Assembly: GCF_000766945.1 (NCBI RefSeq)
Contig: NZ_KN266208.1
Span: 98,604 to 162,603, forward strand
DNA length: 64,000 nucleotides
Source of the DNA: Cellvibrio mixtus subsp. mixtus J3-8
GTDB lineage: Bacteria; Pseudomonadota; Gammaproteobacteria; Pseudomonadales; Cellvibrionaceae
Reading direction: 5' to 3'
Numbering within the stretch: position 1 is the first letter of the stretch; each line of letters opens with the position of its first letter. The notes beneath the pieces were generated by a model. That model made no database searches. It was given only the letters and a program-made list of their open reading frames with translations, and was not told the DNA's origin. Of the stretch, positions 1 through 64,000 are shown piece after piece. Both the position numbers and the translations under genes were made by a program.

Positions 1-771
1 AGCAGCATGCACATGATAAGTATCAATAATAATTCCGCACCAACTATTTGCATCTTCCAATGCTGCACCAACCACACCTGGTTCGCGACCAGTTGTTGGG
101 CGCATTGCATTATACAAATGCGTAAAACCGGAAAGGCCTTCTTTCAATGCTGCCACTACATCTTCGTAGTGACCATCCGTATGACCAGCGCAAACTACAA
201 CGCCCGCAGAGGTCAATTGTTTAATTTGGCCAACGTCTGCATGCTCAGGCGCAAGTGTCAGCATCACTTTAAATTTGTGTTGTGCTTTTACCGAAGCAAC
301 CAGCCAATCAATATCAGCTTGCTCCATTTTGCGAATGTAACGTTCATTGTGCGCGCCACGTCGTGCCATATCAAAAAATGGCCCTTCCACGTGCACACCC
401 AATACACCTTTCAATCCTGCTGCAACGGCATCAGCAATAGCGCGCACACCCGCTTGATGAACTTCACGGGTATCACTAATTAACGTGGGTAATAATGAAG
501 TAGTACCGGTAGGACGATGGCCATCCAACATTGTCCTGATGGCGGAAACACTAGTGTCGTTAGTAAAAAATGCACCGCCACCACCATTAACTTGCAGGTC
601 AATAAAACCGGGCGCCAGTACACCACCATTTAATTGAATACGCGCAATACCGTCCGGCAGATTTTCTGCAGAAACCAGCGCCTCAATTACTTCGCCATTA
701 ATGATTAATGCCCGATTATCCAGAAATTCTTCGCCGGTAAAAATTCGTGCCCCGACTAACGCTTGTTTCAT
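1..771 (-). CDS. nagA: N-acetylglucosamine-6-phosphate deacetylase, C-terminus cut by window edge
   Basis: This cytoplasmic enzyme removes the acetyl group from GlcNAc-6-P to give glucosamine-6-P, the product needed after NagK. The open frame starts at ATG 771 and runs uninterrupted off the left edge, so about 257 codons are visible of the usual 380 or so. Seen motifs are the N-terminal AP-GFIDLQVNG block, HVEGPFF near residue 129 with the metal-ligand Glu, CAGHTDG near 195 and THLYNAM near 217, each with a metal or substrate His, and GREPGVVGAA near 228. It is the last visible gene of the nagK-nagP-nagX-nagA unit and begins 54 bases after nagX. NagB or a regulator may follow outside the window. 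Confidence 0.95.
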   Translation of the reverse strand, partial: MKQALVGARIFTGEEFLDNRALIINGEVIEALVSAENLPDGIARIQLNGGVLAPGFIDLQVNGGGGAFFTNDTSVSAIRTMLDGHRPTGTTSLLPTLISDTREVHQAGVRAIADAVAAGLKGVLGVHVEGPFFDMARRGAHNERYIRKMEQADIDWLVASVKAQHKFKVMLTLAPEHADVGQIKQLTSAGVVVCAGHTDGHYEDVVAALKEGLSGFTHLYNAMRPTTGREPGVVGAALEDANSWCGIIIDTYHVHAA

Positions 772-825
772 AGCTATACCTATACAAACCACTGCTTACC
801 AGCTGCAAAAGACTACAACCAGTTT

Positions 826-1914
826 TTATAAACTGATAATGATATTACGCTTGTGTAATACCCAGGCAACAAACCACAAAATGGCAACCATCAGAATAGC
901 AAACAGGAAAGATGCAAAATAAGGATCCGCAAAATTACGGAACAAACCATAAAGTGCGCTATATGCGTTTTCGCTACCAACAGGGATTAAATACAAGGTA
1001 GTCGCTAACAAACCGGAAAGCACATAAATAAAGAGCGGGTTCTTACCGATAATTTCAAAAAAGTGGTACACAGGACGCGCGATATTAATTGCCGCTGATT
1101 GCTCGATTTTCACTAACAATAGCAATACCAAAATCGCCACACCACAAGTCAGCAATACAAATGGACTGGTCCATAATGATTTATTAATCGGGAATACAGT
1201 ACTCCAGGCTAGCGCTAATGCTATTAGCAGCAATGCCGACACAAATAATTTACTCAATGCTTTTTCTTTATTTTCACTCGTTAATAATACGCGAGTCGCT
1301 TCGAAGCCAATCAGCACATTCACGATAGAAGGAAAAGTACTTAAAATACCTTCGGGGTCAAATGGCATACCCTTACCCTGCCAGAGATGACTTGCGCCCA
1401 ACACTGACAAATCTACCTGGCGAACAATACTGTGCTCAAGGCTGTATGGATCAGCCACAAGATTAAGTAAACCCCAATAGCCAACCAGTAAAATCGCACT
1501 GATCACAACACGAGCAGTAAAACCAAAATACAAAATAATAAATGCAGCAAAACCGTAAGCAATTGCAATACGCTGCAACACACCCATGATGCGCCATTGA
1601 TCAAGGCTTTCATTGAATGGATAAGCTGCCAGCAGAACGCCGATTAAAAATAGCAACGCAACACGGCGCGCTATTTTCTTCGTTTGCGCTGCGGCATTTA
1701 ATTGGCTCAACCCACGCACTGCAAAGTACATTGCCGAGCCGACAATAAACATAAAGAAGGGAAATACAAAATCTGTGGGAGTTGCACCATGCCAATCAGC
1801 ATGCAATAACGGGCCGTATACAAATTCCCATGATCCTGGTGTATTTACCAGAATCATGAGCGCGAGGGTCAAACCACGCATTACATCCAAAGCTAAAAAA
1901 CGTTGCTTGACCAT
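826..1914 (-). CDS. nagX: NagX, HGSNAT/DUF5009-type inner-membrane acyltransferase-like protein
   Basis: This is a 362-residue polytopic membrane protein. It opens with RFLALDVMRGLTLALMILVN, the signature of the DUF5009/heparan-alpha-glucosaminide N-acetyltransferase family, followed by the family WHGATPTDFVFPFFMFIVG block and about ten hydrophobic segments. In GlcNAc clusters of Shewanella and Xanthomonas type this gene is called nagX. Its exact reaction is unsettled; a role in trans-membrane acetyl transfer or in handling GlcNAc is inferred from the family. It lies between nagP (52-base gap) and nagA (54-base gap) on the same strand, which supports co-transcription from the promoter upstream of nagK. 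Confidence 0.88.
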   Translation of the reverse strand: MVKQRFLALDVMRGLTLALMILVNTPGSWEFVYGPLLHADWHGATPTDFVFPFFMFIVGSAMYFAVRGLSQLNAAAQTKKIARRVALLFLIGVLLAAYPFNESLDQWRIMGVLQRIAIAYGFAAFIILYFGFTARVVISAILLVGYWGLLNLVADPYSLEHSIVRQVDLSVLGASHLWQGKGMPFDPEGILSTFPSIVNVLIGFEATRVLLTSENKEKALSKLFVSALLLIALALAWSTVFPINKSLWTSPFVLLTCGVAILVLLLLVKIEQSAAINIARPVYHFFEIIGKNPLFIYVLSGLLATTLYLIPVGSENAYSALYGLFRNFADPYFASFLFAILMVAILWFVAWVLHKRNIIISL

Positions 1915-1966
1915 CGGATACCTCGCAGGCGATAAAAATAAATCAGCAAATAACCCTGAAAAAAGA

Positions 1967-3271
1967 TTATTTCCAGCTGCGCAGTTTGTATCCTTTTGCT
2001 GCGTAATAAAGAATGAACAAATAACAGGGGGTCATCACGATGTAGGCCGTTTGACGATCCACCAGGTGAGAAACACCGCCGAGAATTAACGGGAATACTG
2101 CACCGCCGGCGATAGCCATAATCAAGAGCGCAGAACCGGTAGCGGTATATTTACCCAAACCACTCAACGCCAGAGGCCAAATCGCTGGCCATACGATGGC
2201 ATTAGCAAGGCCTAACAGTGCAATACACAAAATAGTATTGGGGATGGCAGGTGCGCCGGCAAATGCAAATAATGAAGAAATAGACGTTGATTCGTGGTTA
2301 CCAAATACAATGCTCAAACTTATTATCACGCCGAGAACCGCAGACACTAACAGCATATTTTGTTGAGAAATAATTCGCGGGATCAACAAAATCCCGAGGA
2401 TATAACCCACCACCATACACGACATAGTGATTGAGGTCAGAATACCGAAATTACTAAAACCGATACTGCGCCCATAAGAACCAATAGTATCGCCAGCGAT
2501 TACTTCAACACCAACATAAACAAATAATGCAATAACACCAAGAACCAGATTAGGGAATTGAAAGACTTCGCGTAGCGGCAATTTATCTTCTTTACTTTCT
2601 TCTGATTCCAAATCGGGAAGTGATGAAAACCTCACCAATATCGCAACAACACCAATAATAATTGCCATGTAGATATATGGCATGATCAGGTTATTTGCTA
2701 ACTGATCAATTTCCTCTGGTGTCGGTGTAGTACTGGTGTGAGCATTCATTCCGCCAAGAATCAATGCAGTGAAAACAATTGGTGCAACAATACCGGCAGA
2801 TTTATTTAAAATCCCCATAATACTAATACGGCGCGCCGCAGATTCTTCCGGCCCCATTTTTACAACATAGGGGTTTACCGCAGTTTGTACCAGGGTCTGG
2901 CCCGCACCCATAATAAATTGGGCGAGCAGGAACAATGCAAAGGATTGGGCTTTTGCTGCAGGAATGTAAAATAGCGCAGCCACTGACATAACACCTAAAC
3001 CTACGGCCATGCCATTTTTATAACCAATGCTGTTGATAAGCCAGGAAGAAGGTATTGAGAAAATACAAACAGAAAAATAAAAGCTGGACACAATCAGGTA
3101 CGCCTGAATTGGATTCAACTTCAAAATTAATTCCAGGTACGGCATCAACGACCCATTCAACCAGGTCACAAATCCGAAAATAAAGAAAAGCCCGGCAATC
3201 ATTGCCAGCGGAATGAACGAGTTCGAATACTTTTCCTGAATATTGGTAGCGGTCATAGTTTCACTATTCAT
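1967..3271 (-). CDS. nagP: GlcNAc:H+ symporter, FucP-family MFS
   Basis: A 434-residue MFS permease with about twelve membrane segments. The N-terminal stretch with FFIFGFVTWLNGSLMPYLE and the later GAGQTLVQTAVNPYV block mark it as the FucP/NagP branch of sugar:proton symporters. A cytoplasmic acidic loop (residues about 220-235, ESEESKEDK) separates the two halves. It would bring GlcNAc across the inner membrane unphosphorylated, which explains the presence of a dedicated kinase (nagK, 18 bases upstream) in place of a PTS system. The neighbourhood favours GlcNAc over fucose as substrate; a true fucP-like paralogue is present at 46257-47513. Start at ATG 3271; a second Met five codons in is possible. 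Confidence 0.92.
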   Translation of the reverse strand: MNSETMTATNIQEKYSNSFIPLAMIAGLFFIFGFVTWLNGSLMPYLELILKLNPIQAYLIVSSFYFSVCIFSIPSSWLINSIGYKNGMAVGLGVMSVAALFYIPAAKAQSFALFLLAQFIMGAGQTLVQTAVNPYVVKMGPEESAARRISIMGILNKSAGIVAPIVFTALILGGMNAHTSTTPTPEEIDQLANNLIMPYIYMAIIIGVVAILVRFSSLPDLESEESKEDKLPLREVFQFPNLVLGVIALFVYVGVEVIAGDTIGSYGRSIGFSNFGILTSITMSCMVVGYILGILLIPRIISQQNMLLVSAVLGVIISLSIVFGNHESTSISSLFAFAGAPAIPNTILCIALLGLANAIVWPAIWPLALSGLGKYTATGSALLIMAIAGGAVFPLILGGVSHLVDRQTAYIVMTPCYLFILYYAAKGYKLRSWK

Positions 3272-3289
3272 ATTATTGGTCGACTCTGG

Positions 3290-4216
3290 TTAAAGGGTAG
3301 CACTTAATTGATCATTGTTATTTTTTGCCGTCCTCAGAGCTTGCTTTGCAAAATAAACCGCTCCGAATTCCGGTTGGTAAAGTACTGGGGAGAGATTATC
3401 CGCCATGTCTTTGTCCATCCAGGGAATCAGACGCGGGGCCAAACCACCAATGATAGACATGCGTCCGGGGGTGGTAGCCCACAGCTTGCGAGCTACTCCA
3501 CTCATGTAGGCAGCTCCCTCCTTAACAATATTGATGGCAACTGCGTCGCCAGCATCAGCGGCATCCACCACAAAAATAGCGAATTTGGCGTAATCACCCT
3601 GCCGCGCACCAAACATACGATCCACAATCATCATGCCTTCGGCCTGCAAAAATTCGCCAATAGACTGACTTAGACTGGTTCGCGGACCTAAATCATCTGA
3701 TGCCAACAAAACCGCTTGAATAGCTTCCAGCCCCATCCAGGCACCACTGCCTTTGTCACCGATGGGAAAACCATGGCCGCCAATAAATAGGGATTCATTA
3801 TTTACAAATGAATAGCCACAAGAACCTGTACCGCAAATCATTACTGCGCCTTCATCACGATTGTGCGCACCCAGGCAAGCGATATGGAGATCAGTAGTGA
3901 GATGCATTTCTTTGAAAGGATGATCCCAAGCCGACATAACATCATAGAGGCTGGGAACATTTACGCCTGCAAGGCCGGCACCGGCAATTAATCCACTAAT
4001 GGCTGACGGAGGTAAACCTGCATCAATCAGCGCTAATTCAGCGGCAGTGCGTATGGAATCTTTGGCTTGTTGAACGCCCTGGAAAGGATTGGCTGGACCA
4101 CCGACACCAGTACCCAGTACTTGCAAATCTTCGGTCATTATACTGGCGCGACACTTGGTGCCTCCGCCATCAATTCCGATAAACAAGGTTTGCACGCCGG
4201 ATGGCAACTTCGCCAT
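3290..4216 (-). CDS. nagK: N-acetylglucosamine kinase, BadF/BadG/BcrA/BcrD ATPase fold
   Basis: A 308-residue cytoplasmic sugar kinase that would phosphorylate imported GlcNAc to GlcNAc-6-P for NagA. The phosphate-1 motif of the actin-like ATPase fold, GIDGGGTKCRAS, lies at residues 14-25 with Asp16. A second glycine-rich block, MICGTGSCGYSF, follows, then GGHGFPIGDKGSGAWMG, which is characteristic of BcrAD/BadFG-type GlcNAc and glucosamine kinases. A GAGG Shine-Dalgarno six bases before ATG 4216 fixes the start. It is the first gene of the nag unit and sits behind a 5' leader of about 240 bases that starts at the operator-embedded promoter near 4467-4495. Confidence 0.9.
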   Translation of the reverse strand: MAKLPSGVQTLFIGIDGGGTKCRASIMTEDLQVLGTGVGGPANPFQGVQQAKDSIRTAAELALIDAGLPPSAISGLIAGAGLAGVNVPSLYDVMSAWDHPFKEMHLTTDLHIACLGAHNRDEGAVMICGTGSCGYSFVNNESLFIGGHGFPIGDKGSGAWMGLEAIQAVLLASDDLGPRTSLSQSIGEFLQAEGMMIVDRMFGARQGDYAKFAIFVVDAADAGDAVAINIVKEGAAYMSGVARKLWATTPGRMSIIGGLAPRLIPWMDKDMADNLSPVLYQPEFGAVYFAKQALRTAKNNNDQLSATL

Positions 4217-4442
4217 GATCTACCTCTTAAGTTTCTTAGAGCTATACCTGGGTTCTAAAACACCAGAACCAGATACTTAAAATTCGTTGTTTTGGTGTAA
4301 AGCGTCCCGTGTTAATGGCGATCATAGCAGACTGTGAAAAAAGGTTAGTGCCCCACAGGACACTAACCACAAGACCACTACTACAGCTCTAGAGAACTCA
4401 TGCCCCATGATACTGAAACCAATAAGGAGAACTATCAGCTCC

Positions 4443-4465
4443 AGCTTGTCATCATCGGACAAGCT
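4443..4465 (-). repeat. Hairpin at the predicted 5' end of the nag mRNA
   Basis: The arms AGCTTGTC (4443-4450) and GACAAGCT (4458-4465) form a perfect 8-bp stem with a 7-base loop. It starts at about the predicted transcription start. It has no U-tract, so it is not an intrinsic terminator. It could protect the 5' end, or it could be an additional DNA-level protein site, because its half-site GACAA resembles half of the operator. Confidence 0.4.
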
Positions 4466-4466
4466 T

Positions 4467-4495
4467 AGGTTACGCACAGCGGACAACGTTGTCAA
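4467..4495 (-). promoter_or_regulatory. Promoter of the nagK-nagP-nagX-nagA unit
   Basis: On the minus strand a perfect TTGACA (-35, 4495-4490) is followed by exactly 17 bases and TAACCT (-10, 4472-4467). The -35 hexamer overlaps the GACAACGTTGTC palindrome, so repressor binding would block RNA polymerase directly. The predicted transcription start is near 4460. The -10 is weak, but the same arrangement recurs upstream of the TonB receptor and at 22593-22621. Confidence 0.65.
4482..4493. promoter_or_regulatory. NagR-type LacI-family operator (GACAACGTTGTC)
   Basis: A perfect 12-base palindrome with a central CG, the hallmark of LacI-family binding sites. It resembles the NagR boxes I recall for GlcNAc regulons of Xanthomonas and Alteromonadales (TGACARCGYTGTCA core). 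Identical cores occur at 11335 and 11371 and a permitted variant at 22608. No LacI-family gene lies in the window, so the regulator must be encoded elsewhere. Confidence 0.75.
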
Positions 4496-4673
4496 ACATT
4501 ATTAGCAAGTTACTTTAAGATTTATTAAGCGACGTTACGGAAACACACACTTCATCAAAAAAAGCTCGAAATACACCGGGTCGATAGAGAGATATCCGGG
4601 ATATAAACACGGAAAATTGATAGCACAATCACAAAGAAAACCCAGCCCTTTCCTGGAAGGCAAAAGCCTGTGT

Positions 4674-5396
4674 TTAAAAAGCTACAAATGAATTTACCGT
4701 TAATCGCCCTGTAACCGGGTTGTCATCAACACTCCGTTCCGGGTCGGTAATATATGGGGAATGTATCAGGCAGCTACGGTAAACAACCATCCGATTGTAT
4801 TTGGCATTTACCACTGAAATTTTTGTAAAGTACTTATCTGATTCCGTAAAATAGGCTGGCTTTAACTCCCGCGCTTCCAGTTCGGAAAAATACACACCAA
4901 TATAATCATTACTTCTCTCCGCAGTAACGATCTCAAAATTTGTAGCATTGTGGCGGTAAAACGCAGTACCGCCATGATGCTCATCGCACAAATATAAAAG
5001 CACTGCAAATTGGTTGTATGCACTGGTATCAAAGTGTGGCGTCAGCTGTATTTTCCCAAGATTTTCCGGTTTTATAGTTGTTAATGACATGCTGCAAACC
5101 GCCTTACGCAACGGCAGGTCGGCAGGAATGCCATATTCTTTCCTTATAATTGGCTCAATCAAATCCATTAACGCATGTGAATATGTCGATGGCGGAGTCA
5201 ACCTTAAACCGGGATATCCAGTCCCCGGCTTGGGAATAGGATACGGCTCAAATGGATTCTGCCTGGCAAATTCAACCAGATCCGATGGCTTTTTTAACAA
5301 ATCATCAATAATTAAAATTTTCTGTTTTTCTTCGCCAATCTGAACTGTATCAATAGATAGGTTTTCATTAAATATAGAAGCGTTGTTGATTGACAT
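4674..5396 (-). CDS. DUF6445 family protein with 2OG/Fe(II)-oxygenase-like motif
   Basis: A 240-residue protein without a signal peptide, recognised as the DUF6445 family that travels with tryptophan-halogenase-like genes beside TonB receptors. Its function is not established. In the sequence I see HFD at 121-123 (His-x-Asp), GGTAFYRH at 142-149, IHSPY with His212 and GRLTVNSF with Arg231. This order and spacing match the metal-binding triad and 2-oxoglutarate-binding Arg of Fe(II)/2OG dioxygenases, so an oxygenase role (for example hydroxylation of a protein or sugar target) is my inference. It is the last gene of the receptor-halogenase-halogenase unit, 109 bases after the preceding gene. 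Confidence 0.75.
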   Translation of the reverse strand: MSINNASIFNENLSIDTVQIGEEKQKILIIDDLLKKPSDLVEFARQNPFEPYPIPKPGTGYPGLRLTPPSTYSHALMDLIEPIIRKEYGIPADLPLRKAVCSMSLTTIKPENLGKIQLTPHFDTSAYNQFAVLLYLCDEHHGGTAFYRHNATNFEIVTAERSNDYIGVYFSELEARELKPAYFTESDKYFTKISVVNAKYNRMVVYRSCLIHSPYITDPERSVDDNPVTGRLTVNSFVAF

Positions 5397-5505
5397 TGTT
5401 TTGCCACTACTTTTGGAATTTAATTTTTAAAAACGATATCGACATAAATCAATCATCATTATCCCGGCTATTTTTCCCATGGCATCTTCCTTACGCCCAC
5501 ACCAA

Positions 5506-6996
5506 TTATATTAATTCATTGTGCTGTTTAAAATTTAATGCACAACGCCGAATAAAATCGGACAACTTTGCCATGTCATGCCGGGATTTATATTGTGTTT
5601 CCGGGTGTTCAGCCAGCGCAGGAAAAACCCCATAGCCAGCCAACAAACAAGCCCATGATTCCGCCTGATAACTTCCCTCCAAACCATAGGTGTGCATATC
5701 CTTAACAAAATTTTCTCCCTCTTTCCATAAGGCTAAAATTTTTCTCAATTTTTCAGGAAGAACCTGGTTGGCAGCATTATCACGCCAATAGTCCGTATCT
5801 TTTCGTTGATTCACTTTATAATGACAAACGATATAGTCCCTGACCCCATCAAACTTCGTATTAATTTCATTATTAAAATTACCAACGAACTGGTTGGTAA
5901 ATGATCCTTTCTCATAATAATTCATGAATCGGGTGATGGTTTCAAAAACCAAATGTAATGCGGTGGCTTCCAAAGGTTCAATGAATCCTTGAGACAAACC
6001 AACAGCCACACAATTTTTTTCCCAGTGCCTGTCAACTCGCCCGATTTTCATATTAAGGTGCCTCGCGTGGACTTCACTATCCAACGCCCCCAGGTGCTGC
6101 CTTAATTCAGTTTCCGCCTGATCAGATGAAAGATAATCAGCACTGTATACATAACCATTTCCAAAACGATTAGTTAGGGGAATTTTCCATGCCCAGCCAT
6201 TTGACAAAGCAGTTGCTGTTGTTTCAGGAGGAAGGATTTCTGTAATAGGACTCGGCATGACTACTGCGGCAGTGTTAAATAGATTTTCCTTAAAACTTTG
6301 AAAATTTACCTTTAGTGCGCCCTGCAAAAGCAAAGATTTAAAACCAGAACAATCAATAAAAAAATCTGCATCCAAAAAACTATCATCATCCAACCGGACT
6401 GAAGATAACTCACCGTTAGCACCCAGGATGACTTCTGTTAGAGTACCCTGGACTCTTTTTACATTCTTATGGAATGCCTTTTCAGCAAGAAATTGCCCTA
6501 ATAACGTAGAATCAAAATGATAGCCATAAGCCACATCAAACGGAAAGGATTCCGCCGGAATAGGGCCCAGGTTTTTTTTAGCCAAATAAGTTGCTAAAAA
6601 ATAATTATCAGGATGCACATTGGCATTATTACCCTGTATGCGCGCCCTGATACTGTTAAAAAAAACCGGGGTAGTAAAGCTATCGGTCTGAGACGGGAAA
6701 GGATGAAAATATTGCTCAAAACCAGGAATGAACGACCAATTTAAAAACGAAATTCCATTTTTATATGTCGCATTGCAAAAGGGCATCCACTCTGTCTCTG
6801 CAACACCAATAGCATCAAAAAAAACCTTTAACTGAGGTGTAGACCCCTCACCCACACCAATAATCCCTATTTCAGGGGACTCCAGTAAACAGATTTCCAT
6901 ATCGGTCCAGCGCGCTGCAATTAAATTTGCAGCCATCCAGCCCGCAGTCCCACCGCCAACAATAAGAATTTTTTTAGGTTTTTGGGAATTCATCAT
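5506..6996 (-). CDS. Flavin-dependent tryptophan-halogenase-like protein (second of pair)
   Basis: A 496-residue member of the PrnA/RebH-like halogenase family. Visible motifs are the FAD-binding GGGTAGWMAA at 14-23, GVGEGSTP at 47-54, Lys79 in NATYKNGISFLNW (the same number as the catalytic Lys of PrnA), the diagnostic WxWxIP as WAWKIP, and GFIEPLEAT containing the conserved Glu. All hallmark halogenase residues are therefore kept, but the substrate is unknown. Free tryptophan is unlikely given the context, a TonB receptor operon controlled by a GlcNAc-type operator. It would need reduced FAD from a separate reductase, which is not in the window. It starts two bases after the stop of the preceding halogenase gene, so it is certainly co-transcribed and probably translationally coupled. 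Confidence 0.85.
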   Translation of the reverse strand: MMNSQKPKKILIVGGGTAGWMAANLIAARWTDMEICLLESPEIGIIGVGEGSTPQLKVFFDAIGVAETEWMPFCNATYKNGISFLNWSFIPGFEQYFHPFPSQTDSFTTPVFFNSIRARIQGNNANVHPDNYFLATYLAKKNLGPIPAESFPFDVAYGYHFDSTLLGQFLAEKAFHKNVKRVQGTLTEVILGANGELSSVRLDDDSFLDADFFIDCSGFKSLLLQGALKVNFQSFKENLFNTAAVVMPSPITEILPPETTATALSNGWAWKIPLTNRFGNGYVYSADYLSSDQAETELRQHLGALDSEVHARHLNMKIGRVDRHWEKNCVAVGLSQGFIEPLEATALHLVFETITRFMNYYEKGSFTNQFVGNFNNEINTKFDGVRDYIVCHYKVNQRKDTDYWRDNAANQVLPEKLRKILALWKEGENFVKDMHTYGLEGSYQAESWACLLAGYGVFPALAEHPETQYKSRHDMAKLSDFIRRCALNFKQHNELI

Positions 6997-6998
6997 GT

Positions 6999-8525
6999 TT
7001 AGACCAACCGGGCCATATGTTGCTTTAATTTTTCAAGGTATACGCGATGATCTGGCAACTTGTCCTTCAACGTATTAAATTGCTGATTTTTATGGTTTAT
7101 ACATTGATTTATATACACATCAGTGTCACTCGCCGTTACCGGGTGCCTGGTCGGATATTTCATGCCGTATAAGATATAAAGATAATTATCCACGTCAAAC
7201 ACTTCAAATTTGCTAAAAAAATCTTGCCGTTCAGGAACCTGGGTTTTCCAAATATCCAAGCGCTGTTTAAGCTCATCAGATAATTGCGCACCTTCGGTGT
7301 TGTCCAGCCAGAATTGTGAATCACGCCTATCCGATAAAAAGTAATGCAATTGCACAAAATCAATAACCCTTTCCCATACATAGGTGAAAGTTGTATTAAA
7401 CCTGCGAGAAAAATTTTCTATCTGATCCTCTGTTTTTGGAAATCCTTTAGCCAGATATTCAGCAGCATAATCGGTCACTAAAATTGACGTTGCTTCTAAC
7501 GGTTCAACAAACCCCTGGGCCAAACCTAATGCAACGCAATTTTTTTCCCATAGTTTTTTCCTGTATCCAATGCGCATAGGTACTCGCCTGGGATTCATAT
7601 CCTCCAATTCAACACCAAGATATGAAGAGAAGGATGAAATAGCCTCAGATTCACTCATATGCGTATCAGAGTAAACAAAACCTACACCTCGCCGGTTGAG
7701 CAAGGCAATATCCCAAATCCAACCAGCCTTATGTGCAGTTGCAATAGTGAACGGCGGAATCGGTTGATTCTCACTAGGAATTTGAATTGCCAGAGCCGCG
7801 TTAGTAATAATTTGCGATGATTTATCGACTAAAGGAACAGCCAGTTCCTTGTCAATCAAGATCGAATGAAAACCACTGCAATCAACGTAAAAATCGAAAG
7901 CCAGCGTTTCCCCATCACTCGTCAATAAAGATAATATTTCGCCTTCTGCGCCTTTTGTTGCACATTCAATATTTGCAAGTTTATGAATTACACCAAACCT
8001 TTCTTGCGCATTTTTAGCAAGGAGTTTCGCAAACTTTACTGCATTTAAATGATATGCATAATTAAGTGGGCCCTGATAAGGCAAAGAGGAGATCAACTTG
8101 GGAGAAAGAAAATCATTGCATGCTTTTTCCTGTATGCCGACAAAGTCAGCATAGCTTTTCTGCATTCCACTATTTAGCCAAAGTGGAGCCCAATTTTCAT
8201 TATCGTTATAGGTGGGGTCAAATGGATGGTAATAATAATTTTCATCACCATGTTTTTTTGAGTCGAGCCAATTTACAAATTTTATGCCCTGCTTGAATGT
8301 AACATCGCAACAATCAATAAACTCAGCCTCAGAAATTTCGAAGCGAGCCAAAGTGGCACGTATGTGAGGAACAGTTCCCTCACCAACACCAATAATGGGA
8401 ACATTGGGGGATTCTATTAAGGTGATTTCATATCCAAATTGCGCGGATAACTCCACCCCCAAATGATTGGCAGCCAACCAACCTGCCGTACCACCACCAA
8501 TAATAGCTATTCGCTTTATCTGCAT
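6999..8525 (-). CDS. Flavin-dependent tryptophan-halogenase-like protein (first of pair)
   Basis: A 508-residue paralogue of its downstream neighbour. The FAD motif IGGGTAGWLAANH is at 9-21, Lys78 sits in DVTFKQGIKFVNW, and GFVEPLEAT is present. The signature WxWxIP reads WIWDIA, with the final Pro lost, so the active site may be altered. I place the start at ATG 8525 and not at the in-frame ATG 8588: the longer frame would translate the terminator hairpin at 8550-8580, and the family N-terminus begins with the FAD motif. It follows the TonB receptor gene across that terminator. The substrate is unknown; modification of the receptor, its ligand or a surface protein are all only possibilities. 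Confidence 0.83.
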   Translation of the reverse strand: MQIKRIAIIGGGTAGWLAANHLGVELSAQFGYEITLIESPNVPIIGVGEGTVPHIRATLARFEISEAEFIDCCDVTFKQGIKFVNWLDSKKHGDENYYYHPFDPTYNDNENWAPLWLNSGMQKSYADFVGIQEKACNDFLSPKLISSLPYQGPLNYAYHLNAVKFAKLLAKNAQERFGVIHKLANIECATKGAEGEILSLLTSDGETLAFDFYVDCSGFHSILIDKELAVPLVDKSSQIITNAALAIQIPSENQPIPPFTIATAHKAGWIWDIALLNRRGVGFVYSDTHMSESEAISSFSSYLGVELEDMNPRRVPMRIGYRKKLWEKNCVALGLAQGFVEPLEATSILVTDYAAEYLAKGFPKTEDQIENFSRRFNTTFTYVWERVIDFVQLHYFLSDRRDSQFWLDNTEGAQLSDELKQRLDIWKTQVPERQDFFSKFEVFDVDNYLYILYGMKYPTRHPVTASDTDVYINQCINHKNQQFNTLKDKLPDHRVYLEKLKQHMARLV

Positions 8526-8549
8526 GCTGTTCTCACAAATTTCAAACAA

Positions 8550-8580
8550 AAAAAAACCCAGCCGAAGCTGGGCTTTTTTG
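8550..8580 (-). terminator. Intrinsic terminator between receptor and halogenase genes
   Basis: CCCAGC (8557-8562) pairs with GCTGGG (8567-8572) around CGAA, which reads as a stable UUCG tetraloop on the minus strand, followed by a run of nine Ts on that strand. It begins nine bases after the receptor stop. Partial termination here would give much more receptor than halogenase from one promoter. Confidence 0.85.
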
Positions 8581-8588
8581 AGCATCAA

Positions 8589-11261
8589 TTACATCTTGAA
8601 GCTTACGCCCAACATATAGCGAGCTTCGCCCTCGAAACTCCAGGCAGGGAAGCCTTCTTTCAAATCCACTTTCACATCAGAACTAGCCGGTGCCGTACCT
8701 TTCTGAATACTGTCTTCTTCAGTTAAGTTAACACCTTCCAATGACAGGCGAATGGAGTCGGTAATGTTCCAACCTAAACTCAAATCCAGGCTGCCATACG
8801 ACTCATGCATACGGTTGCCATAAAACTTCTGGCCTTCACGAATCAGGAACTCTGAACGCCAGTTATATGCCAAACGAGCAGAGAACTCATCATTTTCCCA
8901 GTAAGTTACAGCATTCACTGTATGCTTGGATGAATCAGAGAACAATGGCAAATTATCCGGGAAAGCTGATGTTGGAGATGAACCATCCGCATAAGTATAG
9001 TTTGCAGCTACACCAAATCCATTATCCCACGCATGAAGCGCCTGCAATTCAATACCTTCAATCTCAGCGCCTGAACCATCAGCGGCAGAAGCAATAGCCC
9101 AGTCATCCACTTTCGAGTCATTGAGTAAACCGACTTTTTGGTTTTGTTTCAAATTAATAACAGTGACGTTACTGAAATCTTTGATGAAGTATGTAGCAGA
9201 CAACATATTTGAATCACCGTAGTACCATTCAACGCCGAAGTCAGCTTGCGACGCTTTTACGGGTTTCAGTGATACATTACCGGTAAATAATGCTTCATTC
9301 CCCAACGTACCATCATTCACACCGATTTGAGTGGTGTTAGCAAACAGGTTTTCGTAATTCGGGCGAGACAATGCCTGGGATAAAGAGGTACGCAATTTCA
9401 GATCATCAGTTAAATCAAAACTTACGTTCAGGCTTGGCAGTACGTCGCGGTAAGAATCGCTTTTGCTAGACATTGCATTGGCATAGCCATTTGCGTCATA
9501 ACCGGTTGTGCCTTTCTTGGTGACATCCCATGCATGGTAATCAGAGGAAATATCAGTACTTACATAGCGAACACCGAGGTTACCTTTGATGGAATCGGTA
9601 CCGAAATTCAACATTACATAAGCAGCATCATTTTGCTCTTCAAGATTCACTTCTGCCGAATTGTCGACAGTGTGTGTAGTCAGCACTGATTTTGCCTTAC
9701 CCATCATGGCTGATACATTTGGCTTGGGCAATTTAAAGCCATTACCTGCCGGCAATTGATCATTAGTCCAGAAATCTGTTGGCAAGCCATCATACTTCGC
9801 GTTATTTGCATAAATAAACTGCGTAGAATTAACTTCGTGATCAGCAGAAGATACTCCTACTTTTATCGACTCTACCGCACCCAATTCCAAATGGAATTCA
9901 GCGTTCAAGCGGATAAAATCTTCCTGATCTGAACGTGGACCACCTTTTAATGACCAACCTTCCGGACCCCATCCTTTACCTGCAGGGCCACGATCAGCCT
10001 GATCTTTTGTACTGATATCAAGAAGGGTCCAATCAGCAACGGTAAACGACTTCTTGGCAGTGTTTACTTTGTAGGTATCGCCAGTAGCATCAAAAATACC
10101 GTCATAACCACCGGTTTTATTAACCATTGACCAACCGTAGTTAGCTGTTAATGTTGTTCCACCATCAGACTCGGTAGTACCAATCAAACCATCAACTGTT
10201 ACGTCATCGTTTGCAAACTTGAAGTCGGCAGTAGTGGTTTTGGAATCCATACTTGATTCACGAACCCAGGTCTGGGCCCAGGCGTTTACATCATTCCAAC
10301 CAGTTCCGCCTTTTCTTTCCCAATAGGTACATGTACCGGCAGCATTAGTAGACTTGCAATCCCCGCTTGGGAACAGGAACAACGAGGTGTTATCGTTGTT
10401 TGCTTCTGATTCCAGGTACATATGGTCCAAACCAAATGTCCACTCTTCTGTTGGTTTGAATTGTACCGATGCATTGACAGCAGTATTTTCACGATCCTGA
10501 TGGAACGCAGAAGGAGCCACACTACCACCCCAACCTAATAATACTTCTGTACCTGCACGAACATAGTCAGCTTTCTTAATAGCGCCAGAAACTAACACAC
10601 CGAAAGTTTCATCATCATTTTTGTAGCTGTATAACCCGGAAACTTCCGGATCAAATTCTTCAGATATGCTGCCATAACCAGCTTTTACGCCAGCAAATAC
10701 AGTATTAGCATCCAAATCAAGAGGTTTACGGCTTTCTACAATAACAGTGCCGCCGATACCACCTTCAGTCAAATCGGCTTGAGATGATTTGTACACCTTA
10801 ATTCCGCCAACCATTTCTGATGGCATCATTCCGTAATAAAATGAACGGTCAATTGATTGCTGATCGAACCAACCGGAAGTAGCAACACTGTGACCATTCA
10901 ACTGGGTGCTTGTATATTGTGACGATGCACCGCGAATAGAAATTTGTTGGCCTTGGCCGAACTGGCGACCTACTGATACACCAGGAATACGCCCCAAGGT
11001 CTCACCCACGTCAGAATCCGGCAATTTACCTACATCTTCAGCCGAAACAGCATCAACAACTGCTGGTGAATCACGCTTTATATCAATTGCATTTTTTAAT
11101 GCACCGCGAATACCGGTAATAACCACTTCTTCCGGCTCCGCTGCATCACCCTGCGCGTTGGCAGTATGAGCAAACCCCATCATTGCGACCGCAGCAACTG
11201 AGCCGAGCATCAATGCACTCTTGTTGGCCAGTTTGATCGCATCACTTAACTTATTACGCAT
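8589..11261 (-). CDS. TonB-dependent outer-membrane receptor, probably for GlcNAc or chitin oligomers
   Basis: An 890-residue outer-membrane receptor. The start at ATG 11261 has a GGGAGA Shine-Dalgarno seven bases upstream. The longer frame to 11384 runs over the promoter and both operators and is rejected. A signal peptide of about 36 residues ends at ANA-QG. A TonB-box-like EEVVITG follows, then a plug domain with DVGKLPDSDVGETLGRIPGVSV and IRGASS, and then a long beta-barrel. The C-terminus is MLGVSFKM, slightly unusual because such barrels normally end in an aromatic residue. Control by the same operator type as the nag operon suggests a chitin-derived ligand; the ligand is inferred, not shown. 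It heads a unit with two halogenase-like genes and a DUF6445 gene. Confidence 0.9.
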   Translation of the reverse strand: MRNKLSDAIKLANKSALMLGSVAAVAMMGFAHTANAQGDAAEPEEVVITGIRGALKNAIDIKRDSPAVVDAVSAEDVGKLPDSDVGETLGRIPGVSVGRQFGQGQQISIRGASSQYTSTQLNGHSVATSGWFDQQSIDRSFYYGMMPSEMVGGIKVYKSSQADLTEGGIGGTVIVESRKPLDLDANTVFAGVKAGYGSISEEFDPEVSGLYSYKNDDETFGVLVSGAIKKADYVRAGTEVLLGWGGSVAPSAFHQDRENTAVNASVQFKPTEEWTFGLDHMYLESEANNDNTSLFLFPSGDCKSTNAAGTCTYWERKGGTGWNDVNAWAQTWVRESSMDSKTTTADFKFANDDVTVDGLIGTTESDGGTTLTANYGWSMVNKTGGYDGIFDATGDTYKVNTAKKSFTVADWTLLDISTKDQADRGPAGKGWGPEGWSLKGGPRSDQEDFIRLNAEFHLELGAVESIKVGVSSADHEVNSTQFIYANNAKYDGLPTDFWTNDQLPAGNGFKLPKPNVSAMMGKAKSVLTTHTVDNSAEVNLEEQNDAAYVMLNFGTDSIKGNLGVRYVSTDISSDYHAWDVTKKGTTGYDANGYANAMSSKSDSYRDVLPSLNVSFDLTDDLKLRTSLSQALSRPNYENLFANTTQIGVNDGTLGNEALFTGNVSLKPVKASQADFGVEWYYGDSNMLSATYFIKDFSNVTVINLKQNQKVGLLNDSKVDDWAIASAADGSGAEIEGIELQALHAWDNGFGVAANYTYADGSSPTSAFPDNLPLFSDSSKHTVNAVTYWENDEFSARLAYNWRSEFLIREGQKFYGNRMHESYGSLDLSLGWNITDSIRLSLEGVNLTEEDSIQKGTAPASSDVKVDLKEGFPAWSFEGEARYMLGVSFKM

Positions 11262-11334
11262 GGTTATTCTCCCGTGACTTGGCATTTTGTGTGTTTTCAT
11301 AATTACTAACTCTTCAACAACGGGCTGATGTTTA

Positions 11335-11346
11335 GACAACGTTGTC
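11335..11346. promoter_or_regulatory. NagR-type operator O2 near the transcription start
   Basis: A perfect GACAACGTTGTC palindrome centred 36 bases downstream of the first operator. It would cover the predicted transcription start of the receptor unit, so two repressor dimers could act together. Confidence 0.72.
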
Positions 11347-11355
11347 GATGAGCCA

Positions 11356-11384
11356 ACACTAGGCCCACAGGACAACGTTGTCAA
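11356..11384 (-). promoter_or_regulatory. Promoter of the receptor-halogenase unit
   Basis: On the minus strand TTGACA (11384-11379), 17 bases, then TAGTGT (11361-11356). As for nagK, the -35 box is part of the operator palindrome. The predicted start is near 11349, giving a leader of about 90 bases. Confidence 0.62.
11371..11382. promoter_or_regulatory. NagR-type operator O1 over the -35 box
   Basis: A perfect GACAACGTTGTC palindrome, identical to the nagK operator at 4482-4493, overlapping the -35 hexamer of the receptor promoter. Confidence 0.75.
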
Positions 11385-11555
11385 TATGTTTGTAAAGCAA
11401 GGTTAACCAAGGTTAATCACAAAAAGCTTTATAACTGTTGTAGAAATTATTTAGAAATCAAGGAATTAGATAATTTGGACGCCAAAACTGTGCAAAAAAT
11501 ATTTTTTGGATGTATTACCCAAAGGATTACCAAAATACACACTATTTTATCTGCC

Positions 11556-11586
11556 AAAAAAAAAGCCGCGATATCGCGGCTTTTTT
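11556..11586 (-). terminator. Bidirectional-looking intrinsic terminator downstream of the DUF3014 gene
   Basis: GCCGCG-ATAT-CGCGGC (11565-11580) is flanked by nine As on the left and six Ts on the right, so it can work on either strand. On the minus strand it ends the DUF3014 gene, whose stop is at 11626. The receptor promoter begins about 170 bases farther on. Confidence 0.85.
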
Positions 11587-11625
11587 ACGATTTTGCATTA
11601 CAAACGAATGCCCATTTTCGTATCA

Positions 11626-12474
11626 CTAATTAATAAGTCGTGCTCGCAATTGGCGCAAACTGGCTTTTACACTGCGCGCATTCTCGGGGCCCATACGCAG
11701 CATTAATTTGTGGGTTTGTGGTAATTGCTCAAGTGCGGGATCTGCATATTGGTAAAACACTTTTGGCCTGACTAACAACAAGTCGCCATTGGCATCCGGA
11801 GCGGCCAACAGGTTATCGATTGCAGCGATCAATACACTATGGAAATTCGGCTTTTTCAATCCGAGTTCGCTAAATGCTTCTTTCAATAAAGGATAAAAAC
11901 GACGATATACAGCCACCGCAGCATCACTGTCAATTAATGACAAGGTAGTCACATAAGGTTCATAGCGCTGGTAGTTTTTGGGGGAAACACGCTCCTGATC
12001 GGCGGCGGTCCCCTCCACCATTACCGAGAAAGTTTCGGTAATGAATGGCGGTGCGGGTGAAACGACCGGGCGATATTCATGAATGACCTTACCTTCTGCA
12101 ATATTGTTCACTGCCAACACAAATTTGCGGAGCACTTCTTGAGGAACCAGTAATTGCAATAATCCCTCGCCACGGAGTTGTTGCAGGGCCGCAAGTACAC
12201 TGGTGTCACTATCATTCAAATGTGGCAACGGTTCTACCTCCGCTGCAACAGGCTGGGGAGGCGTGTATTCCACAATCGCTGCCGTAGAAGCGGCAATACT
12301 ACTGGTGGCAACAGCCTGGGGCGCGACCGCCACAGGGGAGGTTACAGTGTGGGATGGTGCAGGTGCGTCGTCCCGCAAGAAATAAAATGCAGCAGCCGCC
12401 ACGATGGCCACCAGCACTATAATACCGATGAGAGGGCCGGAAGAACTTTGTCGCGGTTGGTAATCGTCACGCAT
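11626..12474 (-). CDS. DUF3014 family membrane-anchored protein
   Basis: A 282-residue protein with a short polar N-terminus, one membrane segment (about residues 15-34, GPLIGIIVLVAIVAAAAFYFL), an Ala/Pro-rich linker and a periplasmic domain of about 190 residues of the DUF3014 type (HLNDSDTSVLAAL, LRKFVLAVNNIAEGKV, RYEPYV, VYRRFYPLLKEAFSELG). No enzymatic motif is evident and the function is unknown. The start at ATG 12474 has AAGGG eight bases upstream; the two extra in-frame codons before it begin with TTG. It is transcribed divergently from cti and ends at its own terminator. Confidence 0.8.
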   Translation of the reverse strand: MRDDYQPRQSSSGPLIGIIVLVAIVAAAAFYFLRDDAPAPSHTVTSPVAVAPQAVATSSIAASTAAIVEYTPPQPVAAEVEPLPHLNDSDTSVLAALQQLRGEGLLQLLVPQEVLRKFVLAVNNIAEGKVIHEYRPVVSPAPPFITETFSVMVEGTAADQERVSPKNYQRYEPYVTTLSLIDSDAAVAVYRRFYPLLKEAFSELGLKKPNFHSVLIAAIDNLLAAPDANGDLLLVRPKVFYQYADPALEQLPQTHKLMLRMGPENARSVKASLRQLRARLIN

Positions 12475-12676
12475 ACTCAATACCCTTTTTAATTGGCGTT
12501 TTTTACATAGAAAATAATCGAGCGGAATTATGGCTTAATCGCCCCGCAGGTGACAGCCCCAAGCCTAACCAGTTCCACTTTTATCAATTTCCCAAAAGCG
12601 CTCACGACGCTATTTTGCATAAGTCAGTTAGACTGCAATCATGATTAATTATTACGGTTGCCCGGTAAGGAACATT

Positions 12677-15070
12677 ATGAAAACCACGGTATGGGTAAAG
12701 TTGAATAAACTCACCAGCCAATTAAGGCCCGCCAGCCTTGGGATTATCGCGTTGATGATCGCCAGTTGTGCAAGTATCTCCAGCTCCGAGTGGGACAAAC
12801 TCTACGGACCAGCCAACCCCAGGGAAGTACCACCTGCCCTGTCGACGGCCAAACTGGCGGCGGCAAAGCTGACCTATTACCAACATACCCGCCCCATCCT
12901 GGAGCAGCGCTGTGTCGTCTGCCATGCTTGCTATGATGCTCCCTGCCAACTCAAACTCGAAGCCTACGAGGGCTTGCTGCGCGGCGCAAATCCGGAAAAA
13001 GTCTATGATGGTACGCGGCTCCTGGGGGCTAACCTGACCCGGCTATTTGAGGATGCGCAAACGACTGCCGAATGGCGTGCCAAAAAATTCCATCCCGTTA
13101 TTAACGAACGAGAAAACACCAAACAAGCCAATATTGATGCCGGTGTAATGGCACAAATCCTGAAATTAAAGCAGGAGCATCCCTTGCCGCAAGACGCTGT
13201 ATTGCCCGATAGTTTTGATTTCAATCTAAACCACAACCAATCCTGTTCCAATATCGAAAATTTCAATGGATTTGTCCAAAGAGCACCGCTTTGGGGAATG
13301 CCTTATGGTTTGCCAGGGCTGAATGCCAAAGAATATAAAATGACGATGGATTGGCTGGCGCAAGGCGCACCGATGGGGCAACCAACGTCGATACCCGCCA
13401 AAGTTCAAAATCAAGTTGCACTCTGGGAAACGTTTTTGAATGGCGATTCACTTAAGGAACAACTGGTCAATCGCTACATTTATGAGCATCTTTTTTTAGC
13501 GCAATTGTATTTTGCTGAAGCACCGCGAAGTTATTTCCGACTAATTCGCTCGGCCACGCCCCCGGGCCAACCGATTCAACGCATCAGCACATCGCGCCCC
13601 TTTGATGATCCTAATGTACCGCGTGTTTATTATCGTTTATGGCAAGATCCGTCCAGTGTAGTTGCCAAAACCCACATGCCTTACGCATTGGGAAAGAAGC
13701 GTATGGACGATTGGAAAGCGCTTTTTTATAGCGGTGATTATGTAGTCACACAATTACCTTCTTATATGCCTGAAACTGCCGCCAATCCTTTTGTGACCTT
13801 TGCGGAGTTACCAACCAACGCACGTTATCGTTTTATGCTGAACGAAGCGCAATTTACCATCATGAATTTTATTAAAGGTCCGGTATGTCGCGGCCAGGTT
13901 GCACTGAATGTTATCCAGGATCATTTCTGGGTATTTTTCCTTGCACCGGAAACACAGGATACCAAAGGCATGGAAAAATTCCTGGCCGATAACAGCAAGC
14001 ACCTGCAATTACCGGCCAGCGCGGGTAATACCTTTTTACCGCTGAGCAACTGGTTAAAATACTCTGAATTACAAAAAGAATATCTCAATTCCAAAGCGCA
14101 CTTTGTCAATCAAGTTGTCGATGAAGAGCGCGGGTTGGGTTTGAATGTGATCTGGAATGGCGATAAGGGCACCAATCCCAACGCAGCACTGACGATTTTC
14201 CGCCACAGCGACAGCGCGAGTGTGCATCAGGGTTTGATCGGCCAACCCCCCAAAACTGCATGGGTGATTGGTTATCCTTTGCTGGAACGAATTCATTATT
14301 TGCTAGTGGCAGGCTTTGATGTGTATGGCAATGTTTCGCACCAATTACTCAGCCGCTTATATATGGATTTTTTGCGTATTGAAGGCGAGATGAATTTTGT
14401 CACGCTGCTGCCCCAAAAAGCGCAACACCAGGAAATGGCATTTTGGTATCGCGATGCCGAATCGGCAGTGCAAACGTATGTGGATCTTTATATCAATCAA
14501 TTAAAAGAAAAGAACAATATCAATTTCCAAAGCGATAATCCCAAACTGGAGCTCTACCAAAAATTGCAACAACACTTGGGTAATGCCAGCAAATCTCCAC
14601 ATAACATCCGCGCAACAGCGTTGAATAACGAACAATTGGCACTTTATGAAAAATTGCAGAGCACCCGTGGAACAGCGATCAGCTTCTTGCCGCAAACGAC
14701 AGTGATCGAAATTCCCGGCAAAGGTTTGTTTACGCTGATCCACAATAATGCCTACAGCAATCTTTCGTCTTTATTTGGCGAAGATAAACGGCACATTCCG
14801 GCAGAAGATAATTTGACAATTGCACGCGGTGTCATCGGGAATTATCCGAACAGCTTTTTGCGCGTTGAAAACCGGTCGCTGGATGCATTTGTAACCCAAT
14901 TCCAAGCCATGGCTTCAGAGGCAGATTATCGCGCTTTACTTGATAACTATGGCATCCGGCGCAGCAACCCGGATTTCTGGGCGTTCAGCGACCATGTGCA
15001 TGAGCTTTATTTCCGTAACCAACCGAAAGAGGCCGCGATTCTGGATTACAACCGGCTGGAAAACCGCTAA
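12677..15070 (+). CDS. cti: Fatty acid cis/trans isomerase, heme-binding lipoprotein-like
   Basis: Cti converts cis- to trans-unsaturated fatty acids in membrane phospholipids, a rapid response to solvents and heat in Pseudomonas and relatives. It acts in the periplasm. This copy is 797 residues from ATG 12677, which has AAGGA six bases upstream; a longer frame from 12641 lacks one. The N-terminal hydrophobic segment ends in LMIASC, a possible lipobox, whereas textbook Cti has a cleaved signal peptide. A c-type heme motif, CVVCH, lies just behind in RPILEQRCVVCHACYDAPC. The rest is the long CTI domain, with characteristic stretches such as QRISTSRPFDDPNVPRVYYR and THMPYALG. It is a single-gene unit on the plus strand. 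Confidence 0.92.
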   Translation: MKTTVWVKLNKLTSQLRPASLGIIALMIASCASISSSEWDKLYGPANPREVPPALSTAKLAAAKLTYYQHTRPILEQRCVVCHACYDAPCQLKLEAYEGLLRGANPEKVYDGTRLLGANLTRLFEDAQTTAEWRAKKFHPVINERENTKQANIDAGVMAQILKLKQEHPLPQDAVLPDSFDFNLNHNQSCSNIENFNGFVQRAPLWGMPYGLPGLNAKEYKMTMDWLAQGAPMGQPTSIPAKVQNQVALWETFLNGDSLKEQLVNRYIYEHLFLAQLYFAEAPRSYFRLIRSATPPGQPIQRISTSRPFDDPNVPRVYYRLWQDPSSVVAKTHMPYALGKKRMDDWKALFYSGDYVVTQLPSYMPETAANPFVTFAELPTNARYRFMLNEAQFTIMNFIKGPVCRGQVALNVIQDHFWVFFLAPETQDTKGMEKFLADNSKHLQLPASAGNTFLPLSNWLKYSELQKEYLNSKAHFVNQVVDEERGLGLNVIWNGDKGTNPNAALTIFRHSDSASVHQGLIGQPPKTAWVIGYPLLERIHYLLVAGFDVYGNVSHQLLSRLYMDFLRIEGEMNFVTLLPQKAQHQEMAFWYRDAESAVQTYVDLYINQLKEKNNINFQSDNPKLELYQKLQQHLGNASKSPHNIRATALNNEQLALYEKLQSTRGTAISFLPQTTVIEIPGKGLFTLIHNNAYSNLSSLFGEDKRHIPAEDNLTIARGVIGNYPNSFLRVENRSLDAFVTQFQAMASEADYRALLDNYGIRRSNPDFWAFSDHVHELYFRNQPKEAAILDYNRLENR

Positions 15071-15095
15071 CACGGAGTAAAGGAGTGTCAGGAAA

Positions 15096-15147
15096 TTGCG
15101 ACATAAAGGTAAATACAGTATTCTTTCTAATAATCAATCTCATTTAC
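15096..15147 (+). promoter_or_regulatory. Candidate feoA promoter with Fur-box-like sequence
   Basis: TTGCGA (15096-15101), 17 bases, TATTCT (15119-15124) gives a plausible sigma-70 promoter. AATAATCAATCTCATTTAC at 15129-15147 matches the 19-base Fur consensus at about 12 positions by eye and would cover the transcription start. Iron repression of feoAB is well known, which supports the reading. The stretch also holds inverted repeats (GGTAAATAC at 15108, GTATTTACC at 15157, GAATACTGTA at 15169). Confidence 0.45.
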
Positions 15148-15166
15148 ACCAAAGACGTATTTACCT

Positions 15167-15460
15167 ATGAATACTGTAATATCCCCTGCAACTTCTGCAC
15201 CTGCCCTACGCCTCGATCAATGTGCTAAAGGTGCGCGAGTACGCGTAGTTAATCTGATCGATCAGCCATTGTTTGGCGCACAGGATGAGCACGTGAGTTT
15301 GCGGTTGAAAGAGTTGGGTTTTTTACCCGGGGCTCCATTGAAGGTAATCGGCTTTGGTTTATTGGGTGCAGATCCACTCGCTGTGCAGGTAAATGGGACT
15401 AAATTCGCATTGCGTCGCGCAGAAGCGGCCAAAATTTGTGTAGAACTGATGACCGTATAA
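15167..15460 (+). CDS. feoA: FeoA domain protein of ferrous iron uptake
   Basis: A 97-residue cytoplasmic SH3-like protein. It has the FeoA core GARVRVVNLIDQP followed by VSLRLKELGFLPGAPLKVIGFG and the closing AVQVNGTKFALRRAEAAKICVEL. FeoA supports Fe(II) transport by FeoB. A tail of about 18 residues precedes the domain. It lies 78 bases upstream of feoB on the same strand and behind a candidate Fur site. Confidence 0.93.
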   Translation: MNTVISPATSAPALRLDQCAKGARVRVVNLIDQPLFGAQDEHVSLRLKELGFLPGAPLKVIGFGLLGADPLAVQVNGTKFALRRAEAAKICVELMTV

Positions 15461-15538
15461 ATCTCCACCGGGTAAAACTGATAACCGTATTGAATCCAGT
15501 TGTATAAATTTATTGCTACTGACCGTTAGGAATCCCGC

Positions 15539-17398
15539 ATGTCTGCTGTCCCTATTCGTCTGGCGCTGGTTGGCAACCCCAACTGCGGCAAAACCTCCCT
15601 GTTTAATCGATTAACCGGTGCCCGCGCCAAGGTTGCAAACTATCCTGGTGTGACGGTGGAACGCCGCTCAGGTGTGGTTACTGCGATGGAAAGCCCCGCC
15701 GAATTAGTGGATTTGCCTGGCACTTACAGCCTGTTTGTCACCTCACCCGATGAACAAGTCGCGCGCGATGTCATCCTCGGCAAGCTCGCCGGTGAGCGCC
15801 GCCCGGATTTGCTGGTTGCTGTTGTTGATGCCTGTAACCTGCGCCTGGGCCTGCGTCTGGTGTTAGAGCTGCGCAGCCTGAATCGCCCGATGATTCTCGC
15901 ACTCAATCAAATGGATGAAGCCCGTCGTCGCGGTATTAGCATCAATACCGCCGCACTCTCCCAGGCAATTGGTATTCCGATTATTGAAACTGTCGCGGTT
16001 AATAGGCAGGGCGTTGCCGACCTGCGTGACGCGCTGGATGGTTACACCCGGCAGCCCCCCGTTCCTGCAGGTGAGCAAGTCATTACTCTGAGCGATCGCC
16101 AGGAATCCGTAGAAGCGCTTTATGACCAGATCGAAAGCCTGATAAAACAACACGTGATCCAGCCCGAGGCCATGCCGCGCTGGCAGGATCGGCTGGACGC
16201 ATTAGTGATGCATCCCGTACTGGGCCTGGTAGTTCTCTTCACCACATTGCTGGTAATTTTCCAGGCCGTATTTGCCTGGGCAACCCCCGTAGTAGATTTA
16301 ATCGACGGCGCCTTTGTGGCTTTGGGTGAAGGTGTTGCAACAACCCTGCCTGACGGAATATTGAAAGACTTTATTGTCGATGGCCTCATTGCTGGCGTCG
16401 GTGGTGTATTGGTATTCCTGCCACAAATCCTGATTTTGTTCTTCTTTATCCTCGTGCTTGAAGATACCGGCTACCTGACCCGTGCCGCTTTCCTGTTGGA
16501 TCGCCCAATGCGCGGGCTAGGTTTGTCCGGCCGCTCTTTTATCCCGCTGTTATCCAGCTTTGCCTGTGCCGTTCCCGGCATCATGGCAACCCGGACCATC
16601 GCCGATCCACGTGAACGCTTCATTACCATCATGGTGGCACCGCTGATGACCTGTTCCGCACGCTTGCCGGTTTACGCCTTGATTATCGCCGCGTTTATCC
16701 CGGAGCAAACAGTTTGGGGCATTTTCAACCTGCAAGGCCTGACGTTGTTTGTACTCTATTTTGCCGGCGTGCTCAGCGCGGCATTGATTGCGTGGTTTAT
16801 GCGCCGCCGCGCCGCGCGCGAGGAATTCCCGTTATTACTGGAACTGCCCAGCTACCGCTGGCCAATGGCTTATCACTTGTTAATTGGATTGCGCGAGCGC
16901 GCCTGGATTTTTTTGCGCCGCGTGGGCACCATCATCCTTGCCTTATCGATTGTGCTGTGGTTCCTCGCGACCTTCCCCGGCGCACCGGAAGGCGCAACCC
17001 AACCGGCTATTGATTACAGCTTTGCCGGCCAGCTCGGCCATTTTATGCAGCCATTATTCGCTCCACTCGGATTCAACTGGCAAATGTGTATTGCATTGAT
17101 CCCGGCGATGGGTGCGCGCGAAGTTGCAGTCAGTGCGCTGGCAACTGTTTACGCCGTAGGAGAAGAATCTATTGATGCAGCCTTGGGTGCAACCCTTGCA
17201 GCCAGTTGGTCATTGCCCGTTGCCTACGCTTATCTCGCCTGGTTTGTATATGCACCACAGTGTATTTCGACCATTGCAGTGGTCAAACGGGAGACCAACT
17301 CCGCAAAAGCAACAACCTTCTTTACCATTTATTTGTTTGCGTTGGCGTATTTTGCAGCATGGGCGACTTACCAAATCGCCAGCGCCATTGTGAATTAA
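15539..17398 (+). CDS. feoB: Ferrous iron transporter FeoB
   Basis: A 619-residue inner-membrane Fe(II) transporter with an N-terminal G domain. G1 is GNPNCGKTS at 12-20, G3 is DLPGTYS near 60 and G4 is NQMD near 121. The helical segment linking to the membrane is followed by two gate regions and about eight membrane helices, including SSFACAVPGIMATRTI and the Cys-containing LMTCSARLPVYALI. It is shorter than the 773-residue E. coli protein and fits the short form found in many marine and soil gammaproteobacteria, in which the C-terminal soluble tail is missing. An AGGA Shine-Dalgarno precedes ATG 15539. The next gene starts 25 bases downstream. Confidence 0.96.
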   Translation: MSAVPIRLALVGNPNCGKTSLFNRLTGARAKVANYPGVTVERRSGVVTAMESPAELVDLPGTYSLFVTSPDEQVARDVILGKLAGERRPDLLVAVVDACNLRLGLRLVLELRSLNRPMILALNQMDEARRRGISINTAALSQAIGIPIIETVAVNRQGVADLRDALDGYTRQPPVPAGEQVITLSDRQESVEALYDQIESLIKQHVIQPEAMPRWQDRLDALVMHPVLGLVVLFTTLLVIFQAVFAWATPVVDLIDGAFVALGEGVATTLPDGILKDFIVDGLIAGVGGVLVFLPQILILFFFILVLEDTGYLTRAAFLLDRPMRGLGLSGRSFIPLLSSFACAVPGIMATRTIADPRERFITIMVAPLMTCSARLPVYALIIAAFIPEQTVWGIFNLQGLTLFVLYFAGVLSAALIAWFMRRRAAREEFPLLLELPSYRWPMAYHLLIGLRERAWIFLRRVGTIILALSIVLWFLATFPGAPEGATQPAIDYSFAGQLGHFMQPLFAPLGFNWQMCIALIPAMGAREVAVSALATVYAVGEESIDAALGATLAASWSLPVAYAYLAWFVYAPQCISTIAVVKRETNSAKATTFFTIYLFALAYFAAWATYQIASAIVN

Positions 17399-17423
17399 CC
17401 GCTCATCAACACTGGAGGCAGTT

Positions 17424-17606
17424 ATGTGGCAAAACATCCCGTGGCAAGAAATAGTCGTCGGCGTTTGTGTGCTCGGCGCGGCCATATTCCTGCTGCGACG
17501 CTGGATCTTCCCCGGCAAGAAAGCAGCGGGTTGCGGTGGCTGTAGCGGTTGCGCCAAAACAACAGACTCCGGTTGCAGCACACCCGCAAATAACAGCAAG
17601 TTGTAA
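17424..17606 (+). CDS. Small Cys-rich membrane protein of the feo operon
   Basis: A 60-residue protein with one membrane helix (WQEIVVGVCVLGAAIFLLRRW) and a short tail with CGGCSGCAKTTDSGC. It takes the place of FeoC. Small Cys-rich 'FeoB-associated' proteins of this type are common in Pseudomonas-like genomes; a redox or iron-sulfur sensing role is only inferred. GGAGG precedes the ATG, and the gene is followed at once by a terminator, which closes the three-gene operon. Confidence 0.8.
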   Translation: MWQNIPWQEIVVGVCVLGAAIFLLRRWIFPGKKAAGCGGCSGCAKTTDSGCSTPANNSKL

Positions 17607-17622
17607 CGCGGAATTATTCGGT

Positions 17623-17649
17623 AAGGGCGCGATTTATCGCGCCCTTTTT
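17623..17649 (+). terminator. Terminator of the feo operon
   Basis: GGGCGCG (17625-17631) pairs with CGCGCCC (17638-17644) around ATTTAT, followed by TTTTTATT. The stop codon of the convergent gene on the other strand (17634-17636) lies inside the loop, so the two transcription units overlap at this hairpin. Confidence 0.85.
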
Positions 17650-18632
17650 ATTGGGCTCAAAGCAGATAAATCGATCCAGTAACGCGGGTTATTCACCGGA
17701 GTTTCCGCCGGCAACAACGGATTTTCCAAAGTAATAATATGTCGACGGGTTAAATTCTCCAAACCAAAATTAATGCGCGGGTGATTGAAAAAAAATTCAT
17801 CGAACTCTCCGCTATCAATTAACTTTTCCAATCCTTTTTCAATACGAACCGCCAATGCTTCATGATTTTTGTTAACAAAAAAATACAGTGCAGCCGGGTA
17901 ATACAACATTATATTTTTTTCAACCACCAGATTTTTTTCTGAGCGTTGGGTTAATTCAAACCAGGCCTCGGAAATGCCGCGCGGAAAATAATCAAATCGC
18001 CTGGCATTAATCATACGGAATAAAGACTCCGTTGTTTCTGCGGTGGTCACGCGCAAACCATTGTGTTGCATAATCGGTGTATCCGGCCAATGTGTTCCCT
18101 GCCCGGCAAGCAATGTCGATAACTCCTGCAAATTACGGATATGATCAAAACGGGGCTGGTCATTCGCACGAATTAACAATACCCGATAACCAAACAAGCC
18201 TTTGCACAAAGGAATTCGTATCGGTCGCAGCTGCTGTTCGCGCTCTTTATCCGTCATAGTCCAGATCACAAAATTGCGCTTTTCATTTTGTGCCAGATAA
18301 AGCCAGCGTGCTTGCGAGTATTCGCGTTCAGAAAAAACAATATCGATTACTTCATTGTCAGCTTTGCTCGCATTTAATGCCATCAGCAAAAGTGTCGTGA
18401 AATAATCGGCAGGCTCTTCTAATTTGGTGGCTTGCACAATCACCGGAATGTGGATTTTCCCATCAACTGATTGCTGTGCTTTTGCGATAGCACACGCTAA
18501 GAATGCCGCACATAAAAAGAACAAATTGCACCACAACCGATGGCCGGGTACATAAGATGATCTCTGTTGTGCTGGCATACGCATGAACTGGTCCCACAGA
18601 TTAATGTCTTCAGGAAGCATAGAAGATAACAT
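17634..18632 (-). CDS. Periplasmic solute-binding-like protein (paralogue A)
   Basis: A 332-residue protein. After a hydrophobic segment (LWCNLFFLCAAFLACAIAKA, about residues 34-53) it reads like an amino-acid-type extracellular solute-binding fold with no identified ligand. Shared with the protein at 50810-51706 are LRPIRIPLCKGLFGYR, GQGTHWPDTPIMQHNGLRV, SLFRMINARRFDYFPRG and the closing LENPLLPAETP...YWIDL. No ABC permease or ATPase is nearby, so it may serve as a sensor or chaperone and not as a transporter component. The start is uncertain: ATG 18632 or the internal ATG 18584 would both give an exported protein with a long n-region. It is convergent with the feo operon. Confidence 0.7.
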   Translation of the reverse strand: MLSSMLPEDINLWDQFMRMPAQQRSSYVPGHRLWCNLFFLCAAFLACAIAKAQQSVDGKIHIPVIVQATKLEEPADYFTTLLLMALNASKADNEVIDIVFSEREYSQARWLYLAQNEKRNFVIWTMTDKEREQQLRPIRIPLCKGLFGYRVLLIRANDQPRFDHIRNLQELSTLLAGQGTHWPDTPIMQHNGLRVTTAETTESLFRMINARRFDYFPRGISEAWFELTQRSEKNLVVEKNIMLYYPAALYFFVNKNHEALAVRIEKGLEKLIDSGEFDEFFFNHPRINFGLENLTRRHIITLENPLLPAETPVNNPRYWIDLSALSPIKRAR

Positions 18633-18743
18633 CCTGCCTTGCAGCTTATGTCATATCCATCTACCCATGGGACACGTGACACTGGTTATCTGCTCCCGTA
18701 TAGTCAGCAGTTACTTATTCAGCTTTTCCGAAGGATATGCGTT

Positions 18744-19841
18744 ATGCGCCAATTGGAAACACGCTCTTTTTTGTTATTTTTGTTCCTGGTTTCAGTGGCT
18801 TTTTTTATTGTACTCAAGCCTTTTTTCGGTACGATTTTTTGGGCTTGTGCGATAACGATCATTTTTTATCCCATGCACCTCAAACTCATGGCGAAATTCA
18901 ATAATCGCCCTAACCTGACCGCGCTGACTACACTCACGGCATGCATTCTTATTGTAGTTTTACCGATGATCATTTTGATCAGTTCTGCGGTATCGGAAGG
19001 TGCCGGGCTGTATAACAAACTGGAATCCGGTGAAATAAACCCCGGTCAATATATCGAGCAAATACGTACCGCATTCCCGGGAGCACAACAAACACTGGAG
19101 CGCTTCGGTGTAGACATGGAAAAAGCTAAAGAGAGCGCCCTTAGTGCAACGATGGCATCGGGCAAATGGCTCGCACAGAACGCGCTCAGCCTTGGCCAAA
19201 ATACCTTCAAATTGCTACTCAATATTTGTTTGATGTTGTATCTGATATTTTTCCTGCTACGTGACGGCGAATATTTACTGGCCTTATTAATCCGCGCCTT
19301 ACCCCTGGGTGATGACCGCGAGCGCCTGCTGTTTGCAAAATTCAGTGAAGTCACCCGCGCGACTATTAAAGGCAATCTGGTGATAGCGATTATCCAGGGT
19401 AGCCTCGGCGGCTTGATCTTCTGGATACTCGGCATCCCCGGTGCACTCCTGTGGGGGGTAGTGATGGCCCTATTTTCGCTGATCCCGGCGATTGGGCCAG
19501 CGATTATCTGGGTTCCAGTAGCAATCTACCTTTTCGCCACCGGCGATAGTGTGAAAGCGCTTGTTTTGGCGGGTTTTGGCGCGGGCGTCATTGGCCTGAT
19601 CGATAACCTGTTGCGGCCCATCCTGGTCGGTCGCGATACCAAATTACCGGATTACATTGTGCTGTTATCCACCCTCGGCGGGTTAGGGGTATTTGGTGTG
19701 AATGGTTTTGTAATCGGGCCATTGGTAGCCGCACTGTTTATCGCCTTCTGGGGCATCTTTATTCGCGAAGTAAATGTGCCCGAAGGCAGTCACCACACAC
19801 CCAATCCAAATGTGCAAAACCGCGGGGATTCTATCGAGTGA
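18744..19841 (+). CDS. AI-2E family transporter (PerM/YdiK-like permease)
   Basis: A 365-residue inner-membrane protein from ATG 18744, which has AAGGA eight bases upstream. A longer in-frame extension from 18639 has no ribosome site. There are about eight membrane segments. The family motif region LPLGDDRERLLFAKFSEVTRATIKGNLVIAIIQGSLGGLIFWILG and the C-terminal DNLLRPILVGRDTKLPDYIVLLSTLGGLGVFG place it in the AI-2E exporter-like/PerM group. Members export varied small solutes and the substrate cannot be read from sequence. It is a monocistronic plus-strand gene ended by the hairpin at 19870. Confidence 0.88.
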   Translation: MRQLETRSFLLFLFLVSVAFFIVLKPFFGTIFWACAITIIFYPMHLKLMAKFNNRPNLTALTTLTACILIVVLPMIILISSAVSEGAGLYNKLESGEINPGQYIEQIRTAFPGAQQTLERFGVDMEKAKESALSATMASGKWLAQNALSLGQNTFKLLLNICLMLYLIFFLLRDGEYLLALLIRALPLGDDRERLLFAKFSEVTRATIKGNLVIAIIQGSLGGLIFWILGIPGALLWGVVMALFSLIPAIGPAIIWVPVAIYLFATGDSVKALVLAGFGAGVIGLIDNLLRPILVGRDTKLPDYIVLLSTLGGLGVFGVNGFVIGPLVAALFIAFWGIFIREVNVPEGSHHTPNPNVQNRGDSIE

Positions 19842-19869
19842 TCTGCTAGACTGCCCCACCCTTTGAAGC

Positions 19870-19898
19870 AGCCCTGCTCCATGCAGGGCTTTTTATTT
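19870..19898 (+). terminator. Terminator after the AI-2E family gene
   Basis: AGCCCTGC (19870-19877) and GCAGGGCT (19883-19890) form an 8-bp stem with loop TCCAT, followed by TTTTATTT. It begins about 28 bases after the stop codon. Confidence 0.85.
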
Positions 19899-19927
19899 AT
19901 CGCTACAGTTTTATAGAGAGAACATGT

Positions 19928-20548
19928 ATGTCCAACAAATTCAGCAGTGTGGAAGAGCTTGTAAGTTACGGGATTGGTCGCCAGATGGGCCAGCAATTGG
20001 CCGATAATCCCTTTGAAGGCGTATCACCTGCCGCTGTTGCCCAAGGCTTACTGGATGCATTGAACAGCGTTGAAATGCCGTACAGCAACGAGCAAATGCA
20101 AGATGCATTTCAGGAAATCAATAACCGCATGCAAGCAAAAGAAGCCGAACAAAGTAAAACCCTGGCGGCAGCTGGCGAAGCATTTCTGGCTGAGAATGCC
20201 AAAAAACCGGGTATCACTGTGACCGAATCCGGCCTGCAATATGAAGTGATCACCCAGGGTACTGGCGCAATCCCAAGCAAAACCTCCAAAGTAAAAACTC
20301 ATTACCACGGCACATTGATTGATGGCACTGTGTTTGACAGCTCTGTGAACCGCGGCCAACCCATCGATTTCCCGGTAAACGGTGTTATCGCCGGTTGGAC
20401 TGAAGCCCTGCAATTGATGCCCGTTGGTTCCAAATACCGTTTGTACATTCCGCACAACCTTGCCTACGGTGAGCGTGGTGCCGGTGCGAGCATCAAGCCT
20501 TATGCAGCGCTGATTTTTGATGTTGAGTTGCTTGATATTGTTGGCTGA
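19928..20548 (+). CDS. fklB: FKBP-type peptidyl-prolyl cis-trans isomerase FklB-like
   Basis: A 206-residue proline isomerase, the same length as E. coli FklB (FKBP22). It has no signal peptide, so it should act in the cytoplasm. The N-terminal half is the helical dimerisation region (about 1-90). The catalytic FKBP domain starts near 95 and shows VKTHYHGTLIDGTVFDSS, INFP-like PIDFPVNGVIAGWTEALQLM, KYRLYIPHNLAYGERGAG and AALIFDVELLDI. It would speed slow proline-limited folding steps. It stands alone between a terminator and the palindromic element at 20584. Confidence 0.92.
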   Translation: MSNKFSSVEELVSYGIGRQMGQQLADNPFEGVSPAAVAQGLLDALNSVEMPYSNEQMQDAFQEINNRMQAKEAEQSKTLAAAGEAFLAENAKKPGITVTESGLQYEVITQGTGAIPSKTSKVKTHYHGTLIDGTVFDSSVNRGQPIDFPVNGVIAGWTEALQLMPVGSKYRLYIPHNLAYGERGAGASIKPYAALIFDVELLDIVG

Positions 20549-20583
20549 TCTATTCCATTTTAATTCACCACCAGCATGGGCTC

Positions 20584-20670
20584 CGGTGTGATCTTTACGA
20601 CGCGCCGTGAACCCATCCCTGGGGCTCGACGCTCACATCCTGTGAGCGTACGGTCGTAAAGATCACACCG
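20584..20670. repeat. 87-base palindromic intergenic element
   Basis: Two perfect 18-base inverted arms (20584-20601 and 20653-20670, both reading CGGTGTGATCTTTACGAC outward) enclose a second hairpin, GCTCAC-ATCCT-GTGAGC (20631-20647). The interior holds GTGAACCCATCCCTGGGG, a phrase I associate with dispersed intergenic repeats in related marine and soil gammaproteobacteria. It lies between fklB and rdgC on no one's coding strand. It may act as a transcript-stabilising hairpin or be a non-autonomous mobile palindrome; no second copy was seen in the window. Confidence 0.75.
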
Positions 20671-20736
20671 AATCCCCTGCTTCTGCAGCTTCGATAGTCT
20701 CCCATTTTCACTCAGTAATTGAATTCCGGATTTTCC

Positions 20737-21648
20737 ATGTGGTTTAAAAATTTACGTTTGTATCGCTTGACCGAAGAGTGGACGATTTCCACCGAAGAAT
20801 TAAATGAAAAGCTCGCCGAATTCTGTTTTAACCCCTGCGGCAACCTCGATCCATTGCGCTATGGATTTGAATTTCCGCTGGGTCGCCACGGCAGCGAGTT
20901 TGTGCACGTCACTAACGGCTACATCATGATTTGTGCAAAAAAGCAGGAAAAAATCCTGCCGGGTGGTGTTATTAAAGAAGCGCTGGAAGAAAAGGTTCAA
21001 GCGATCAGTGAAGCTGAATCACGCTCGGTTAGCCGCAAAGAGCGTGATGCATTAAAAGATGAAATTATTTTTTCGCTGCTACCAAAAGCATTTACCCGTT
21101 CCACACTGGATTACGCCTACATAGCACCGCAAGAAAAATTAATTGTAGTGAATTCATCATCAGCCAAACGTGCGGAAGACCTTCTCAGCAAGTTGCGGGA
21201 AGCGTTGGGAAGTCTGCGCTGCTTGCCTATTGCGCCAAAAAATATTCCCACGCAGGTGATGACGCATTGGCTGCGCGAAAGCCAGGCACCGCACCAATTT
21301 GAATTGGGCGAAGAAGTTGAGCTGCAAGCGGCCAAAGATGGTCGTGTAGTACGCTGTAAAAAACTGGATCTCACGGCGGCAGAAATTCGCAATCACCTTG
21401 AAAGCGGGATGCATGTCACCAAGATTGCATTGATCTGGAAAGAATCCATTAGTTGTATTATCGACGATCAATTGGGCATCAAGCGCTTGAAATTTGAAGA
21501 TGTCATTAGCGATAAAGCAAATGAGCGAAACCCGGAAAGCAAAGCTGAACAATTTGATGCAGACTTTGCCATTATGGCAATGGAGCTGAAAAATTTTATC
21601 GAGGCATTGCTTGCGGCGTTTGGTGGCGAAAGCGAACCAGCAATTTAA
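20737..21648 (+). CDS. rdgC: Recombination-associated protein RdgC
   Basis: A 303-residue nucleoid protein that forms a ring around double-stranded DNA and moderates RecA activity. The family start MWFKNLRLYRL is at ATG 20737; a six-codon upstream extension is dropped because RdgC proteins begin with this motif. Other family blocks seen are FNPCGNLDPLRYGFEFPLGRHG, KKQEKILPGGVIKEALEEKV and WLRESQAPHQFELGEEVEL. Length is normal for the family. It is a single gene. Confidence 0.95.
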   Translation: MWFKNLRLYRLTEEWTISTEELNEKLAEFCFNPCGNLDPLRYGFEFPLGRHGSEFVHVTNGYIMICAKKQEKILPGGVIKEALEEKVQAISEAESRSVSRKERDALKDEIIFSLLPKAFTRSTLDYAYIAPQEKLIVVNSSSAKRAEDLLSKLREALGSLRCLPIAPKNIPTQVMTHWLRESQAPHQFELGEEVELQAAKDGRVVRCKKLDLTAAEIRNHLESGMHVTKIALIWKESISCIIDDQLGIKRLKFEDVISDKANERNPESKAEQFDADFAIMAMELKNFIEALLAAFGGESEPAI

Positions 21649-21706
21649 GTGCGGCGATTATACGCAACAGTCTTCAGATAACAACTGAAGACTGTGCATT
21701 CAACAA

Positions 21707-22192
21707 TTAACGCGTGTAATACGTTGAGTAATAAATATTATTTCTGTACTCAATGACTTTCTGTTTATCCTTGCATGGACCAATAGGCGAATAAAATTCA
21801 ACCCTGACATTTCCCATACCATTTCCACCAGTCAAATAGGTTGTCCAGGTACACGCTGCACCAGCAGGAATTGTTGTATCAATAACAGTGTAATAAAGAG
21901 AAAAACTATTACAATCACCACTCAATTTATAAGGGCTCACCGGACTGATAGAACAACCGGATTGGCCGCTGCTTGATGTCCACCAGGATTTGGTGGCGAC
22001 ACCGGAACCAATTGGGCAATTCAAGCTCGCGTTGTACCAATAAACTGATCCAACACCGGCCGCCCCGGTAATACCCGATGCAGTGGTCACCCAGGAACAC
22101 TGGTTAACGGGAACCTGTACATCATAATCCGCATAGGATGGTGCCGAAAAACCCAATGCAGCCACTAACATCCCAATAATTTTTAATTTCAT
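21707..22192 (-). CDS. Small secreted protein of unknown function
   Basis: A 161-residue protein with a clear signal peptide (about 21 residues, ending SYA-DYDVQ). The mature part of about 140 residues has six or so Cys residues, is rich in Gly, Ser, Tyr and Trp (CSWVTTASG, KSWWTSSSGQSGC) and is predicted to be all-beta. I do not recognise a family. A strong AGGAG six bases before ATG 22192 supports the call. The only promoter I can see upstream is the operator-embedded one at 22593-22621, whose site is of the type found at the GlcNAc operons, so a role in chitin sensing, binding or attachment is a reasonable guess but is unproven. Confidence 0.75.
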   Translation of the reverse strand: MKLKIIGMLVAALGFSAPSYADYDVQVPVNQCSWVTTASGITGAAGVGSVYWYNASLNCPIGSGVATKSWWTSSSGQSGCSISPVSPYKLSGDCNSFSLYYTVIDTTIPAGAACTWTTYLTGGNGMGNVRVEFYSPIGPCKDKQKVIEYRNNIYYSTYYTR

Positions 22193-22592
22193 AAAAACTC
22201 CTGTTGTCTTTTATGTAGTAATGGTAAACCACAAAATCCCTGAGCTATTTTCATACTGCTAATGGATTGCAACTGGTCAGATTGCACTCTAGCTAAACAC
22301 TCCTTTTAATTATTTTTTAATGCGTTATCTCCCGCCAAAAAAACACAATCAAATATTATAACTGGCACAACCAGCGCTCAATTATTTTAGGGGCATTATT
22401 TATAGCGACACTCTCTTGCTGCTTTAACAATTACGCTCTCACATACAAAACAGCCATCATCAATAATGGATTTTTTTGAAAATTAATTTTACTGGCAATA
22501 AATTTTTTAAAATTTTATCGTGCAAATAAAAAACCCTGGAAAAATTATAAAAACAAAAACCACAGGCTGCCCTTACGGCCAATCAGATGCGA

Positions 22593-22621
22593 AAACTATG
22601 TGATACCGACAGCGCTGTCAA
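22593..22621 (-). promoter_or_regulatory. Third NagR-type promoter, upstream of the secreted orphan
   Basis: On the minus strand TTGACA (22621-22616), 17 bases, TAGTTT (22598-22593). The -35 lies inside GACAGCGCTGTC, exactly as in the nagK and receptor promoters. The predicted start is near 22587 and the first gene downstream is the secreted protein at 22192. Confidence 0.55.
22608..22619. promoter_or_regulatory. NagR-type operator variant (GACAGCGCTGTC)
   Basis: A perfect palindrome that differs from the GACAACGTTGTC sites only at the symmetric R/Y positions beside the central CG, a substitution allowed in the NagR consensus as I recall it. Another LacI-family repressor could own it instead. 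Confidence 0.6.
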
Positions 22622-22921
22622 CAATACGGATAATTTTTGTGCCAGTAAATTTATTTAATTACATGCAACAATAAAAATTTCGCCCGCACATTACCAAAGG
22701 TATCAACATATTTTTATCTTAATAAAGAAAAGATCAATTTAATCGTCTTGCCAGGTTATGGTGTTGTAAAAACCCACCTTTATCAGTGGGGTGTAACTAC
22801 AATACAAAATTAATATTATCCTTAAAATTTAAATTGGATAATTTTATAGAGGCCACAACCAGCAAGCGTTACCCGCTATAATGCGGCAATCACTTTAACT
22901 GTGTTTTGCGGAGTTTTATCG

Positions 22922-23971
22922 ATGCCACGGCAGTTTCTTCCTTCCCTATCGTGTTGCCTTAATATTGTGTTTTTGCTGTTACTAACAAGTTGCAGCAAAA
23001 CCCCGGAATTATCCCAGGTTCATGGTTTTGCCCAGGGCACTACCTATAATCTCAGCTTTGAATTGCCGGCAACTAATAAAACCTCGCTAAGCGATATCGA
23101 AAAAGCAGTGGCCGACGAGTTGGCACGCATTGATAAAGCGTTATCAAATTATCGTGACGATTCCGCTATCGAACAATTCAATACCCAACAATCAACTGAA
23201 GTATTACCTGCAGATGCAGAACTGGTCACGCTGGTAGAAGAGGCGCGCAAGGTTTATGTTGCCAGTAACGGTTGCTACGATTTGACGATAAAACCGCTAT
23301 TTGATCTATGGGGTTTTAAAAAAGACGAATTCAGCCCACCCACGGATGAAGCATTAAGCCAAACGCTTGCCACAATCGGTATGAGCAAACTGGAAACCAT
23401 TGATGCCTCCCATCTGCGCAAACAGATCCCACAATTGCGTATCGATATTTCCTCCATCGGCCAAAGCTATAGTGTTGATCGCATCGCGAGGGTTTTGGAA
23501 AACTATGGAATACAAAACTATCTGGTGGAAATTGGTGGCGAGCTATTCGCGAAAGGCAAAAAACCCAATGGCGATTCCTGGCGCATTGCTGTTGAAAAGC
23601 CCTTGCCAAATGAACGCAAGTTGCAAAAAATTGCCAGCTTTGATTCCGGCATGCCGTTAGCACTCATCACCTCTGGCACCTATCGCCATTTTTTCGATAG
23701 TAACGGAAAGCGCTACAGCCATATCCTTGATGCGCGCAGCGGCAAACCTGTCGAACACAACACAGTTTCTGTCACCATCTTCCATGAAAATCCCACTATT
23801 GCCGGTGCCTGGGGTACTGCATTGTTGTGCCTGGGCAGTAAAGATGGAATCAAGGTAGCCGATGACAACAAACTTGCCGTGTTGTTTATTGACCAACAAG
23901 GTGACGAATTAATTGAATATGAAACCAATGCAATGAAAACACTTAAGGATGTCAGTTTGCTGCAACCTTAA
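22922..23971 (+). CDS. apbE: FAD:protein FMN transferase, ApbE-type lipoprotein
   Basis: A 349-residue enzyme that attaches FMN to Thr residues of exported redox proteins such as NqrC or RnfG. The start at ATG 22922 has GGAG eight bases upstream. The signal peptide ends with a lipobox (LLLLTSC), so it is lipid-anchored in the periplasm. Family features seen are GFAQGTTYNLSF, ALSNYRDDSAIEQFN, YDLTIKPLFDLWGF, RIDISSIGQSYSVDRIARVLENYGIQNYLVEIGGELFAKG and the C-terminal ITSGTYRHFFDSNGKRYSHILDARSGKPVEHNTVSVTIF. The usual DLGGIAKGYAVD motif reads DISSIGQSYSVD here. No nqr or rnf gene is in the window. DUF2007 and EEP genes follow closely on the same strand. Confidence 0.92.
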   Translation: MPRQFLPSLSCCLNIVFLLLLTSCSKTPELSQVHGFAQGTTYNLSFELPATNKTSLSDIEKAVADELARIDKALSNYRDDSAIEQFNTQQSTEVLPADAELVTLVEEARKVYVASNGCYDLTIKPLFDLWGFKKDEFSPPTDEALSQTLATIGMSKLETIDASHLRKQIPQLRIDISSIGQSYSVDRIARVLENYGIQNYLVEIGGELFAKGKKPNGDSWRIAVEKPLPNERKLQKIASFDSGMPLALITSGTYRHFFDSNGKRYSHILDARSGKPVEHNTVSVTIFHENPTIAGAWGTALLCLGSKDGIKVADDNKLAVLFIDQQGDELIEYETNAMKTLKDVSLLQP

Positions 23972-24001
23972 AGCCTTTAAAAATTTCCCGGATTGGCAAT
24001 T

Positions 24002-24319
24002 ATGAAACTGGTTTACACTCACGAAAATCGATTGTTTGTTGCAAATGCCCATAATCTTTTGGAGCAGGCCGGTATTCACGCCATCTGGAAAAATGAATTC
24101 ACCTCCAGCGCTATTGGCGAAGTGGCACCAATCAGCGCCTGGCCAGAACTCTGGGTATTGGAAGATACAGATTACGAAGCAGCCATAGGAATTATTCGCA
24201 CTGCATTTGCAACAAATAATTCACCAGAATGGGTTTGCTCCCAATGCAAGGAAATCAATGAACCAGCATTTGAATTTTGCTGGAATTGCCAATTAGAAAA
24301 ACCGGAGTCTGCATTATGA
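24002..24319 (+). CDS. DUF2007 domain protein with C-terminal zinc ribbon
   Basis: A 105-residue cytoplasmic protein. Residues 1-65 match the DUF2007 ('putative signal transducing protein') pattern: KLVYTHENRLFVANAHNLLEQAGIHAIWKNE with SSAIGEVAP and ELWVLEDTDYEAA. The tail has two CxxC pairs (VCSQCKEIN, FCWNCQ) and looks like a zinc ribbon. The function is unknown. ATG 24002 is used; an upstream in-frame TTG is less likely. Its stop codon overlaps the start of the next gene (ATGA), so the two are translationally coupled. Confidence 0.82.
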   Translation: MKLVYTHENRLFVANAHNLLEQAGIHAIWKNEFTSSAIGEVAPISAWPELWVLEDTDYEAAIGIIRTAFATNNSPEWVCSQCKEINEPAFEFCWNCQLEKPESAL

Positions 24320-25167
24320 AATTGTTGTTGTTGAGTGTCTTGTTAATTTGTTGCTCGAGCTTTACCAATGCACAGGCATTGGATGTAATGACCTACAACA
24401 TTCGCTGCGGCTCCTGTGAGGCTGCCGATAACCCCAACAACTGGAAAAAACGTAAATACCTGGTTGCGCACGTAATCAAAAACCATAACCCCGATATTAT
24501 CGGTTTACAAGAAGCCGAAATTAATCAGGTGGAAGACTTGGTTGAAATGCTCGACGATTATTCGTGGATTGGTGTGGGCCGCGAAGACGGAAAAGAAAAA
24601 GGGGAGACTACTGCCATTCTATTTCGCCATGGCCGTTTCGCCTTACAAGGCCAGCAAACATTATGGCTATCACAAACACCGCATCAGGTATCACGCGGAT
24701 GGGACGCGGCCTTTCGCCGCATACTTAGCATTGCTAAATTAACCGATGCGGTTAATAAAAAAACCTTGCTGGTCTTTAACACCCATTTTGATAATGAAGG
24801 TGAATTAGCAAGACAGGAAAGCGCTAAACTCCTGCTTGCTGAAATTGCCAAACTTGGTACACACGAGAACTTTGTTGTCACTGGTGATTTTAACTTTAAA
24901 ACCAATTCAAAAGGCTACGAAATCATCACCCGGACACTGGCTGATGCCGAAAAAATATCAACAACACCAGCAATCGGCGGCAATAAAACTTTTAATGACT
25001 TTGGAGCCAACAAAGATATCGACAACAAAATAGATTTTATTTTTGTCAAAAAAGATACCAAAGTGCTGAATCATGAAGTGGATACCACTGTTTACAATGG
25101 ATTGTATCCGTCAGATCATTTCCCGGTGATTACAAAACTGGATTTATCCGCGCCCGCCCAACAATAA
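24316..25167 (+). CDS. Secreted endonuclease/exonuclease/phosphatase family hydrolase
   Basis: A 283-residue protein from ATG 24316 with a signal peptide (MKLLLLSVLLICCSSFTNAQA). The EEP fold is seen as LDVMTYNIRCG, DIIGLQEAEINQV (metal Glu), FNTHFDNEGELARQESAKLL, VVTGDFNFKTNS, IDFIFVKKDTKVL and the final YPSDHFPVITKL catalytic His block. Members hydrolyse phosphodiesters in nucleic acids, inositol phosphates or sphingomyelin; the substrate cannot be decided here. It overlaps the DUF2007 gene by four bases and its 3' end overlaps the convergent LysR gene by 24 bases. Confidence 0.87.
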   Translation: MKLLLLSVLLICCSSFTNAQALDVMTYNIRCGSCEAADNPNNWKKRKYLVAHVIKNHNPDIIGLQEAEINQVEDLVEMLDDYSWIGVGREDGKEKGETTAILFRHGRFALQGQQTLWLSQTPHQVSRGWDAAFRRILSIAKLTDAVNKKTLLVFNTHFDNEGELARQESAKLLLAEIAKLGTHENFVVTGDFNFKTNSKGYEIITRTLADAEKISTTPAIGGNKTFNDFGANKDIDNKIDFIFVKKDTKVLNHEVDTTVYNGLYPSDHFPVITKLDLSAPAQQ

Positions 25168-26094
25168 ATCCAGCTCATTGCGAATATATTTTTCATCCAC
25201 CCATTCACTTAAATGTGCGTTCATATACTGGATAAAATTATGGGCAGCGACCGGCAAACGCCGGTCGCTATGACGCACCAGATACCAGTGGCTGATTAAC
25301 GGAAAATCTTTTACCGGCAACAATGCAACTTTGGCATTGGCTTGTGCCAGCGTATGTTCAGAAAGTACCGCCAACCCCAACCCCGTTTCTACACTCATCC
25401 TGATAACTTCGTTACTTTCAATCTGCAAAGTATTATGGAGTTGATAGTTTTGATCGCGAAGCCAATTTTCGAACATCATCCGCGTAGCACTACCCGGCTC
25501 GCGCATTAAAAAACGTTCGTTAATTAATTCGGAAAATTTTAACGATTTCCTTTTTGCTGCCCAATGCTTTAACGGTGCAATCAATACCAATGGATTACGC
25601 AGAAACCGTCCGCTAACAACATGGTCACCTGTCGGTGGATGGCTAAACAAATACAAATCATCCAACTGGTTTTGAAAGCGCTGCAAAACACTGCTGCGAT
25701 TACCAATATTAAAAGTGACATCCACACCGGGATACTGCTGCGTGTAAGGACTCAGCAATAACGGCAATACATATTGCGCCGTCGTCACAACACCCAAACT
25801 GAAATGGCCTTTATTACCTTGCGCCGCCTCGCTTAAAAAACTGTTGAAATCATCGAAACGCCCCAATGCATCCAGCGCCGCATGATAAAGCTCGCGCCCT
25901 ACATAGGTGGGCTGGTATTGTCCTTCGCGAATTTCCAATAGCTCTTCACCAACCGCCTCGGTAAGTCGTTTTATTTGCTGGGATACCGTCGGCTGGGTCA
26001 GGTGCAGCTGGCTTGCAGCCTGGGAAATGGAACCAGTGCGAATCACGGCGATATACACCTGTAACAAACGAAAAGTCAGGTGACGGATATTCAT
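25144..26094 (-). CDS. LysR-type regulator divergent from an SbtA-like bicarbonate transporter
   Basis: A 316-residue regulator from ATG 26094, with a GGGGA ribosome site; a 13-codon upstream extension is unlikely. The winged helix-turn-helix is at residues 1-62 (HLTFRLLQVYIAVIRTGSISQAASQLHLTQPTVSQQIKRLTEAVG) and the effector domain covers about 90-300 with two type-2 periplasmic-binding-like lobes. The N-terminal 'LTFRLLQVYIAV' resembles CbbR/CmpR-like members that respond to inorganic carbon. Together with its divergent position next to sbtA this suggests it controls the transporter. Its 3' end overlaps the EEP gene by 24 bases. Confidence 0.9.
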   Translation of the reverse strand: MNIRHLTFRLLQVYIAVIRTGSISQAASQLHLTQPTVSQQIKRLTEAVGEELLEIREGQYQPTYVGRELYHAALDALGRFDDFNSFLSEAAQGNKGHFSLGVVTTAQYVLPLLLSPYTQQYPGVDVTFNIGNRSSVLQRFQNQLDDLYLFSHPPTGDHVVSGRFLRNPLVLIAPLKHWAAKRKSLKFSELINERFLMREPGSATRMMFENWLRDQNYQLHNTLQIESNEVIRMSVETGLGLAVLSEHTLAQANAKVALLPVKDFPLISHWYLVRHSDRRLPVAAHNFIQYMNAHLSEWVDEKYIRNELDLLLGGRG

Positions 26095-26227
26095 AACAAC
26101 GCATCCCCGGCGTAAGCCATAGATAATTATCAATATTTACGAGTATAAACATTAATTATCATCTATCAAAAAGAGGCGCCAAAATAACCCCTGTAAATAG
26201 AATTTCCCGCAAATTGAGGTTATAGCC
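26095..26227. promoter_or_regulatory. Divergent control region of lysR and sbtA
   Basis: The 133-base gap contains two direct copies of TAATTATCA (26124-26132 and 26153-26161), 29 bases apart, which could be LysR half-sites. The spacing is about three helical turns. Confidence 0.4.
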
Positions 26228-27166
26228 ATGCCCGATATCGTAATTATGTTCTTTCTGCTCGGCGTTCTGGCCGGGGTGGCAAAATCGGATTTAAAAGTAC
26301 CCAAAGCAGCGTACGATACCCTGAGCATATTGTTGATGCTCACGCTCGGCCTGAAAGGTGGTCTTGCCCTGCATGGTAATGTTAACTGGCACTTACTGCC
26401 GGAGGTAATCACAGTAATATTGCTCGGTATCACTATCCCCTTGCTGCTTTACCCCGTGCTGACCAAATTAATAAAACTGAGCGCCGCCAACGGGGCGAGC
26501 ATCGCCGCTCACTATGGCTCAGCCAGCGCCGGTACTTTCGCCGTTGCAATCGCATTCGCCGAGACAAATCACCTCGCCATTGCTCCGCAAACCACCCTGT
26601 ATTTAGTCCTTCTTGAATTGCCAGCGATTGTAGTGGGCATACTGTTATTCAAAAAAGCCACCGGCAATGGCAACAATATGAAGGGCATTTGGCATGAAGC
26701 GTTGACGAGCCGGGGCGTAGTACTGCTAACAGGAGGCGTGATTATCGGCTACCTCTACGGCCCCGACGCCAGCAAAGATGTAGCGCCACTTTTTCTCGGC
26801 GCGTTTAAAGCCTTGCTTGCACTGTTCTTATTAGAGATGGGTGTTTGTGCATCGCAACATTTAAATCCATTCCCGACACAACATTGGAAATTAATCGGCT
26901 TTGCATTACTCGCGCCTTTCGTATTAGCGCTAATCGGCACTGCCGCCGGATTTGCACTGCATCTACCACTCGGGAGTATATTAATACTCGCCGCATTAAC
27001 AGCTAGCGCTTCTTACATTGCTGCACCAGCTGCTATTAAAGCAGCAATAAAAGAAGCCGATGTTGGCCTCGCCATTTTCGCCGCGCTCGGTGTGACTTTC
27101 CCGCTAAACGTACTAATTGGCATTCCGATTTATTACCAGGTTATAGAAATGATAAATCGTGTTTAG
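26228..27166 (+). CDS. SbtA-type sodium-dependent bicarbonate transporter
   Basis: A 312-residue inner-membrane protein with about ten hydrophobic segments in two inverted halves. It matches the SbtA/DUF897 family: MPDIVIMFFLLGVLAGVAKSDLKVP at the start, LTLGLKGGLAL, the conserved SIAAHYGSASAGTFAVAI signature and the second-half ASASYIAAPAAIKAAIKEAD. It would import HCO3- with Na+. Presence in a heterotroph suggests supply of bicarbonate for carboxylases such as acetyl-CoA or PEP carboxylase at low CO2. GAGG lies eight bases before the ATG. It is transcribed alone, away from the LysR gene. Confidence 0.88.
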   Translation: MPDIVIMFFLLGVLAGVAKSDLKVPKAAYDTLSILLMLTLGLKGGLALHGNVNWHLLPEVITVILLGITIPLLLYPVLTKLIKLSAANGASIAAHYGSASAGTFAVAIAFAETNHLAIAPQTTLYLVLLELPAIVVGILLFKKATGNGNNMKGIWHEALTSRGVVLLTGGVIIGYLYGPDASKDVAPLFLGAFKALLALFLLEMGVCASQHLNPFPTQHWKLIGFALLAPFVLALIGTAAGFALHLPLGSILILAALTASASYIAAPAAIKAAIKEADVGLAIFAALGVTFPLNVLIGIPIYYQVIEMINRV

Positions 27167-27200
27167 AAAATTGCAGATCGCTCTTTCGCTAACCTTAACC

Positions 27201-27231
27201 AAAAAAACAAAAGCCCGATATAAAATCGGGC
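27201..27231 (-). terminator. Terminator of the propeller lipoprotein gene
   Basis: GCCCGAT (27213-27219) pairs with ATCGGGC (27225-27231); on the minus strand it is followed by TTTTGTTTTTTT. It lies 44 bases beyond the stop at 27275. Confidence 0.82.
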
Positions 27232-27274
27232 CAGCTCCAAAAATAGTAATTTATCTTTTTAAGTGTAATGAGGA

Positions 27275-29512
27275 CTATTGAGAAATAGTTACCCGCTCAC
27301 CATTTTCCGGGTTGATTTGGTAAAGCCCGTGCCCGGAGACACCCAGCAACGTGGAGTCAGACAGGAACGCAATATCGAGTGCGGAAACAGGTAAAACACT
27401 GCACATTTTTTTCGCCAGATCGTATTTAAACAGCTCGTTATTTGCGAGCATCGTCAATGTCTGCCTGGCAGGGTCCAATTCCAGATTGGCATCGTACTTG
27501 TAATCCAGGGTATGTCCATTGCAACTTTCTAACACCATTGCCCGGTCGCCAGTTGCCATATCGATAGCGATAACTTTAGTTAACTCGCCAAATTTGGTAA
27601 TGGATGCGTAAAGTTGGTTGTTTTGCTTATCCAATGCAAGGCTTGCCATAGGCATAAGTGCTGGACCAGATCCGGTAGTTCCATCAAATAAAATACTTCT
27701 TTTATTTGTTTTTAAATCAATAGAGACAACAAGTTCTTGAGCTGAGCTTGCTACCAACAATCGATCATTGACATTGTCGTAAACCATATCGGCAACACCA
27801 AAAATAATCGGACCTATACCAATAGATTGATTAGCAATAATTTCATGTTTACCGGTAGTAAGATCAATAACTCCAATCGTCAGGCCGAAAGCAACAAAAG
27901 CACGATTATGTTCTTCATCAATAGCTAATGCCGCCGTCCTCTCCCCATCATAAATACTCAAATCCGATATAACTTTGCGATTTCCAGTAGCGAGGTCAAT
28001 CTTAAATAGCATCTCTTTTGCATCCAGGCGATCATCCAACACATACGCAAATTTATTGTCCGATGTGATAGCCAATTGGTCTGGCCATACCAATTTGGGA
28101 CCAGCGCCAATACCATTCTCCGTCAGAAAGCTCAATTCTGCCGAGGTTAAATCGACTGCCACCAACTGCCCCAAACCAGGATCACTCACCACCAAGCGGT
28201 TATGTTTTTCATCAATAACAAAACCGGATTGTTGCGCAAACTCTAACATGTCTTGTTGCTCATGGAAGTGAGTGTACTCAATTGACTTGTCAGCTATTTT
28301 TACTTTTGCAAAATTATCGTTACCGAGCAGATAGAGGTATTTTCGATCATCACTGACCGAGAGATGATTAAATGCAATAGGGTCGATAAAACTCTGCTGC
28401 ACACCAGTAATCGCATCGATTTTTATTAACTCCGTGCGTAAGTCATTACGCCATAAAGTGCCAATAAGATAATTATCTACATAGACAATTGAGGTGATGT
28501 GCTTGTAGTTATCGTCTCCAGCTGCGCGCTCGGAAAGCACAGAAACCTGGTTACTTTCAAGGTCAACTTTTAAAATTTTTGAGGTGGTTTTATTGTCATG
28601 CGATACATAATAAGCGAGAGCAAAATAAAATTTTGAATCCGCCGATAATGTTCCACTTACAGAAATCCAATTGTGTTGGCTTGCATCAAACTGCAAATCA
28701 TATATCGCCTCCAGACTAATAAGACCAGTGGCAATTTTACTTGAATATACTTTTAGAACTCCCCCTTCATTGGCAACAGAAAAAACTTTTGAAGAATCTG
28801 CGGACAATGACCAACCCTGCTCATACCGGGAATCTGGCAACGTTGTCATAAGCAGGGAAGTCATATCAACCGAAAAAATATTAGGATATTGCTCAAAACT
28901 GATAAAGCGATTATTGGTTGTATCCTTAATAAGCGCCAAGGGCACTCGATAATTACTAAGGGAAACAGGCTTGTCGCTGTTTTTTGTTGTGCCGCCATCG
29001 TTATCGATAACCTCTACATTGATATCTGTTTGACCAAAAGGAAGATGAATATTGGCCGTCCAGGCTACAGTGACCTGTTTTCCTGAATAGGGTTTAGCAA
29101 ACCCGGTGATTGCATTTTCCACTTCGTTGCCACGGACAGATTTCATTGCGGCATTTATGGCAGTTGTCGAGTGAAAACTTGCATCAACTCCGTTTACTCT
29201 GATTTTATTAATTCCCTTATCATCCGTAGCAATACCCTGAACAGTAATATTGGATGTATTAACCCGTGCATTCTGACGGGGAAATAAAATACTTACGGTG
29301 GGGTTTTCATTGGCAATAGCCAGTGATGAACTGATAGCAGATTGACTGGATATATCGGAGCTGGATGTACTGATGATTGAAGAGGATGTTGTCGTCGTCT
29401 TGGATGAGGAATCCCGTCCCCCATTTCCTGAACCGCCTCCCGATCCACCGCACGCAGTAATTCCTACTAAACTCGCAACAATTAAAATTTGCCGGGCACT
29501 TTTATTTTTCAT
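27275..29512 (-). CDS. Large lipoprotein with Ser-rich linker, Ig-like domain and predicted beta-propeller
   Basis: A 745-residue lipoprotein from ATG 29512, with lipobox GITAC followed by GGSGGGSGNGG. A Ser/Thr-rich linker typical of Cellvibrio exported proteins covers about 30-70. Residues 75-185 look like one bacterial Ig-like domain (PTVSILFPRQNARVNTSNITVQGIATDDKGI). The remaining 550 residues consist of repeated beta-strand units such as GNRKVISDLSIYDGERTAALAIDEEHNRAFVAF and NDRLLVASSAQELVVSIDL, as in YVTN/NHL-type propellers. No catalytic motif is seen. It may bind carbohydrate or protein at the cell surface; the function is unknown. It is a single gene ended by a terminator. Confidence 0.8.
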   Translation of the reverse strand: MKNKSARQILIVASLVGITACGGSGGGSGNGGRDSSSKTTTTSSSIISTSSSDISSQSAISSSLAIANENPTVSILFPRQNARVNTSNITVQGIATDDKGINKIRVNGVDASFHSTTAINAAMKSVRGNEVENAITGFAKPYSGKQVTVAWTANIHLPFGQTDINVEVIDNDGGTTKNSDKPVSLSNYRVPLALIKDTTNNRFISFEQYPNIFSVDMTSLLMTTLPDSRYEQGWSLSADSSKVFSVANEGGVLKVYSSKIATGLISLEAIYDLQFDASQHNWISVSGTLSADSKFYFALAYYVSHDNKTTSKILKVDLESNQVSVLSERAAGDDNYKHITSIVYVDNYLIGTLWRNDLRTELIKIDAITGVQQSFIDPIAFNHLSVSDDRKYLYLLGNDNFAKVKIADKSIEYTHFHEQQDMLEFAQQSGFVIDEKHNRLVVSDPGLGQLVAVDLTSAELSFLTENGIGAGPKLVWPDQLAITSDNKFAYVLDDRLDAKEMLFKIDLATGNRKVISDLSIYDGERTAALAIDEEHNRAFVAFGLTIGVIDLTTGKHEIIANQSIGIGPIIFGVADMVYDNVNDRLLVASSAQELVVSIDLKTNKRSILFDGTTGSGPALMPMASLALDKQNNQLYASITKFGELTKVIAIDMATGDRAMVLESCNGHTLDYKYDANLELDPARQTLTMLANNELFKYDLAKKMCSVLPVSALDIAFLSDSTLLGVSGHGLYQINPENGERVTISQ

Positions 29513-30003
29513 ACAAACATATTCCATTAGTTGATCATTTTATTAAGTAATATTATCGCTCCGAATATTATCATTCTTTACACAAAGAATTGCAGCCAGA
29601 CAATTTAACTGGCCATTGCATTACGCAAACTCAAGCTCGTTGTCCTATTAATAATGCAACCGTCAGGGTCATCAACATGCCCGATAAACCAGCACAATTA
29701 ATTGCTGGAATTCCTCGCCTGTATCGATTGCCTGGTGCATTCGCCAGCCAATGAATAGAGGATAAAGCGAAATGGTAGTATTGAGGAATTTGTAGCTACC
29801 CGAGGTGTTACGGATTGCTGAATGAGTGCAGCGCGAATTTACTAACGTCACACTATCAGGCATCCAGGCACCGGATCCTGGCGTTGGGTACTTAAAATCA
29901 AGTCGGCAGACCTTGACTAACGTGGTAATATGCGCGCCTTTTTTTCGTTTCCGGTCCATTTTTCGGGCCTACACTTACAGTTTCACGCAATCAGGCACGA
30001 GAT
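29513..30003. other. Intergenic region upstream of purE, no gene seen
   Basis: About 490 bases without a credible gene. It contains a short hairpin (CCAGCA 29689-29694 and TGCTGG 29703-29708). The purE promoter should lie in the last 100 bases, but the hexamers there (TTGACT 29913-29918 and TAATAT 29926-29931) are too close together to form one promoter. Confidence 0.5.
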
Positions 30004-30495
30004 ATGGCAAGAAAAGTCGCAGTGATTATGGGCTCCAAAAGTGATTGGGCCACCATGCAGGCAGCGGTGGAGATACTGGAGCAAATGGGTGTTGAGTATC
30101 ACACCGAGGTGGTTTCTGCCCATCGCACTCCGCAAAAACTGACTGAATTTGCAGAATCAGCGGTAGATAACGGTTATGCCGTGATCATCGCCGGTGCTGG
30201 TGGCGCCGCACATTTACCGGGAATGGTGGCTGCCCACACCCGTTTACCGGTGCTCGGCGTACCCGTGCAAAGCAAGGCATTGAGCGGGGTTGATAGCCTG
30301 TATTCCATTGTACAAATGCCAAAGGGTGTTGCCGTTGGGACTCTGGCGATTGGCGTGGCCGGCGCCTTTAATGCCGGTTTGCTGGCATGCCAGATCCTGG
30401 CAGTCACTGATCCTGCATTAGCCGGCAAAATCGACCAATTCCGTCACGACCAAACCCAATCAGTATTGGATAATCCTGATCCCAGAGATCAATAG
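30004..30495 (+). CDS. purE: N5-carboxyaminoimidazole ribonucleotide mutase
   Basis: A 163-residue class I PurE that isomerises N5-CAIR to CAIR in de novo purine synthesis. Signature blocks are [25 protein letters not shown] with the catalytic His, [16 protein letters not shown] and [23 protein letters not shown]. Length is standard. It lies 47 bases upstream of purK, the enzyme that makes its substrate, on the same strand. Confidence 0.97.
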
Positions 30496-30542
30496 CTGGT
30501 AAATGCCAGGTTGCTATCGCCGTTATTAATGAGTCAATGTTT

Positions 30543-31619
30543 ATGAGCCAACGTATTTGGGTTTTGGGCGCAGGCCAATTGGGTGCAATGCTGAAACATG
30601 CGGGGATGCCTCTGGATCTGGATGTTTGTCCGGTAGATATAAATGAAGCAACAGCACCCGCACTGAGTGCCGATGACCTGGTTACCGCCGAGCGCGAACA
30701 ATGGCCGGATACCCTGGTCACCCATGCGTTGGCCCAACATCCGCGCTTCATTAACCAGAATATCTTTGGCCGCCTCGCCGACCGCAAAACCCAGAAAGAG
30801 TTGATTGACTCACTCGGCATCGCCACCGCACCATGGCGCAATGTTGCGGGCGATATCACCGCCAATGAGTTGCGTGATCAATTGGGCGAACGCGTTTTGC
30901 TGAAGCGTCGCACAGGCGGTTACGATGGCAAAGGCCAGCATTGGCTACGCACTGACGACGATCAGGTACCGGATGATTGGCAAGGTGAAGCCATCGCCGA
31001 ACAAGCAATTAACTTCGATGAGGAAGTTTCATTGGTTGGTGTACGCAATGCTGCCGGTGAATGTGTGTTTTACCCGCTGACCCTCAACCTTCATCTAAAT
31101 GGCATTCTCTACGCATCGGTCGCGCCCCTGGCTCGCTTGCAAGCGTTGCAAACACAAGCGGAAGAAATGCTCGGAAAAATCCTGAATGCCCTGGAATATG
31201 TGGGTGTTATGGCGATGGAAACCTTCCGTGTTGGCGATAAGTTATTGATCAATGAATTAGCGCCGCGCGTCCACAACTCCGGCCACTGGACCCAGGCTGG
31301 TGCGAGCATTAGCCAGTTTGAATACCACCTTCGTGCAGTTGCCAATATGGCGACACCACAACCGCAAATCATTGGCCAGAACGTGATGATCAACCTGATT
31401 GGCACCGACTATAATCCCGCATGGCGCAACCTTTCCTGCGCCCGCACCTACTGGTACGGCAAAGAAGTTCGCCCGGGCCGCAAAGTCGGCCACATCAATA
31501 TAGTCAGCAACAACATCACCGAAGTGCGTGAAACCCTGGTACTGCTGGGTGATGTGCTTCCTGACCATTGTTATGCCAAAGCCATTGAGTGGAGCCTTTG
31601 CGCGCTTGAATCTTTATAA
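30543..31619 (+). CDS. purK: N5-carboxyaminoimidazole ribonucleotide synthase
   Basis: A 358-residue ATP-grasp enzyme that carboxylates AIR with bicarbonate and ATP. The N-terminal nucleotide fold reads RIWVLGAGQLGAMLKHAG, followed by KRRTGGYDGKGQ (ATP-grasp loop), EVSLVGVRNAAGE and the metal-binding NELAPRVHNSGHWTQAGASISQFE block. ATG 30543 is preferred to the ATG two codons earlier because of the spacing from GAG at 30531. Co-transcription with purE is expected. Confidence 0.96.
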   Translation: MSQRIWVLGAGQLGAMLKHAGMPLDLDVCPVDINEATAPALSADDLVTAEREQWPDTLVTHALAQHPRFINQNIFGRLADRKTQKELIDSLGIATAPWRNVAGDITANELRDQLGERVLLKRRTGGYDGKGQHWLRTDDDQVPDDWQGEAIAEQAINFDEEVSLVGVRNAAGECVFYPLTLNLHLNGILYASVAPLARLQALQTQAEEMLGKILNALEYVGVMAMETFRVGDKLLINELAPRVHNSGHWTQAGASISQFEYHLRAVANMATPQPQIIGQNVMINLIGTDYNPAWRNLSCARTYWYGKEVRPGRKVGHINIVSNNITEVRETLVLLGDVLPDHCYAKAIEWSLCALESL

Positions 31620-31760
31620 CCTGCCAACTACACCGATACTGGCAATGGATGAACGTTAAGCCAATGATTCTTTTTGTTAGATTTGGTTAATGTTTGCATC
31701 ATCAGGCGGGTAATTTATGGTAGTTTTCCCGCCCCTGCATACATCCACAAGGAGTTATTG

Positions 31761-32450
31761 ATGTACATATTACATATCGCCAACAAAAACTACTCCTCCT
31801 GGTCATTGCGCCCCTGGGTATTGATGCGCGCCCTGAATATCCCGTTTACCGAGCAAATCCACCCCCTGGAAGTGGGTACAAGCTGGGCAACCTATCGCAA
31901 CTTTTCACCCAATGGTCGTGTACCTTGTTTGCAGGATGGAGCGCAAACCGTGTGGGATTCCCTGGCGATTGTCGAATACCTTGCAGAAGATTTTCCCCGT
32001 ATCTGGCCCACTGATAAACAGGCGCGCGCATGGGCTCGTTCAGCGAGTGCTGAAATGCATTCAGGCTTCCAGCAATTGCGCAACCAATGCGGCATGAGCT
32101 GTGGCCACCGCATCCAGATGCACGCGATAAGTCCCGCCTTACAAAAAGATATAGATCGCATTAATGAACTTTGGAACCAGGGATTGTCTTTGTTTGGTGG
32201 GCCGTTTTTAGCAGGAAAAAGCTTTACTGCCGTCGATGCCTTCTTTGCACCGGTTGCATTCCGGTTTCAAACCTACGGGCTTAAAGCAACTGGCGCGGCC
32301 GCTGATTACCTGCAACGGCTACTCGCGGTTCCGGCGATGCTGGAATGGTATGCAGCAGGCCTGAAAGAAAACTGGCGCGAGCCGGATCATGAAACTGAAA
32401 TTCTCGCGGCAGGAAAATTGATTGCGGATTTACGCAGTGGAGGACATTAA
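31761..32450 (+). CDS. Glutathione S-transferase family protein
   Basis: A 229-residue GST fold protein. ATG 31761 is preceded by AAGGAG, so the 29-codon upstream extension is discarded. The thioredoxin-like domain has YILHIANKNYSSWSLRPWVLMRAL with the active-site Ser pair, GRVPCLQDG (cis-Pro) and VWDSLAIVEYLAEDFP (glutathione-binding Ser). The helical domain contains GKSFTAVDAFFAPVAFRF, the N-capping box. Its stop overlaps the next start (TAATG), so the two genes are coupled. Confidence 0.9.
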   Translation: MYILHIANKNYSSWSLRPWVLMRALNIPFTEQIHPLEVGTSWATYRNFSPNGRVPCLQDGAQTVWDSLAIVEYLAEDFPRIWPTDKQARAWARSASAEMHSGFQQLRNQCGMSCGHRIQMHAISPALQKDIDRINELWNQGLSLFGGPFLAGKSFTAVDAFFAPVAFRFQTYGLKATGAAADYLQRLLAVPAMLEWYAAGLKENWREPDHETEILAAGKLIADLRSGGH

Positions 32451-32854
32451 TGGAAGCGCAATTGGATTACGAAATTACCATCACCCATAAAGGCAACTAT
32501 GTGCATGTCAACGCGCAGGGTATTGGTAGTTACGAGGGCGCCGTTGATCTTTGGCAACAGGTTGTCGATGCCTGTGAACAGCATCAATGCTTTAACGTTT
32601 TGGGTGAACAATACCTTTTTCGTAACCTCAGCACTCATGAAGCGCTGAATTATCCAGAATTGTTCAAAAAAGTTGGCATTACCAAAAAGCATCGGATTGC
32701 CTGGGTTGATAAAAATCCACGCACCCGTGAAATGACCGAATTTTGCCGCAACATCCTCGCCAATCGCCTGGTTGGCAATGGACGGCTGTTTAAAGACCTG
32801 GAAAGTGCCAAACAATGGCTTTTGGGACAGGGCCCGGAAAAGTCCTCGCAGTAA
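32450..32854 (+). CDS. Small protein of unknown function coupled to the GST gene
   Basis: A 134-residue cytoplasmic protein. The pattern of alternating beta-strands and helices (ITITHKGNYVHVNAQGIGSYEGAVDLWQQVVDACEQHQCFNVLGEQ) with a later KKHRIAWVDKNPRTREMTEFCRNI recalls SpoIIAA/STAS-like proteins, but I cannot assign a family with confidence. GGAGG precedes the start, which overlaps the GST stop by one base. It is possibly involved in the same stress response as its neighbour. Confidence 0.7.
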   Translation: MEAQLDYEITITHKGNYVHVNAQGIGSYEGAVDLWQQVVDACEQHQCFNVLGEQYLFRNLSTHEALNYPELFKKVGITKKHRIAWVDKNPRTREMTEFCRNILANRLVGNGRLFKDLESAKQWLLGQGPEKSSQ

Positions 32855-33062
32855 AATCTTCCCGCTCCCACCTCACCTCGTGCGTCACCCGGAGTATAAG
32901 TACTCTGACTGGCCACCTGCGTTTTGACAAAAAACCTCCCCCTTACTAAGGTTGATAACGAAGGCGCCACCCTTGCTGCGCCTTATTATTCCATCACTGA
33001 TAACGACTTCTATCGCAGGAAAAGCGCTGGCAGTTATTTTTTTGGCTCTCGGGGAGCATCCC

Positions 33063-34568
33063 ATGTTTCAAAATATGAAAGTTGCTGTGCGCTTAGGACT
33101 GCTGGCAGGAACGCTGGTTGTGTTAATGATCCTGATCGGAGTCATCGGGATTAAAGGAATGCACGATGCCAATCAGGGAATGCATACGGTATATGTGGAT
33201 CGCGTTGAACCCATGCGCGACCTGAAAGAAGTAATCGATAATTTCGCGCTTATCCTGGTTGATGTTCCGCAAAAAACTGTGAAAGGAATTATTAGTCCGC
33301 AAGAAGCCTTGAAAATCACCCGCGACACCTTGCCAGCTACCAATAAAATTTGGGAAGAATATTTGCTTACTTATTTAATCGATGAAGAAAAACAATTGAT
33401 TAAACAAGCCGCGCCGCTGATTGAAAAAACCCAACAGCAACTCGCCGACTTGCAAACCTGGTACGCGGAAAATAATACGGCAAAAATAAATACATTTACC
33501 CAAACCGGCATTTACCCGGTTTTTGATCCGCTCAATGAAGTCTTTACCGCACTGAATAAATTGCAGGTGCGCGTAGCAAAAGAAGAATATGAACGCTCCA
33601 CCCAACGCTATGAAAATACATTGTTAGCAAACACCAGCATTATTGGCGTGAGTATCCTGGTCGCTATCCTGCTTAGCTATCTGATTGCACGCAGCCTCAT
33701 TCGCCAATTGGGCGGAGAGCCCAATTACACTGCCGACGTCATTTATCGTATCGCTGAAGGCGATCTCTCAGTTAACGTTAATATAAAACCGCGGGACCAA
33801 AGCAGTATCCTGTTTGCGATCCGGCAAATGGTCACCAAACTTTCCGAAATTATTGGCGATGTCCGCTCCACAGCCGATTCACTTTCCTCTGCATCGGAAG
33901 AACTCAGTTCAACCGCACAATCGCTCAGCCAGGCAGCGACCCAACAAGCGGCAAGCATCGAAGAAACCAGTGCTTCCATGGAAGAAATTACCGCATCAAT
34001 TGGCCAAAATAATGACAACGCCAAAGTAACCGATAGTATTGCCAGCAAAAGTGCGCGCGATGCAAATGAAGGTGGTTCGGCGGTTAAAAATACGGTGGAT
34101 GCAATGCGCAAAATTGCCGAGAAAATCAGTGTAATTGATGACATAGCCTACCAAACCAATTTACTCGCACTCAATGCCGCCATTGAAGCGGGGCGCGCTG
34201 GCGAACACGGGCGCGGTTTTGCTGTTGTAGCCAGCGAAGTACGTAAACTGGCGGGGCGCAGCCAAAGCGCTGCCAAAGAAATTGGTGAGCTCGCAGGAGG
34301 CTCGGTAAAACTGGCAGAAAGTGCTGGAAAATTATTGGATGATATTGTTCCCGCCATCAAGAAAACGGCGGACCTGGTGCAGGAAATTTCTGCAGCGAGT
34401 GACGAGCAAACTATGGGCGCCAATCAAATCACCATTGCTATTTCACAAATCAGTATTGCCACGCAACAAAATTCTTCTTCTGCGGAAGAACTTTATTCAA
34501 CCTCGGAAGAATTAACTAGCCAGGCATTACAACTGCAACAAATGATGGAGTTTTTTAAACTTAAATAA
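33063..34568 (+). CDS. Methyl-accepting chemotaxis protein
   Basis: A 501-residue inner-membrane chemoreceptor from ATG 33063, which has GGGGAG seven bases upstream; the longer frame from 32952 is not supported. Membrane segment 1 covers about 11-31, a periplasmic four-helix-bundle sensor of the 4HB_MCP type about 35-185, segment 2 about 190-210, a HAMP linker with [25 protein letters not shown], then a coiled-coil signalling domain with the hairpin tip [42 protein letters not shown]. No C-terminal CheR-binding pentapeptide is present. The ligand is unknown. A terminator follows 26 bases after the stop. Confidence 0.94.
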
Positions 34569-34593
34569 TTAATATTTGCAATTTTAAAATATA

Positions 34594-34618
34594 CCCCCCG
34601 CCAGCAGCGGGGGTTTTT
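34594..34618 (+). terminator. Terminator of the chemoreceptor gene
   Basis: CCCCCGC (34595-34601) and GCGGGGG (34607-34613) form a stem around CAGCA, followed by five Ts. Confidence 0.85.
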
Positions 34619-34633
34619 ACCAGCGAGTAACAC

Positions 34634-36364
34634 CTATAAAATCCACACTTCCACACGTCGATTCATTCTTCGTCCCTCCTCCGTTTTACTGCTCGCTAAA
34701 GGTGCCTCCTCTCCCATACCGCGTGCAACCAATGGAAAAATACCGCGCTCAATCAGATGTTGTTCAACTACCTTGGCGCGACGCAACGACAATTCTTCGT
34801 TCTGTGCTTTATCACCTTCACTATCCGAAAAACCAAATAGTTGCACACGTTTCGGGGCATTTACTTCGACGTATTTCACCAATCGTTCCAGATCATTAAT
34901 GCCCTTGGTATCCAACTCATCGCTGCCATCCTTAAAGCGGAAATTCAACGATAAACGCTGTGAGCGCGTGGTCAAATCACGCATCACCTGCGGATAAAAA
35001 TCACTATTAAATGCCTGGCCGGTTTTAATATTTTGTGACACCAAACCAATATCTTCCACAATACTTTGGCCACGCTCGGTCGCGCTGAATTTTACAAACT
35101 CCTCAGCATCCGCATTAATATTCTTTTGCGGCAAATAAAAATACAGGCGGCGCGCCAGCGGATAGTCTTCCGTGCTCACAGTAAAGTGCGCAGGCAAAAT
35201 CGGTTTGGACGTTTTCGTTGCCGAGATAGGCACCAGCTTCGCACGGCGTACATAAGGCAAGCCAATAAAACCAATTGCACCTGGCTCCTTTGCTACCGCG
35301 TCCGATAATTCAGTACTGGACTCAATGCGTTTTGCCGTCATGACCAAGGTTGCTTTTGCAGGGTCCAGCACCATACTCTTGAAAGAATCCCATGTACCGG
35401 AGTTTTCATCGCGCGCATACACTTTGATAGGCAGGTTGGGGCCACCAATTTCGGACCAATTAGTGACTTCACCGGAAAATATCTTTACCAGTTCAGGAAT
35501 AGAAAGTTTGGTAGCCGGATTAGTGGTATCGGTAATAATGGCCAATCCATCCAGGCCAATAATATGTTCTGCTCCCGGCTCACCCAAATCACCGCTTTTT
35601 GCCAGCAGCAGTTCACGCTCCTGGTCTTTAATCTTGCGTGAAGACATACCCAGCTCAGCAGAATCCTGCAATAAATCAGTGAATGCTGTACTGGAGCCGT
35701 GCGCATGGATTTCAATAAATTCAATACGGCCATTTAATTCGCCACTCACCGCTTTTTCCACCGGCGTATTACCTTGTCGGGTTTTAATATTGGTAGCACC
35801 ACGAGCCATGAAATACGCTTCAACCAAACGCGGTGCTAAACGCTCACCAACAGTGTTGGAACCATGCACGCGAAATAAGGGTTTAGTGGCACGCACTAAT
35901 TGCCCCGCAGGAACATAGGTCATTTGCTCGCGTTTATTGACAGCGGATTTAACCTGGGTATTTGCCACTGCCTCCAGCACAAATACTTCGCCTGCGTTCA
36001 ACGGTAAAAATGAACGCAGCAAATAACCGCTCATTATTAATAGCAGTGAACACGCAAACGCAGCCACATAGCCCAGCTTTATACTGCGACGCGTTTTCTT
36101 GCGCGCTTTGAATTCATCACCGGAATGCGTGGCGGTAACAATTGAATCTTCCATCTGGCGAATGTCCCACACCAGCCGGGTTAATTCTGCGTTATTCGTT
36201 TGCAACGCTTTTTCCAATAATTCAGCCCGATATTCTTCGTCCTTAAGTACCATATTTAACGGAATATGCATTTTTAATTGCGCTTCGCACAACCGCTTTA
36301 AATTCCATAATTTATCAACCAGGGCCACGTTGTAATGCATATGCTTGTGGTGTTTGGGGGACAT
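34634..36364 (-). CDS. Membrane-anchored phosphate-binding (PstS-like)/OmpA fusion protein
   Basis: A 576-residue protein of unusual build. Residues 1-95 are a hydrophilic, helical, presumably cytoplasmic region (DEEYRAELLEKALQTNNAELTRLVWDIRQMED) ending in RKKTRRS. A single membrane segment lies at about 97-116. The periplasmic part starts with a PstS-like phosphate-binding domain (about 160-450) with the ligand loop FRVHGSNTVGERL, GMSSRKI, YARDENSGTWDSFKSM and IGFIGLPYV. The C-terminal 110 residues are an OmpA peptidoglycan-binding domain (VQLFGFSDSEGDKAQNEELSLRRAKVVEQHL, RRMNRRVEVW). It may sense phosphate at the cell wall and signal inward; no pst genes are adjacent. It is convergent with the chemoreceptor gene. 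Confidence 0.82.
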   Translation of the reverse strand: MSPKHHKHMHYNVALVDKLWNLKRLCEAQLKMHIPLNMVLKDEEYRAELLEKALQTNNAELTRLVWDIRQMEDSIVTATHSGDEFKARKKTRRSIKLGYVAAFACSLLLIMSGYLLRSFLPLNAGEVFVLEAVANTQVKSAVNKREQMTYVPAGQLVRATKPLFRVHGSNTVGERLAPRLVEAYFMARGATNIKTRQGNTPVEKAVSGELNGRIEFIEIHAHGSSTAFTDLLQDSAELGMSSRKIKDQERELLLAKSGDLGEPGAEHIIGLDGLAIITDTTNPATKLSIPELVKIFSGEVTNWSEIGGPNLPIKVYARDENSGTWDSFKSMVLDPAKATLVMTAKRIESSTELSDAVAKEPGAIGFIGLPYVRRAKLVPISATKTSKPILPAHFTVSTEDYPLARRLYFYLPQKNINADAEEFVKFSATERGQSIVEDIGLVSQNIKTGQAFNSDFYPQVMRDLTTRSQRLSLNFRFKDGSDELDTKGINDLERLVKYVEVNAPKRVQLFGFSDSEGDKAQNEELSLRRAKVVEQHLIERGIFPLVARGMGEEAPLASSKTEEGRRMNRRVEVWIL

Positions 36365-36531
36365 AAGGAGTCTCTGCTGATGATCAGGAAAGGGGAATTA
36401 TCGATCAGCAGGAAAACACTCGCCGTGCGATAACGGCGAGCACTCTATGACAGGATTGTTACAGCAGAATTACATGATGGAAAAAGCTGGCTATATAAAA
36501 AAGATAACCAGCAATAGAACTATTTGATTAT

Positions 36532-39500
36532 TTATTTCAGTAATTTTTTGATTTCCGGTACTAACGCTTTAGCATAAAGTTCATAACCGTATTCATGGGG
36601 ATGTAATAAATCCGGCATCACTTTTTCGGTTAATGTTCCATCAGCAGTTAAAAACACGGAATTGATATTGGCGAAATACACGTGTTTGTTATCCGCATAA
36701 TTTTTGATAATGCCATTAACCTGCTCATTAATTAAACGCAACTCGCCATCCGGTTTTGCATCGCGCGGAAATACAGCGAGCAATAAAATTTTGGTGTTGG
36801 GCAAGCGCTGCTGCAAGTCTTCCAGGATTTTCTTTATTCCTGCAGCCGTGGTTTGCGGATTTTCACGGCGATGGCCAGCATTGTTAGTGCCAATCATCAA
36901 TACGGCTACTTTAGGATTCAATCCGGTTACCGCATCATGCTGCAAACGCCAGAGCACGTTTTCAGTGCGATCACCACCAAAACCAATTCCAAATGCATTC
37001 AATGGTGCAAGATATTTATTCCACGCTGCCAAACCTTCCTTCTCCCAGCCCTGGGTAATGGAATCGCCAATCAACAACACATCAATTTTTCCACCGTTAG
37101 CGAGGGTTGCTTTGGCATCGGCAATTTTTTGTTGATGGCGCGGCAACCACCAATCAATAGACCACCACTCATTTAACATATCGGGTGTAACCGATTGGGT
37201 GCGATAGTCAGCACAAGTATGTAACGCAACATCTTTTGGTGTATTGATCAGCAATTCAACATTGGCGACAGCAACCTCACCTGCACCACCGGTTTCCAAT
37301 GCAAACGGCATTGTCACCGCACTGAAATTATCCTGGTCGCGTTTGAAACAATTGAGTGGCACATACACTTTTTGCCAACCTTTACCAACGAGTTCGCGCG
37401 CTTTTAGCGTAAATGGAACCAGGCGGTCACAACCTTCTTTTTTGCATTCCATTTTGAAAGACACACCGCCTTTGTTGAGCTCATTGATTTTAATATCCAA
37501 TGCCAACACACCGGTTTTCATATGCGCGGTTAAATCCAGGGCTTCACCGGATTCAAGTGTCATTCCCGCACGCCAGGTATCTTTCCAATTAAACGTGAGA
37601 GCATCTTCTTGCACGTCTTTATCAGTGGTTTGAACTTTCACATCACCTTTCGGCAATGCCGCAAATGCACCACTTAAAATTTGCTGGCGCTCATAGTTTT
37701 CAATAAAGATATGCCAGGGTTCCAGCGGACGCCGTACATAGAGTTTGATATCTTGCGGTTCACCACTGGCAACACCTTTGACATCCTCCGGTAAATTTAG
37801 AGGACCGGTTTTTCCGGATTTATACGTAAGGCCATAACCTAATTTAAATAATGGATCATAATTTTTGTGATGCGGATTCAGCACATCCTGTAACGGCAGT
37901 TTTGGCCAGGAGAATGACAGTGTTCCGCTGAAATCAAAATTAGGTTTACCATCGGCTTTCGCGATAAGCACATCCGCTACACCAGCACCTTCAGAACCCG
38001 GTAACCATGCTGCAACAAAAGCATCCGACGCATTTAATTCAGGATTAATCCACATTGGTCGGCCCGATAAAAATACCGAAACCACAGGAATGCCATGCGC
38101 TTTTAATGTTTTCAGCAATGCAAGGCTTTTCTTTTTAGCAGGTTCAAATTCCAATGTATCGCGGTCACCGCTGCCTTCCGCGTAAGGATTCTCACCAAAG
38201 ACTACAATTGCCACATCCGGTTTTTGCGTAAAAGAACCATCAACGGATAACACCGTTTTACCACCGGCAGCATCGACAACAGATTTAATTCCGCTGTAAA
38301 TTGAAGTAGCACCGGGAAAACGGTGATTTTCGCTGGCATCATTAATACCTTGCCACCACACACTCCAACCACCGGATTGTTTACCGATGTTGTCCGCAGC
38401 ATCACCCGCGACCAAAATAGTTTGCTGCGGTTTGATTGGCAGAACTTTGTTGGTATTTTTCAATAACACCACGCTTTCACGCACAGCCTGGCGTGCAATC
38501 GCGCGATGCTCTGCGCTGCCAACAACAGACTGATCTGCTGCATTAGCGCGTTGCGATGGTTTTTTATCCCACAACCCTGCGCGCATTTTCACACGCAAAA
38601 TCCTGCGCACCGCGTCATCCAGGCGTGCTTGTGAAATTTCGCCGGCTTTCACTTGCTTGAGGGTATTTTCAATCATGGTTTTCCAGTCATAGGTCACCAT
38701 GAGCAAATCAATACCGGCGTTAATTGCTTGCGGGCAAGAATCATTGGTACAACCAGGCACTTGCCCGTGACCATTCCAATCACCGACGACCAAACCATCA
38801 AAACCCATGCGCTCTTTTAATACATCGGTCAATAAATATTTATTGCCATGCATTTTTTCGCCGTTCCATTCCGAGAAACTGGCCATCACTGTTTGCGCAC
38901 CCGCGTTCAATGCAGGCACATAACCGGCGTTATGAATTTTAATTAATTCTTTTTCACTAATGCGCGCGTTGCCCTGGTCATCACCACCATCAGTACCGCC
39001 GTCAGCAAGGAAATGTTTTGCCGTGGCGATCACATGATTCTCATCGAGGAATTCGTTAGTGTTTACTTTGCCTTGCAAACCTTCAACCATTGCGGTGGCA
39101 TATTCGGCAACCCGTTTTGGATCTTCGGAATAACTTTCGTAGGTGCGCCCCCAGCGATCATTTTGTGCAACCGCGAGTGTGGGCGCAAATACCCATTCTG
39201 TACCGGTCGCACGAACTTCTTTCGCGGTTGCTGCGCCGATTTTTTTAATTAATTCGGGATTGTGCGCCGCGCCCAATCCAATATTATGCGGAAACAATGT
39301 CGCCCCGGTTAAATTGTTGTGGCCATGCACCGCATCGGTTCCCCAAAAAATAGGGATCGCTTGTTTACCATCGCTGGTATCCATAGACGCATCGTAAAGG
39401 CCATCAAGGAAATCTACCCAATCGTTGGCTTTCGCATTTTCAATGCGATTGGGCATGGAGCCGCCGCCATTCAACACAGAACCTAAATGGTATTTTTTAA

Positions 39501-39741
39501 TATCATCCGGCGTTACGGTCTGGATTTCTGCTTGCATGATCTGCCCGACTTTTTCTTCCAGCGTCATCTTCTGCAAAATCGCTTCTATTTTTGCATTGAA
39601 TGCAGCGGAATCTTTAATGGGCGATTCGGCTTTGGGCCAAAACTTGATATTATTTTTTTGCTCGGCGTGAGCGGAATAATTTGCGGTAAAAATTGCAGCA
39701 GCAATCAAGCCGATGCTGGCGAGCTGGTGGATTTTTTTCAT
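36532..39741 (-). CDS. GH3 beta-glucosidase fused to a C-terminal SGNH esterase
   Basis: A 1069-residue exported enzyme with a signal peptide to about residue 26. GH3 N-terminal domain: FWGTDAVHGHNN, KHFLADGGTDGGDDQG and the nucleophile Asp321 in VVGDWNGHG. GH3 C-terminal domain: GENPYAEGSGDRDTLEF, with a probable acid/base Glu. A beta-sandwich (about 700-860, ExoP-like) follows, then an SGNH/GDSL hydrolase with Ser894 in LIGDSITQGW, GGDRTENVLWRL, GTNN at about 951 and the Asp1044/His1047 pair in DLLHPH. The fusion would remove glucose and acetyl groups from the same oligosaccharide, for example acetylated xyloglucan or glucomannan pieces. It follows the L-fucose genes on the same strand across an inverted-repeat element and may have its own promoter. 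Confidence 0.9.
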   Translation of the reverse strand: MKKIHQLASIGLIAAAIFTANYSAHAEQKNNIKFWPKAESPIKDSAAFNAKIEAILQKMTLEEKVGQIMQAEIQTVTPDDIKKYHLGSVLNGGGSMPNRIENAKANDWVDFLDGLYDASMDTSDGKQAIPIFWGTDAVHGHNNLTGATLFPHNIGLGAAHNPELIKKIGAATAKEVRATGTEWVFAPTLAVAQNDRWGRTYESYSEDPKRVAEYATAMVEGLQGKVNTNEFLDENHVIATAKHFLADGGTDGGDDQGNARISEKELIKIHNAGYVPALNAGAQTVMASFSEWNGEKMHGNKYLLTDVLKERMGFDGLVVGDWNGHGQVPGCTNDSCPQAINAGIDLLMVTYDWKTMIENTLKQVKAGEISQARLDDAVRRILRVKMRAGLWDKKPSQRANAADQSVVGSAEHRAIARQAVRESVVLLKNTNKVLPIKPQQTILVAGDAADNIGKQSGGWSVWWQGINDASENHRFPGATSIYSGIKSVVDAAGGKTVLSVDGSFTQKPDVAIVVFGENPYAEGSGDRDTLEFEPAKKKSLALLKTLKAHGIPVVSVFLSGRPMWINPELNASDAFVAAWLPGSEGAGVADVLIAKADGKPNFDFSGTLSFSWPKLPLQDVLNPHHKNYDPLFKLGYGLTYKSGKTGPLNLPEDVKGVASGEPQDIKLYVRRPLEPWHIFIENYERQQILSGAFAALPKGDVKVQTTDKDVQEDALTFNWKDTWRAGMTLESGEALDLTAHMKTGVLALDIKINELNKGGVSFKMECKKEGCDRLVPFTLKARELVGKGWQKVYVPLNCFKRDQDNFSAVTMPFALETGGAGEVAVANVELLINTPKDVALHTCADYRTQSVTPDMLNEWWSIDWWLPRHQQKIADAKATLANGGKIDVLLIGDSITQGWEKEGLAAWNKYLAPLNAFGIGFGGDRTENVLWRLQHDAVTGLNPKVAVLMIGTNNAGHRRENPQTTAAGIKKILEDLQQRLPNTKILLLAVFPRDAKPDGELRLINEQVNGIIKNYADNKHVYFANINSVFLTADGTLTEKVMPDLLHPHEYGYELYAKALVPEIKKLLK

Positions 39742-39769
39742 GGAAAATGTTCTCTTATTTTTGAGCTGT

Positions 39770-39905
39770 GTAGGTTGCTAATGAGGAACGAACCGCAACA
39801 TGCCCATCTCGCACCGCCAACCCAATTTAACGTTGAGCCTCAAGCTGGTTTCAGCGCGAACTCCAATATGGTCATGTTGCGGTTCGTTCCTCACCAGCAA
39901 CCTAC
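39770..39905. repeat. Long inverted repeat (copy 1 of a dispersed family)
   Basis: Two 33-base arms (39770-39802 and 39873-39905) are inverted copies matching at 31 of 33 positions and enclose about 70 bases. Each arm contains GGAACGAACC flanked by GTAGGTTG and CAACATG, itself a small stem-loop. A related arm occurs at 54223-54255. This resembles the dispersed GTAGGTTGGG...CCCAACA repeats known from many proteobacteria. It lies between the GH3 fusion gene and the FAH-family gene. Confidence 0.85.
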
Positions 39906-39914
39906 AAATAAAAT

Positions 39915-40760
39915 TTATTTTGCGTTAACAACAACCTGTTTCTGCACACCCATTCCTTCAATGCCCAACTCCACTACATCGCCTTCATTCAAATACAACG
40001 GTGGTTTTTGGCCGAGGCCAACACCGGGCGGGGTTCCGGTGCTGACAATATCACCCGGTTGCAAACTCATAAATTGAGAAAGGTAATGCACTAAAAAGGC
40101 GGGACCAAATACCATTTGATCGGTAGAACCGTTTTGAAAAATTTTATCGTTTACTTTTAACCACAAATTTAATTTCAGCGGATCAGCAACTTCATCTTTA
40201 GTGACAAGGTACGGGCCAATCGGGCCGAAGCTATCACAACCTTTACCCTTGTCCCATTGGCCACCGCGTTCCAATTGGAAATTGCGTTCGGACACATCGT
40301 TAATAACGCAATAGCCAGCGATATAATCCATTGCGTTTTCAAGTTCGACATAACTCGCGTGTTTACCGATGACAAATCCCAGCTCCACTTCCCAATCGAG
40401 CTTGGTGGAATTGCGCGGTTTAATAATATTGTCGTTAGGGCCAGTGATCGCGCTGGTGGCTTTCATAAATACTACCGGCTCTGCGGGAACATCAAGGCCG
40501 GATTCGGCGGCGTGATCCGCGTAATTCAAACCGATGCAAATAAATTTACCGACACCATTTGTACAAGGACCAAAACGACCCGGTACGTCCACAATAGGCA
40601 AGGATTCAATATTGATGCTGGCAATTTTTTTCAACGATTCCTCGCTCAGGGTTTTGCCATTGATATCAGACACCACTGAACACAAGTCGCGCACGTTACC
40701 CTGTGTATCCAAAATACCCGGGCGTTCCTGCCCTGCAATTCCGTAACGAAGTAATTTCAT
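39915..40760 (-). CDS. Fumarylacetoacetase-family hydrolase, probable 2,4-diketo-3-deoxy-L-fuconate hydrolase
   Basis: A 281-residue FAH-fold enzyme from ATG 40760 (MKLLRYGIAGQERPGI); the longer frame to 40841 overlaps the preceding gene and is rejected. Family features are FICIGLNYADHAAESG, EPVVFMKATSAITGPND, DWEVELGFVIGK with metal-ligand Glu residues and PGDIVSTGTPPGVGLG. In the non-phosphorylating L-fucose pathway such an enzyme splits 2,4-diketo-3-deoxy-L-fuconate into pyruvate and L-lactate; that specific role is inferred from its position 22 bases after the SDR dehydrogenase gene. Confidence 0.87.
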   Translation of the reverse strand: MKLLRYGIAGQERPGILDTQGNVRDLCSVVSDINGKTLSEESLKKIASINIESLPIVDVPGRFGPCTNGVGKFICIGLNYADHAAESGLDVPAEPVVFMKATSAITGPNDNIIKPRNSTKLDWEVELGFVIGKHASYVELENAMDYIAGYCVINDVSERNFQLERGGQWDKGKGCDSFGPIGPYLVTKDEVADPLKLNLWLKVNDKIFQNGSTDQMVFGPAFLVHYLSQFMSLQPGDIVSTGTPPGVGLGQKPPLYLNEGDVVELGIEGMGVQKQVVVNAK

Positions 40761-40782
40761 AACCCATTCTCTTTTGAAAAAA

Positions 40783-41511
40783 TTAATTGCTCCATCCGCC
40801 ATCAATAATATTGATGGTGCCAGTGGTAAATGATGAGGCATCGCTCGCTAGATAAAGCGCAAGCTCAGCCATTTCACGCGCTGTACCCAAACGGCCCATA
40901 GGTTGGCGTGCAACGAAATTTTTATACGCAGTGTCGTAATCACCAGTGGCTTGCATGCGTTGTTCAAGCGAAGGGGTTTGTACGGTGCCGGGGCAAATTG
41001 CATTGCAACGTACGCCCTGGGTTACAAAGTCAGCGGCCACGCCTTTGGTTAAACCAATTACAGCGGCTTTAGTCATGCCGTATGCAAAACGATTGGGCGC
41101 ACCTTTGATGGAGCTGGCCACGGATGACATATTAATAATTGAGCCGCCGCCTTTGCTAATCATGCCCGGCAACACCGCGCGAATCATGCGATACATGGAA
41201 GTCACATTTAAATCAAATGAAAAATTCCAATCGTTTTCATCGCAATCGAGGATAGTGCCGCTGTGCACATAACCGGCGCAGTTAAATAAAATATCTACCG
41301 GACCGATTTGCCCGGACAGCAAGTTTATTTCGTCAGTTTTCAATACGTCGAGGCCGTAGACTTCGCAACCTTGCAGGTCTTTTAAACCTTTGAGGTTAAT
41401 ATCGGTTGCAATCACCCGCGCACCTTCTGCTGCAAATAATTCTGCGCTGGCGCGACCAATGCCCTGGGCAGCAGCGGTAATCAATGCAGTTTTTCCTTCC
41501 AGTCTTTTCAT
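40783..41511 (-). CDS. SDR oxidoreductase, probable 2-keto-3-deoxy-L-fuconate dehydrogenase
   Basis: A 242-residue classical short-chain dehydrogenase. The Rossmann motif TAAAQGIGRA is at about 12-21, NCAG near 85, the catalytic Ser in NMSSVASS, YGMTK (Tyr and Lys) near 148-152 and the C-terminal TGTINIIDGGWSN. It would oxidise the 4-position of 2-keto-3-deoxy-L-fuconate with NAD+. The role is assigned by context within the fucose cluster and by its close likeness to the pathway enzymes of Xanthomonas and Burkholderia as I recall them. Confidence 0.87.
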   Translation of the reverse strand: MKRLEGKTALITAAAQGIGRASAELFAAEGARVIATDINLKGLKDLQGCEVYGLDVLKTDEINLLSGQIGPVDILFNCAGYVHSGTILDCDENDWNFSFDLNVTSMYRMIRAVLPGMISKGGGSIINMSSVASSIKGAPNRFAYGMTKAAVIGLTKGVAADFVTQGVRCNAICPGTVQTPSLEQRMQATGDYDTAYKNFVARQPMGRLGTAREMAELALYLASDASSFTTGTINIIDGGWSN

Positions 41512-41550
41512 AGTGGTTTTTATCGTTGTGGTTTTTATTTTTTAAATGAA

Positions 41551-42768
41551 TCACGCAATTTGTCGAACGGGTAAACAACCCGGGCCGATAGGTTCAAATG
41601 CTTTGTAGGTCAGGATAAATTCCTGGTGCCCCAACTCTTCAGAAATGCTGCGTTTACCCGATGCTACGTCAATAACGTTTTGCAAAATTTCTTCACCTAC
41701 TTCATCAAGTGTTGCTTCACCCTCCAGGATACAGCCCGCATTTACATCCATATCTTCCGCCAGGCGGCGATAGGTTTCCGGATTCGCACAGATTTTAATG
41801 ACCGGGGAAATTGCCGAACCCACCACAGAGCCGCGCCCCGTCGTAAATAAAATAACCTGGGAACCACACGCAATTAATTCAATAATTTCGGCGTTATCAG
41901 AAATATTCGGGAAACCAAAACGCGGTTCGCCATCGGGAACTACGTCCAATAAATACAAACCGCCAGCGGGAGGAATATCGCCGGGCTTAATTAAACCGCT
42001 AATAGGTGATGACCCGGATTTTGAATAGGCCCCCATGGATTTTTCTTCCAATGTCGTCAAACCGCCATCAGCATTTCCCGGTGCAAAACTGCCAAAGCCC
42101 ATTACGCGATAATAATGTTCTGCCTTGGCCACACAGGCTTCAATTTCCACCCCCAATTCAGGCGTAATTGCGCGATCCGCCATAATCGTTTCACAACCGA
42201 TCAATTCACCGGTTTCTTCAAAAATGCAAATTGCATCGGCAGCAACCAATGCGTCGAAACAACGCCCTACCGCCGGGTTGGCGGTAATACCACTGGTGCC
42301 ATCGGAGCCGCCACAAATAGTCCCGACAATTAATTCATGCAAATACATGGGCACGCGTTCAACTTGCGCGGCTTGCGCTTGCAAACGCGCAACAGCTTCC
42401 ACACCGGATTTAATGGTAGATCTGGTTCCGCCGGCTTCCTGGATAACTAATAATTCTGCAGGCCGGCCACTAGCGCGAATATCGCTTAATAGTTTTTCGC
42501 GATTCATACTTTCGCAGCCGAGCGAAATTAATAATGCACCACCGACATTCGGATGCGTGCACACGGCGCGCATCATTTCATAAGCGTATTGGTTGGGATA
42601 ACAACCGGGGAAGCCGATTAGATGGACATCAATGTCATCCGCGCGATTCACAATCATGCGCGATACATGATGTGCACACTCAACCAGATATGCCACCACA
42701 ATCACATTGCGAATTCCCTTGCGCCCGTCTGCGCGCAACCATGCGGAAAAATTAATTGCAGAATTCAT
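41551..42768 (-). CDS. UxaA-family dehydratase large subunit, probable L-fuconate dehydratase
   Basis: A 405-residue protein equal to the C-terminal domain of altronate/galactarate dehydratases: RADGRKGIRNVIVVAYLVECAHHVS, HPNVGGALLISLGCESMN, GTICGGSDGTSGITANPAVG, FEETGELIGCETIMADRA and ILFTTGRGSVVGSAISPVIKICANPET. Its SAF-domain partner is the separate gene just upstream, overlapping by four bases. A split UxaA pair also occurs in the Campylobacter jejuni fucose locus, which supports a function on L-fuconate. The enolase-family FucD used in Xanthomonas is absent here. Conserved Cys residues suggest a metal or cluster cofactor. Confidence 0.85.
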   Translation of the reverse strand: MNSAINFSAWLRADGRKGIRNVIVVAYLVECAHHVSRMIVNRADDIDVHLIGFPGCYPNQYAYEMMRAVCTHPNVGGALLISLGCESMNREKLLSDIRASGRPAELLVIQEAGGTRSTIKSGVEAVARLQAQAAQVERVPMYLHELIVGTICGGSDGTSGITANPAVGRCFDALVAADAICIFEETGELIGCETIMADRAITPELGVEIEACVAKAEHYYRVMGFGSFAPGNADGGLTTLEEKSMGAYSKSGSSPISGLIKPGDIPPAGGLYLLDVVPDGEPRFGFPNISDNAEIIELIACGSQVILFTTGRGSVVGSAISPVIKICANPETYRRLAEDMDVNAGCILEGEATLDEVGEEILQNVIDVASGKRSISEELGHQEFILTYKAFEPIGPGCLPVRQIA

Positions 42769-43085
42769 TCTTCGCTCCGGTATTGGATTTGGCGCGTGCG
42801 CGTGTGGCTGGGAATGTAATCACTTTTCATATTGTGCATATGCACATGATGTCCCTTCGCAACGGCTTCAACCATGGAGCCGATAGGTGCGCCGTAGCGA
42901 TACACCTTATCGCCTGCCGCCAGTGCAAAGCGCGCAACCTTATGGCCCACACCAATATCGATGGGGCTCACAATTATTTCTTGTTCGATGCTGATTTCAT
43001 CGCCCGCGCGAATTTGTTTTACGCACACTAGAATGTTGTCATCGGGGTGCAACAAAATTAATGGTGCTAGTGATTTCTCTGTCAT
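42765..43085 (-). CDS. UxaA-family dehydratase small subunit (SAF domain)
   Basis: A 106-residue SAF/UxaA N-terminal domain: ILLHPDDNILVCVKQIRAGDEI, DIGVGHKVARFALAAGDKVYRYGAPIG and HVHMHNMKSDY. In most altronate dehydratases this domain is a subdomain of one polypeptide or a small partner; here it overlaps the large subunit gene by an ATGA, so equimolar synthesis by translational coupling is likely. It is the second gene of the fucose unit, behind the aldo/keto reductase. Confidence 0.85.
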   Translation of the reverse strand: MTEKSLAPLILLHPDDNILVCVKQIRAGDEISIEQEIIVSPIDIGVGHKVARFALAAGDKVYRYGAPIGSMVEAVAKGHHVHMHNMKSDYIPSHTRTRQIQYRSEE

Positions 43086-43149
43086 AGTTTTTTATGTAGT
43101 GGCTTTCCTGACTGTAATAGTTATTGCTGTAATAGCCCTTGCAGAAACA

Positions 43150-44199
43150 TCACCTGCCTGGTGTAGGCGCCGCCGGGTGCAATAAATTGCGTTCGCGCAA
43201 CACATCCCAAAACGCGGCCGGAATTTCACTCTCCATTAGCTGCACTGCACGCTCGACCTGGTCACGATTTGCAAGTCCCGCCAGCACCGAACAAATTTGC
43301 GGATGCGCCGCAGGAAATTGCAGCGCCGCCGCCGCGAGGGGAATAGCAAATTGTTCGCACACAGCTTCCAGCTGGGCCACTCGTTCCACTATCGATTGCG
43401 GCGCGGGCTCATAGTTGTAATACAGTGGCGCGTTGCCCGCACCACTCAACATAGCCTTCACACCGGTGGCCAAAATGCCGGAATTAAATGGCCCGCCAAG
43501 GATCACTGATGCATTGCGGCGCGCACACAAAGGTAAAAAGCTTTCACAGGCAGTTTGTTCGAGCAAGGTGTAACGTCCCGCCAATAAAAACCCGTCGAAA
43601 TCACCGTGCTTTAATGCGGCATCACATATTTGCCATTCGTTGGCACCCAGGCCGATAGCTTTCACCAGGCCGTCAGATTTGAGCTTGCTCATGGCGATGA
43701 AACCGCCATCCATAAATTCGCGGAATTTTTCGGGATGGTCCGCACCGTGGGTCAATGGGCCTAAATCATGGGCCAATAAAATATCGATCTGTTCTACTTG
43801 CAGCCGCTTCAGGCTTGCCTCGAAGGAACGCATCACTCCGTCATAGGTGTAGTCAAACACCGGCTCCAGCGGTGGCGCATCGGCAAAACCGTGGCGGACG
43901 CTGGCGGTGGAATTGGTTGGCACTAACACCCGACCAACCTTGGACGAGATCACCACCGCTTCGCCCGACACTTTGAGCGCCTCCCCAAGGCGCGTTTCAC
44001 TCAAGCCAAAGCCGTAATGGGGCGCGGTATCGAAATACCGGACTCCCGAGCGGATGGCCGACAATACTGCCGTTCGGGCTTGTTCATCGTTTAACGGTTG
44101 ATAAAGGTTGCCAATAGGTGCAGCGCCAAACCCCAACAGAGAAAGGTTTATCCCACTTGCCCCCAAGGCACGGAATGACATGGACTTAGACGGAACCAC
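43150..44199 (-). CDS. Aldo/keto reductase, probable L-fucose 1-dehydrogenase
   Basis: An AKR-family oxidoreductase (349 residues if GTG 44199 with AGAGG upstream is used; 343 from ATG 44181, which lacks a ribosome site). LGFGAAPIGNLYQPL opens the barrel. The catalytic tetrad is seen as Asp and Tyr in YFDTAPHYG, Lys in ISSKVGR and His in LLAHDLG. This is the D-threo-aldose/L-fucose dehydrogenase subgroup, which oxidises C1 of L-fucose to the lactone with NAD(P)+. The gene is first in the catabolic unit and lies directly behind the control region of about 190 bases below the IclR terminator. Confidence 0.87.
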   Translation of the reverse strand: MVPSKSMSFRALGASGINLSLLGFGAAPIGNLYQPLNDEQARTAVLSAIRSGVRYFDTAPHYGFGLSETRLGEALKVSGEAVVISSKVGRVLVPTNSTASVRHGFADAPPLEPVFDYTYDGVMRSFEASLKRLQVEQIDILLAHDLGPLTHGADHPEKFREFMDGGFIAMSKLKSDGLVKAIGLGANEWQICDAALKHGDFDGFLLAGRYTLLEQTACESFLPLCARRNASVILGGPFNSGILATGVKAMLSGAGNAPLYYNYEPAPQSIVERVAQLEAVCEQFAIPLAAAALQFPAAHPQICSVLAGLANRDQVERAVQLMESEIPAAFWDVLRERNLLHPAAPTPGR

Positions 44200-44384
44200 A
44201 CAACCTCTGTTTTTTTATAATTAAAATCAGAATCGCCAATAAAAATTATTCTAGCCGAACGCTTCTGCAATTCACATATAGTTATTTAGACTTTTTGAAA
44301 AATTTTATGTCTCACGCCGGTACAAACTTCTACAACTACGAAACTTGAACTTTTTTATGATCAATAAAAACGATGTTCCAGTAA

Positions 44385-44409
44385 TAAAAAAGCCGATCCA
44401 TGGATCGGC
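44385..44409 (-). terminator. Terminator of the iclR gene
   Basis: GCCGATCCATGGATCGGC (44392-44409) is an 18-base perfect palindrome; on the minus strand it is followed by six Ts. It begins 24 bases after the iclR stop and separates it from the fucose catabolic genes. Confidence 0.85.
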
Positions 44410-44432
44410 CTTTTACACCAGCGGCGGATTGA

Positions 44433-45269
44433 TCAATCGATCAACCCCTGGGAAATTTTATCGGCCGCCTGCAACAGACGCTCAATCAAACGCTCCGCGG
44501 TGATGGACTGCGCCTTGATATGGATAAATGGAATGATAAGCACCGCAACGGCACCGTGTACGCCGATAATGGGTACGCAGTAATCCGTCACCCCATCCAC
44601 AAAATCGCTCGCCAGTTGGATGTAACCCAGGTCCATACCTTTGCGTGCACGCGCCAGGAAACGTTCGATACGCTCCAGGTCCACCGTGGCCGACAGGATT
44701 GGCAACCAACCCGCTTGCACATCCGGTGTCGCAAAACCGTAGAGTAATGCGCCGGAGTTAGTATCGATCAAGCGGCGGCGATAGCCCACACGCACCGAAA
44801 ACCCCAGGTCCATCGGGCTTTCCTGGCGGGCAACCACGACGATTTGATCGCCTGAAGGCACGACCAGGTGGCAGGATTGACCTAGCTCGCGGCTCAGCTC
44901 TTTCATCACCGGCAGGGAAACTTCGAGCAAGGTTTTAGCGGTGCCTTGGGAGATCCCCAGAGTGAACAATTTATTGGTCAGCATGTAACCATCCCGGCCA
45001 TCGGGCATCTGGGCAATGTAGCCGCGATACTCCAACGCCAGCACCATACGGAACAATTCACTGACGGAACGCCCCAGTGCAGCCGCCATCTGTGAAGTGG
45101 TCATAGGAGATGAGTTTCGCGCCAACAACTCCAGGATATCCAGGCCTTTTTCCAAAGCCGGGGCGCGGTACTTACGTTCGGTTTCCTCTTGCGCCTCAAG
45201 AACGGCGTCATCGAGTTCTTTATTCATAGTAACTGTCATAGTGCTTTTCTCGTTATTAGTATGATTCAT
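44433..45269 (-). CDS. IclR-family regulator of the fucose genes
   Basis: A 278-residue regulator. After a charged N-terminal extension of about 35 residues comes the winged helix (ALEKGLDILELLARNSSPMTTSQMAAALGRSVSELFRMVLALEYRGYI) and then the IclR effector-binding GAF-like domain (QSCHLVVPSGDQIVVVARQESPMDLGFSVRVGYRRRL, DTNSGALLYGFA). The nearest translation start could be ATG 45269 (AAGGA close upstream), 45239 or 45227. It lies between the fucP-fuconolactonase pair and the dehydrogenase unit, so it probably responds to L-fucose or L-fuconate and controls both. Confidence 0.88.
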   Translation of the reverse strand: MNHTNNEKSTMTVTMNKELDDAVLEAQEETERKYRAPALEKGLDILELLARNSSPMTTSQMAAALGRSVSELFRMVLALEYRGYIAQMPDGRDGYMLTNKLFTLGISQGTAKTLLEVSLPVMKELSRELGQSCHLVVPSGDQIVVVARQESPMDLGFSVRVGYRRRLIDTNSGALLYGFATPDVQAGWLPILSATVDLERIERFLARARKGMDLGYIQLASDFVDGVTDYCVPIIGVHGAVAVLIIPFIHIKAQSITAERLIERLLQAADKISQGLID

Positions 45270-45379
45270 GAATCCTTCCCAATGATTTCCCGTGGATGAT
45301 TAACTCATGCCACCGGGTTCAGGTTTATCCTCGCTGTCCGAAGATTTTACGCACAGCCCCAAAGGTAAAGCGTTCTAAT

Positions 45380-46225
45380 TTACGTAATTCGATAAAAACG
45401 CAAACTTGTACCTATGAAAACACTTTCAGAATTGGTTGTTTTGCATTCAGTAAGTGCATGATCCACAAGCGCCAGCCAGTTTTTATAGATGGAGAGCTGG
45501 CGATTTGGCGCCAAGCCGATGACAGGCCAGTCACTTCCCCACATTAATCGCCCGGCACCAAACAGCGATACCAGATATTTGATATAGGCCAGGTATACCT
45601 CCTCTCCCTGCCAACCCGCTGCCTCGGTTACCAGGCCGGAAATTTTGCAGTGGACCTGGGGCAATGCAGCCAATGCGCGCAAAGCATCGCACCATTCATC
45701 GGCCGGTAAATCGTTGGCGATGATGGCCGGCTTGGCAGCGTGATTAATAACAATCGGTAACTCCGGATGGCGGCGGGCAAACTGGTACAAATGGGACAAG
45801 TGGCGGGTGTAAACCAAGGCATCAAAACTGAGTTGATGCTTTTTCATTGCAGCGATTGCCGGTTCCAGTTCCGGGCGCAAAATCCAGTTATCGTCCGGCA
45901 ACCCTTGTAGCATGGGCCGGATACCTTTGAATTTAGGGTGCTGCGCCAGGTGCGCAATACGCTCAGGTGCCGCCGGCGACGCCAGATCCACCCACCCGAC
46001 CACCGCCTTGATAAAGTCAGATTCGCTTGCCAGCCGCAACAAATAATCCGTATCCGCGTCATTGGTTTGGGATTGCACCAACACCGATCCGGTCACACCG
46101 CAAGCATTGGCGACAGGCAGCAAGTCTTTCTCGCCAAAATCGCGATAAAGAGATTTGATGTCCGCCGTCGGCCACTCACAATCATTACGGCCGATTTGCC
46201 AGAAATGTTGATGGGCATCGATCAT
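45380..46225 (-). CDS. Amidohydrolase, probable L-fuconolactonase
   Basis: A 281-residue TIM-barrel amidohydrolase from ATG 46225; a 22-codon upstream extension overlaps fucP and is rejected. MIDAHQHFWQIGR at the start supplies the His-x-His pair, RGIRPMLQGLPDD-like KGIRPMLQG follows, then VINHAAKP and the closing MWGSDWPV Asp block. Members of this subgroup open sugar lactones of the fucose and rhamnose pathways. It lies 31 bases after fucP on the same strand. Confidence 0.88.
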   Translation of the reverse strand: MIDAHQHFWQIGRNDCEWPTADIKSLYRDFGEKDLLPVANACGVTGSVLVQSQTNDADTDYLLRLASESDFIKAVVGWVDLASPAAPERIAHLAQHPKFKGIRPMLQGLPDDNWILRPELEPAIAAMKKHQLSFDALVYTRHLSHLYQFARRHPELPIVINHAAKPAIIANDLPADEWCDALRALAALPQVHCKISGLVTEAAGWQGEEVYLAYIKYLVSLFGAGRLMWGSDWPVIGLAPNRQLSIYKNWLALVDHALTECKTTNSESVFIGTSLRFYRIT

Positions 46226-46256
46226 GGTTTTATACCTCTGTCCATAGGGATCTATC

Positions 46257-47513
46257 TCACATCCGGTCGCGAAAACGGGCGTAAATCGCAATTACCACAA
46301 AACAACTGAGCGGTACTATCACTGCCGTATGGATAGAAGTCAGGTCGGACACCAACCCCATTACTGCGGTCAGAATCGCCCCGCCGATAATAGCCATAAC
46401 CAGGAAGGATGCTGCCGGCTTGGTCAGCGGGCCAAGCTCTTTCAAACTCAACGCGAAAATGGTGGGGAACATCAACGACATAAAAAAGCTGGTCGCCGTG
46501 AGCGCCAGTAAACCCGTGTGCCCTGGTTGCAATATCGCAAATGCGCAGAGCATTACATTGATGGAAGCATAAACCCACATTAACCAGGCGGCGCGCGCGC
46601 GGCTCATTAGTGCAGTCGCTACAAAACGGCCCACCATAAAAATCACCAGCGAAGCCAACAGATAATTCGCCAGGGTTTTCTCACCAGTACCAGGCACCGC
46701 TTCCTGCCCGTAACGGATTAAAAAACTCCAGATACAAACTTGCGCACCCACGTAAAAAAACTGGGCCGCAACACCAAACATAAACGGACCATTGGTGATT
46801 AATTGTTTGTAGTCGCTCCAGGAACCCGTGGTTTCATCGCCGGCATACTGTGTTGCAATCGCCGGAAACTTCACTCGCAGCACCAGTAATGCCCAGGCCA
46901 ATACAATGAATCCCAGGACCAGGTAAGGCCCCTGCACCGCGTGGGATTCAGTTTGGTAAAACAACTCCAATTGCCCTGCACTCATCAGCGCCAGCTCTTC
47001 CGTTGTCGGCTCGTGGCCCGACAAAATAAATTCACGCCCGATCAAAATCCCCGCAATACAACCAAAGGGATTAAATGACTGCGCAAAGTTCAAGCGGCGC
47101 TCAGCGGTGGCGGGATCACCCATAGCAACAATCAAGGGGTTGGCCGAGGTTTCCAGAAAAGCCAAACCACTGGCAATCACAAAGAGCGCGCCAAGGAATA
47201 ACGTATATTCACGTGCCGCCGCCGCGGGATAAAACAGGAATGCCCCAAGGGTATAAAGCAGCAGGCCAAATACCACCGCAGCTTTATAGCCGTAGCGTTT
47301 CATCCACAGCGCGGCGGGGATCGAAAATACAAAGTATCCCGTATAAAACGCGGACTGCACCAAACCGGCTTTAAAGTCCGACAGCGTGAAAACTTTTTTA
47401 AACTGGGTAATGAGGATATCGTTAAGGCTATTCGCCATTCCCCATAGGAAAAACAAACTAAAGACCAGGATCAACGGCAATAACACCGGCAAGGATCTAT
47501 CGTTATTGTTCAT
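46257..47513 (-). CDS. fucP: L-fucose:H+ symporter
   Basis: A 418-residue MFS permease with about twelve helices. It keeps the FucP hallmarks FFLWGMANSLNDILITQFKK with Asp32 (matching the essential Asp of E. coli FucP helix 1) and GLAFLETSANPLIVAMG with the essential Glu of helix 4. NFAQSFNPFGCIAGILIG and FMSLMFPTIFALSLKELGPLTKPAASFLVMAIIGGAI are also typical. It imports L-fucose, most likely from fucosylated xyloglucan. It heads a minus-strand pair with the fuconolactonase gene. Confidence 0.93.
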   Translation of the reverse strand: MNNNDRSLPVLLPLILVFSLFFLWGMANSLNDILITQFKKVFTLSDFKAGLVQSAFYTGYFVFSIPAALWMKRYGYKAAVVFGLLLYTLGAFLFYPAAAAREYTLFLGALFVIASGLAFLETSANPLIVAMGDPATAERRLNFAQSFNPFGCIAGILIGREFILSGHEPTTEELALMSAGQLELFYQTESHAVQGPYLVLGFIVLAWALLVLRVKFPAIATQYAGDETTGSWSDYKQLITNGPFMFGVAAQFFYVGAQVCIWSFLIRYGQEAVPGTGEKTLANYLLASLVIFMVGRFVATALMSRARAAWLMWVYASINVMLCAFAILQPGHTGLLALTATSFFMSLMFPTIFALSLKELGPLTKPAASFLVMAIIGGAILTAVMGLVSDLTSIHTAVIVPLSCFVVIAIYARFRDRM

Positions 47514-47719
47514 CGGTTCTCCAGCGAGCGCCCGTGTTATGGATGCCCTTGCATTATTGTTATTAGTCTGAACATTACGGGCTATTTTGCCCTGCGGCTT
47601 ATGCCATTCTTACTCGAACGGGGCTGCCATATCTTTACGAATGAACGATGGTTTATCCATAAAAGATGCTATCATAGAGTCAAACAAACTATAACAATTT
47701 TTTTCAGGTCTGCACGCTC

Positions 47720-47921
47720 ATGATTCTCGCCAGCATTAACGACTACCGCACCCTTGCACAAAAACACTTGCCCAGGGTTTATGCGCTAGCGACACGACAA
47801 AAACGCGGCGTGAAAGAAATACGGGAAATATTTGCCCGGGAAATGCGCATTGCCATGGCACCTTTGCGGTTGTTCACGCGTGCAGGACATCAACATTAAT
47901 ATGCTTGATATCACTTACTGA
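47720..47921 (+). pseudogene. lldD: Remnant of L-lactate dehydrogenase lldD with a large internal deletion
   Basis: ATG 47720 opens a 59-codon frame (to 47899). Its first 19 residues, MILASINDYRTLAQKHLPR, match the N-terminus of the FMN enzyme LldD. The next stretch, VYALATRQKRGVKEIREIF with AREMRIAMA, matches the C-terminal region that follows the FMN-phosphate site (E. coli: YALATAGQAGV...EMKVAMTL). About 300 codons, including the whole active site, are missing in phase. One extra C around 47859 shifts the frame; read past it, the sequence continues LCGCSRVQDININML as in intact LldD and stops at 47919-47921. The original gene would have consumed the L-lactate made by the adjacent fucose pathway. 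Divergent from fucP. Confidence 0.75.
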
Positions 47922-47926
47922 AACGC

Positions 47927-49096
47927 ATGCAGGAATTTTATAACAAAGCACTGGTTAGCCTGCTCTGTATTGTCGGCGCCAGTTTTTTAATCGGCTACAC
48001 CTGTGTGGATCGCACGTATTTGCATCTGCCGCTCGTTCCTGCGGATAACAGCCAATTACCCTGGCATGGCGAAGCCGCCGCCGATGAAATACAGGGCGGC
48101 TTATCCACCATTAAAATAAACGACGATAAATTCATTTTGCATTTTGAGTTTAAAATCGAAAAAAAAATTGAACACCCGTTTGCCTCCTTCGCCCTGGTAT
48201 TTACAGATGCGGCCAATGAAAAAACATTGGTAAACCTCACGCAATACGACAAACTTTCCTTCAGCACCAAATGCTCGCCCAACAATACGCTGTCATTGGC
48301 AATAGCAACTTTTGATGAAGCCATTTCAGTGCCCGACAATTTATTAACCTACCGCGCACCCGGCGCATTTTTTTCCTGCACCGAAAACCGGGCGCGCATC
48401 GAGCTGGATTTAACGCGCCTCGAAACCCCGCAATGGTGGTTTGATATGTTCAAGCTCGATCTTTCCCGCCAGGCTTATACACTCGATAAAGTGTCGCGCA
48501 TTACTTTCAGCAGCACCTTCCAAAGTCCAGTCAACTCAATCGCAACAGTGCAAATCAACGAATTAACCCTGCACGGGCGCGACTGGCGCTACATGTATTT
48601 ATTGGGCGGATTTTTATTTATCACCTGGGGCAGTTTTGCGTTGTGGTTATTCCGGCAATACACACGCGCATTGACCAAAGACCTGCGCGATAAAATCCAG
48701 CGCGATCGCCCGCTGGTCGCCTACCAGCAATTGTCTGTTGAACCGCATCGCGATAAAGAAAAAAGTGCGATCCTGCGTTTTATGGCTACCGAATACGCCA
48801 ACGCGGAACTTGACCTGGACACGATGGTTACTGCAATTAATGTCAGCCGAACCAGGATCAACGAAGTACTCAAAGCGGAAATGGGCTACACCTTTATCAC
48901 CTACCTGAACAAACTGCGCCTCACTGAAGCGGCGCGTTTGCTGGCGGAAAAAGAAGAAGCAAACGTAGCGGAGATTGCGTATTCCGTGGGTTATAAAAAC
49001 GTGTCTTATTTCAATAAACTATTCAAAGAGGAATACGGCTGCACACCGAAAACATTCAAGAGCCTTTGCAATAAAGACCAGCCACAGCAAACATAA
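47927..49096 (+). CDS. Membrane-spanning AraC-family regulator with periplasmic domain
   Basis: A 389-residue one-component regulator. A signal-anchor helix lies at about 9-26 and is followed by a periplasmic segment (about 30-215) rich in beta-strands (KFILHFEFKIEKKIEHPFASFALVFTD, KVSRITFSSTFQSPVNSIATVQINELTLHGRDW) that resembles jelly-roll carbohydrate-binding or CIA30-like domains. A second membrane helix is at about 220-242, and the cytoplasmic C-terminus has a full AraC HTH (AINVSRTRINEVLKAEMGYTFITYLNKLRLTEAARLL and VAEIAYSVGYKNVSYFNKLFKEEYGCTPKTFKSL). It may sense an oligosaccharide outside and activate the adjacent GH5 gene or the xyloglucan genes; this is inference from position. It starts just after the lldD remnant and no clear Shine-Dalgarno is visible. 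Confidence 0.8.
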   Translation: MQEFYNKALVSLLCIVGASFLIGYTCVDRTYLHLPLVPADNSQLPWHGEAAADEIQGGLSTIKINDDKFILHFEFKIEKKIEHPFASFALVFTDAANEKTLVNLTQYDKLSFSTKCSPNNTLSLAIATFDEAISVPDNLLTYRAPGAFFSCTENRARIELDLTRLETPQWWFDMFKLDLSRQAYTLDKVSRITFSSTFQSPVNSIATVQINELTLHGRDWRYMYLLGGFLFITWGSFALWLFRQYTRALTKDLRDKIQRDRPLVAYQQLSVEPHRDKEKSAILRFMATEYANAELDLDTMVTAINVSRTRINEVLKAEMGYTFITYLNKLRLTEAARLLAEKEEANVAEIAYSVGYKNVSYFNKLFKEEYGCTPKTFKSLCNKDQPQQT

Positions 49097-49258
49097 AGGT
49101 TCAACCTTACGCTCGGGTATGTGTTCTCCGATTCAGTGCTTTAAAAAACTAACAATTTCCCAACAATTAATTCAACTTTTCGCATCCTGATAGCAATTTT
49201 CGGAAAAGCATTACCGCCCAAGGCCACAAATCCCTATTCTCTACCCCGCGTGACCTTT

Positions 49259-49306
49259 ACTCCTCGTCAGGAGTGAGCTGCACCTGCCTCTACCCCGGGT
49301 GCAGCT
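49259..49306 (+). repeat. Tandem hairpins in the leader of the GH5 gene
   Basis: Hairpin 1 is ACTCCT-CGTC-AGGAGT (49259-49274). Hairpin 2 pairs AGCTGCACC (49276-49284) with GGTGCAGCT (49298-49306). They follow each other directly and end 34 bases before the GH5 start. Hairpin 2 is followed by ATTTTC only, a poor terminator tail. CTCTACCCCG occurs twice (49239 and 49288). Confidence 0.55.
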
Positions 49307-49340
49307 ATTTTCAAACTATAAAAACAGTGCGGGATTTCAC

Positions 49341-50732
49341 ATGAAAATAATTCCTGTTTTATCGCTATCACTTTCTATTTTATTTTTATCAGGCTGCGGC
49401 GGCGGTGGTGGCAATTCCAAACCGGCAACCAATACCTCCACAGTTGGCAGTGCACCTGTCAGTAGTAATGCAGGAGTTAGCAGTGTAGCGCTATCGTCGA
49501 GCTCGCAGCCTTCATCCGTTGTCTCTTCATCCGTTGTCTCTTCATCCATTGTTTCTTCATCCATTGTTTCTTCATCTATTGTTCCTTCATCCAGTTCTGC
49601 AAGTAACGCCAGCCTTTATCCGGATTACAACATCAATCCGTTACCTGCCGATAATACCGGTATGACCAGCACTGCCACACAAATTGCCAGCCATATAAAA
49701 CTGGGGTGGAATATTGGCAACACCCTGGAAGCCATCGGCGGTGAAACCAGTTGGGGGAATCCGCTGGTGACGAATGAATTGATCCAAACCATTAAGGCCA
49801 ATGGTTTCGATGCAGTGCGTATCCCCGCCGCCTGGGACCAATATGCGAACCAACAAACCGCCAAAATAGATTCGCTTTGGCTGGATCGCGTTAAGCAAGT
49901 CATCACCTATTGCATGCAAAATAATCTTTATGTGGTGCTGAATATCCATTGGGATGGCGGATGGTTAGAGAACAATGTCACCCCGGCAAAACAAAGTACA
50001 AACATCGCCAAACAAAAAGCGTTCTGGCAACAAATCGCCACGCACCTGCGCGATTTTGACGAACATTTATTATTCGCCAGCGCCAACGAACCCAATGTTG
50101 AAACGGCGGAACAAATGGCACTGCTCAATCAATATCATCAAACCTTTGTGGAGGCAGTGCGCGCTACTGGCGGTAAAAATGCACACCGTGTATTGATCGT
50201 ACAAGGCCCTGGTACAGACATTGAACGCACCAACACACTTTGGACCAGGATGCCTACTGATACCATCGCCAATAAATTAATGGCTGAAGTGCATTTCTAC
50301 ACGCCGTACAATTTTGCGCTGATGCAAAAAGATGAAAGCTGGGGTAAACAATTTTATTACTGGGGTACCGGCTTCCATTCCACCACTGATACTGATCGCA
50401 ACCCGACCTGGGGCGAAGAAGCAACGGTTGACCAATTATTTGGGATGATGAAAAAACAATTTGTCGATAATGGAATTCCGGTCATCCTTGGGGAATACGC
50501 GGCAATGCGACGCACTAACCTCACCGGTGATTCACTCGCGTTGCATTTGGCATCGCGCGCTTACTACCTCAAATACGTTACGCAACAAGCCTTGGCCAAT
50601 GGCCTCAATCCATTTTATTGGGACGCCGGTGGACTGGATAATTTTGGCTCGGGAATTTTTAATCGCAAAGACAATACCGTGTTCGACCAACAAGCGCTAA
50701 ATGCCCTGCTGGAAGGCGCTGGTAAAAAATAA
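49341..50732 (+). CDS. GH5 endo-beta-1,4-glucanase lipoprotein (possible xyloglucanase)
   Basis: A 463-residue surface enzyme. ATG 49341 starts a signal peptide ending in the lipobox LSGC followed by five Gly. A Ser-rich linker spans about 25-90 and holds five near-identical 15-bp units in DNA. The catalytic TIM barrel begins at about 105 with IKLGWNIGNTLEAIGGETSWGNP, then VRIPAAWDQY, NIHWDGGW, the acid/base Glu in SANEPNVETA, EVHFYTPYNF and the nucleophile Glu in VILGEYAAM. The combination fits the GH5 subfamilies that hold cellulases and xyloglucanases (subfamily 4-like, not certain). Its place between the AraC regulator and the xyloglucan locus makes xyloglucan a likely substrate. Confidence 0.87.
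   Translation: MKIIPVLSLSLSILFLSGCGGGGGNSKPATNTSTVGSAPVSSNAGVSSVALSSSSQPSSVVSSSVVSSSIVSSSIVSSSIVPSSSSASNASLYPDYNINPLPADNTGMTSTATQIASHIKLGWNIGNTLEAIGGETSWGNPLVTNELIQTIKANGFDAVRIPAAWDQYANQQTAKIDSLWLDRVKQVITYCMQNNLYVVLNIHWDGGWLENNVTPAKQSTNIAKQKAFWQQIATHLRDFDEHLLFASANEPNVETAEQMALLNQYHQTFVEAVRATGGKNAHRVLIVQGPGTDIERTNTLWTRMPTDTIANKLMAEVHFYTPYNFALMQKDESWGKQFYYWGTGFHSTTDTDRNPTWGEEATVDQLFGMMKKQFVDNGIPVILGEYAAMRRTNLTGDSLALHLASRAYYLKYVTQQALANGLNPFYWDAGGLDNFGSGIFNRKDNTVFDQQALNALLEGAGKK
49509..49592 (+). repeat. 15-bp tandem repeats coding the Ser-rich linker
   Basis: Five units of the form TCTTCATCCNTTGTN (49509-49583) plus a partial sixth encode repeated Ser-Ser-Ser-Ile/Val-Val. The number of units is likely to vary between strains by slippage, changing the linker length only. 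Confidence 0.85.
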
Positions 50733-50809
50733 TCGACTGTCCTGCAGGATATTCACCACTATTCTTGCGGAAGCCGGTCCACGCGTTGAAGCAATCCACG
50801 GCGGTTTTG

Positions 50810-51706
50810 TTATTGCTGTGGCAGGGGCTCTACCTCTGCCGCAGCAGTGGGTTGGCGCAAATTTTTAATATCAAGCCAAAGCTCCGGACGATCCAACGGA
50901 GTTTCCTTGGGCAAGGTCGGGTTTTTTAAATTAAATACCAGGCGGCCCTCCAGATTCGCTTTCTCTAATACCGCTTGCACCATCGGGTCTTTGTAAAAAA
51001 TATTATCGAAACTGCCATCGGCAATCGCACGGTTTAATCCCAACTCAAGGTCAGCAGCCAATTGCTTATTTTGTTTGCCGGTAAATAAATAAAATGGCAT
51101 GCGATATACCAACATTATGTGTTTTTCTACTGTTAACGGCAGCTTGGCATTGGTTTCCAATTCTTGCCAGGGTTCCTGTACTCCACGCGGAAATGCATCA
51201 AAGCGCCCACCATCCACCATATAAAATAAACTCTGGTACTTATTGGCTTTCACCACAGTCAAACCATTGCTTTCCAGAATTCCGCTGTCGGCCCAGGTTG
51301 TCCCCTGCCCAAACGTAAATTTCTTTAAATCGTCAAATGTTTTTACCTGTTCAAACCTGGGTTGCGATGCGGGGTTGATAATAAAAATGCGGTGCCCTAG
51401 TAAACCCTTGTACAAACAAATACGAATAGGCAGCAGTTTGTCTTCCATTTCCTGATTGGTGGCTGCCCACAATAAATCTGCCCTGCCCGTCGCCACATCA
51501 TCAATATTGCGCGCCTGGGTAACCACGCTGCTATCAATCTGCAATTTATATTTATGACTGACTTTACTCAGGGCGAGGTTCACCATCGCCATAGCATAAC
51601 GACCATTGCCATCGGTGGCTTCGTTGATTTTGATTACAGTTTGCGCGTTGGCGGAAAAGGTAAAAAAGCTACTGGCCACTAAAGCCAATACGTGGGTAAG
51701 TTTCAT
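50810..51706 (-). CDS. Periplasmic solute-binding-like protein (paralogue B)
   Basis: A 298-residue protein from ATG 51706 with a clean signal peptide (MKLTHVLALVASSFFTFSANA-QT). It is a paralogue of the protein at 17634-18632. Shared blocks are LLPIRICLYKGLLGHR, GQGTTWADSGILESNGLTV, SLFYMVDGGRFDAFPRG, VEKHIMLVYRMPFYLF and the end LKNPTLPKETPLDRPELWLDI. The fold resembles amino-acid-type extracellular solute-binding proteins, but no transporter genes are near and the ligand is unknown. It is convergent with the GH5 gene, 77 bases apart. Confidence 0.78.
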   Translation of the reverse strand: MKLTHVLALVASSFFTFSANAQTVIKINEATDGNGRYAMAMVNLALSKVSHKYKLQIDSSVVTQARNIDDVATGRADLLWAATNQEMEDKLLPIRICLYKGLLGHRIFIINPASQPRFEQVKTFDDLKKFTFGQGTTWADSGILESNGLTVVKANKYQSLFYMVDGGRFDAFPRGVQEPWQELETNAKLPLTVEKHIMLVYRMPFYLFTGKQNKQLAADLELGLNRAIADGSFDNIFYKDPMVQAVLEKANLEGRLVFNLKNPTLPKETPLDRPELWLDIKNLRQPTAAAEVEPLPQQ

Positions 51707-52088
51707 AGATGACCTGCAGTAGGTTGCGTGCGCCGATATATGCAAGCTGCCGTGCTTTCATGTCCATCGCTATTGAGTTTAGCATGTAGAAAAATGTGCC
51801 ACAGACTAAATTACACTCACCTTGACGCCTAAACACTTTTTTGCACATGTCTATTTGTTATAGCTCGATCTCAAAAAATCGCCAGCAACCCATCCTTTTG
51901 GTTATTTTAACCATAAGATTACATAACGATGTCGCCCGCAAGGAATGAAGTGTACTGCGGGACCTTTTCCCGGATTCCACCCTCATAATTCCATTAGCCC
52001 CGTATCTGCCATTTAGCGGTATCATGCGCGAAGACCTAGAAAACATTGTTAATAACGGGGCCAGGTTGCCCTTTTATCCGGAGTTGTT
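51707..52088. other. Intergenic region between paralogue B and the transglycosylase gene
   Basis: About 380 bases without a gene that I can support. It should contain both divergent promoters; no strong hexamer pair stands out. No operator-like palindrome of the types seen elsewhere in the window was found. Confidence 0.5.
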
Positions 52089-53402
52089 ATGAAATCCCTA
52101 CGGAATCTTTTGCCTTTCGTATGTTGTATGAGTTTAATTTCCTGCGCCCAAGCACCGGACTCTGCAAGCCTCCACAGTGAATCTGCAACAGTAATAAAAT
52201 CCGAGTCCCGCACTGAAACATCCAGCTCAGCGGCAACGATAAAACCCTTATCCCATATTATTAGCGAAGCAGAATTTTCAACGTGTATTGATAATTTTTC
52301 TGCAAAGGCAAAATCGGCAGGAATTTCCAGTACCACCATTAATCGCAGTTTGCGTAACGCAAAATTAAACACCAAAGTTATCGAACTGGATCGCAAGCAA
52401 CCGGAATTTACTACCAGCTTTGCTGATTATTTTAATCGCCGCGTAACCGACCAACGTGTGAACCAGGGCCGTGCCTTATTAAACAAACATGCCGACTTAC
52501 TAAAACGTATCGAACAACAATACGGCGTTCCGGCACCTTACTTACTTGCGTTCTGGGGATTGGAAACCAATTATGGCAGCTTCTTTGGCAATATTCCGGT
52601 GGTCGATTCACTCGCAACACTTGCATGCGATGCGCGCCGCAGTAATTTTTTCACCATCGAATTAATTAACGCATTACGTATTCTGGATGCCGGTGATATC
52701 GCACCGGACAAAATGATTGGTTCCTGGGCCGGCGCCATGGGCCATGTACAATTTATGCCGACCTCCTTTTTGCAAAATGCTGTCGATTTTGATGGCGACC
52801 ACAAACGCGATTTATGGAACAGCACACCGGATGCGTTGGCATCGGCCGCAAAATTTTTACAAAGCCTGGGTTGGCAGCCGGAAGAACGTTGGGGTCGTGA
52901 AGTTAAACTACCGAACAGCTTTCCATTTCTTGAGGCCGGTTTAAAAAATAATAAACCCATTTCAGAATGGGTGAAACTCGGTGTAAAACGCGCGGATAAT
53001 TCTCCACTGCCACAAGCCAATATCAATGCATCGCTATTAGTGCCTTCCGGCCATCAAGGCCCGGCATTTTTGGCGTACGATAATTTCAACGTAATCATGC
53101 GCTGGAACCGTTCAGAATTTTACGCCATCGCCGTCGGCCAACTCGCCGATCAAATTGCCGGTGCCGGAAAATTAGTGCAATCACCACCGGAAGATGCACC
53201 GCGCTTACATCGCGACCAGGTTATTACATTGCAAGAACAACTGAATCAAAAAGGTTTCAACACCGGGACGCCCGACGGCATCCTTGGCCCGGGAACCCGT
53301 CGCGCTATCGGTGAATTCCAGCATCAACAAGGCATGATCGCCGATGGTTTTCCCGGCAAAGAAGTACTCGCATTACTCGGCATCAATGTAGATAAACACT
53401 AA
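52089..53402 (+). CDS. Lytic murein transglycosylase, MltB-like lipoprotein with PG-binding domain
   Basis: A 437-residue lipoprotein with lipobox SLISC, so probably attached to the outer membrane. A linker is followed by the SLT_2/MltB catalytic domain (about 60-365) with RIEQQYGVPAPYLLAFWGLETNYGSFFG, which contains the catalytic Glu, and GSWAGAMGHVQFMPTSF. A C-terminal PG_binding_1 domain (about 375-435) reads LQEQLNQKGFNTGTPDGILGPGTRRAIGEFQHQQG. It cleaves glycan strands of peptidoglycan to 1,6-anhydromuropeptides. GGAG precedes the ATG. A rof-like gene follows 33 bases later on the same strand. Confidence 0.93.
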   Translation: MKSLRNLLPFVCCMSLISCAQAPDSASLHSESATVIKSESRTETSSSAATIKPLSHIISEAEFSTCIDNFSAKAKSAGISSTTINRSLRNAKLNTKVIELDRKQPEFTTSFADYFNRRVTDQRVNQGRALLNKHADLLKRIEQQYGVPAPYLLAFWGLETNYGSFFGNIPVVDSLATLACDARRSNFFTIELINALRILDAGDIAPDKMIGSWAGAMGHVQFMPTSFLQNAVDFDGDHKRDLWNSTPDALASAAKFLQSLGWQPEERWGREVKLPNSFPFLEAGLKNNKPISEWVKLGVKRADNSPLPQANINASLLVPSGHQGPAFLAYDNFNVIMRWNRSEFYAIAVGQLADQIAGAGKLVQSPPEDAPRLHRDQVITLQEQLNQKGFNTGTPDGILGPGTRRAIGEFQHQQGMIADGFPGKEVLALLGINVDKH

Positions 53403-53435
53403 CCTAGAGAAACAGTAACCTATGAGGTAATTAAC

Positions 53436-53687
53436 ATGATTAGCTGCGACCAACACGACTATATCGAAATTGTATGTACCTATCGCTATCCACTCAAACT
53501 CACCTTGAAATCCGGCGAAATTATTCAAGGTATTGCGTTGGATACACAACAAAATGACAATCGCGATGAGTGTATAAAAATTGAAAGCAAAGGAAGTTCG
53601 CAGCTAATCGTTTTGGATCAGATTAAAAAGCTGGAGGTTACTGAAGACAATCCGCATCTACGTGAAGTTGTTTTTAGTCAACAATAA
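53436..53687 (+). CDS. rof: Rof/YaeO-type inhibitor of Rho
   Basis: An 83-residue protein of the ROF family. CDQHDYIEIVCTYRYPLKLTLKSGEIIQGIALD matches E. coli YaeO, which binds Rho and blocks RNA loading, thereby reducing Rho-dependent termination. The later IKIESKGSSQLIVLDQIKKLEV is also typical. GAGG lies seven bases before the ATG. It sits between the transglycosylase and the SRPBCC gene on the same strand. Confidence 0.85.
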   Translation: MISCDQHDYIEIVCTYRYPLKLTLKSGEIIQGIALDTQQNDNRDECIKIESKGSSQLIVLDQIKKLEVTEDNPHLREVVFSQQ

Positions 53688-53742
53688 TAGATGGCACACC
53701 TCTGCCGTCAAAACACATCAACAACAGGAAAAGAGTTCACTT

Positions 53743-54144
53743 ATGAAAATTGTTGTAGAAACAACTGTATCAGCGCCTATCGAAAAAGTGTGGCATATCT
53801 ATAACACCCCGGAACACATCGTAAAATGGAATGCAGCCTCTGATGATTGGCACACTACCTCATCAACAGTTGACTTACGCGTTGGCGGTAACTTTTCCTC
53901 ACGCATGGAAGCAAAAGATGGCAGCTTCGGTTTTGATTTTGCTGGCACTTACACCAGGATCATTGAAAACGAATTAATCGCATATGCATTTGGTGATCGC
54001 ACTGCACAAGTCCACTTCGCAAAGGTTACAGATGGAACCAAGGTGACTGTGGAATTTGAAAGTGAAGAAACGCATTCTATTGAGCAGCAACAGCAAGGCT
54101 GGCAAGCGATTCTGGATAATTTTAAACGCTATACAGAAAAATAA
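53743..54144 (+). CDS. SRPBCC/AHSA1-family protein
   Basis: A 133-residue protein from ATG 53743 (AAGAG upstream); the frame opens earlier inside rof but that start is unlikely. KIVVETTVSAPIEKVWHIYNTPEHIVKWNAASDDWHTT, LRVGGNFSSRMEAKDGSFGFDFAGTYTRI and GWQAILDNFKRYTE are the standard START-like (AHSA1) pattern of a small hydrophobic-ligand-binding cup. The ligand and function are unknown. Confidence 0.85.
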   Translation: MKIVVETTVSAPIEKVWHIYNTPEHIVKWNAASDDWHTTSSTVDLRVGGNFSSRMEAKDGSFGFDFAGTYTRIIENELIAYAFGDRTAQVHFAKVTDGTKVTVEFESEETHSIEQQQQGWQAILDNFKRYTEK

Positions 54145-54174
54145 TCCGTTGAGTTTTGGATACACGTCTCTATA

Positions 54175-54255
54175 TTTGGGGTTCGCAACCTACCCGGCCA
54201 GCAGCAACCTACAAGGTGCTTCGTAGGTTGGCGGTGAGGAACGAACCCCAACATG
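54175..54255. repeat. Dispersed repeat copy 2, partly degenerate
   Basis: The unit 54223-54255 is a close copy of the 33-base arms at 39770/39873 (GTAGGTTG...GGAACGAACC...CAACATG). Upstream are a short inverted partner with AGCAACCTAC (54203-54212) and a further inverted, internally deleted copy starting TTGGGGTTCG (54177-54193). Confidence 0.75.
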
Positions 54256-54304
54256 ACCATACATCACCAATCACCAAAACCAAAACACTCACCTAATTAA
54301 CCGC

Positions 54305-54340
54305 AAAAAAAACCACCCGTTTCACAACAGATGGTTTTTT
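54305..54340 (-). terminator. Terminator of the GH35-GH31 genes, works in both directions
   Basis: On the minus strand AACCATCTGTT and the matching arm AACGGGTGGTT-like sequence pair (11 bp with G-U pairs) around a GNRA loop (GTGA), followed by eight Ts. The plus strand has TTTTTTCTTTT after the same stem. The GH31 stop lies 22 bases before it. Confidence 0.83.
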
Positions 54341-54361
54341 CTTTTAGCAGTTATTATGAAA

Positions 54362-57346
54362 TTATCTCGCCAATTTCACTTCAACTGCTTTACCGTCATA
54401 ATCAATCGCCTGGGCAGGTTTCGCATCAAAATTCGCCGCATCTTTCGATGGACCGGAAATTACGCGCACACTGATTTTGCGTTTTTCCGCCATGCCGGTG
54501 AATTTGCCGATACGATCACCAATAGTCACAATGCCAGTTGCATCATCGTACGCAACAGGAATACGTGACCATTCACCTTGTTCATATTTCACCGAGCGAC
54601 CATCGTCTTCGTAAATATCGAAGGTACCGTTAGCACCGGCGTAAATATTCAGTGTAATTGGTGCATTCAAGCCTTCATCCGTGTGTTGAATCAACGGACC
54701 GGTTGGAACGATGGAACCGGCTTTTACAAACAATGGCATTTGCGAGAAAGGTGCATCTGCTTTAACAGTTTGTCCGCCTGTCAATTTTTCACCAGTGTAG
54801 AAGTTGTACCAGTCAGCACCCGCTGGCAAATACACATCGCGTGAGCGCGCTTTGTTTTCATACACCGGGTTTACCAAAAACGCAGGGCCAAACATATATT
54901 GCGTATTGATATTCCAACCCGCTTTATCGTTCGGAAAATCCATTACCAACGGACGCATGATGGTGCCGTCTTTGTGGAAAGTGTCACCCGCTAATGTGTA
55001 GATGTAAGGCATCAAGCGATAACGCAATTTGATGTAACTTTCGAGTGTGTTATACACCTCGGTTCCTTCATCGGCGAGGCTGAAAATTTCGCGATACGGA
55101 AATTGACCGTGAGAACGGAACAGCGGAACGAAGGCGCCAAATTGGAACCAGCGTACGTTCAATTCCTGCCAATCAGCAACGAGTTCCGGTTTTAAATCGT
55201 GGATATTTAACGCAGGGCCACCATTCTTGCTGCCCCAGCGATATTTATCTTCCGGCGTAAAACCACCAATGTCAAAACTCCAATTGGGCATACCGGCAAT
55301 ACCCGTGCTCACACCGGCGGCAACTTGTTCGCGCAGGTTGTCCCAATCGGATGAAGTGTCACCACTCCAAATCGCTGCACCGGTACGCTGAATGCCACCG
55401 AAACCGGAACGCGTTAAAATAAATGAACGTTTTTCCGGATCAGTTTTACGCTCGCCCTCATACACAGCAGTTGCATTGGGAATTGCGTAAGAATTGAAAT
55501 ATTCCGCACCTGAACCAATCCCACCTTCGCGGCTCATTAATTCTTTGCGCTTGGTGAACGTCAAATTGGAATGGATATCCGGTTCCGCCGCATCCAGCCA
55601 CCATGCATCAAAACCTTTGCTGTTGAGTTTTTCATTAATTTGTTTCCAGAAAATTTCCCGGGATTCTTTCGGATATGGATCGTAAAACGCATTCAAATAT
55701 CCTTTACCAATCCAGTCGAGATTATTCTCTTCCAGATTTTTGTTGAACATATAACCTTTCGCATTCAATTCTTTGTAGTTATCAGTGGTCGGATAAAATT
55801 TTGGCCAAACAGAAATCATAATATTTCCGTTCATCGCATGAATTTTATCGTTCATGGCTTTTGGATCGGGAAAGAATTTCTTATCGAAATCGTGGCTACC
55901 CCAGGCATTTTCCGGCCAGTAGGACCAATCCAGGACAATGTTGTCGATTGGAATTTTTTTATCGCGATAATATTTAAAGGTGTTTATGATTTCATCTTGT
56001 GATTTATAACGCTCACGACTTTGCCAGAAACCATACGCCCATTTTGGCAACATCACTGCTTTGCCAGTCAATTCGCGATAACCGGCAACTACTTCATCTT
56101 TGTTATTACCGGCGACAAAGTAATAGTCAATTGCTTTGCCTGTATCGGACGCCAACGATAATTGTTTTTGTTCTTCCACCGGCAGCGGATCAAGGTGCGT
56201 CAGACGAAAGAAGCCGCCGCTAACAGTCCAATCCAGTTTGATGGATTTTTTCTCACCGGCTTTCATATCAGTTTTATAGGTGTGGTACCAGGGGTTCCAA
56301 TTCAAACGCCAACGATCTAGTGCAAGCTGGTTATCCACATATAATTTTGCATAACCGGAGTTGTACATTTTGAAATGGTGCGTGCCGGTTTCATCACTCA
56401 GGATTGAACCTTCCCATTCAATGCGCAGGTTTTTCGCATCTTTGACTTCATCGGGAAATGGCACTTCGCGCACACTGTTGTTGCTGAAGAATTGATAATT
56501 CAAATCTGCTTCAACGCGAGTTAATAATAATTTGTCGCCGTCGTAATAACGTGCGGTCAAACCACCCTCTTTATCATCGACATCAAATAATTTTAATGAT
56601 GCATTTAATGGCTGGGTTTCCCGTGGGTCGCCAAAACGCGTTACTGAATTGTTATCCCACAGCACGCCGTAATTGCGGCTGGACACAACATAGGGAATGG
56701 AAATGACGAGATTATATGTTGTGAGTTCAACATTTTCGCCCGCGTAGTTAACCTGGCCATTTTGATGCTGGCCCAAACCGAAGAATCCCTCATCGCTATT
56801 ACGGTTAAATTCCTGGCGAATCGCAAAAGAGTCCGCATCGGGTTTGATTGGATCTGCCGTCACCGCACTAAAAGTGCCACGGTTTTCTTCCTGCAACAAC
56901 ACATTGCCTTTTGCATCGCGGAAACTCACCGTGCCATCAACCAGTGACACTTCAGCGGTCACTTGTGCTGTCTTTAACACCAATTTGTTGCCCGCTTGTT
57001 CTGAGGTAAATTGCACATTGGTGGCAGGCTTGGCAACGACTTGAATCGATTCGGGAATTACACCGAAATCGGTTCCCGGCAACGCCGTTACGCGAATAAT
57101 TTTTTCACTGATAACTTGCAAGCGTACTTTTTTAACCGCACCTTCGGTGAGTGTTAACACTACACCATCAGTGGTTCTCTCCACTTGCGCCAGCGCTTTG
57201 GTTTGCTCTGTTGCAGCATTGGAGCTGGATGTAGTTTCGTTACCGGATTGTTTTGAGCACGCTTGCAACAGGGCGACCGAAGCCATCCCGATGACGCAAT
57301 GCGTGATCAAGGCTTTTTTTGAAAGCCCTCTTAGTGCAGATAGCAT
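54362..57346 (-). CDS. xyl31A: GH31 alpha-xylosidase with PA14 insert, lipoprotein
   Basis: A 994-residue enzyme from ATG 57346 (GAGG eight bases upstream; a 35-codon upstream extension is rejected). Signal peptide with lipobox LLQAC, so it is a periplasm-facing or outer-membrane lipoprotein. A beta-sandwich N-domain is interrupted by a PA14 module (about 270-395: GLTARYYDGDKLLL, FKMYNSGYAKLYVDNQLALDRW). The GH31 barrel follows with LPKWAYGFWQSRERYKSQDEI, the nucleophile Asp in WWLDAAEPD and the acid/base Asp in WSGDTSSDWDNL. The whole architecture matches Xyl31A of Cellvibrio japonicus, which removes alpha-1,6-xylose from the non-reducing end of xyloglucan oligosaccharides. It lies 117 bases after the GH35 gene. 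Confidence 0.93.
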   Translation of the reverse strand: MLSALRGLSKKALITHCVIGMASVALLQACSKQSGNETTSSSNAATEQTKALAQVERTTDGVVLTLTEGAVKKVRLQVISEKIIRVTALPGTDFGVIPESIQVVAKPATNVQFTSEQAGNKLVLKTAQVTAEVSLVDGTVSFRDAKGNVLLQEENRGTFSAVTADPIKPDADSFAIRQEFNRNSDEGFFGLGQHQNGQVNYAGENVELTTYNLVISIPYVVSSRNYGVLWDNNSVTRFGDPRETQPLNASLKLFDVDDKEGGLTARYYDGDKLLLTRVEADLNYQFFSNNSVREVPFPDEVKDAKNLRIEWEGSILSDETGTHHFKMYNSGYAKLYVDNQLALDRWRLNWNPWYHTYKTDMKAGEKKSIKLDWTVSGGFFRLTHLDPLPVEEQKQLSLASDTGKAIDYYFVAGNNKDEVVAGYRELTGKAVMLPKWAYGFWQSRERYKSQDEIINTFKYYRDKKIPIDNIVLDWSYWPENAWGSHDFDKKFFPDPKAMNDKIHAMNGNIMISVWPKFYPTTDNYKELNAKGYMFNKNLEENNLDWIGKGYLNAFYDPYPKESREIFWKQINEKLNSKGFDAWWLDAAEPDIHSNLTFTKRKELMSREGGIGSGAEYFNSYAIPNATAVYEGERKTDPEKRSFILTRSGFGGIQRTGAAIWSGDTSSDWDNLREQVAAGVSTGIAGMPNWSFDIGGFTPEDKYRWGSKNGGPALNIHDLKPELVADWQELNVRWFQFGAFVPLFRSHGQFPYREIFSLADEGTEVYNTLESYIKLRYRLMPYIYTLAGDTFHKDGTIMRPLVMDFPNDKAGWNINTQYMFGPAFLVNPVYENKARSRDVYLPAGADWYNFYTGEKLTGGQTVKADAPFSQMPLFVKAGSIVPTGPLIQHTDEGLNAPITLNIYAGANGTFDIYEDDGRSVKYEQGEWSRIPVAYDDATGIVTIGDRIGKFTGMAEKRKISVRVISGPSKDAANFDAKPAQAIDYDGKAVEVKLAR

Positions 57347-57463
57347 GTTTGAGTCCTCGTTCTGCGTTTTAATTTTAATATCGACACATTCCTCCCCGCC
57401 CCTTGTGCTAAAAGAAGCCAGCATCGCTTCTGAAATAGAGTACATAGCCAAGGGGCAGAAGGA

Positions 57464-59170
57464 TTAATTAGTTTCGTAAGTCGCCATTTTTATGCGCAAT
57501 AAAATCGGGCGATTCGGGAAGTTGAGGCCCCAATCGGTTTGATCACCATTCCACACGCGATGCATTATCCATTTACCCTTTTCATAGTGACCTTCTTCCA
57601 CGCGCACGATCATGTATTTTTTATCTGCAATTTCTTTGGAGGGTTTTAATTCCACTCGCGCCTTGTACGCCGTGACAAGATATTCGTCTTCACTTAATTG
57701 TGCGATCAATGCTCCGCCTGACGATGGAGTATTACCTTTTGGTGGTTCGATCCAGAACATTGGGCGGCCATAGGTAACTTCGGCATCCCAACGCCCCAAA
57801 TCCAGATGTTGGGTGAGTGCAGCCGCGCGATCTTTAATGTGTTTTTCTTTTTCTTCGGGAGTGGTTTCTGCATTCCAGATTTTTTGTGGTTCTGCAGTAG
57901 TATCCAATGGTTCAGCCACACCCCATACATTGCTCTCATAACTTAGCTTGGCCCATTCACGCATCATGGGAGATACCATGCGATATGCCTGTGCAAAATT
58001 TTCGATGGTTTCATCATTATAATCTTGCGCACCCAGCGGATAATTCGTGTAGGGCGTGTCATCCATACCGAATGGTGAAAAACCGATGCCACCGTGTCCG
58101 AGGGTCGGGAAAAAATAACGTGCGAAAGGTTGTGCACTACCGATCTCTGCAACAAATAATGCATTGTCAGGGCGCGCATAAAGCTCTAATACTTTCGTTG
58201 CCGTTTTGTAATCGCGAAAATAAATATCCGGTGCAATCAAATCAATATTGGGCGCAGCAGCTTTCCAGATGTGTAATACGTTATCGGTTCCACCACCGCT
58301 TGAGTATTGTCCGGGCAAGCCGGGATTGAACGGATTACGCAATGCGACATTGACATACATTGGCAAATTTTTAATGGCTTTACCCGCTACGGCAACCTGA
58401 TCGCAAAAACGAGCAATGTAATAGGCGTGAAAGAATTCATCTGCATCTTTACCGAACACTTGCGGCCAGGTTCCCGGTTTAAGTTGCAATTTATTAATTA
58501 AATCGTCAGGTACCGGAGCATTGAAAACAGCCTGTGCTTTTGCAGAAAAGTCGCGCGCACTACCGTAGGTCCCTACTTCATTTTGCACCTGAACCATAAT
58601 CACTGTGTGTTCTTTATCGCGTTTAGCCAAATATTTCATTAGCTCCACAAATGCCTTGGTATCGGCGGCGAGTGTTTGTTCACCTAACGGCGTTAAAGAG
58701 TTCAGCGTATCGCCATCCTGTTTTACTACTCGAGGAAAGCGTTTGTTGTCCAGTTTCACCCAAGCAGGCGCGTAATGGGGTGCATTATTTTTCCAGGTAG
58801 CAAACCACAGCAACACGACTTTTACCTGATGCTCGCGCGCTTCTTTCAGCAATACATCCAGATAAGAGAAATCGAATTTTCCTTCTTCCGGTTCAATTTG
58901 TTCCCAGGCAACAGGAATGCTCAGAGTATTGGCACCCATTTTTTTTACCGAAGGCCAAACATATTGCAATGCTTTGGGATAATTGGAAGAGTTATTGGTT
59001 TGTGAACCCAACATCACAAAGGGTGCGCCGTCCACTAACAATGCATGCTTGCCATTTTTTGTAACGAGTTGGGGAAGCTCTGCCGCTTGAGCCAAAATAG
59101 ACAACACGCTTAAGCCCGATAATAGGCTGAGCCAGCAGAAGCATGATTTAAAACGCGATGTGTTTGCCAT
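57464..59170 (-). CDS. bgl35A: GH35 beta-galactosidase of the xyloglucan locus
   Basis: A 568-residue exported enzyme with a signal peptide of about 30 residues (ending AQAA-ELPQ). The GH35 barrel contains [22 protein letters not shown], the acid/base Glu198 in [11 protein letters not shown] and the nucleophile Glu342 in [10 protein letters not shown]. The 144-residue spacing equals that of the published catalytic pair of C. japonicus Bgl35A as I remember it. A DUF5597-like C-terminal beta-domain follows. It removes galactose from L side chains of xyloglucan oligosaccharides so that GH31 can act on the exposed xylose. It lies downstream of the receptor terminator and upstream of GH31 on the same strand. 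Confidence 0.92.
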
Positions 59171-59356
59171 ACATAAACCTGTGTTGGTATTTCTTATATT
59201 TTTATAGGTGAATTTCTGCCTAAGCCACGCTGACCGGGCAATTTTAAAGCGCCATTATTATCATATAAACCATAAGGTATTGCTTTGCACAATTCGTCAT
59301 TAATGTTGGTTTTACCCTTGTTTACAAAATATTTTTTATCCATTTTTTTTACATTT

Positions 59357-59396
59357 AAAAAAGAAAAACCTTGCCCCTTTCGGAGCAAGGTTTTTT
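59357..59396 (-). terminator. Terminator between the xyloglucan receptor and GH35 genes
   Basis: CCTTGC...GCAAGG (59369-59390) forms a 9-bp stem with a GAAA loop on the minus strand, followed by TTTTTCTTTTTT. It begins 16 bases after the receptor stop. GH35-GH31 must be expressed by read-through or from a promoter in 59171-59356. Confidence 0.82.
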
Positions 59397-59405
59397 ATAC
59401 GTCAA

Positions 59406-62351
59406 TTAAAACCTGGCACGCAGACCAAGTGCAAAACGCGCATCTTGTGCATAGGAATAGGCAACATGATCGCCCGCTGCGTTTTGATCAATGATACCGA
59501 CTGTTTTCTCTTTCAGCAGATTTGATGCTTCAGCAGTGATTGTGTAGTTCTCCAGGAAGGTGTAACTGATTGATGCATCTAACTGACCGTAGTCATCGTT
59601 ATACACAGGAATCGAAGCCTTACCTGACCAATCAGTAAAATCAGGATCAAAACCATTGCGTCCCCAGGCAATCAGGTACTTGCTACGCCATGAATATGCC
59701 AAACGTGCAGACACACCACCCTTCTCATACATTCCCACAATGTTGAATGCATTTTTAGAAAGCTGGTCAATTGGCAATTGCCCGTAGCGGGTTTTATCGG
59801 TATCAATAGGGGCAGCACCCGCTACACCGGCAGTAGTTGGCAAAGGAATATCTGCACTACTATCAATGTAAGTATAGTTCGCTTGTAATCCTAAACCGTC
59901 AAATGGAGCAGGCAAACTATCAAAGAATTTATTAACTCCGATCTCCGCACCATTGATCGTACCGGAGCCGATGTTCTCCAGATAAGAAGCGGTTCCAGAG
60001 TAGTTTAACGAGCCGGTGTAAGCACCGTTAGTAATTGAGTCAATTGTGTAAGGCAGAGAATTTTTTCTAAAAAAGTCATCAACTTCTTTGCGGAATAATG
60101 CAAAGTGAGCCATGCCACCGTTATCATCAAAATACCACTCGGCAGACAAATCAAACTGGTTTGCTTTCATGACATTGAGGTAAGGGTTCGTATCAACATT
60201 CACATTGTGGTTGAAATCATTGAGCGTGGGTGTTCCGGTAACTCCCGATCTTACCGAGTGAGTAATTGTTATCTTACCCTGGGTCTCAGAGAAGCTTGGT
60301 GCCCAGATGGCTTTGGAGGCGGCGAAGCGAATAAATAAATCATCAGTTGCCTGCAATCTCAAGTTAAAGCTGGGCAATACAAAGTCCTGATTATTTTTTG
60401 CCACAAATGCCTCGGACGATCTCGGTGCAATTTCAACGCCCTGATTTTCCCATCGTTCTACAATCAGGAAACCATCAGCAACCATGTCGGTTTGTACAAC
60501 ACGCACACCAACATTACCGTCGATGGGTGTAGCAAGGTCATCAAATCCATAATTAAATTGTACATACGCAGCGACTGTTTCTTCATCTTGCGTATTACGG
60601 TATTCAGGATTTTCCAAACGTGTCCAATCCGGATATACAGAACCATCACAAGCCCATGAAGTAGGTTCACTTGGGCAATTTGCGTTTACCGCATCCGTTG
60701 TTGCCCTGAAATTCCTGGTGGCTTCAGCAGAATACAAATAACCAGTGCCCGGCACGGTAACATCACCACGCTGGAAATCATTAAATGAATACGGCGTTAA
60801 AAATTGTTCAGCCTGGCTGGCAGTAACTTTCGGCAATGAATTTTTATCAAAGCCGAACCAGGTTGCGTAGCGGGTATTCCAATCGTAATCGGTATTAATA
60901 TTGTCAGCAGTTTTTTCAGAGTATCTGAAACCGGCTTTAACCGATTTAATAATAGAATCGTCAAAACTGTACTCAGCATCGAAGCGCGCTGTTTTCGCTT
61001 CCGCATTATTGCGTTCGAAATGAGTCATTTCCTGGCCGAGGCTGTAATTGGAAAAATCAGCCATGTATGCTGGATCAAGCACAATAGTCGGCGTTTTTGT
61101 ACCCATACCGGCCATGTAAGCTTCAGTAGGAATAACTTTTAAACCGAGAGTGTAATCATCAACAGTCGCTTCTGCTTTAACGAATTGGAAGTCAGCAGAA
61201 AATTTCCAATGATCATCCGGAGACCATTTAACACCACTGGAATAATCAGTTGTTTTTGAAATATTTTGCGCCCAACGCGTACTCGTACCAAAATCCAGTC
61301 CCCACTGCGCGGGATTCGCGACAGTAACGGTTCCCGATTCCAATGCTCCATCTGCACTGTACTGCCAATCATTATCAGCAGTAGGCACTAATGCCTGGTC
61401 ACCATTTGCACCTTCCAGGAAGAACGCATTTTCATCATAAACAGATTCACGTTCACTTTGGAAAACAGTGAAATAAACTTCGGTGGAATCATTGGGTGCC
61501 CACTGCAATGCCAGGTAGCCACCTTCACGCTTACTATCGTGATCGTTACGACGCCAGTCCACACCTTTTGATACCCAAACATCGTCGCCATTGATGGTGC
61601 GCGGCAGATAAGGGCGGGTATACACTTGATCCGAGCGACTTGATAATTCAGAAGTCGATGCATTGACAAGGATACCAAAGTCACCAATACCTGTTTCCCA
61701 GCGATTACTATACAAACCGGAATATTCGCCATTGGTTTCTTTAATTTGGTCACCATAGTTGCCTTTGATAGATAAGCTAGCCAACTGGCCATCTGAATCA
61801 AAAGGCATACGCGTACGAAGATTAACAGTACCGCCCAAACCACCTTCAATCATATCGGCAGATGGACTTTTATAAGTATCCACTGCATACATCAATTCTG
61901 CAGGAACATCTTCAAAACTTAATCCACGCCCACTTGCCGCAGAGAAAACATCGCGACCATTTAATTCTGCGCGTACTTGCGTTAAACCACGAACAGCAAC
62001 ACCGCTACCCTCTGCTGCCGGATGTTCGGCATCGTTATTGGTATAGCGACCAATGGTCACACCGGGAACACGCTGCAATGCTTCGGTTACACTGCGATCC
62101 GGTAATTTACCAATATCTTCTGCGACGATTGAATCCACAACAACGGTTGAATTCTTTTTAACATCCTGCGCCGATTGAATACTCGCACGCTGGCCACTAA
62201 CAACAATCTCTTCAACTTTCTCAGCAGAAGTTGTTTGCGCAATACCGGGTACTGCAATACCCATTGCACCTACTACCAGTGACAAACTTGATGCCATTTT
62301 GATATAGGCTGGTAATTTCTTTTTCAAAAACTGTTTATTTTTTGTGGTCAT
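59406..62351 (-). CDS. TonB-dependent receptor of the xyloglucan locus
   Basis: A 981-residue outer-membrane receptor. The signal peptide ends near residue 38 (VPGIAQ-TTSA). A TonB-box-like EEIVVSGQ follows, then a plug with AEDIGKLPDRSVTEALQRVPGVTIGRY and GVAVRGLTQVRAELNGRD, GGLGGTVNLRTRMPFD, and a 22-strand-type barrel ending in the aromatic residue of LGLRARF. GGAG precedes ATG 62351. In C. japonicus the equivalent gene lies between bgl35A and afc95A and is taken to import xyloglucan oligosaccharides. It has about the same architecture as the GlcNAc-regulated receptor at 8589-11261 but is clearly divergent in sequence. Confidence 0.92.
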   Translation of the reverse strand: MTTKNKQFLKKKLPAYIKMASSLSLVVGAMGIAVPGIAQTTSAEKVEEIVVSGQRASIQSAQDVKKNSTVVVDSIVAEDIGKLPDRSVTEALQRVPGVTIGRYTNNDAEHPAAEGSGVAVRGLTQVRAELNGRDVFSAASGRGLSFEDVPAELMYAVDTYKSPSADMIEGGLGGTVNLRTRMPFDSDGQLASLSIKGNYGDQIKETNGEYSGLYSNRWETGIGDFGILVNASTSELSSRSDQVYTRPYLPRTINGDDVWVSKGVDWRRNDHDSKREGGYLALQWAPNDSTEVYFTVFQSERESVYDENAFFLEGANGDQALVPTADNDWQYSADGALESGTVTVANPAQWGLDFGTSTRWAQNISKTTDYSSGVKWSPDDHWKFSADFQFVKAEATVDDYTLGLKVIPTEAYMAGMGTKTPTIVLDPAYMADFSNYSLGQEMTHFERNNAEAKTARFDAEYSFDDSIIKSVKAGFRYSEKTADNINTDYDWNTRYATWFGFDKNSLPKVTASQAEQFLTPYSFNDFQRGDVTVPGTGYLYSAEATRNFRATTDAVNANCPSEPTSWACDGSVYPDWTRLENPEYRNTQDEETVAAYVQFNYGFDDLATPIDGNVGVRVVQTDMVADGFLIVERWENQGVEIAPRSSEAFVAKNNQDFVLPSFNLRLQATDDLFIRFAASKAIWAPSFSETQGKITITHSVRSGVTGTPTLNDFNHNVNVDTNPYLNVMKANQFDLSAEWYFDDNGGMAHFALFRKEVDDFFRKNSLPYTIDSITNGAYTGSLNYSGTASYLENIGSGTINGAEIGVNKFFDSLPAPFDGLGLQANYTYIDSSADIPLPTTAGVAGAAPIDTDKTRYGQLPIDQLSKNAFNIVGMYEKGGVSARLAYSWRSKYLIAWGRNGFDPDFTDWSGKASIPVYNDDYGQLDASISYTFLENYTITAEASNLLKEKTVGIIDQNAAGDHVAYSYAQDARFALGLRARF

Positions 62352-62392
62352 GATTTTCTCCAGTTAGCATTATTTTTGACTACCCCGTAAAG

Positions 62393-64000
62393 CTATCTCT
62401 CGCTGTTGGTTAAGAGATATGTGCTTCCTCCTTGTGCGATGAAAGTTCCCGTATTTTCCTTGAGAGTTAACGCAAGGTTTTTTTCTCTTTGTACATCTTT
62501 CAATGAATATTTCATTAAAGGATGTGTAGTTCTCAGCTGTATTGCGGTTGTGCTTTTCGAATTGCCGGGGTCAGCATTTACATAAATTTTTGCTTCCGTT
62601 AATTGGCGCTCATGCCATTGCAGATCCAATGTAATACCACCGCGCGCGCGCAAACCGGTCACTGAACCGGAGGGCCATGCGTCCGGCAATGCAGGCAATA
62701 AATGCAATTCGTTGTTGTGACTTTGCACTAGCATTTCAGCAATACCCGCAGTCGCCCCAAAGTTGCCATCAATTTGGAACGGTGGATGGTTGTCCCATAA
62801 ATTGCTTAACGTGCTGCGCTGTAATTGCTCACCCAGGACCTTGTGGGCACGATTGCCATCCAGTGCACGCGCCCACATATTGACTTTCCAGGCTTGCGAC
62901 CAACCAGTGCCCCCATCGCCACGCGCATTAAGTGTGGTGCGCACCGCACGCAATAATGCGGGCGATTGATTGACGTTGATTTGTCGGCCGGGATGAAGCG
63001 CAAATAAATGGGAGATATGACGATGTTCATTTTCGGGATCATCAATATCTTCTTTCCATTCCTGCAATTGTCCCCACGAACCAATGCGCAATCCGTCATC
63101 AAAGTTGCCCAGTTTTTTATCCAGCTTTTTTTGAAAGGATTTATCGTCCAGCAACAGGGCTGCGTCACGGGTATTGCGTAATAAATCAAATACGATTTGT
63201 TGCGACATGGCAGCGCCATTGGTGAATGGCCCATGTTCGGGAGAAAAACCGGGCGATACAATCCATTTGCCATCGCGCGGATCTTTTATTAAAAATTCCA
63301 GCCAAAATTCAGCGGTGCTTTTCATCAATGGATATGCATGATGACGCAAAAAATTTTTATCGCCCGAAAATAAAAAATGCTCGTAATAATGTTGTGCAAG
63401 CCAGGCACTCGCTTCCGGCTGCCAAAATGCGGTGGGCCATTGGATGACACCGGTAAAGCCCCAGATGTTGGTATTCAAAAATACAGTCCAGCCGTTATTG
63501 ACACCAGCAACACGTTTGGCGGAAATTTTTCCCGGCTCGACGAGGCTGTCGACAAAATCAAAATATGGTGCCATCAATTCCGGCAAGTTGGTGGTTTCTG
63601 CCAACCAGTAATTCATTTGCAGATTGATGTTAACGTGGTAGTCGTCATTCCACGGTGGTGTAGTGGAGTTGTTCCAGACACCTTGCAAATTGGCAGGCAA
63701 GGAACCGGCGCGCGACGATGCGATTAACAAATAACGTCCGAATTGAAAATACGTGGCTTCCAATGCCCGGTCTGCAACAGCATCGCCTTTTTTATAGTTC
63801 GCGAGCAAAACACTCGTGGGTTGTCCGGACACTTTTGTGGGTAATTGGTATTGGCCAATATCGAGGCTTACACGCTTAAATAGCGCGTGATAATCCTGCC
63901 GATGAGTAGTTTGCAATTGCGCAAATGTTTTTACACTCGCTGCATCCATTTGCTGCTGCAATTTTGCATGGGGATGAACACCGCGATAGTGCGGGTATTT
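62393..64000 (-). CDS. afc95A: GH95 alpha-L-fucosidase, N-terminus beyond window edge
   Basis: The open frame continues in phase to the right edge (reading [19 protein letters not shown] upstream of the first in-window Met), so only the C-terminal 535 residues are visible of a protein normally around 800. It includes the (alpha/alpha)6 barrel and C-terminal domain of GH95. Catalytic features seen are [10 protein letters not shown] (Asn), [10 protein letters not shown] (general-acid Glu), [17 protein letters not shown] and [15 protein letters not shown] (Asp). It cleaves alpha-1,2-fucose from galactose of F side chains in xyloglucan. It is the first visible gene of the locus, 41 bases before the TonB receptor gene. 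Confidence 0.93.

Follow-up and report, generated by a model that had tools for sequence, protein, structure and literature searches.

Why should an operon of sugar uptake encode, next to its outer-membrane receptor, two proteins that resemble tryptophan halogenases and one that resembles an oxygenase? The question is raised by a 64,000-nucleotide stretch of the genome of Cellvibrio mixtus subsp. mixtus J3-8 (the window), in which four genes, all on the minus strand, lie in the order receptor, TrpH2, TrpH1, DUF6445. The first encodes an 890-residue member of the TIGR01782 (TonB-Xanth-Caul) subfamily of TonB-dependent receptors (8589..11261; NCBIfam 599.6 bits, cut-off 310), the second and third encode FAD-dependent halogenase-like proteins, TrpH2 of a nag-operator-associated clade (6999..8525; PF04820 416.1 bits, cut-off 21) and the accessory TrpH1 (5506..6996; PF04820 408.2 bits, cut-off 21), and the fourth encodes a 240-residue DUF6445 (PF20043) protein (4674..5396; 227.6 bits, cut-off 24) predicted to be an Fe(II)/2-oxoglutarate (2OG) oxygenase. 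These profile matches bear out the sequence-only reading that an outer-membrane receptor, two halogenase-like genes and DUF6445 share one operon. The receptor starts with the ATG at 11261, with GGGAGAA upstream; TrpH2 also starts with ATG, the listed open reading frame with a TTG start being longer and reaching 8588. Next to the operon, on the same strand, are the genes of the GlcNAc kinase NagK (3290..4216; NF046058 448.3 bits, cut-off 370), the GlcNAc MFS transporter NagP (1967..3271; NF046060 676.4 bits, cut-off 625) and a NagX-like transmembrane protein (826..1914; PF07786 37.6 bits, cut-off 22; NF046061 155.5 bits, short of the cut-off of 480).

A palindromic 12-bp operator, GACAACGTTGTC, occurs in perfect form at 11371..11382 and 11335..11346 (110 and 74 bp before the receptor start) and at 4482..4493, between DUF6445 and nagK and before nagK. 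The earlier assignment of both promoter operators to the nag type stands as to type; the number does not, there being three perfect palindromes and not two. The window holds 8 matches with at most 2 mismatches, against a mean of 2.08 and a maximum of 6 in 100 shuffles, and the whole genome holds 14 perfect sites against 1 for a backward-read control; 9 of the 14 are at nag, chitinase, hexosaminidase or receptor genes. A LacI-type gene adjoins nagB and nagA at the end of the nag cluster (C2:96.3-99.4 kb); its product scores above the cut-off of no NCBIfam model (17 models fall below theirs). The neighbouring genes and this LacI-type gene suggest GlcNAc-type control of the operon, in which GlcNAc would release the repressor and so induce, as has been demonstrated for Shewanella NagR. 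Sequence and prediction together show the locus to be the part of a putative GlcNAc/chitin-type regulon that serves uptake across the outer membrane, with a receptor, two halogenase-family proteins and one protein of predicted Fe(II)/2OG fold in the same operon.

The two flavoproteins are, by sequence, members of the FADH2-dependent halogenase family. The motif WxWxIP characterizes flavin-dependent halogenases; the corresponding region reads WAWKIP in TrpH1 and WIWDIA in TrpH2, where the last residue is changed (among 143 TrpH homologues this position is P in 84, G in 52 and A in 3). A sequence search of the PDB found relatives of TrpH2 (9lu2, 2pyx and 9ltb) that score better than 6frl and 6y1w, which we take to be the flavin-dependent halogenases BrvH of Brevundimonas and Xcc4156 of Xanthomonas; Xanthomonas halogenases are also the subject of a 2019 paper by Ismail. 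Alignments locate the FAD motif GxGxxG and the catalytic Lys and Glu in both TrpH1 and TrpH2, and alignment to homologues upholds the claim that the PrnA-type pair is kept; in TrpH1 the pair is K79 and E340, presumably the counterparts of PrnA K79 and E346. The catalytic residues of RebH are given as K79 and E357 in the portions of PMC5945002 used here. Both residues are retained in 130 of the 143 TrpH proteins, and catalysis therefore seems to be under selection.

For the DUF6445 protein, the predicted His121-x-Asp123, His212 and Arg231 are found at exactly these positions of the translated sequence. Its structure is predicted with a pLDDT of 94.4 and a pTM of 0.91 as a jelly-roll, so that comparison with the 2OG oxygenases does not refute the assignment; HxD...H and Arg fall on the expected strands (DSSP of the model), the metal site being judged from sequence and strand order and not from coordinates. 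Of the Foldseek matches in the PDB, 18 reach E <= 0.001; the 50 listed are by title Fe/2OG oxygenases or their relatives (several titles give no enzyme class), show 9-15% identity to the query, with TM-scores to it of 0.30-0.50, and include two prolyl hydroxylases (6t8m, 8k0e). Sequence search found no PDB relative of DUF6445, and PF13640 (2OG-FeII_Oxy_3) touches no more than 6 of the 72 members, the lowest E being 0.006. The HxD, His and Arg are invariant in the 72 members of alignment A3 and in all 86 of an enlarged set (A3, 11 open reading frames left out of it and 3 other copies from the same genome). The fold resembles that of Fe(II)/2OG oxygenases and iron/2OG activity is predicted, which gives DUF6445 a predicted enzyme class.

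The arrangement extends beyond this locus. Among 78 loci collected solely on DUF6445 sequence, with partners counted within 6 kb, TrpH is present in 52, a receptor in 43, both in 42 and no partner in 24. In the Cellvibrio genome, a TIGR01782 receptor is found no more than 10 kb from 17 of the 21 TrpH genes, the other four lying away; one DUF6445 gene is, by its coordinates, far from any such receptor; and 11 of the 24 TIGR01782 receptors have such enzymes nearby, the other 13 having none. Homologous enzymes accompany many other receptors, in this genome and in other bacteria. The presence of the enzymes in a sugar-uptake operon, from which the puzzle was framed, is real; the framing is too narrow in view of those 11 receptors and the many foreign loci, and the notion that GlcNAc uptake is special was rejected. 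On the receptor tree, branches with and without enzymes are mixed (6 changes, against a shuffled mean of 8.2-8.3; 32-42 of 500 shuffles are as low as observed). A FecR homologue is near in 19 of 80 named loci, Pfam-confirmed in both that were tested (L149 and L160).

Our best guess, to which we would assign a probability of somewhat over one-third, is that the co-operonic enzymes carry out an oxidative maturation of the receptor in the cytoplasm. The N-terminus of the receptor resembles a signal peptide and none is apparent in TrpH1, TrpH2 or DUF6445 (all read from the sequence rather than by a predictor); the three enzymes should therefore all act in the cytoplasm. They would oxidise receptor side chains, by halogenation or hydroxylation, before or during export, this oxidation would constitute a nutrient-specific maturation step, and SapC or Cupin_8 proteins could take the place of DUF6445. 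We count for receptor maturation the shared operon and operators, the DUF6445 fold and invariant residues, the conserved Lys and Glu, the frequent receptor neighbour, the window-type DUF6445 next to TrpH2 and the operator in relatives, the open site of BrvH and the protein-acting prolyl hydroxylases among the Foldseek matches listed; we count against it the lack of a diagnostic residue, the 13 enzyme-free receptors, the mixed tree, the stray TrpH and DUF6445 genes, the 24 DUF6445 loci without partners and the tie of the TrpH2 clade to the operator instead of the receptor lineage.

The search for such a residue in the receptor covered two comparisons. Among the 24 receptors of the Cellvibrio genome, no alignment column has a Trp or Tyr shared by all 11 enzyme-linked members and rare in the 13 others; the nearest is a Tyr in 8 of 11 versus 1 of 13, where the receptor of the window has Met. 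Setting 87 enzyme-linked receptors against 13 others, a small negative set from one genome, yielded no residue that is near-universal in the former and rare in the latter: the best columns are A798 (73/87 versus 3/13) and R881 (76/87 versus 5/13), and the aromatic or His candidates cover only part of the set and follow lineage. Y686, present in 59% of the enzyme-linked receptors and 0/13 others, is replaced by Met, Leu or Ser in the receptor of the window and in the remaining nag receptors; H743 (64% versus 1/13) is Gln in type-B nag receptors. A receptor target marked by a diagnostic residue is accordingly rejected for both comparisons. Tyr143 of the plug was also rejected as diagnostic of the enzymes: it occurs in 14/14 nag-type receptors of two lineages versus 5/22 others, and also in L273 and L274; Phe stands there in 16 of the 17 control loci whose TrpH2 kin are more distant and in the operator-bearing receptor L251, and Tyr in the enzyme-free L231, L233, L244, L247 and L252. 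It tracks TrpH2-type nag receptors, not enzymes in general.

What TrpH2 itself tracks is a different matter, and bears on the alternatives. The operator is present in 12 of 14 loci with a close TrpH2 orthologue and in 0 of 15 with more distant kin, and the close-TrpH2 loci span two unrelated receptor lineages: four proteins of the clade that accompany a type-B receptor (L268-L270 and L039 of the Cellvibrio genome) are nested among those that accompany receptors of the window type. The nearest kin found for TrpH1 (62-66% identity) are likewise in L268-L270, which bear the operator and another receptor. A strict equation of operator and clade was rejected: L251 (site C3:164283), in the Cellvibrio genome, has a TrpH of the other group, and close TrpH2 kin occur without a perfect operator in L271 and L274. 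DUF6445 of the window type (40-54% identity) adjoins TrpH2 and the operator in the four relatives L264-L267 and in L153; in L264, L267 and L153 it is inverted and preceded by an operator. The slot beside the TrpH2-clade gene is filled by DUF6445, SapC or Cupin_8. Both this shared slot and what follows are new here: the halogenase clade appears to track the sugar regulon rather than the receptor. The locus ties one such clade to one defined nutrient and operator. This fits action on something other than the receptor equally well.

Because the TrpH2 clade accompanies the nag operator across unrelated receptors, the ligand stays a candidate target. The enzymes, which read as cytoplasmic, might act on imported GlcNAc conjugates with an aromatic or peptide part, in breakdown or detoxification; we consider this unlikely, since GlcNAc and chitooligomers offer no aromatic ring to a flavin halogenase, the inner-membrane transporter of the cluster is the GlcNAc transporter NagP, and so many other receptors have homologous enzymes. 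It is similarly doubtful that the product of the enzymes is a small aromatic (derived from indole, Trp or Tyr), halogenated or hydroxylated, that serves as a signal or weapon upon chitin sensing, the receptor being merely co-regulated: BrvH brominates free indole, slowly (PMC5945002), and four TrpH genes stand apart from TIGR01782 receptors, but the interval between the two operators showed no gene for an exporter or for further biosynthesis, and the other 17 lie near this one receptor subfamily. Even less probable is a function without substrate chemistry, in sensing redox state, halide or iron or in chaperoning receptor assembly; 13 of the 143 TrpH homologues lack the Lys or Glu and SapC can occupy the DUF6445 slot, but the conservation of the catalytic residues in the other TrpH proteins and in every DUF6445 member argues for chemistry. 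(SapC was rejected as another 2OG fold, its model, with a pLDDT of 94.1, having no PDB fold match at E <= 0.001 and a best Foldseek match at E 0.15.) A small secreted peptide encoded nearby, proposed earlier as a surface target, is very improbable and was rejected: peptide halogenases and hydroxylases do exist, but among 2876 small open reading frames (22-110 residues, outside larger ones, taken from 118 loci and the window's first 20 kb) none of the families present in at least 3 loci accompanies the modules, and those listed trace to close relatives or to unrelated genes nearby.

Receptor maturation can be stated more broadly, and more tentatively still: some TonB-dependent nutrient receptors may be matured by oxidation of their side chains, in the cytoplasm and ahead of export, by nutrient-specific sets of halogenase with 2OG protein (DUF6445, perhaps Cupin_8) or SapC, co-induced with them. 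On the same broad reading, such sets would be matched to the sugar and therefore move with the regulon between receptor lineages. Should the receptor prove to be the target, it would add a new type to the modifications of outer-membrane proteins.

Comparison with known systems places each part. The DUF6445 protein shares its predicted fold, with HxD...H and Arg on the expected strands, with HygX (4xcb), OkaE and enzymes of prolyl hydroxylase type, and differs from them in its low identity (9-15% among the matches listed); DUF6445 is not named in the open-licence papers searched, preprints excluded. The receptor belongs with the TIGR01782 receptors of Xanthomonas and Caulobacter carbohydrate loci, and "halogenase" is absent from the main texts of PMC1790865 and PMC11909599 on TonB receptors of such loci. 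In the open-licence papers searched (preprints excluded) tryptophan halogenase, TonB-dependent and N-acetylglucosamine are not mentioned jointly; tryptophan halogenase and TonB-dependent receptor do co-occur in some of them. BrvH and Xcc4156, found as PDB matches, are PF04820-type homologues of TrpH1 and TrpH2 with the Lys and Glu; the portions used mention neither a nag regulon nor a DUF6445 partner for them, and "TonB" is absent from the main texts of PMC5945002 and PMC7336383. According to the same portions of PMC5945002, no halogenated product of its organism is known for BrvH, indole is not regarded as its natural substrate, and the authors suggest that the open active site could admit larger substrates. 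Halogenase-like enzymes adjoin many nutrient receptors. "Halogenase" is likewise absent from the main texts (supplements aside) of PMC3223726, PMC2996990 and PMC5343134. The NagR regulon of Shewanella, as the consulted parts of PMC3223726 present it, comprises nagK, nagP, omp-Nag and mcp-Nag, with a LacI-type regulator and an outer-membrane receptor; the window resembles it in having a LacI-type regulator, an outer-membrane receptor, NagK and NagP, and has a relative of NagX here as well.

The genes of the nag cluster stand in the order LacI-type gene, nagB, nagA, NagX-like gene, nagP, nagK, operator, DUF6445 (4674-5396), TrpH1 (5506-6996), TrpH2 (6999-8525), TonB-dependent receptor (8589-11261), two operators. 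Profile searches and a check of the sequence place the receptor, the two halogenase-like proteins (TrpH1, TrpH2) and the DUF6445 protein, all on the minus strand, exactly where the sequence-only reading had them; its residue numbering for DUF6445 (His121-x-Asp123, His212, Arg231) is also exact. The nag-type operators that it described exist as perfect 12-bp palindromes, but number three (4482-4493, 11335-11346 and 11371-11382) rather than two. The 5.18-Mb genome of the strain holds 14 such palindromes, versus one for a control. Nine belong to nagK (one), the window receptor (two), two GH18 genes, one GH19 gene and one GH20 gene (these four with the site upstream), and two receptor-TrpH units, L035 and L039. 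The L035 site lies upstream of its unit; the L039 site is flanked by a GH20 gene on one side and, on the other, by a small gene of AraC type that itself precedes the unit. Of the others, one precedes a gene for a chemotaxis receptor, one a gene resembling that of acetyl-CoA synthetase, and three are without a clear gene link. In this genome a second DUF6445 gene (L030, C1:338343) directly follows a GH18 chitinase gene that bears the operator, and it is convergent with a unit of receptor, SapC and Cupin_8.

The relationship between operator and enzyme was followed through TrpH2. A search of 61 family genomes yields 96 matches in 42 genomes (E <= 1e-100), 29 of which were fetched, picked by rank with gaps and blind to operators: 14 of the closest (43-56% identity) and 15 more distant (38-43%). 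The perfect operator is present in 12 of the 14 close loci (34 sites) as against none of the 15 distant ones (Fisher 1.8e-6, although kinship among the rows means that they are not independent). A tree was built from 35 TrpH2-group proteins, without the TrpH of locus L273, which was lost at ORF picking; on it the nag label changes three times, versus 11.2 in shuffles, with 0 of 500 that low. A single, well supported clade takes in 11 of the 14 nag rows; the remaining three (L275-L277) cluster with the operator-less L274. Within the large clade, four proteins (that of the own-genome unit L039/L248 and those of L268-L270) pair with a different receptor lineage and are nested among proteins paired with the window-type receptor. 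The two nag receptor lineages are far apart: the own-genome tree joins the window receptor with those of L233 and L244, and the L248 receptor with that of L242, which sits on a contig without the operator and has a TrpH of the other group. Thus, when the receptor changed, the TrpH2 clade seems to have remained with the operator. A counter-example is locus L251 of the strain's own genome, whose receptor has the operator (C3:164283) but a TrpH of the other group.

The second slot beside TrpH2 is variously occupied in the 14 close loci: by window-type DUF6445 in four (L264-L267), SapC in five, Cupin_8 in three and by none of these in two. DUF6445 is inverted in L264, L267 and L153, where its operator region is common with nagK, which argues that its co-regulation is independent of operon position. 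SapC (PF07277; L149:9282-9998) has a confident predicted fold that finds no PDB match at E <= 0.001. TrpH1, 35% identical to TrpH2, is accessory to this locus; it is not present in the same-genus counterparts L264, L265 and L267, and its nearest kin are in L268-L270 (62-66% identity). The best PDB scores of TrpH2 are to 9lu2, 2pyx and 9ltb. Among 143 TrpH homologues of 380-700 residues from the fetched loci (one duplicate removed from 144), 130 retain both the Lys and the Glu that are catalytic in PrnA and RebH. Many of the other 13 are located in tandem arrays, which look as if a degenerate TrpH partner subunit had been retained. Arrays with a Lys- and/or Glu-less member next to intact ones are L036 (own genome, C10:160689-168077), L191, L197, L211, L212 and L224.

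Residue conservation and a structural model predict that DUF6445 is an Fe(II)/2OG oxygenase. An alignment of 72 sequences (the window protein and 71 of 82 ORFs from fetched loci; 11, mostly overlong, were omitted) has invariant residues that include Y61-P62-G63, Q117, H121, D123, T144, H149, Y182, R202, H212 and R231; the HxD, H and R are conserved in 86 of 86 once the omitted ORFs and own-genome copies are added. For the AlphaFold2 model (mean pLDDT 94.4, pTM 0.91), the top Foldseek matches include HygX, OkaE, SptF, AndA, a prolyl hydroxylase and others of this kind (E 1.7e-4 to 2.4e-3 among the 50 matches listed), a distant likeness, since query TM-scores are only 0.30-0.50. The equally confident SapC model, as a yardstick, has no Foldseek match at E <= 0.001, and no solved structure related to DUF6445 by sequence was found. 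By DSSP, core strand two carries HxD, strand seven H212 and the beginning of strand eight R231, which we take, from the strand list, to be their usual places in this fold; Asp123 makes a hydroxylase-type site likely, rather than a halogenase-type one. Distant relatives are encoded by 58 viral loci (L091-L148, viral contigs), and phrog_1644, labeled "minor coat protein", matches the window protein at 1.7e-21; that label may conceal Fe/2OG oxygenases.

Scanning genome contigs with nine DUF6445 proteins, through two peptide patterns that favor certain subfamilies, gives 392 relatives; the best 80 were taken as loci, and 78 contain a profile-detected DUF6445 ORF. Within 6 kb of it lie TrpH (52 loci), a TonB-dependent receptor (43), SapC (31) or Cupin_8 (11), and none of these in 24, counts that are lowered by loci ending near the gene and by distant members that the profiles possibly missed. 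Titles of these best 80 of 392 name proteobacteria of the alpha, beta and gamma classes as well as some Acidobacteria, with Cellvibrionaceae, Cellvibrio and other gammaproteobacterial records among the best-scoring named loci. DUF6445 is found in 25 of the 61 genomes sampled from the family. The strain itself has four DUF6445, 21 TrpH and five SapC genes and 24 TIGR01782 receptors above cut-off, and 17 of the TrpH genes have such a receptor no more than 10 kb away. A FecR homologue near DUF6445 in 19 of the 80 named loci (Pfam-confirmed in L149 and L160) suggests regulation by cell-surface signaling instead of a sugar repressor. L153 has two adjacent DUF6445 modules in one genome: one is of the nag type and carries operators, the other has a FecR homologue.

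The candidate targets of the enzymes are the receptor, its ligand, a small molecule and a peptide. Maturation of the receptor, to which we give slightly better than one chance in three, is favored because the enzymes look cytoplasmic, retain the residues needed for catalysis, are linked mostly to one receptor subfamily and occur with receptors that are differently regulated; no residue column marking enzyme-linked receptors in general was found in the receptor alignments. Action on the ligand is retained because the TrpH2 clade follows the sugar operator. A small molecule is a further candidate; for a peptide, no gene was found in a search of small ORFs (22-110 aa) from 118 loci and the window's first 20 kb, where no family shared by at least three loci accompanies the enzyme modules. 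With numbering from the ATG at 11261, residue 143 in the plug of the receptor is Tyr in all 16 receptors with close TrpH2 kin, from two unrelated lineages, and Phe in 16 of 17 control-locus receptors and in the operator-bearing L251, whose TrpH is another; Tyr143 is perhaps a sugar-recognition residue.

A limited literature search, in the text available, met no description of a nag receptor that has halogenase- or oxygenase-type enzymes as partners. The flavoprotein BrvH has an open active site and turns indole over at a low rate, and its authors question whether indole is what it acts on in nature (PMC5945002). In Shewanella, the LacI-type repressor NagR responds to GlcNAc and acts on nagK, nagP and omp-Nag (PMC3223726), and NagR regulons of Xanthomonas include TonB-dependent receptors (PMC5343134).
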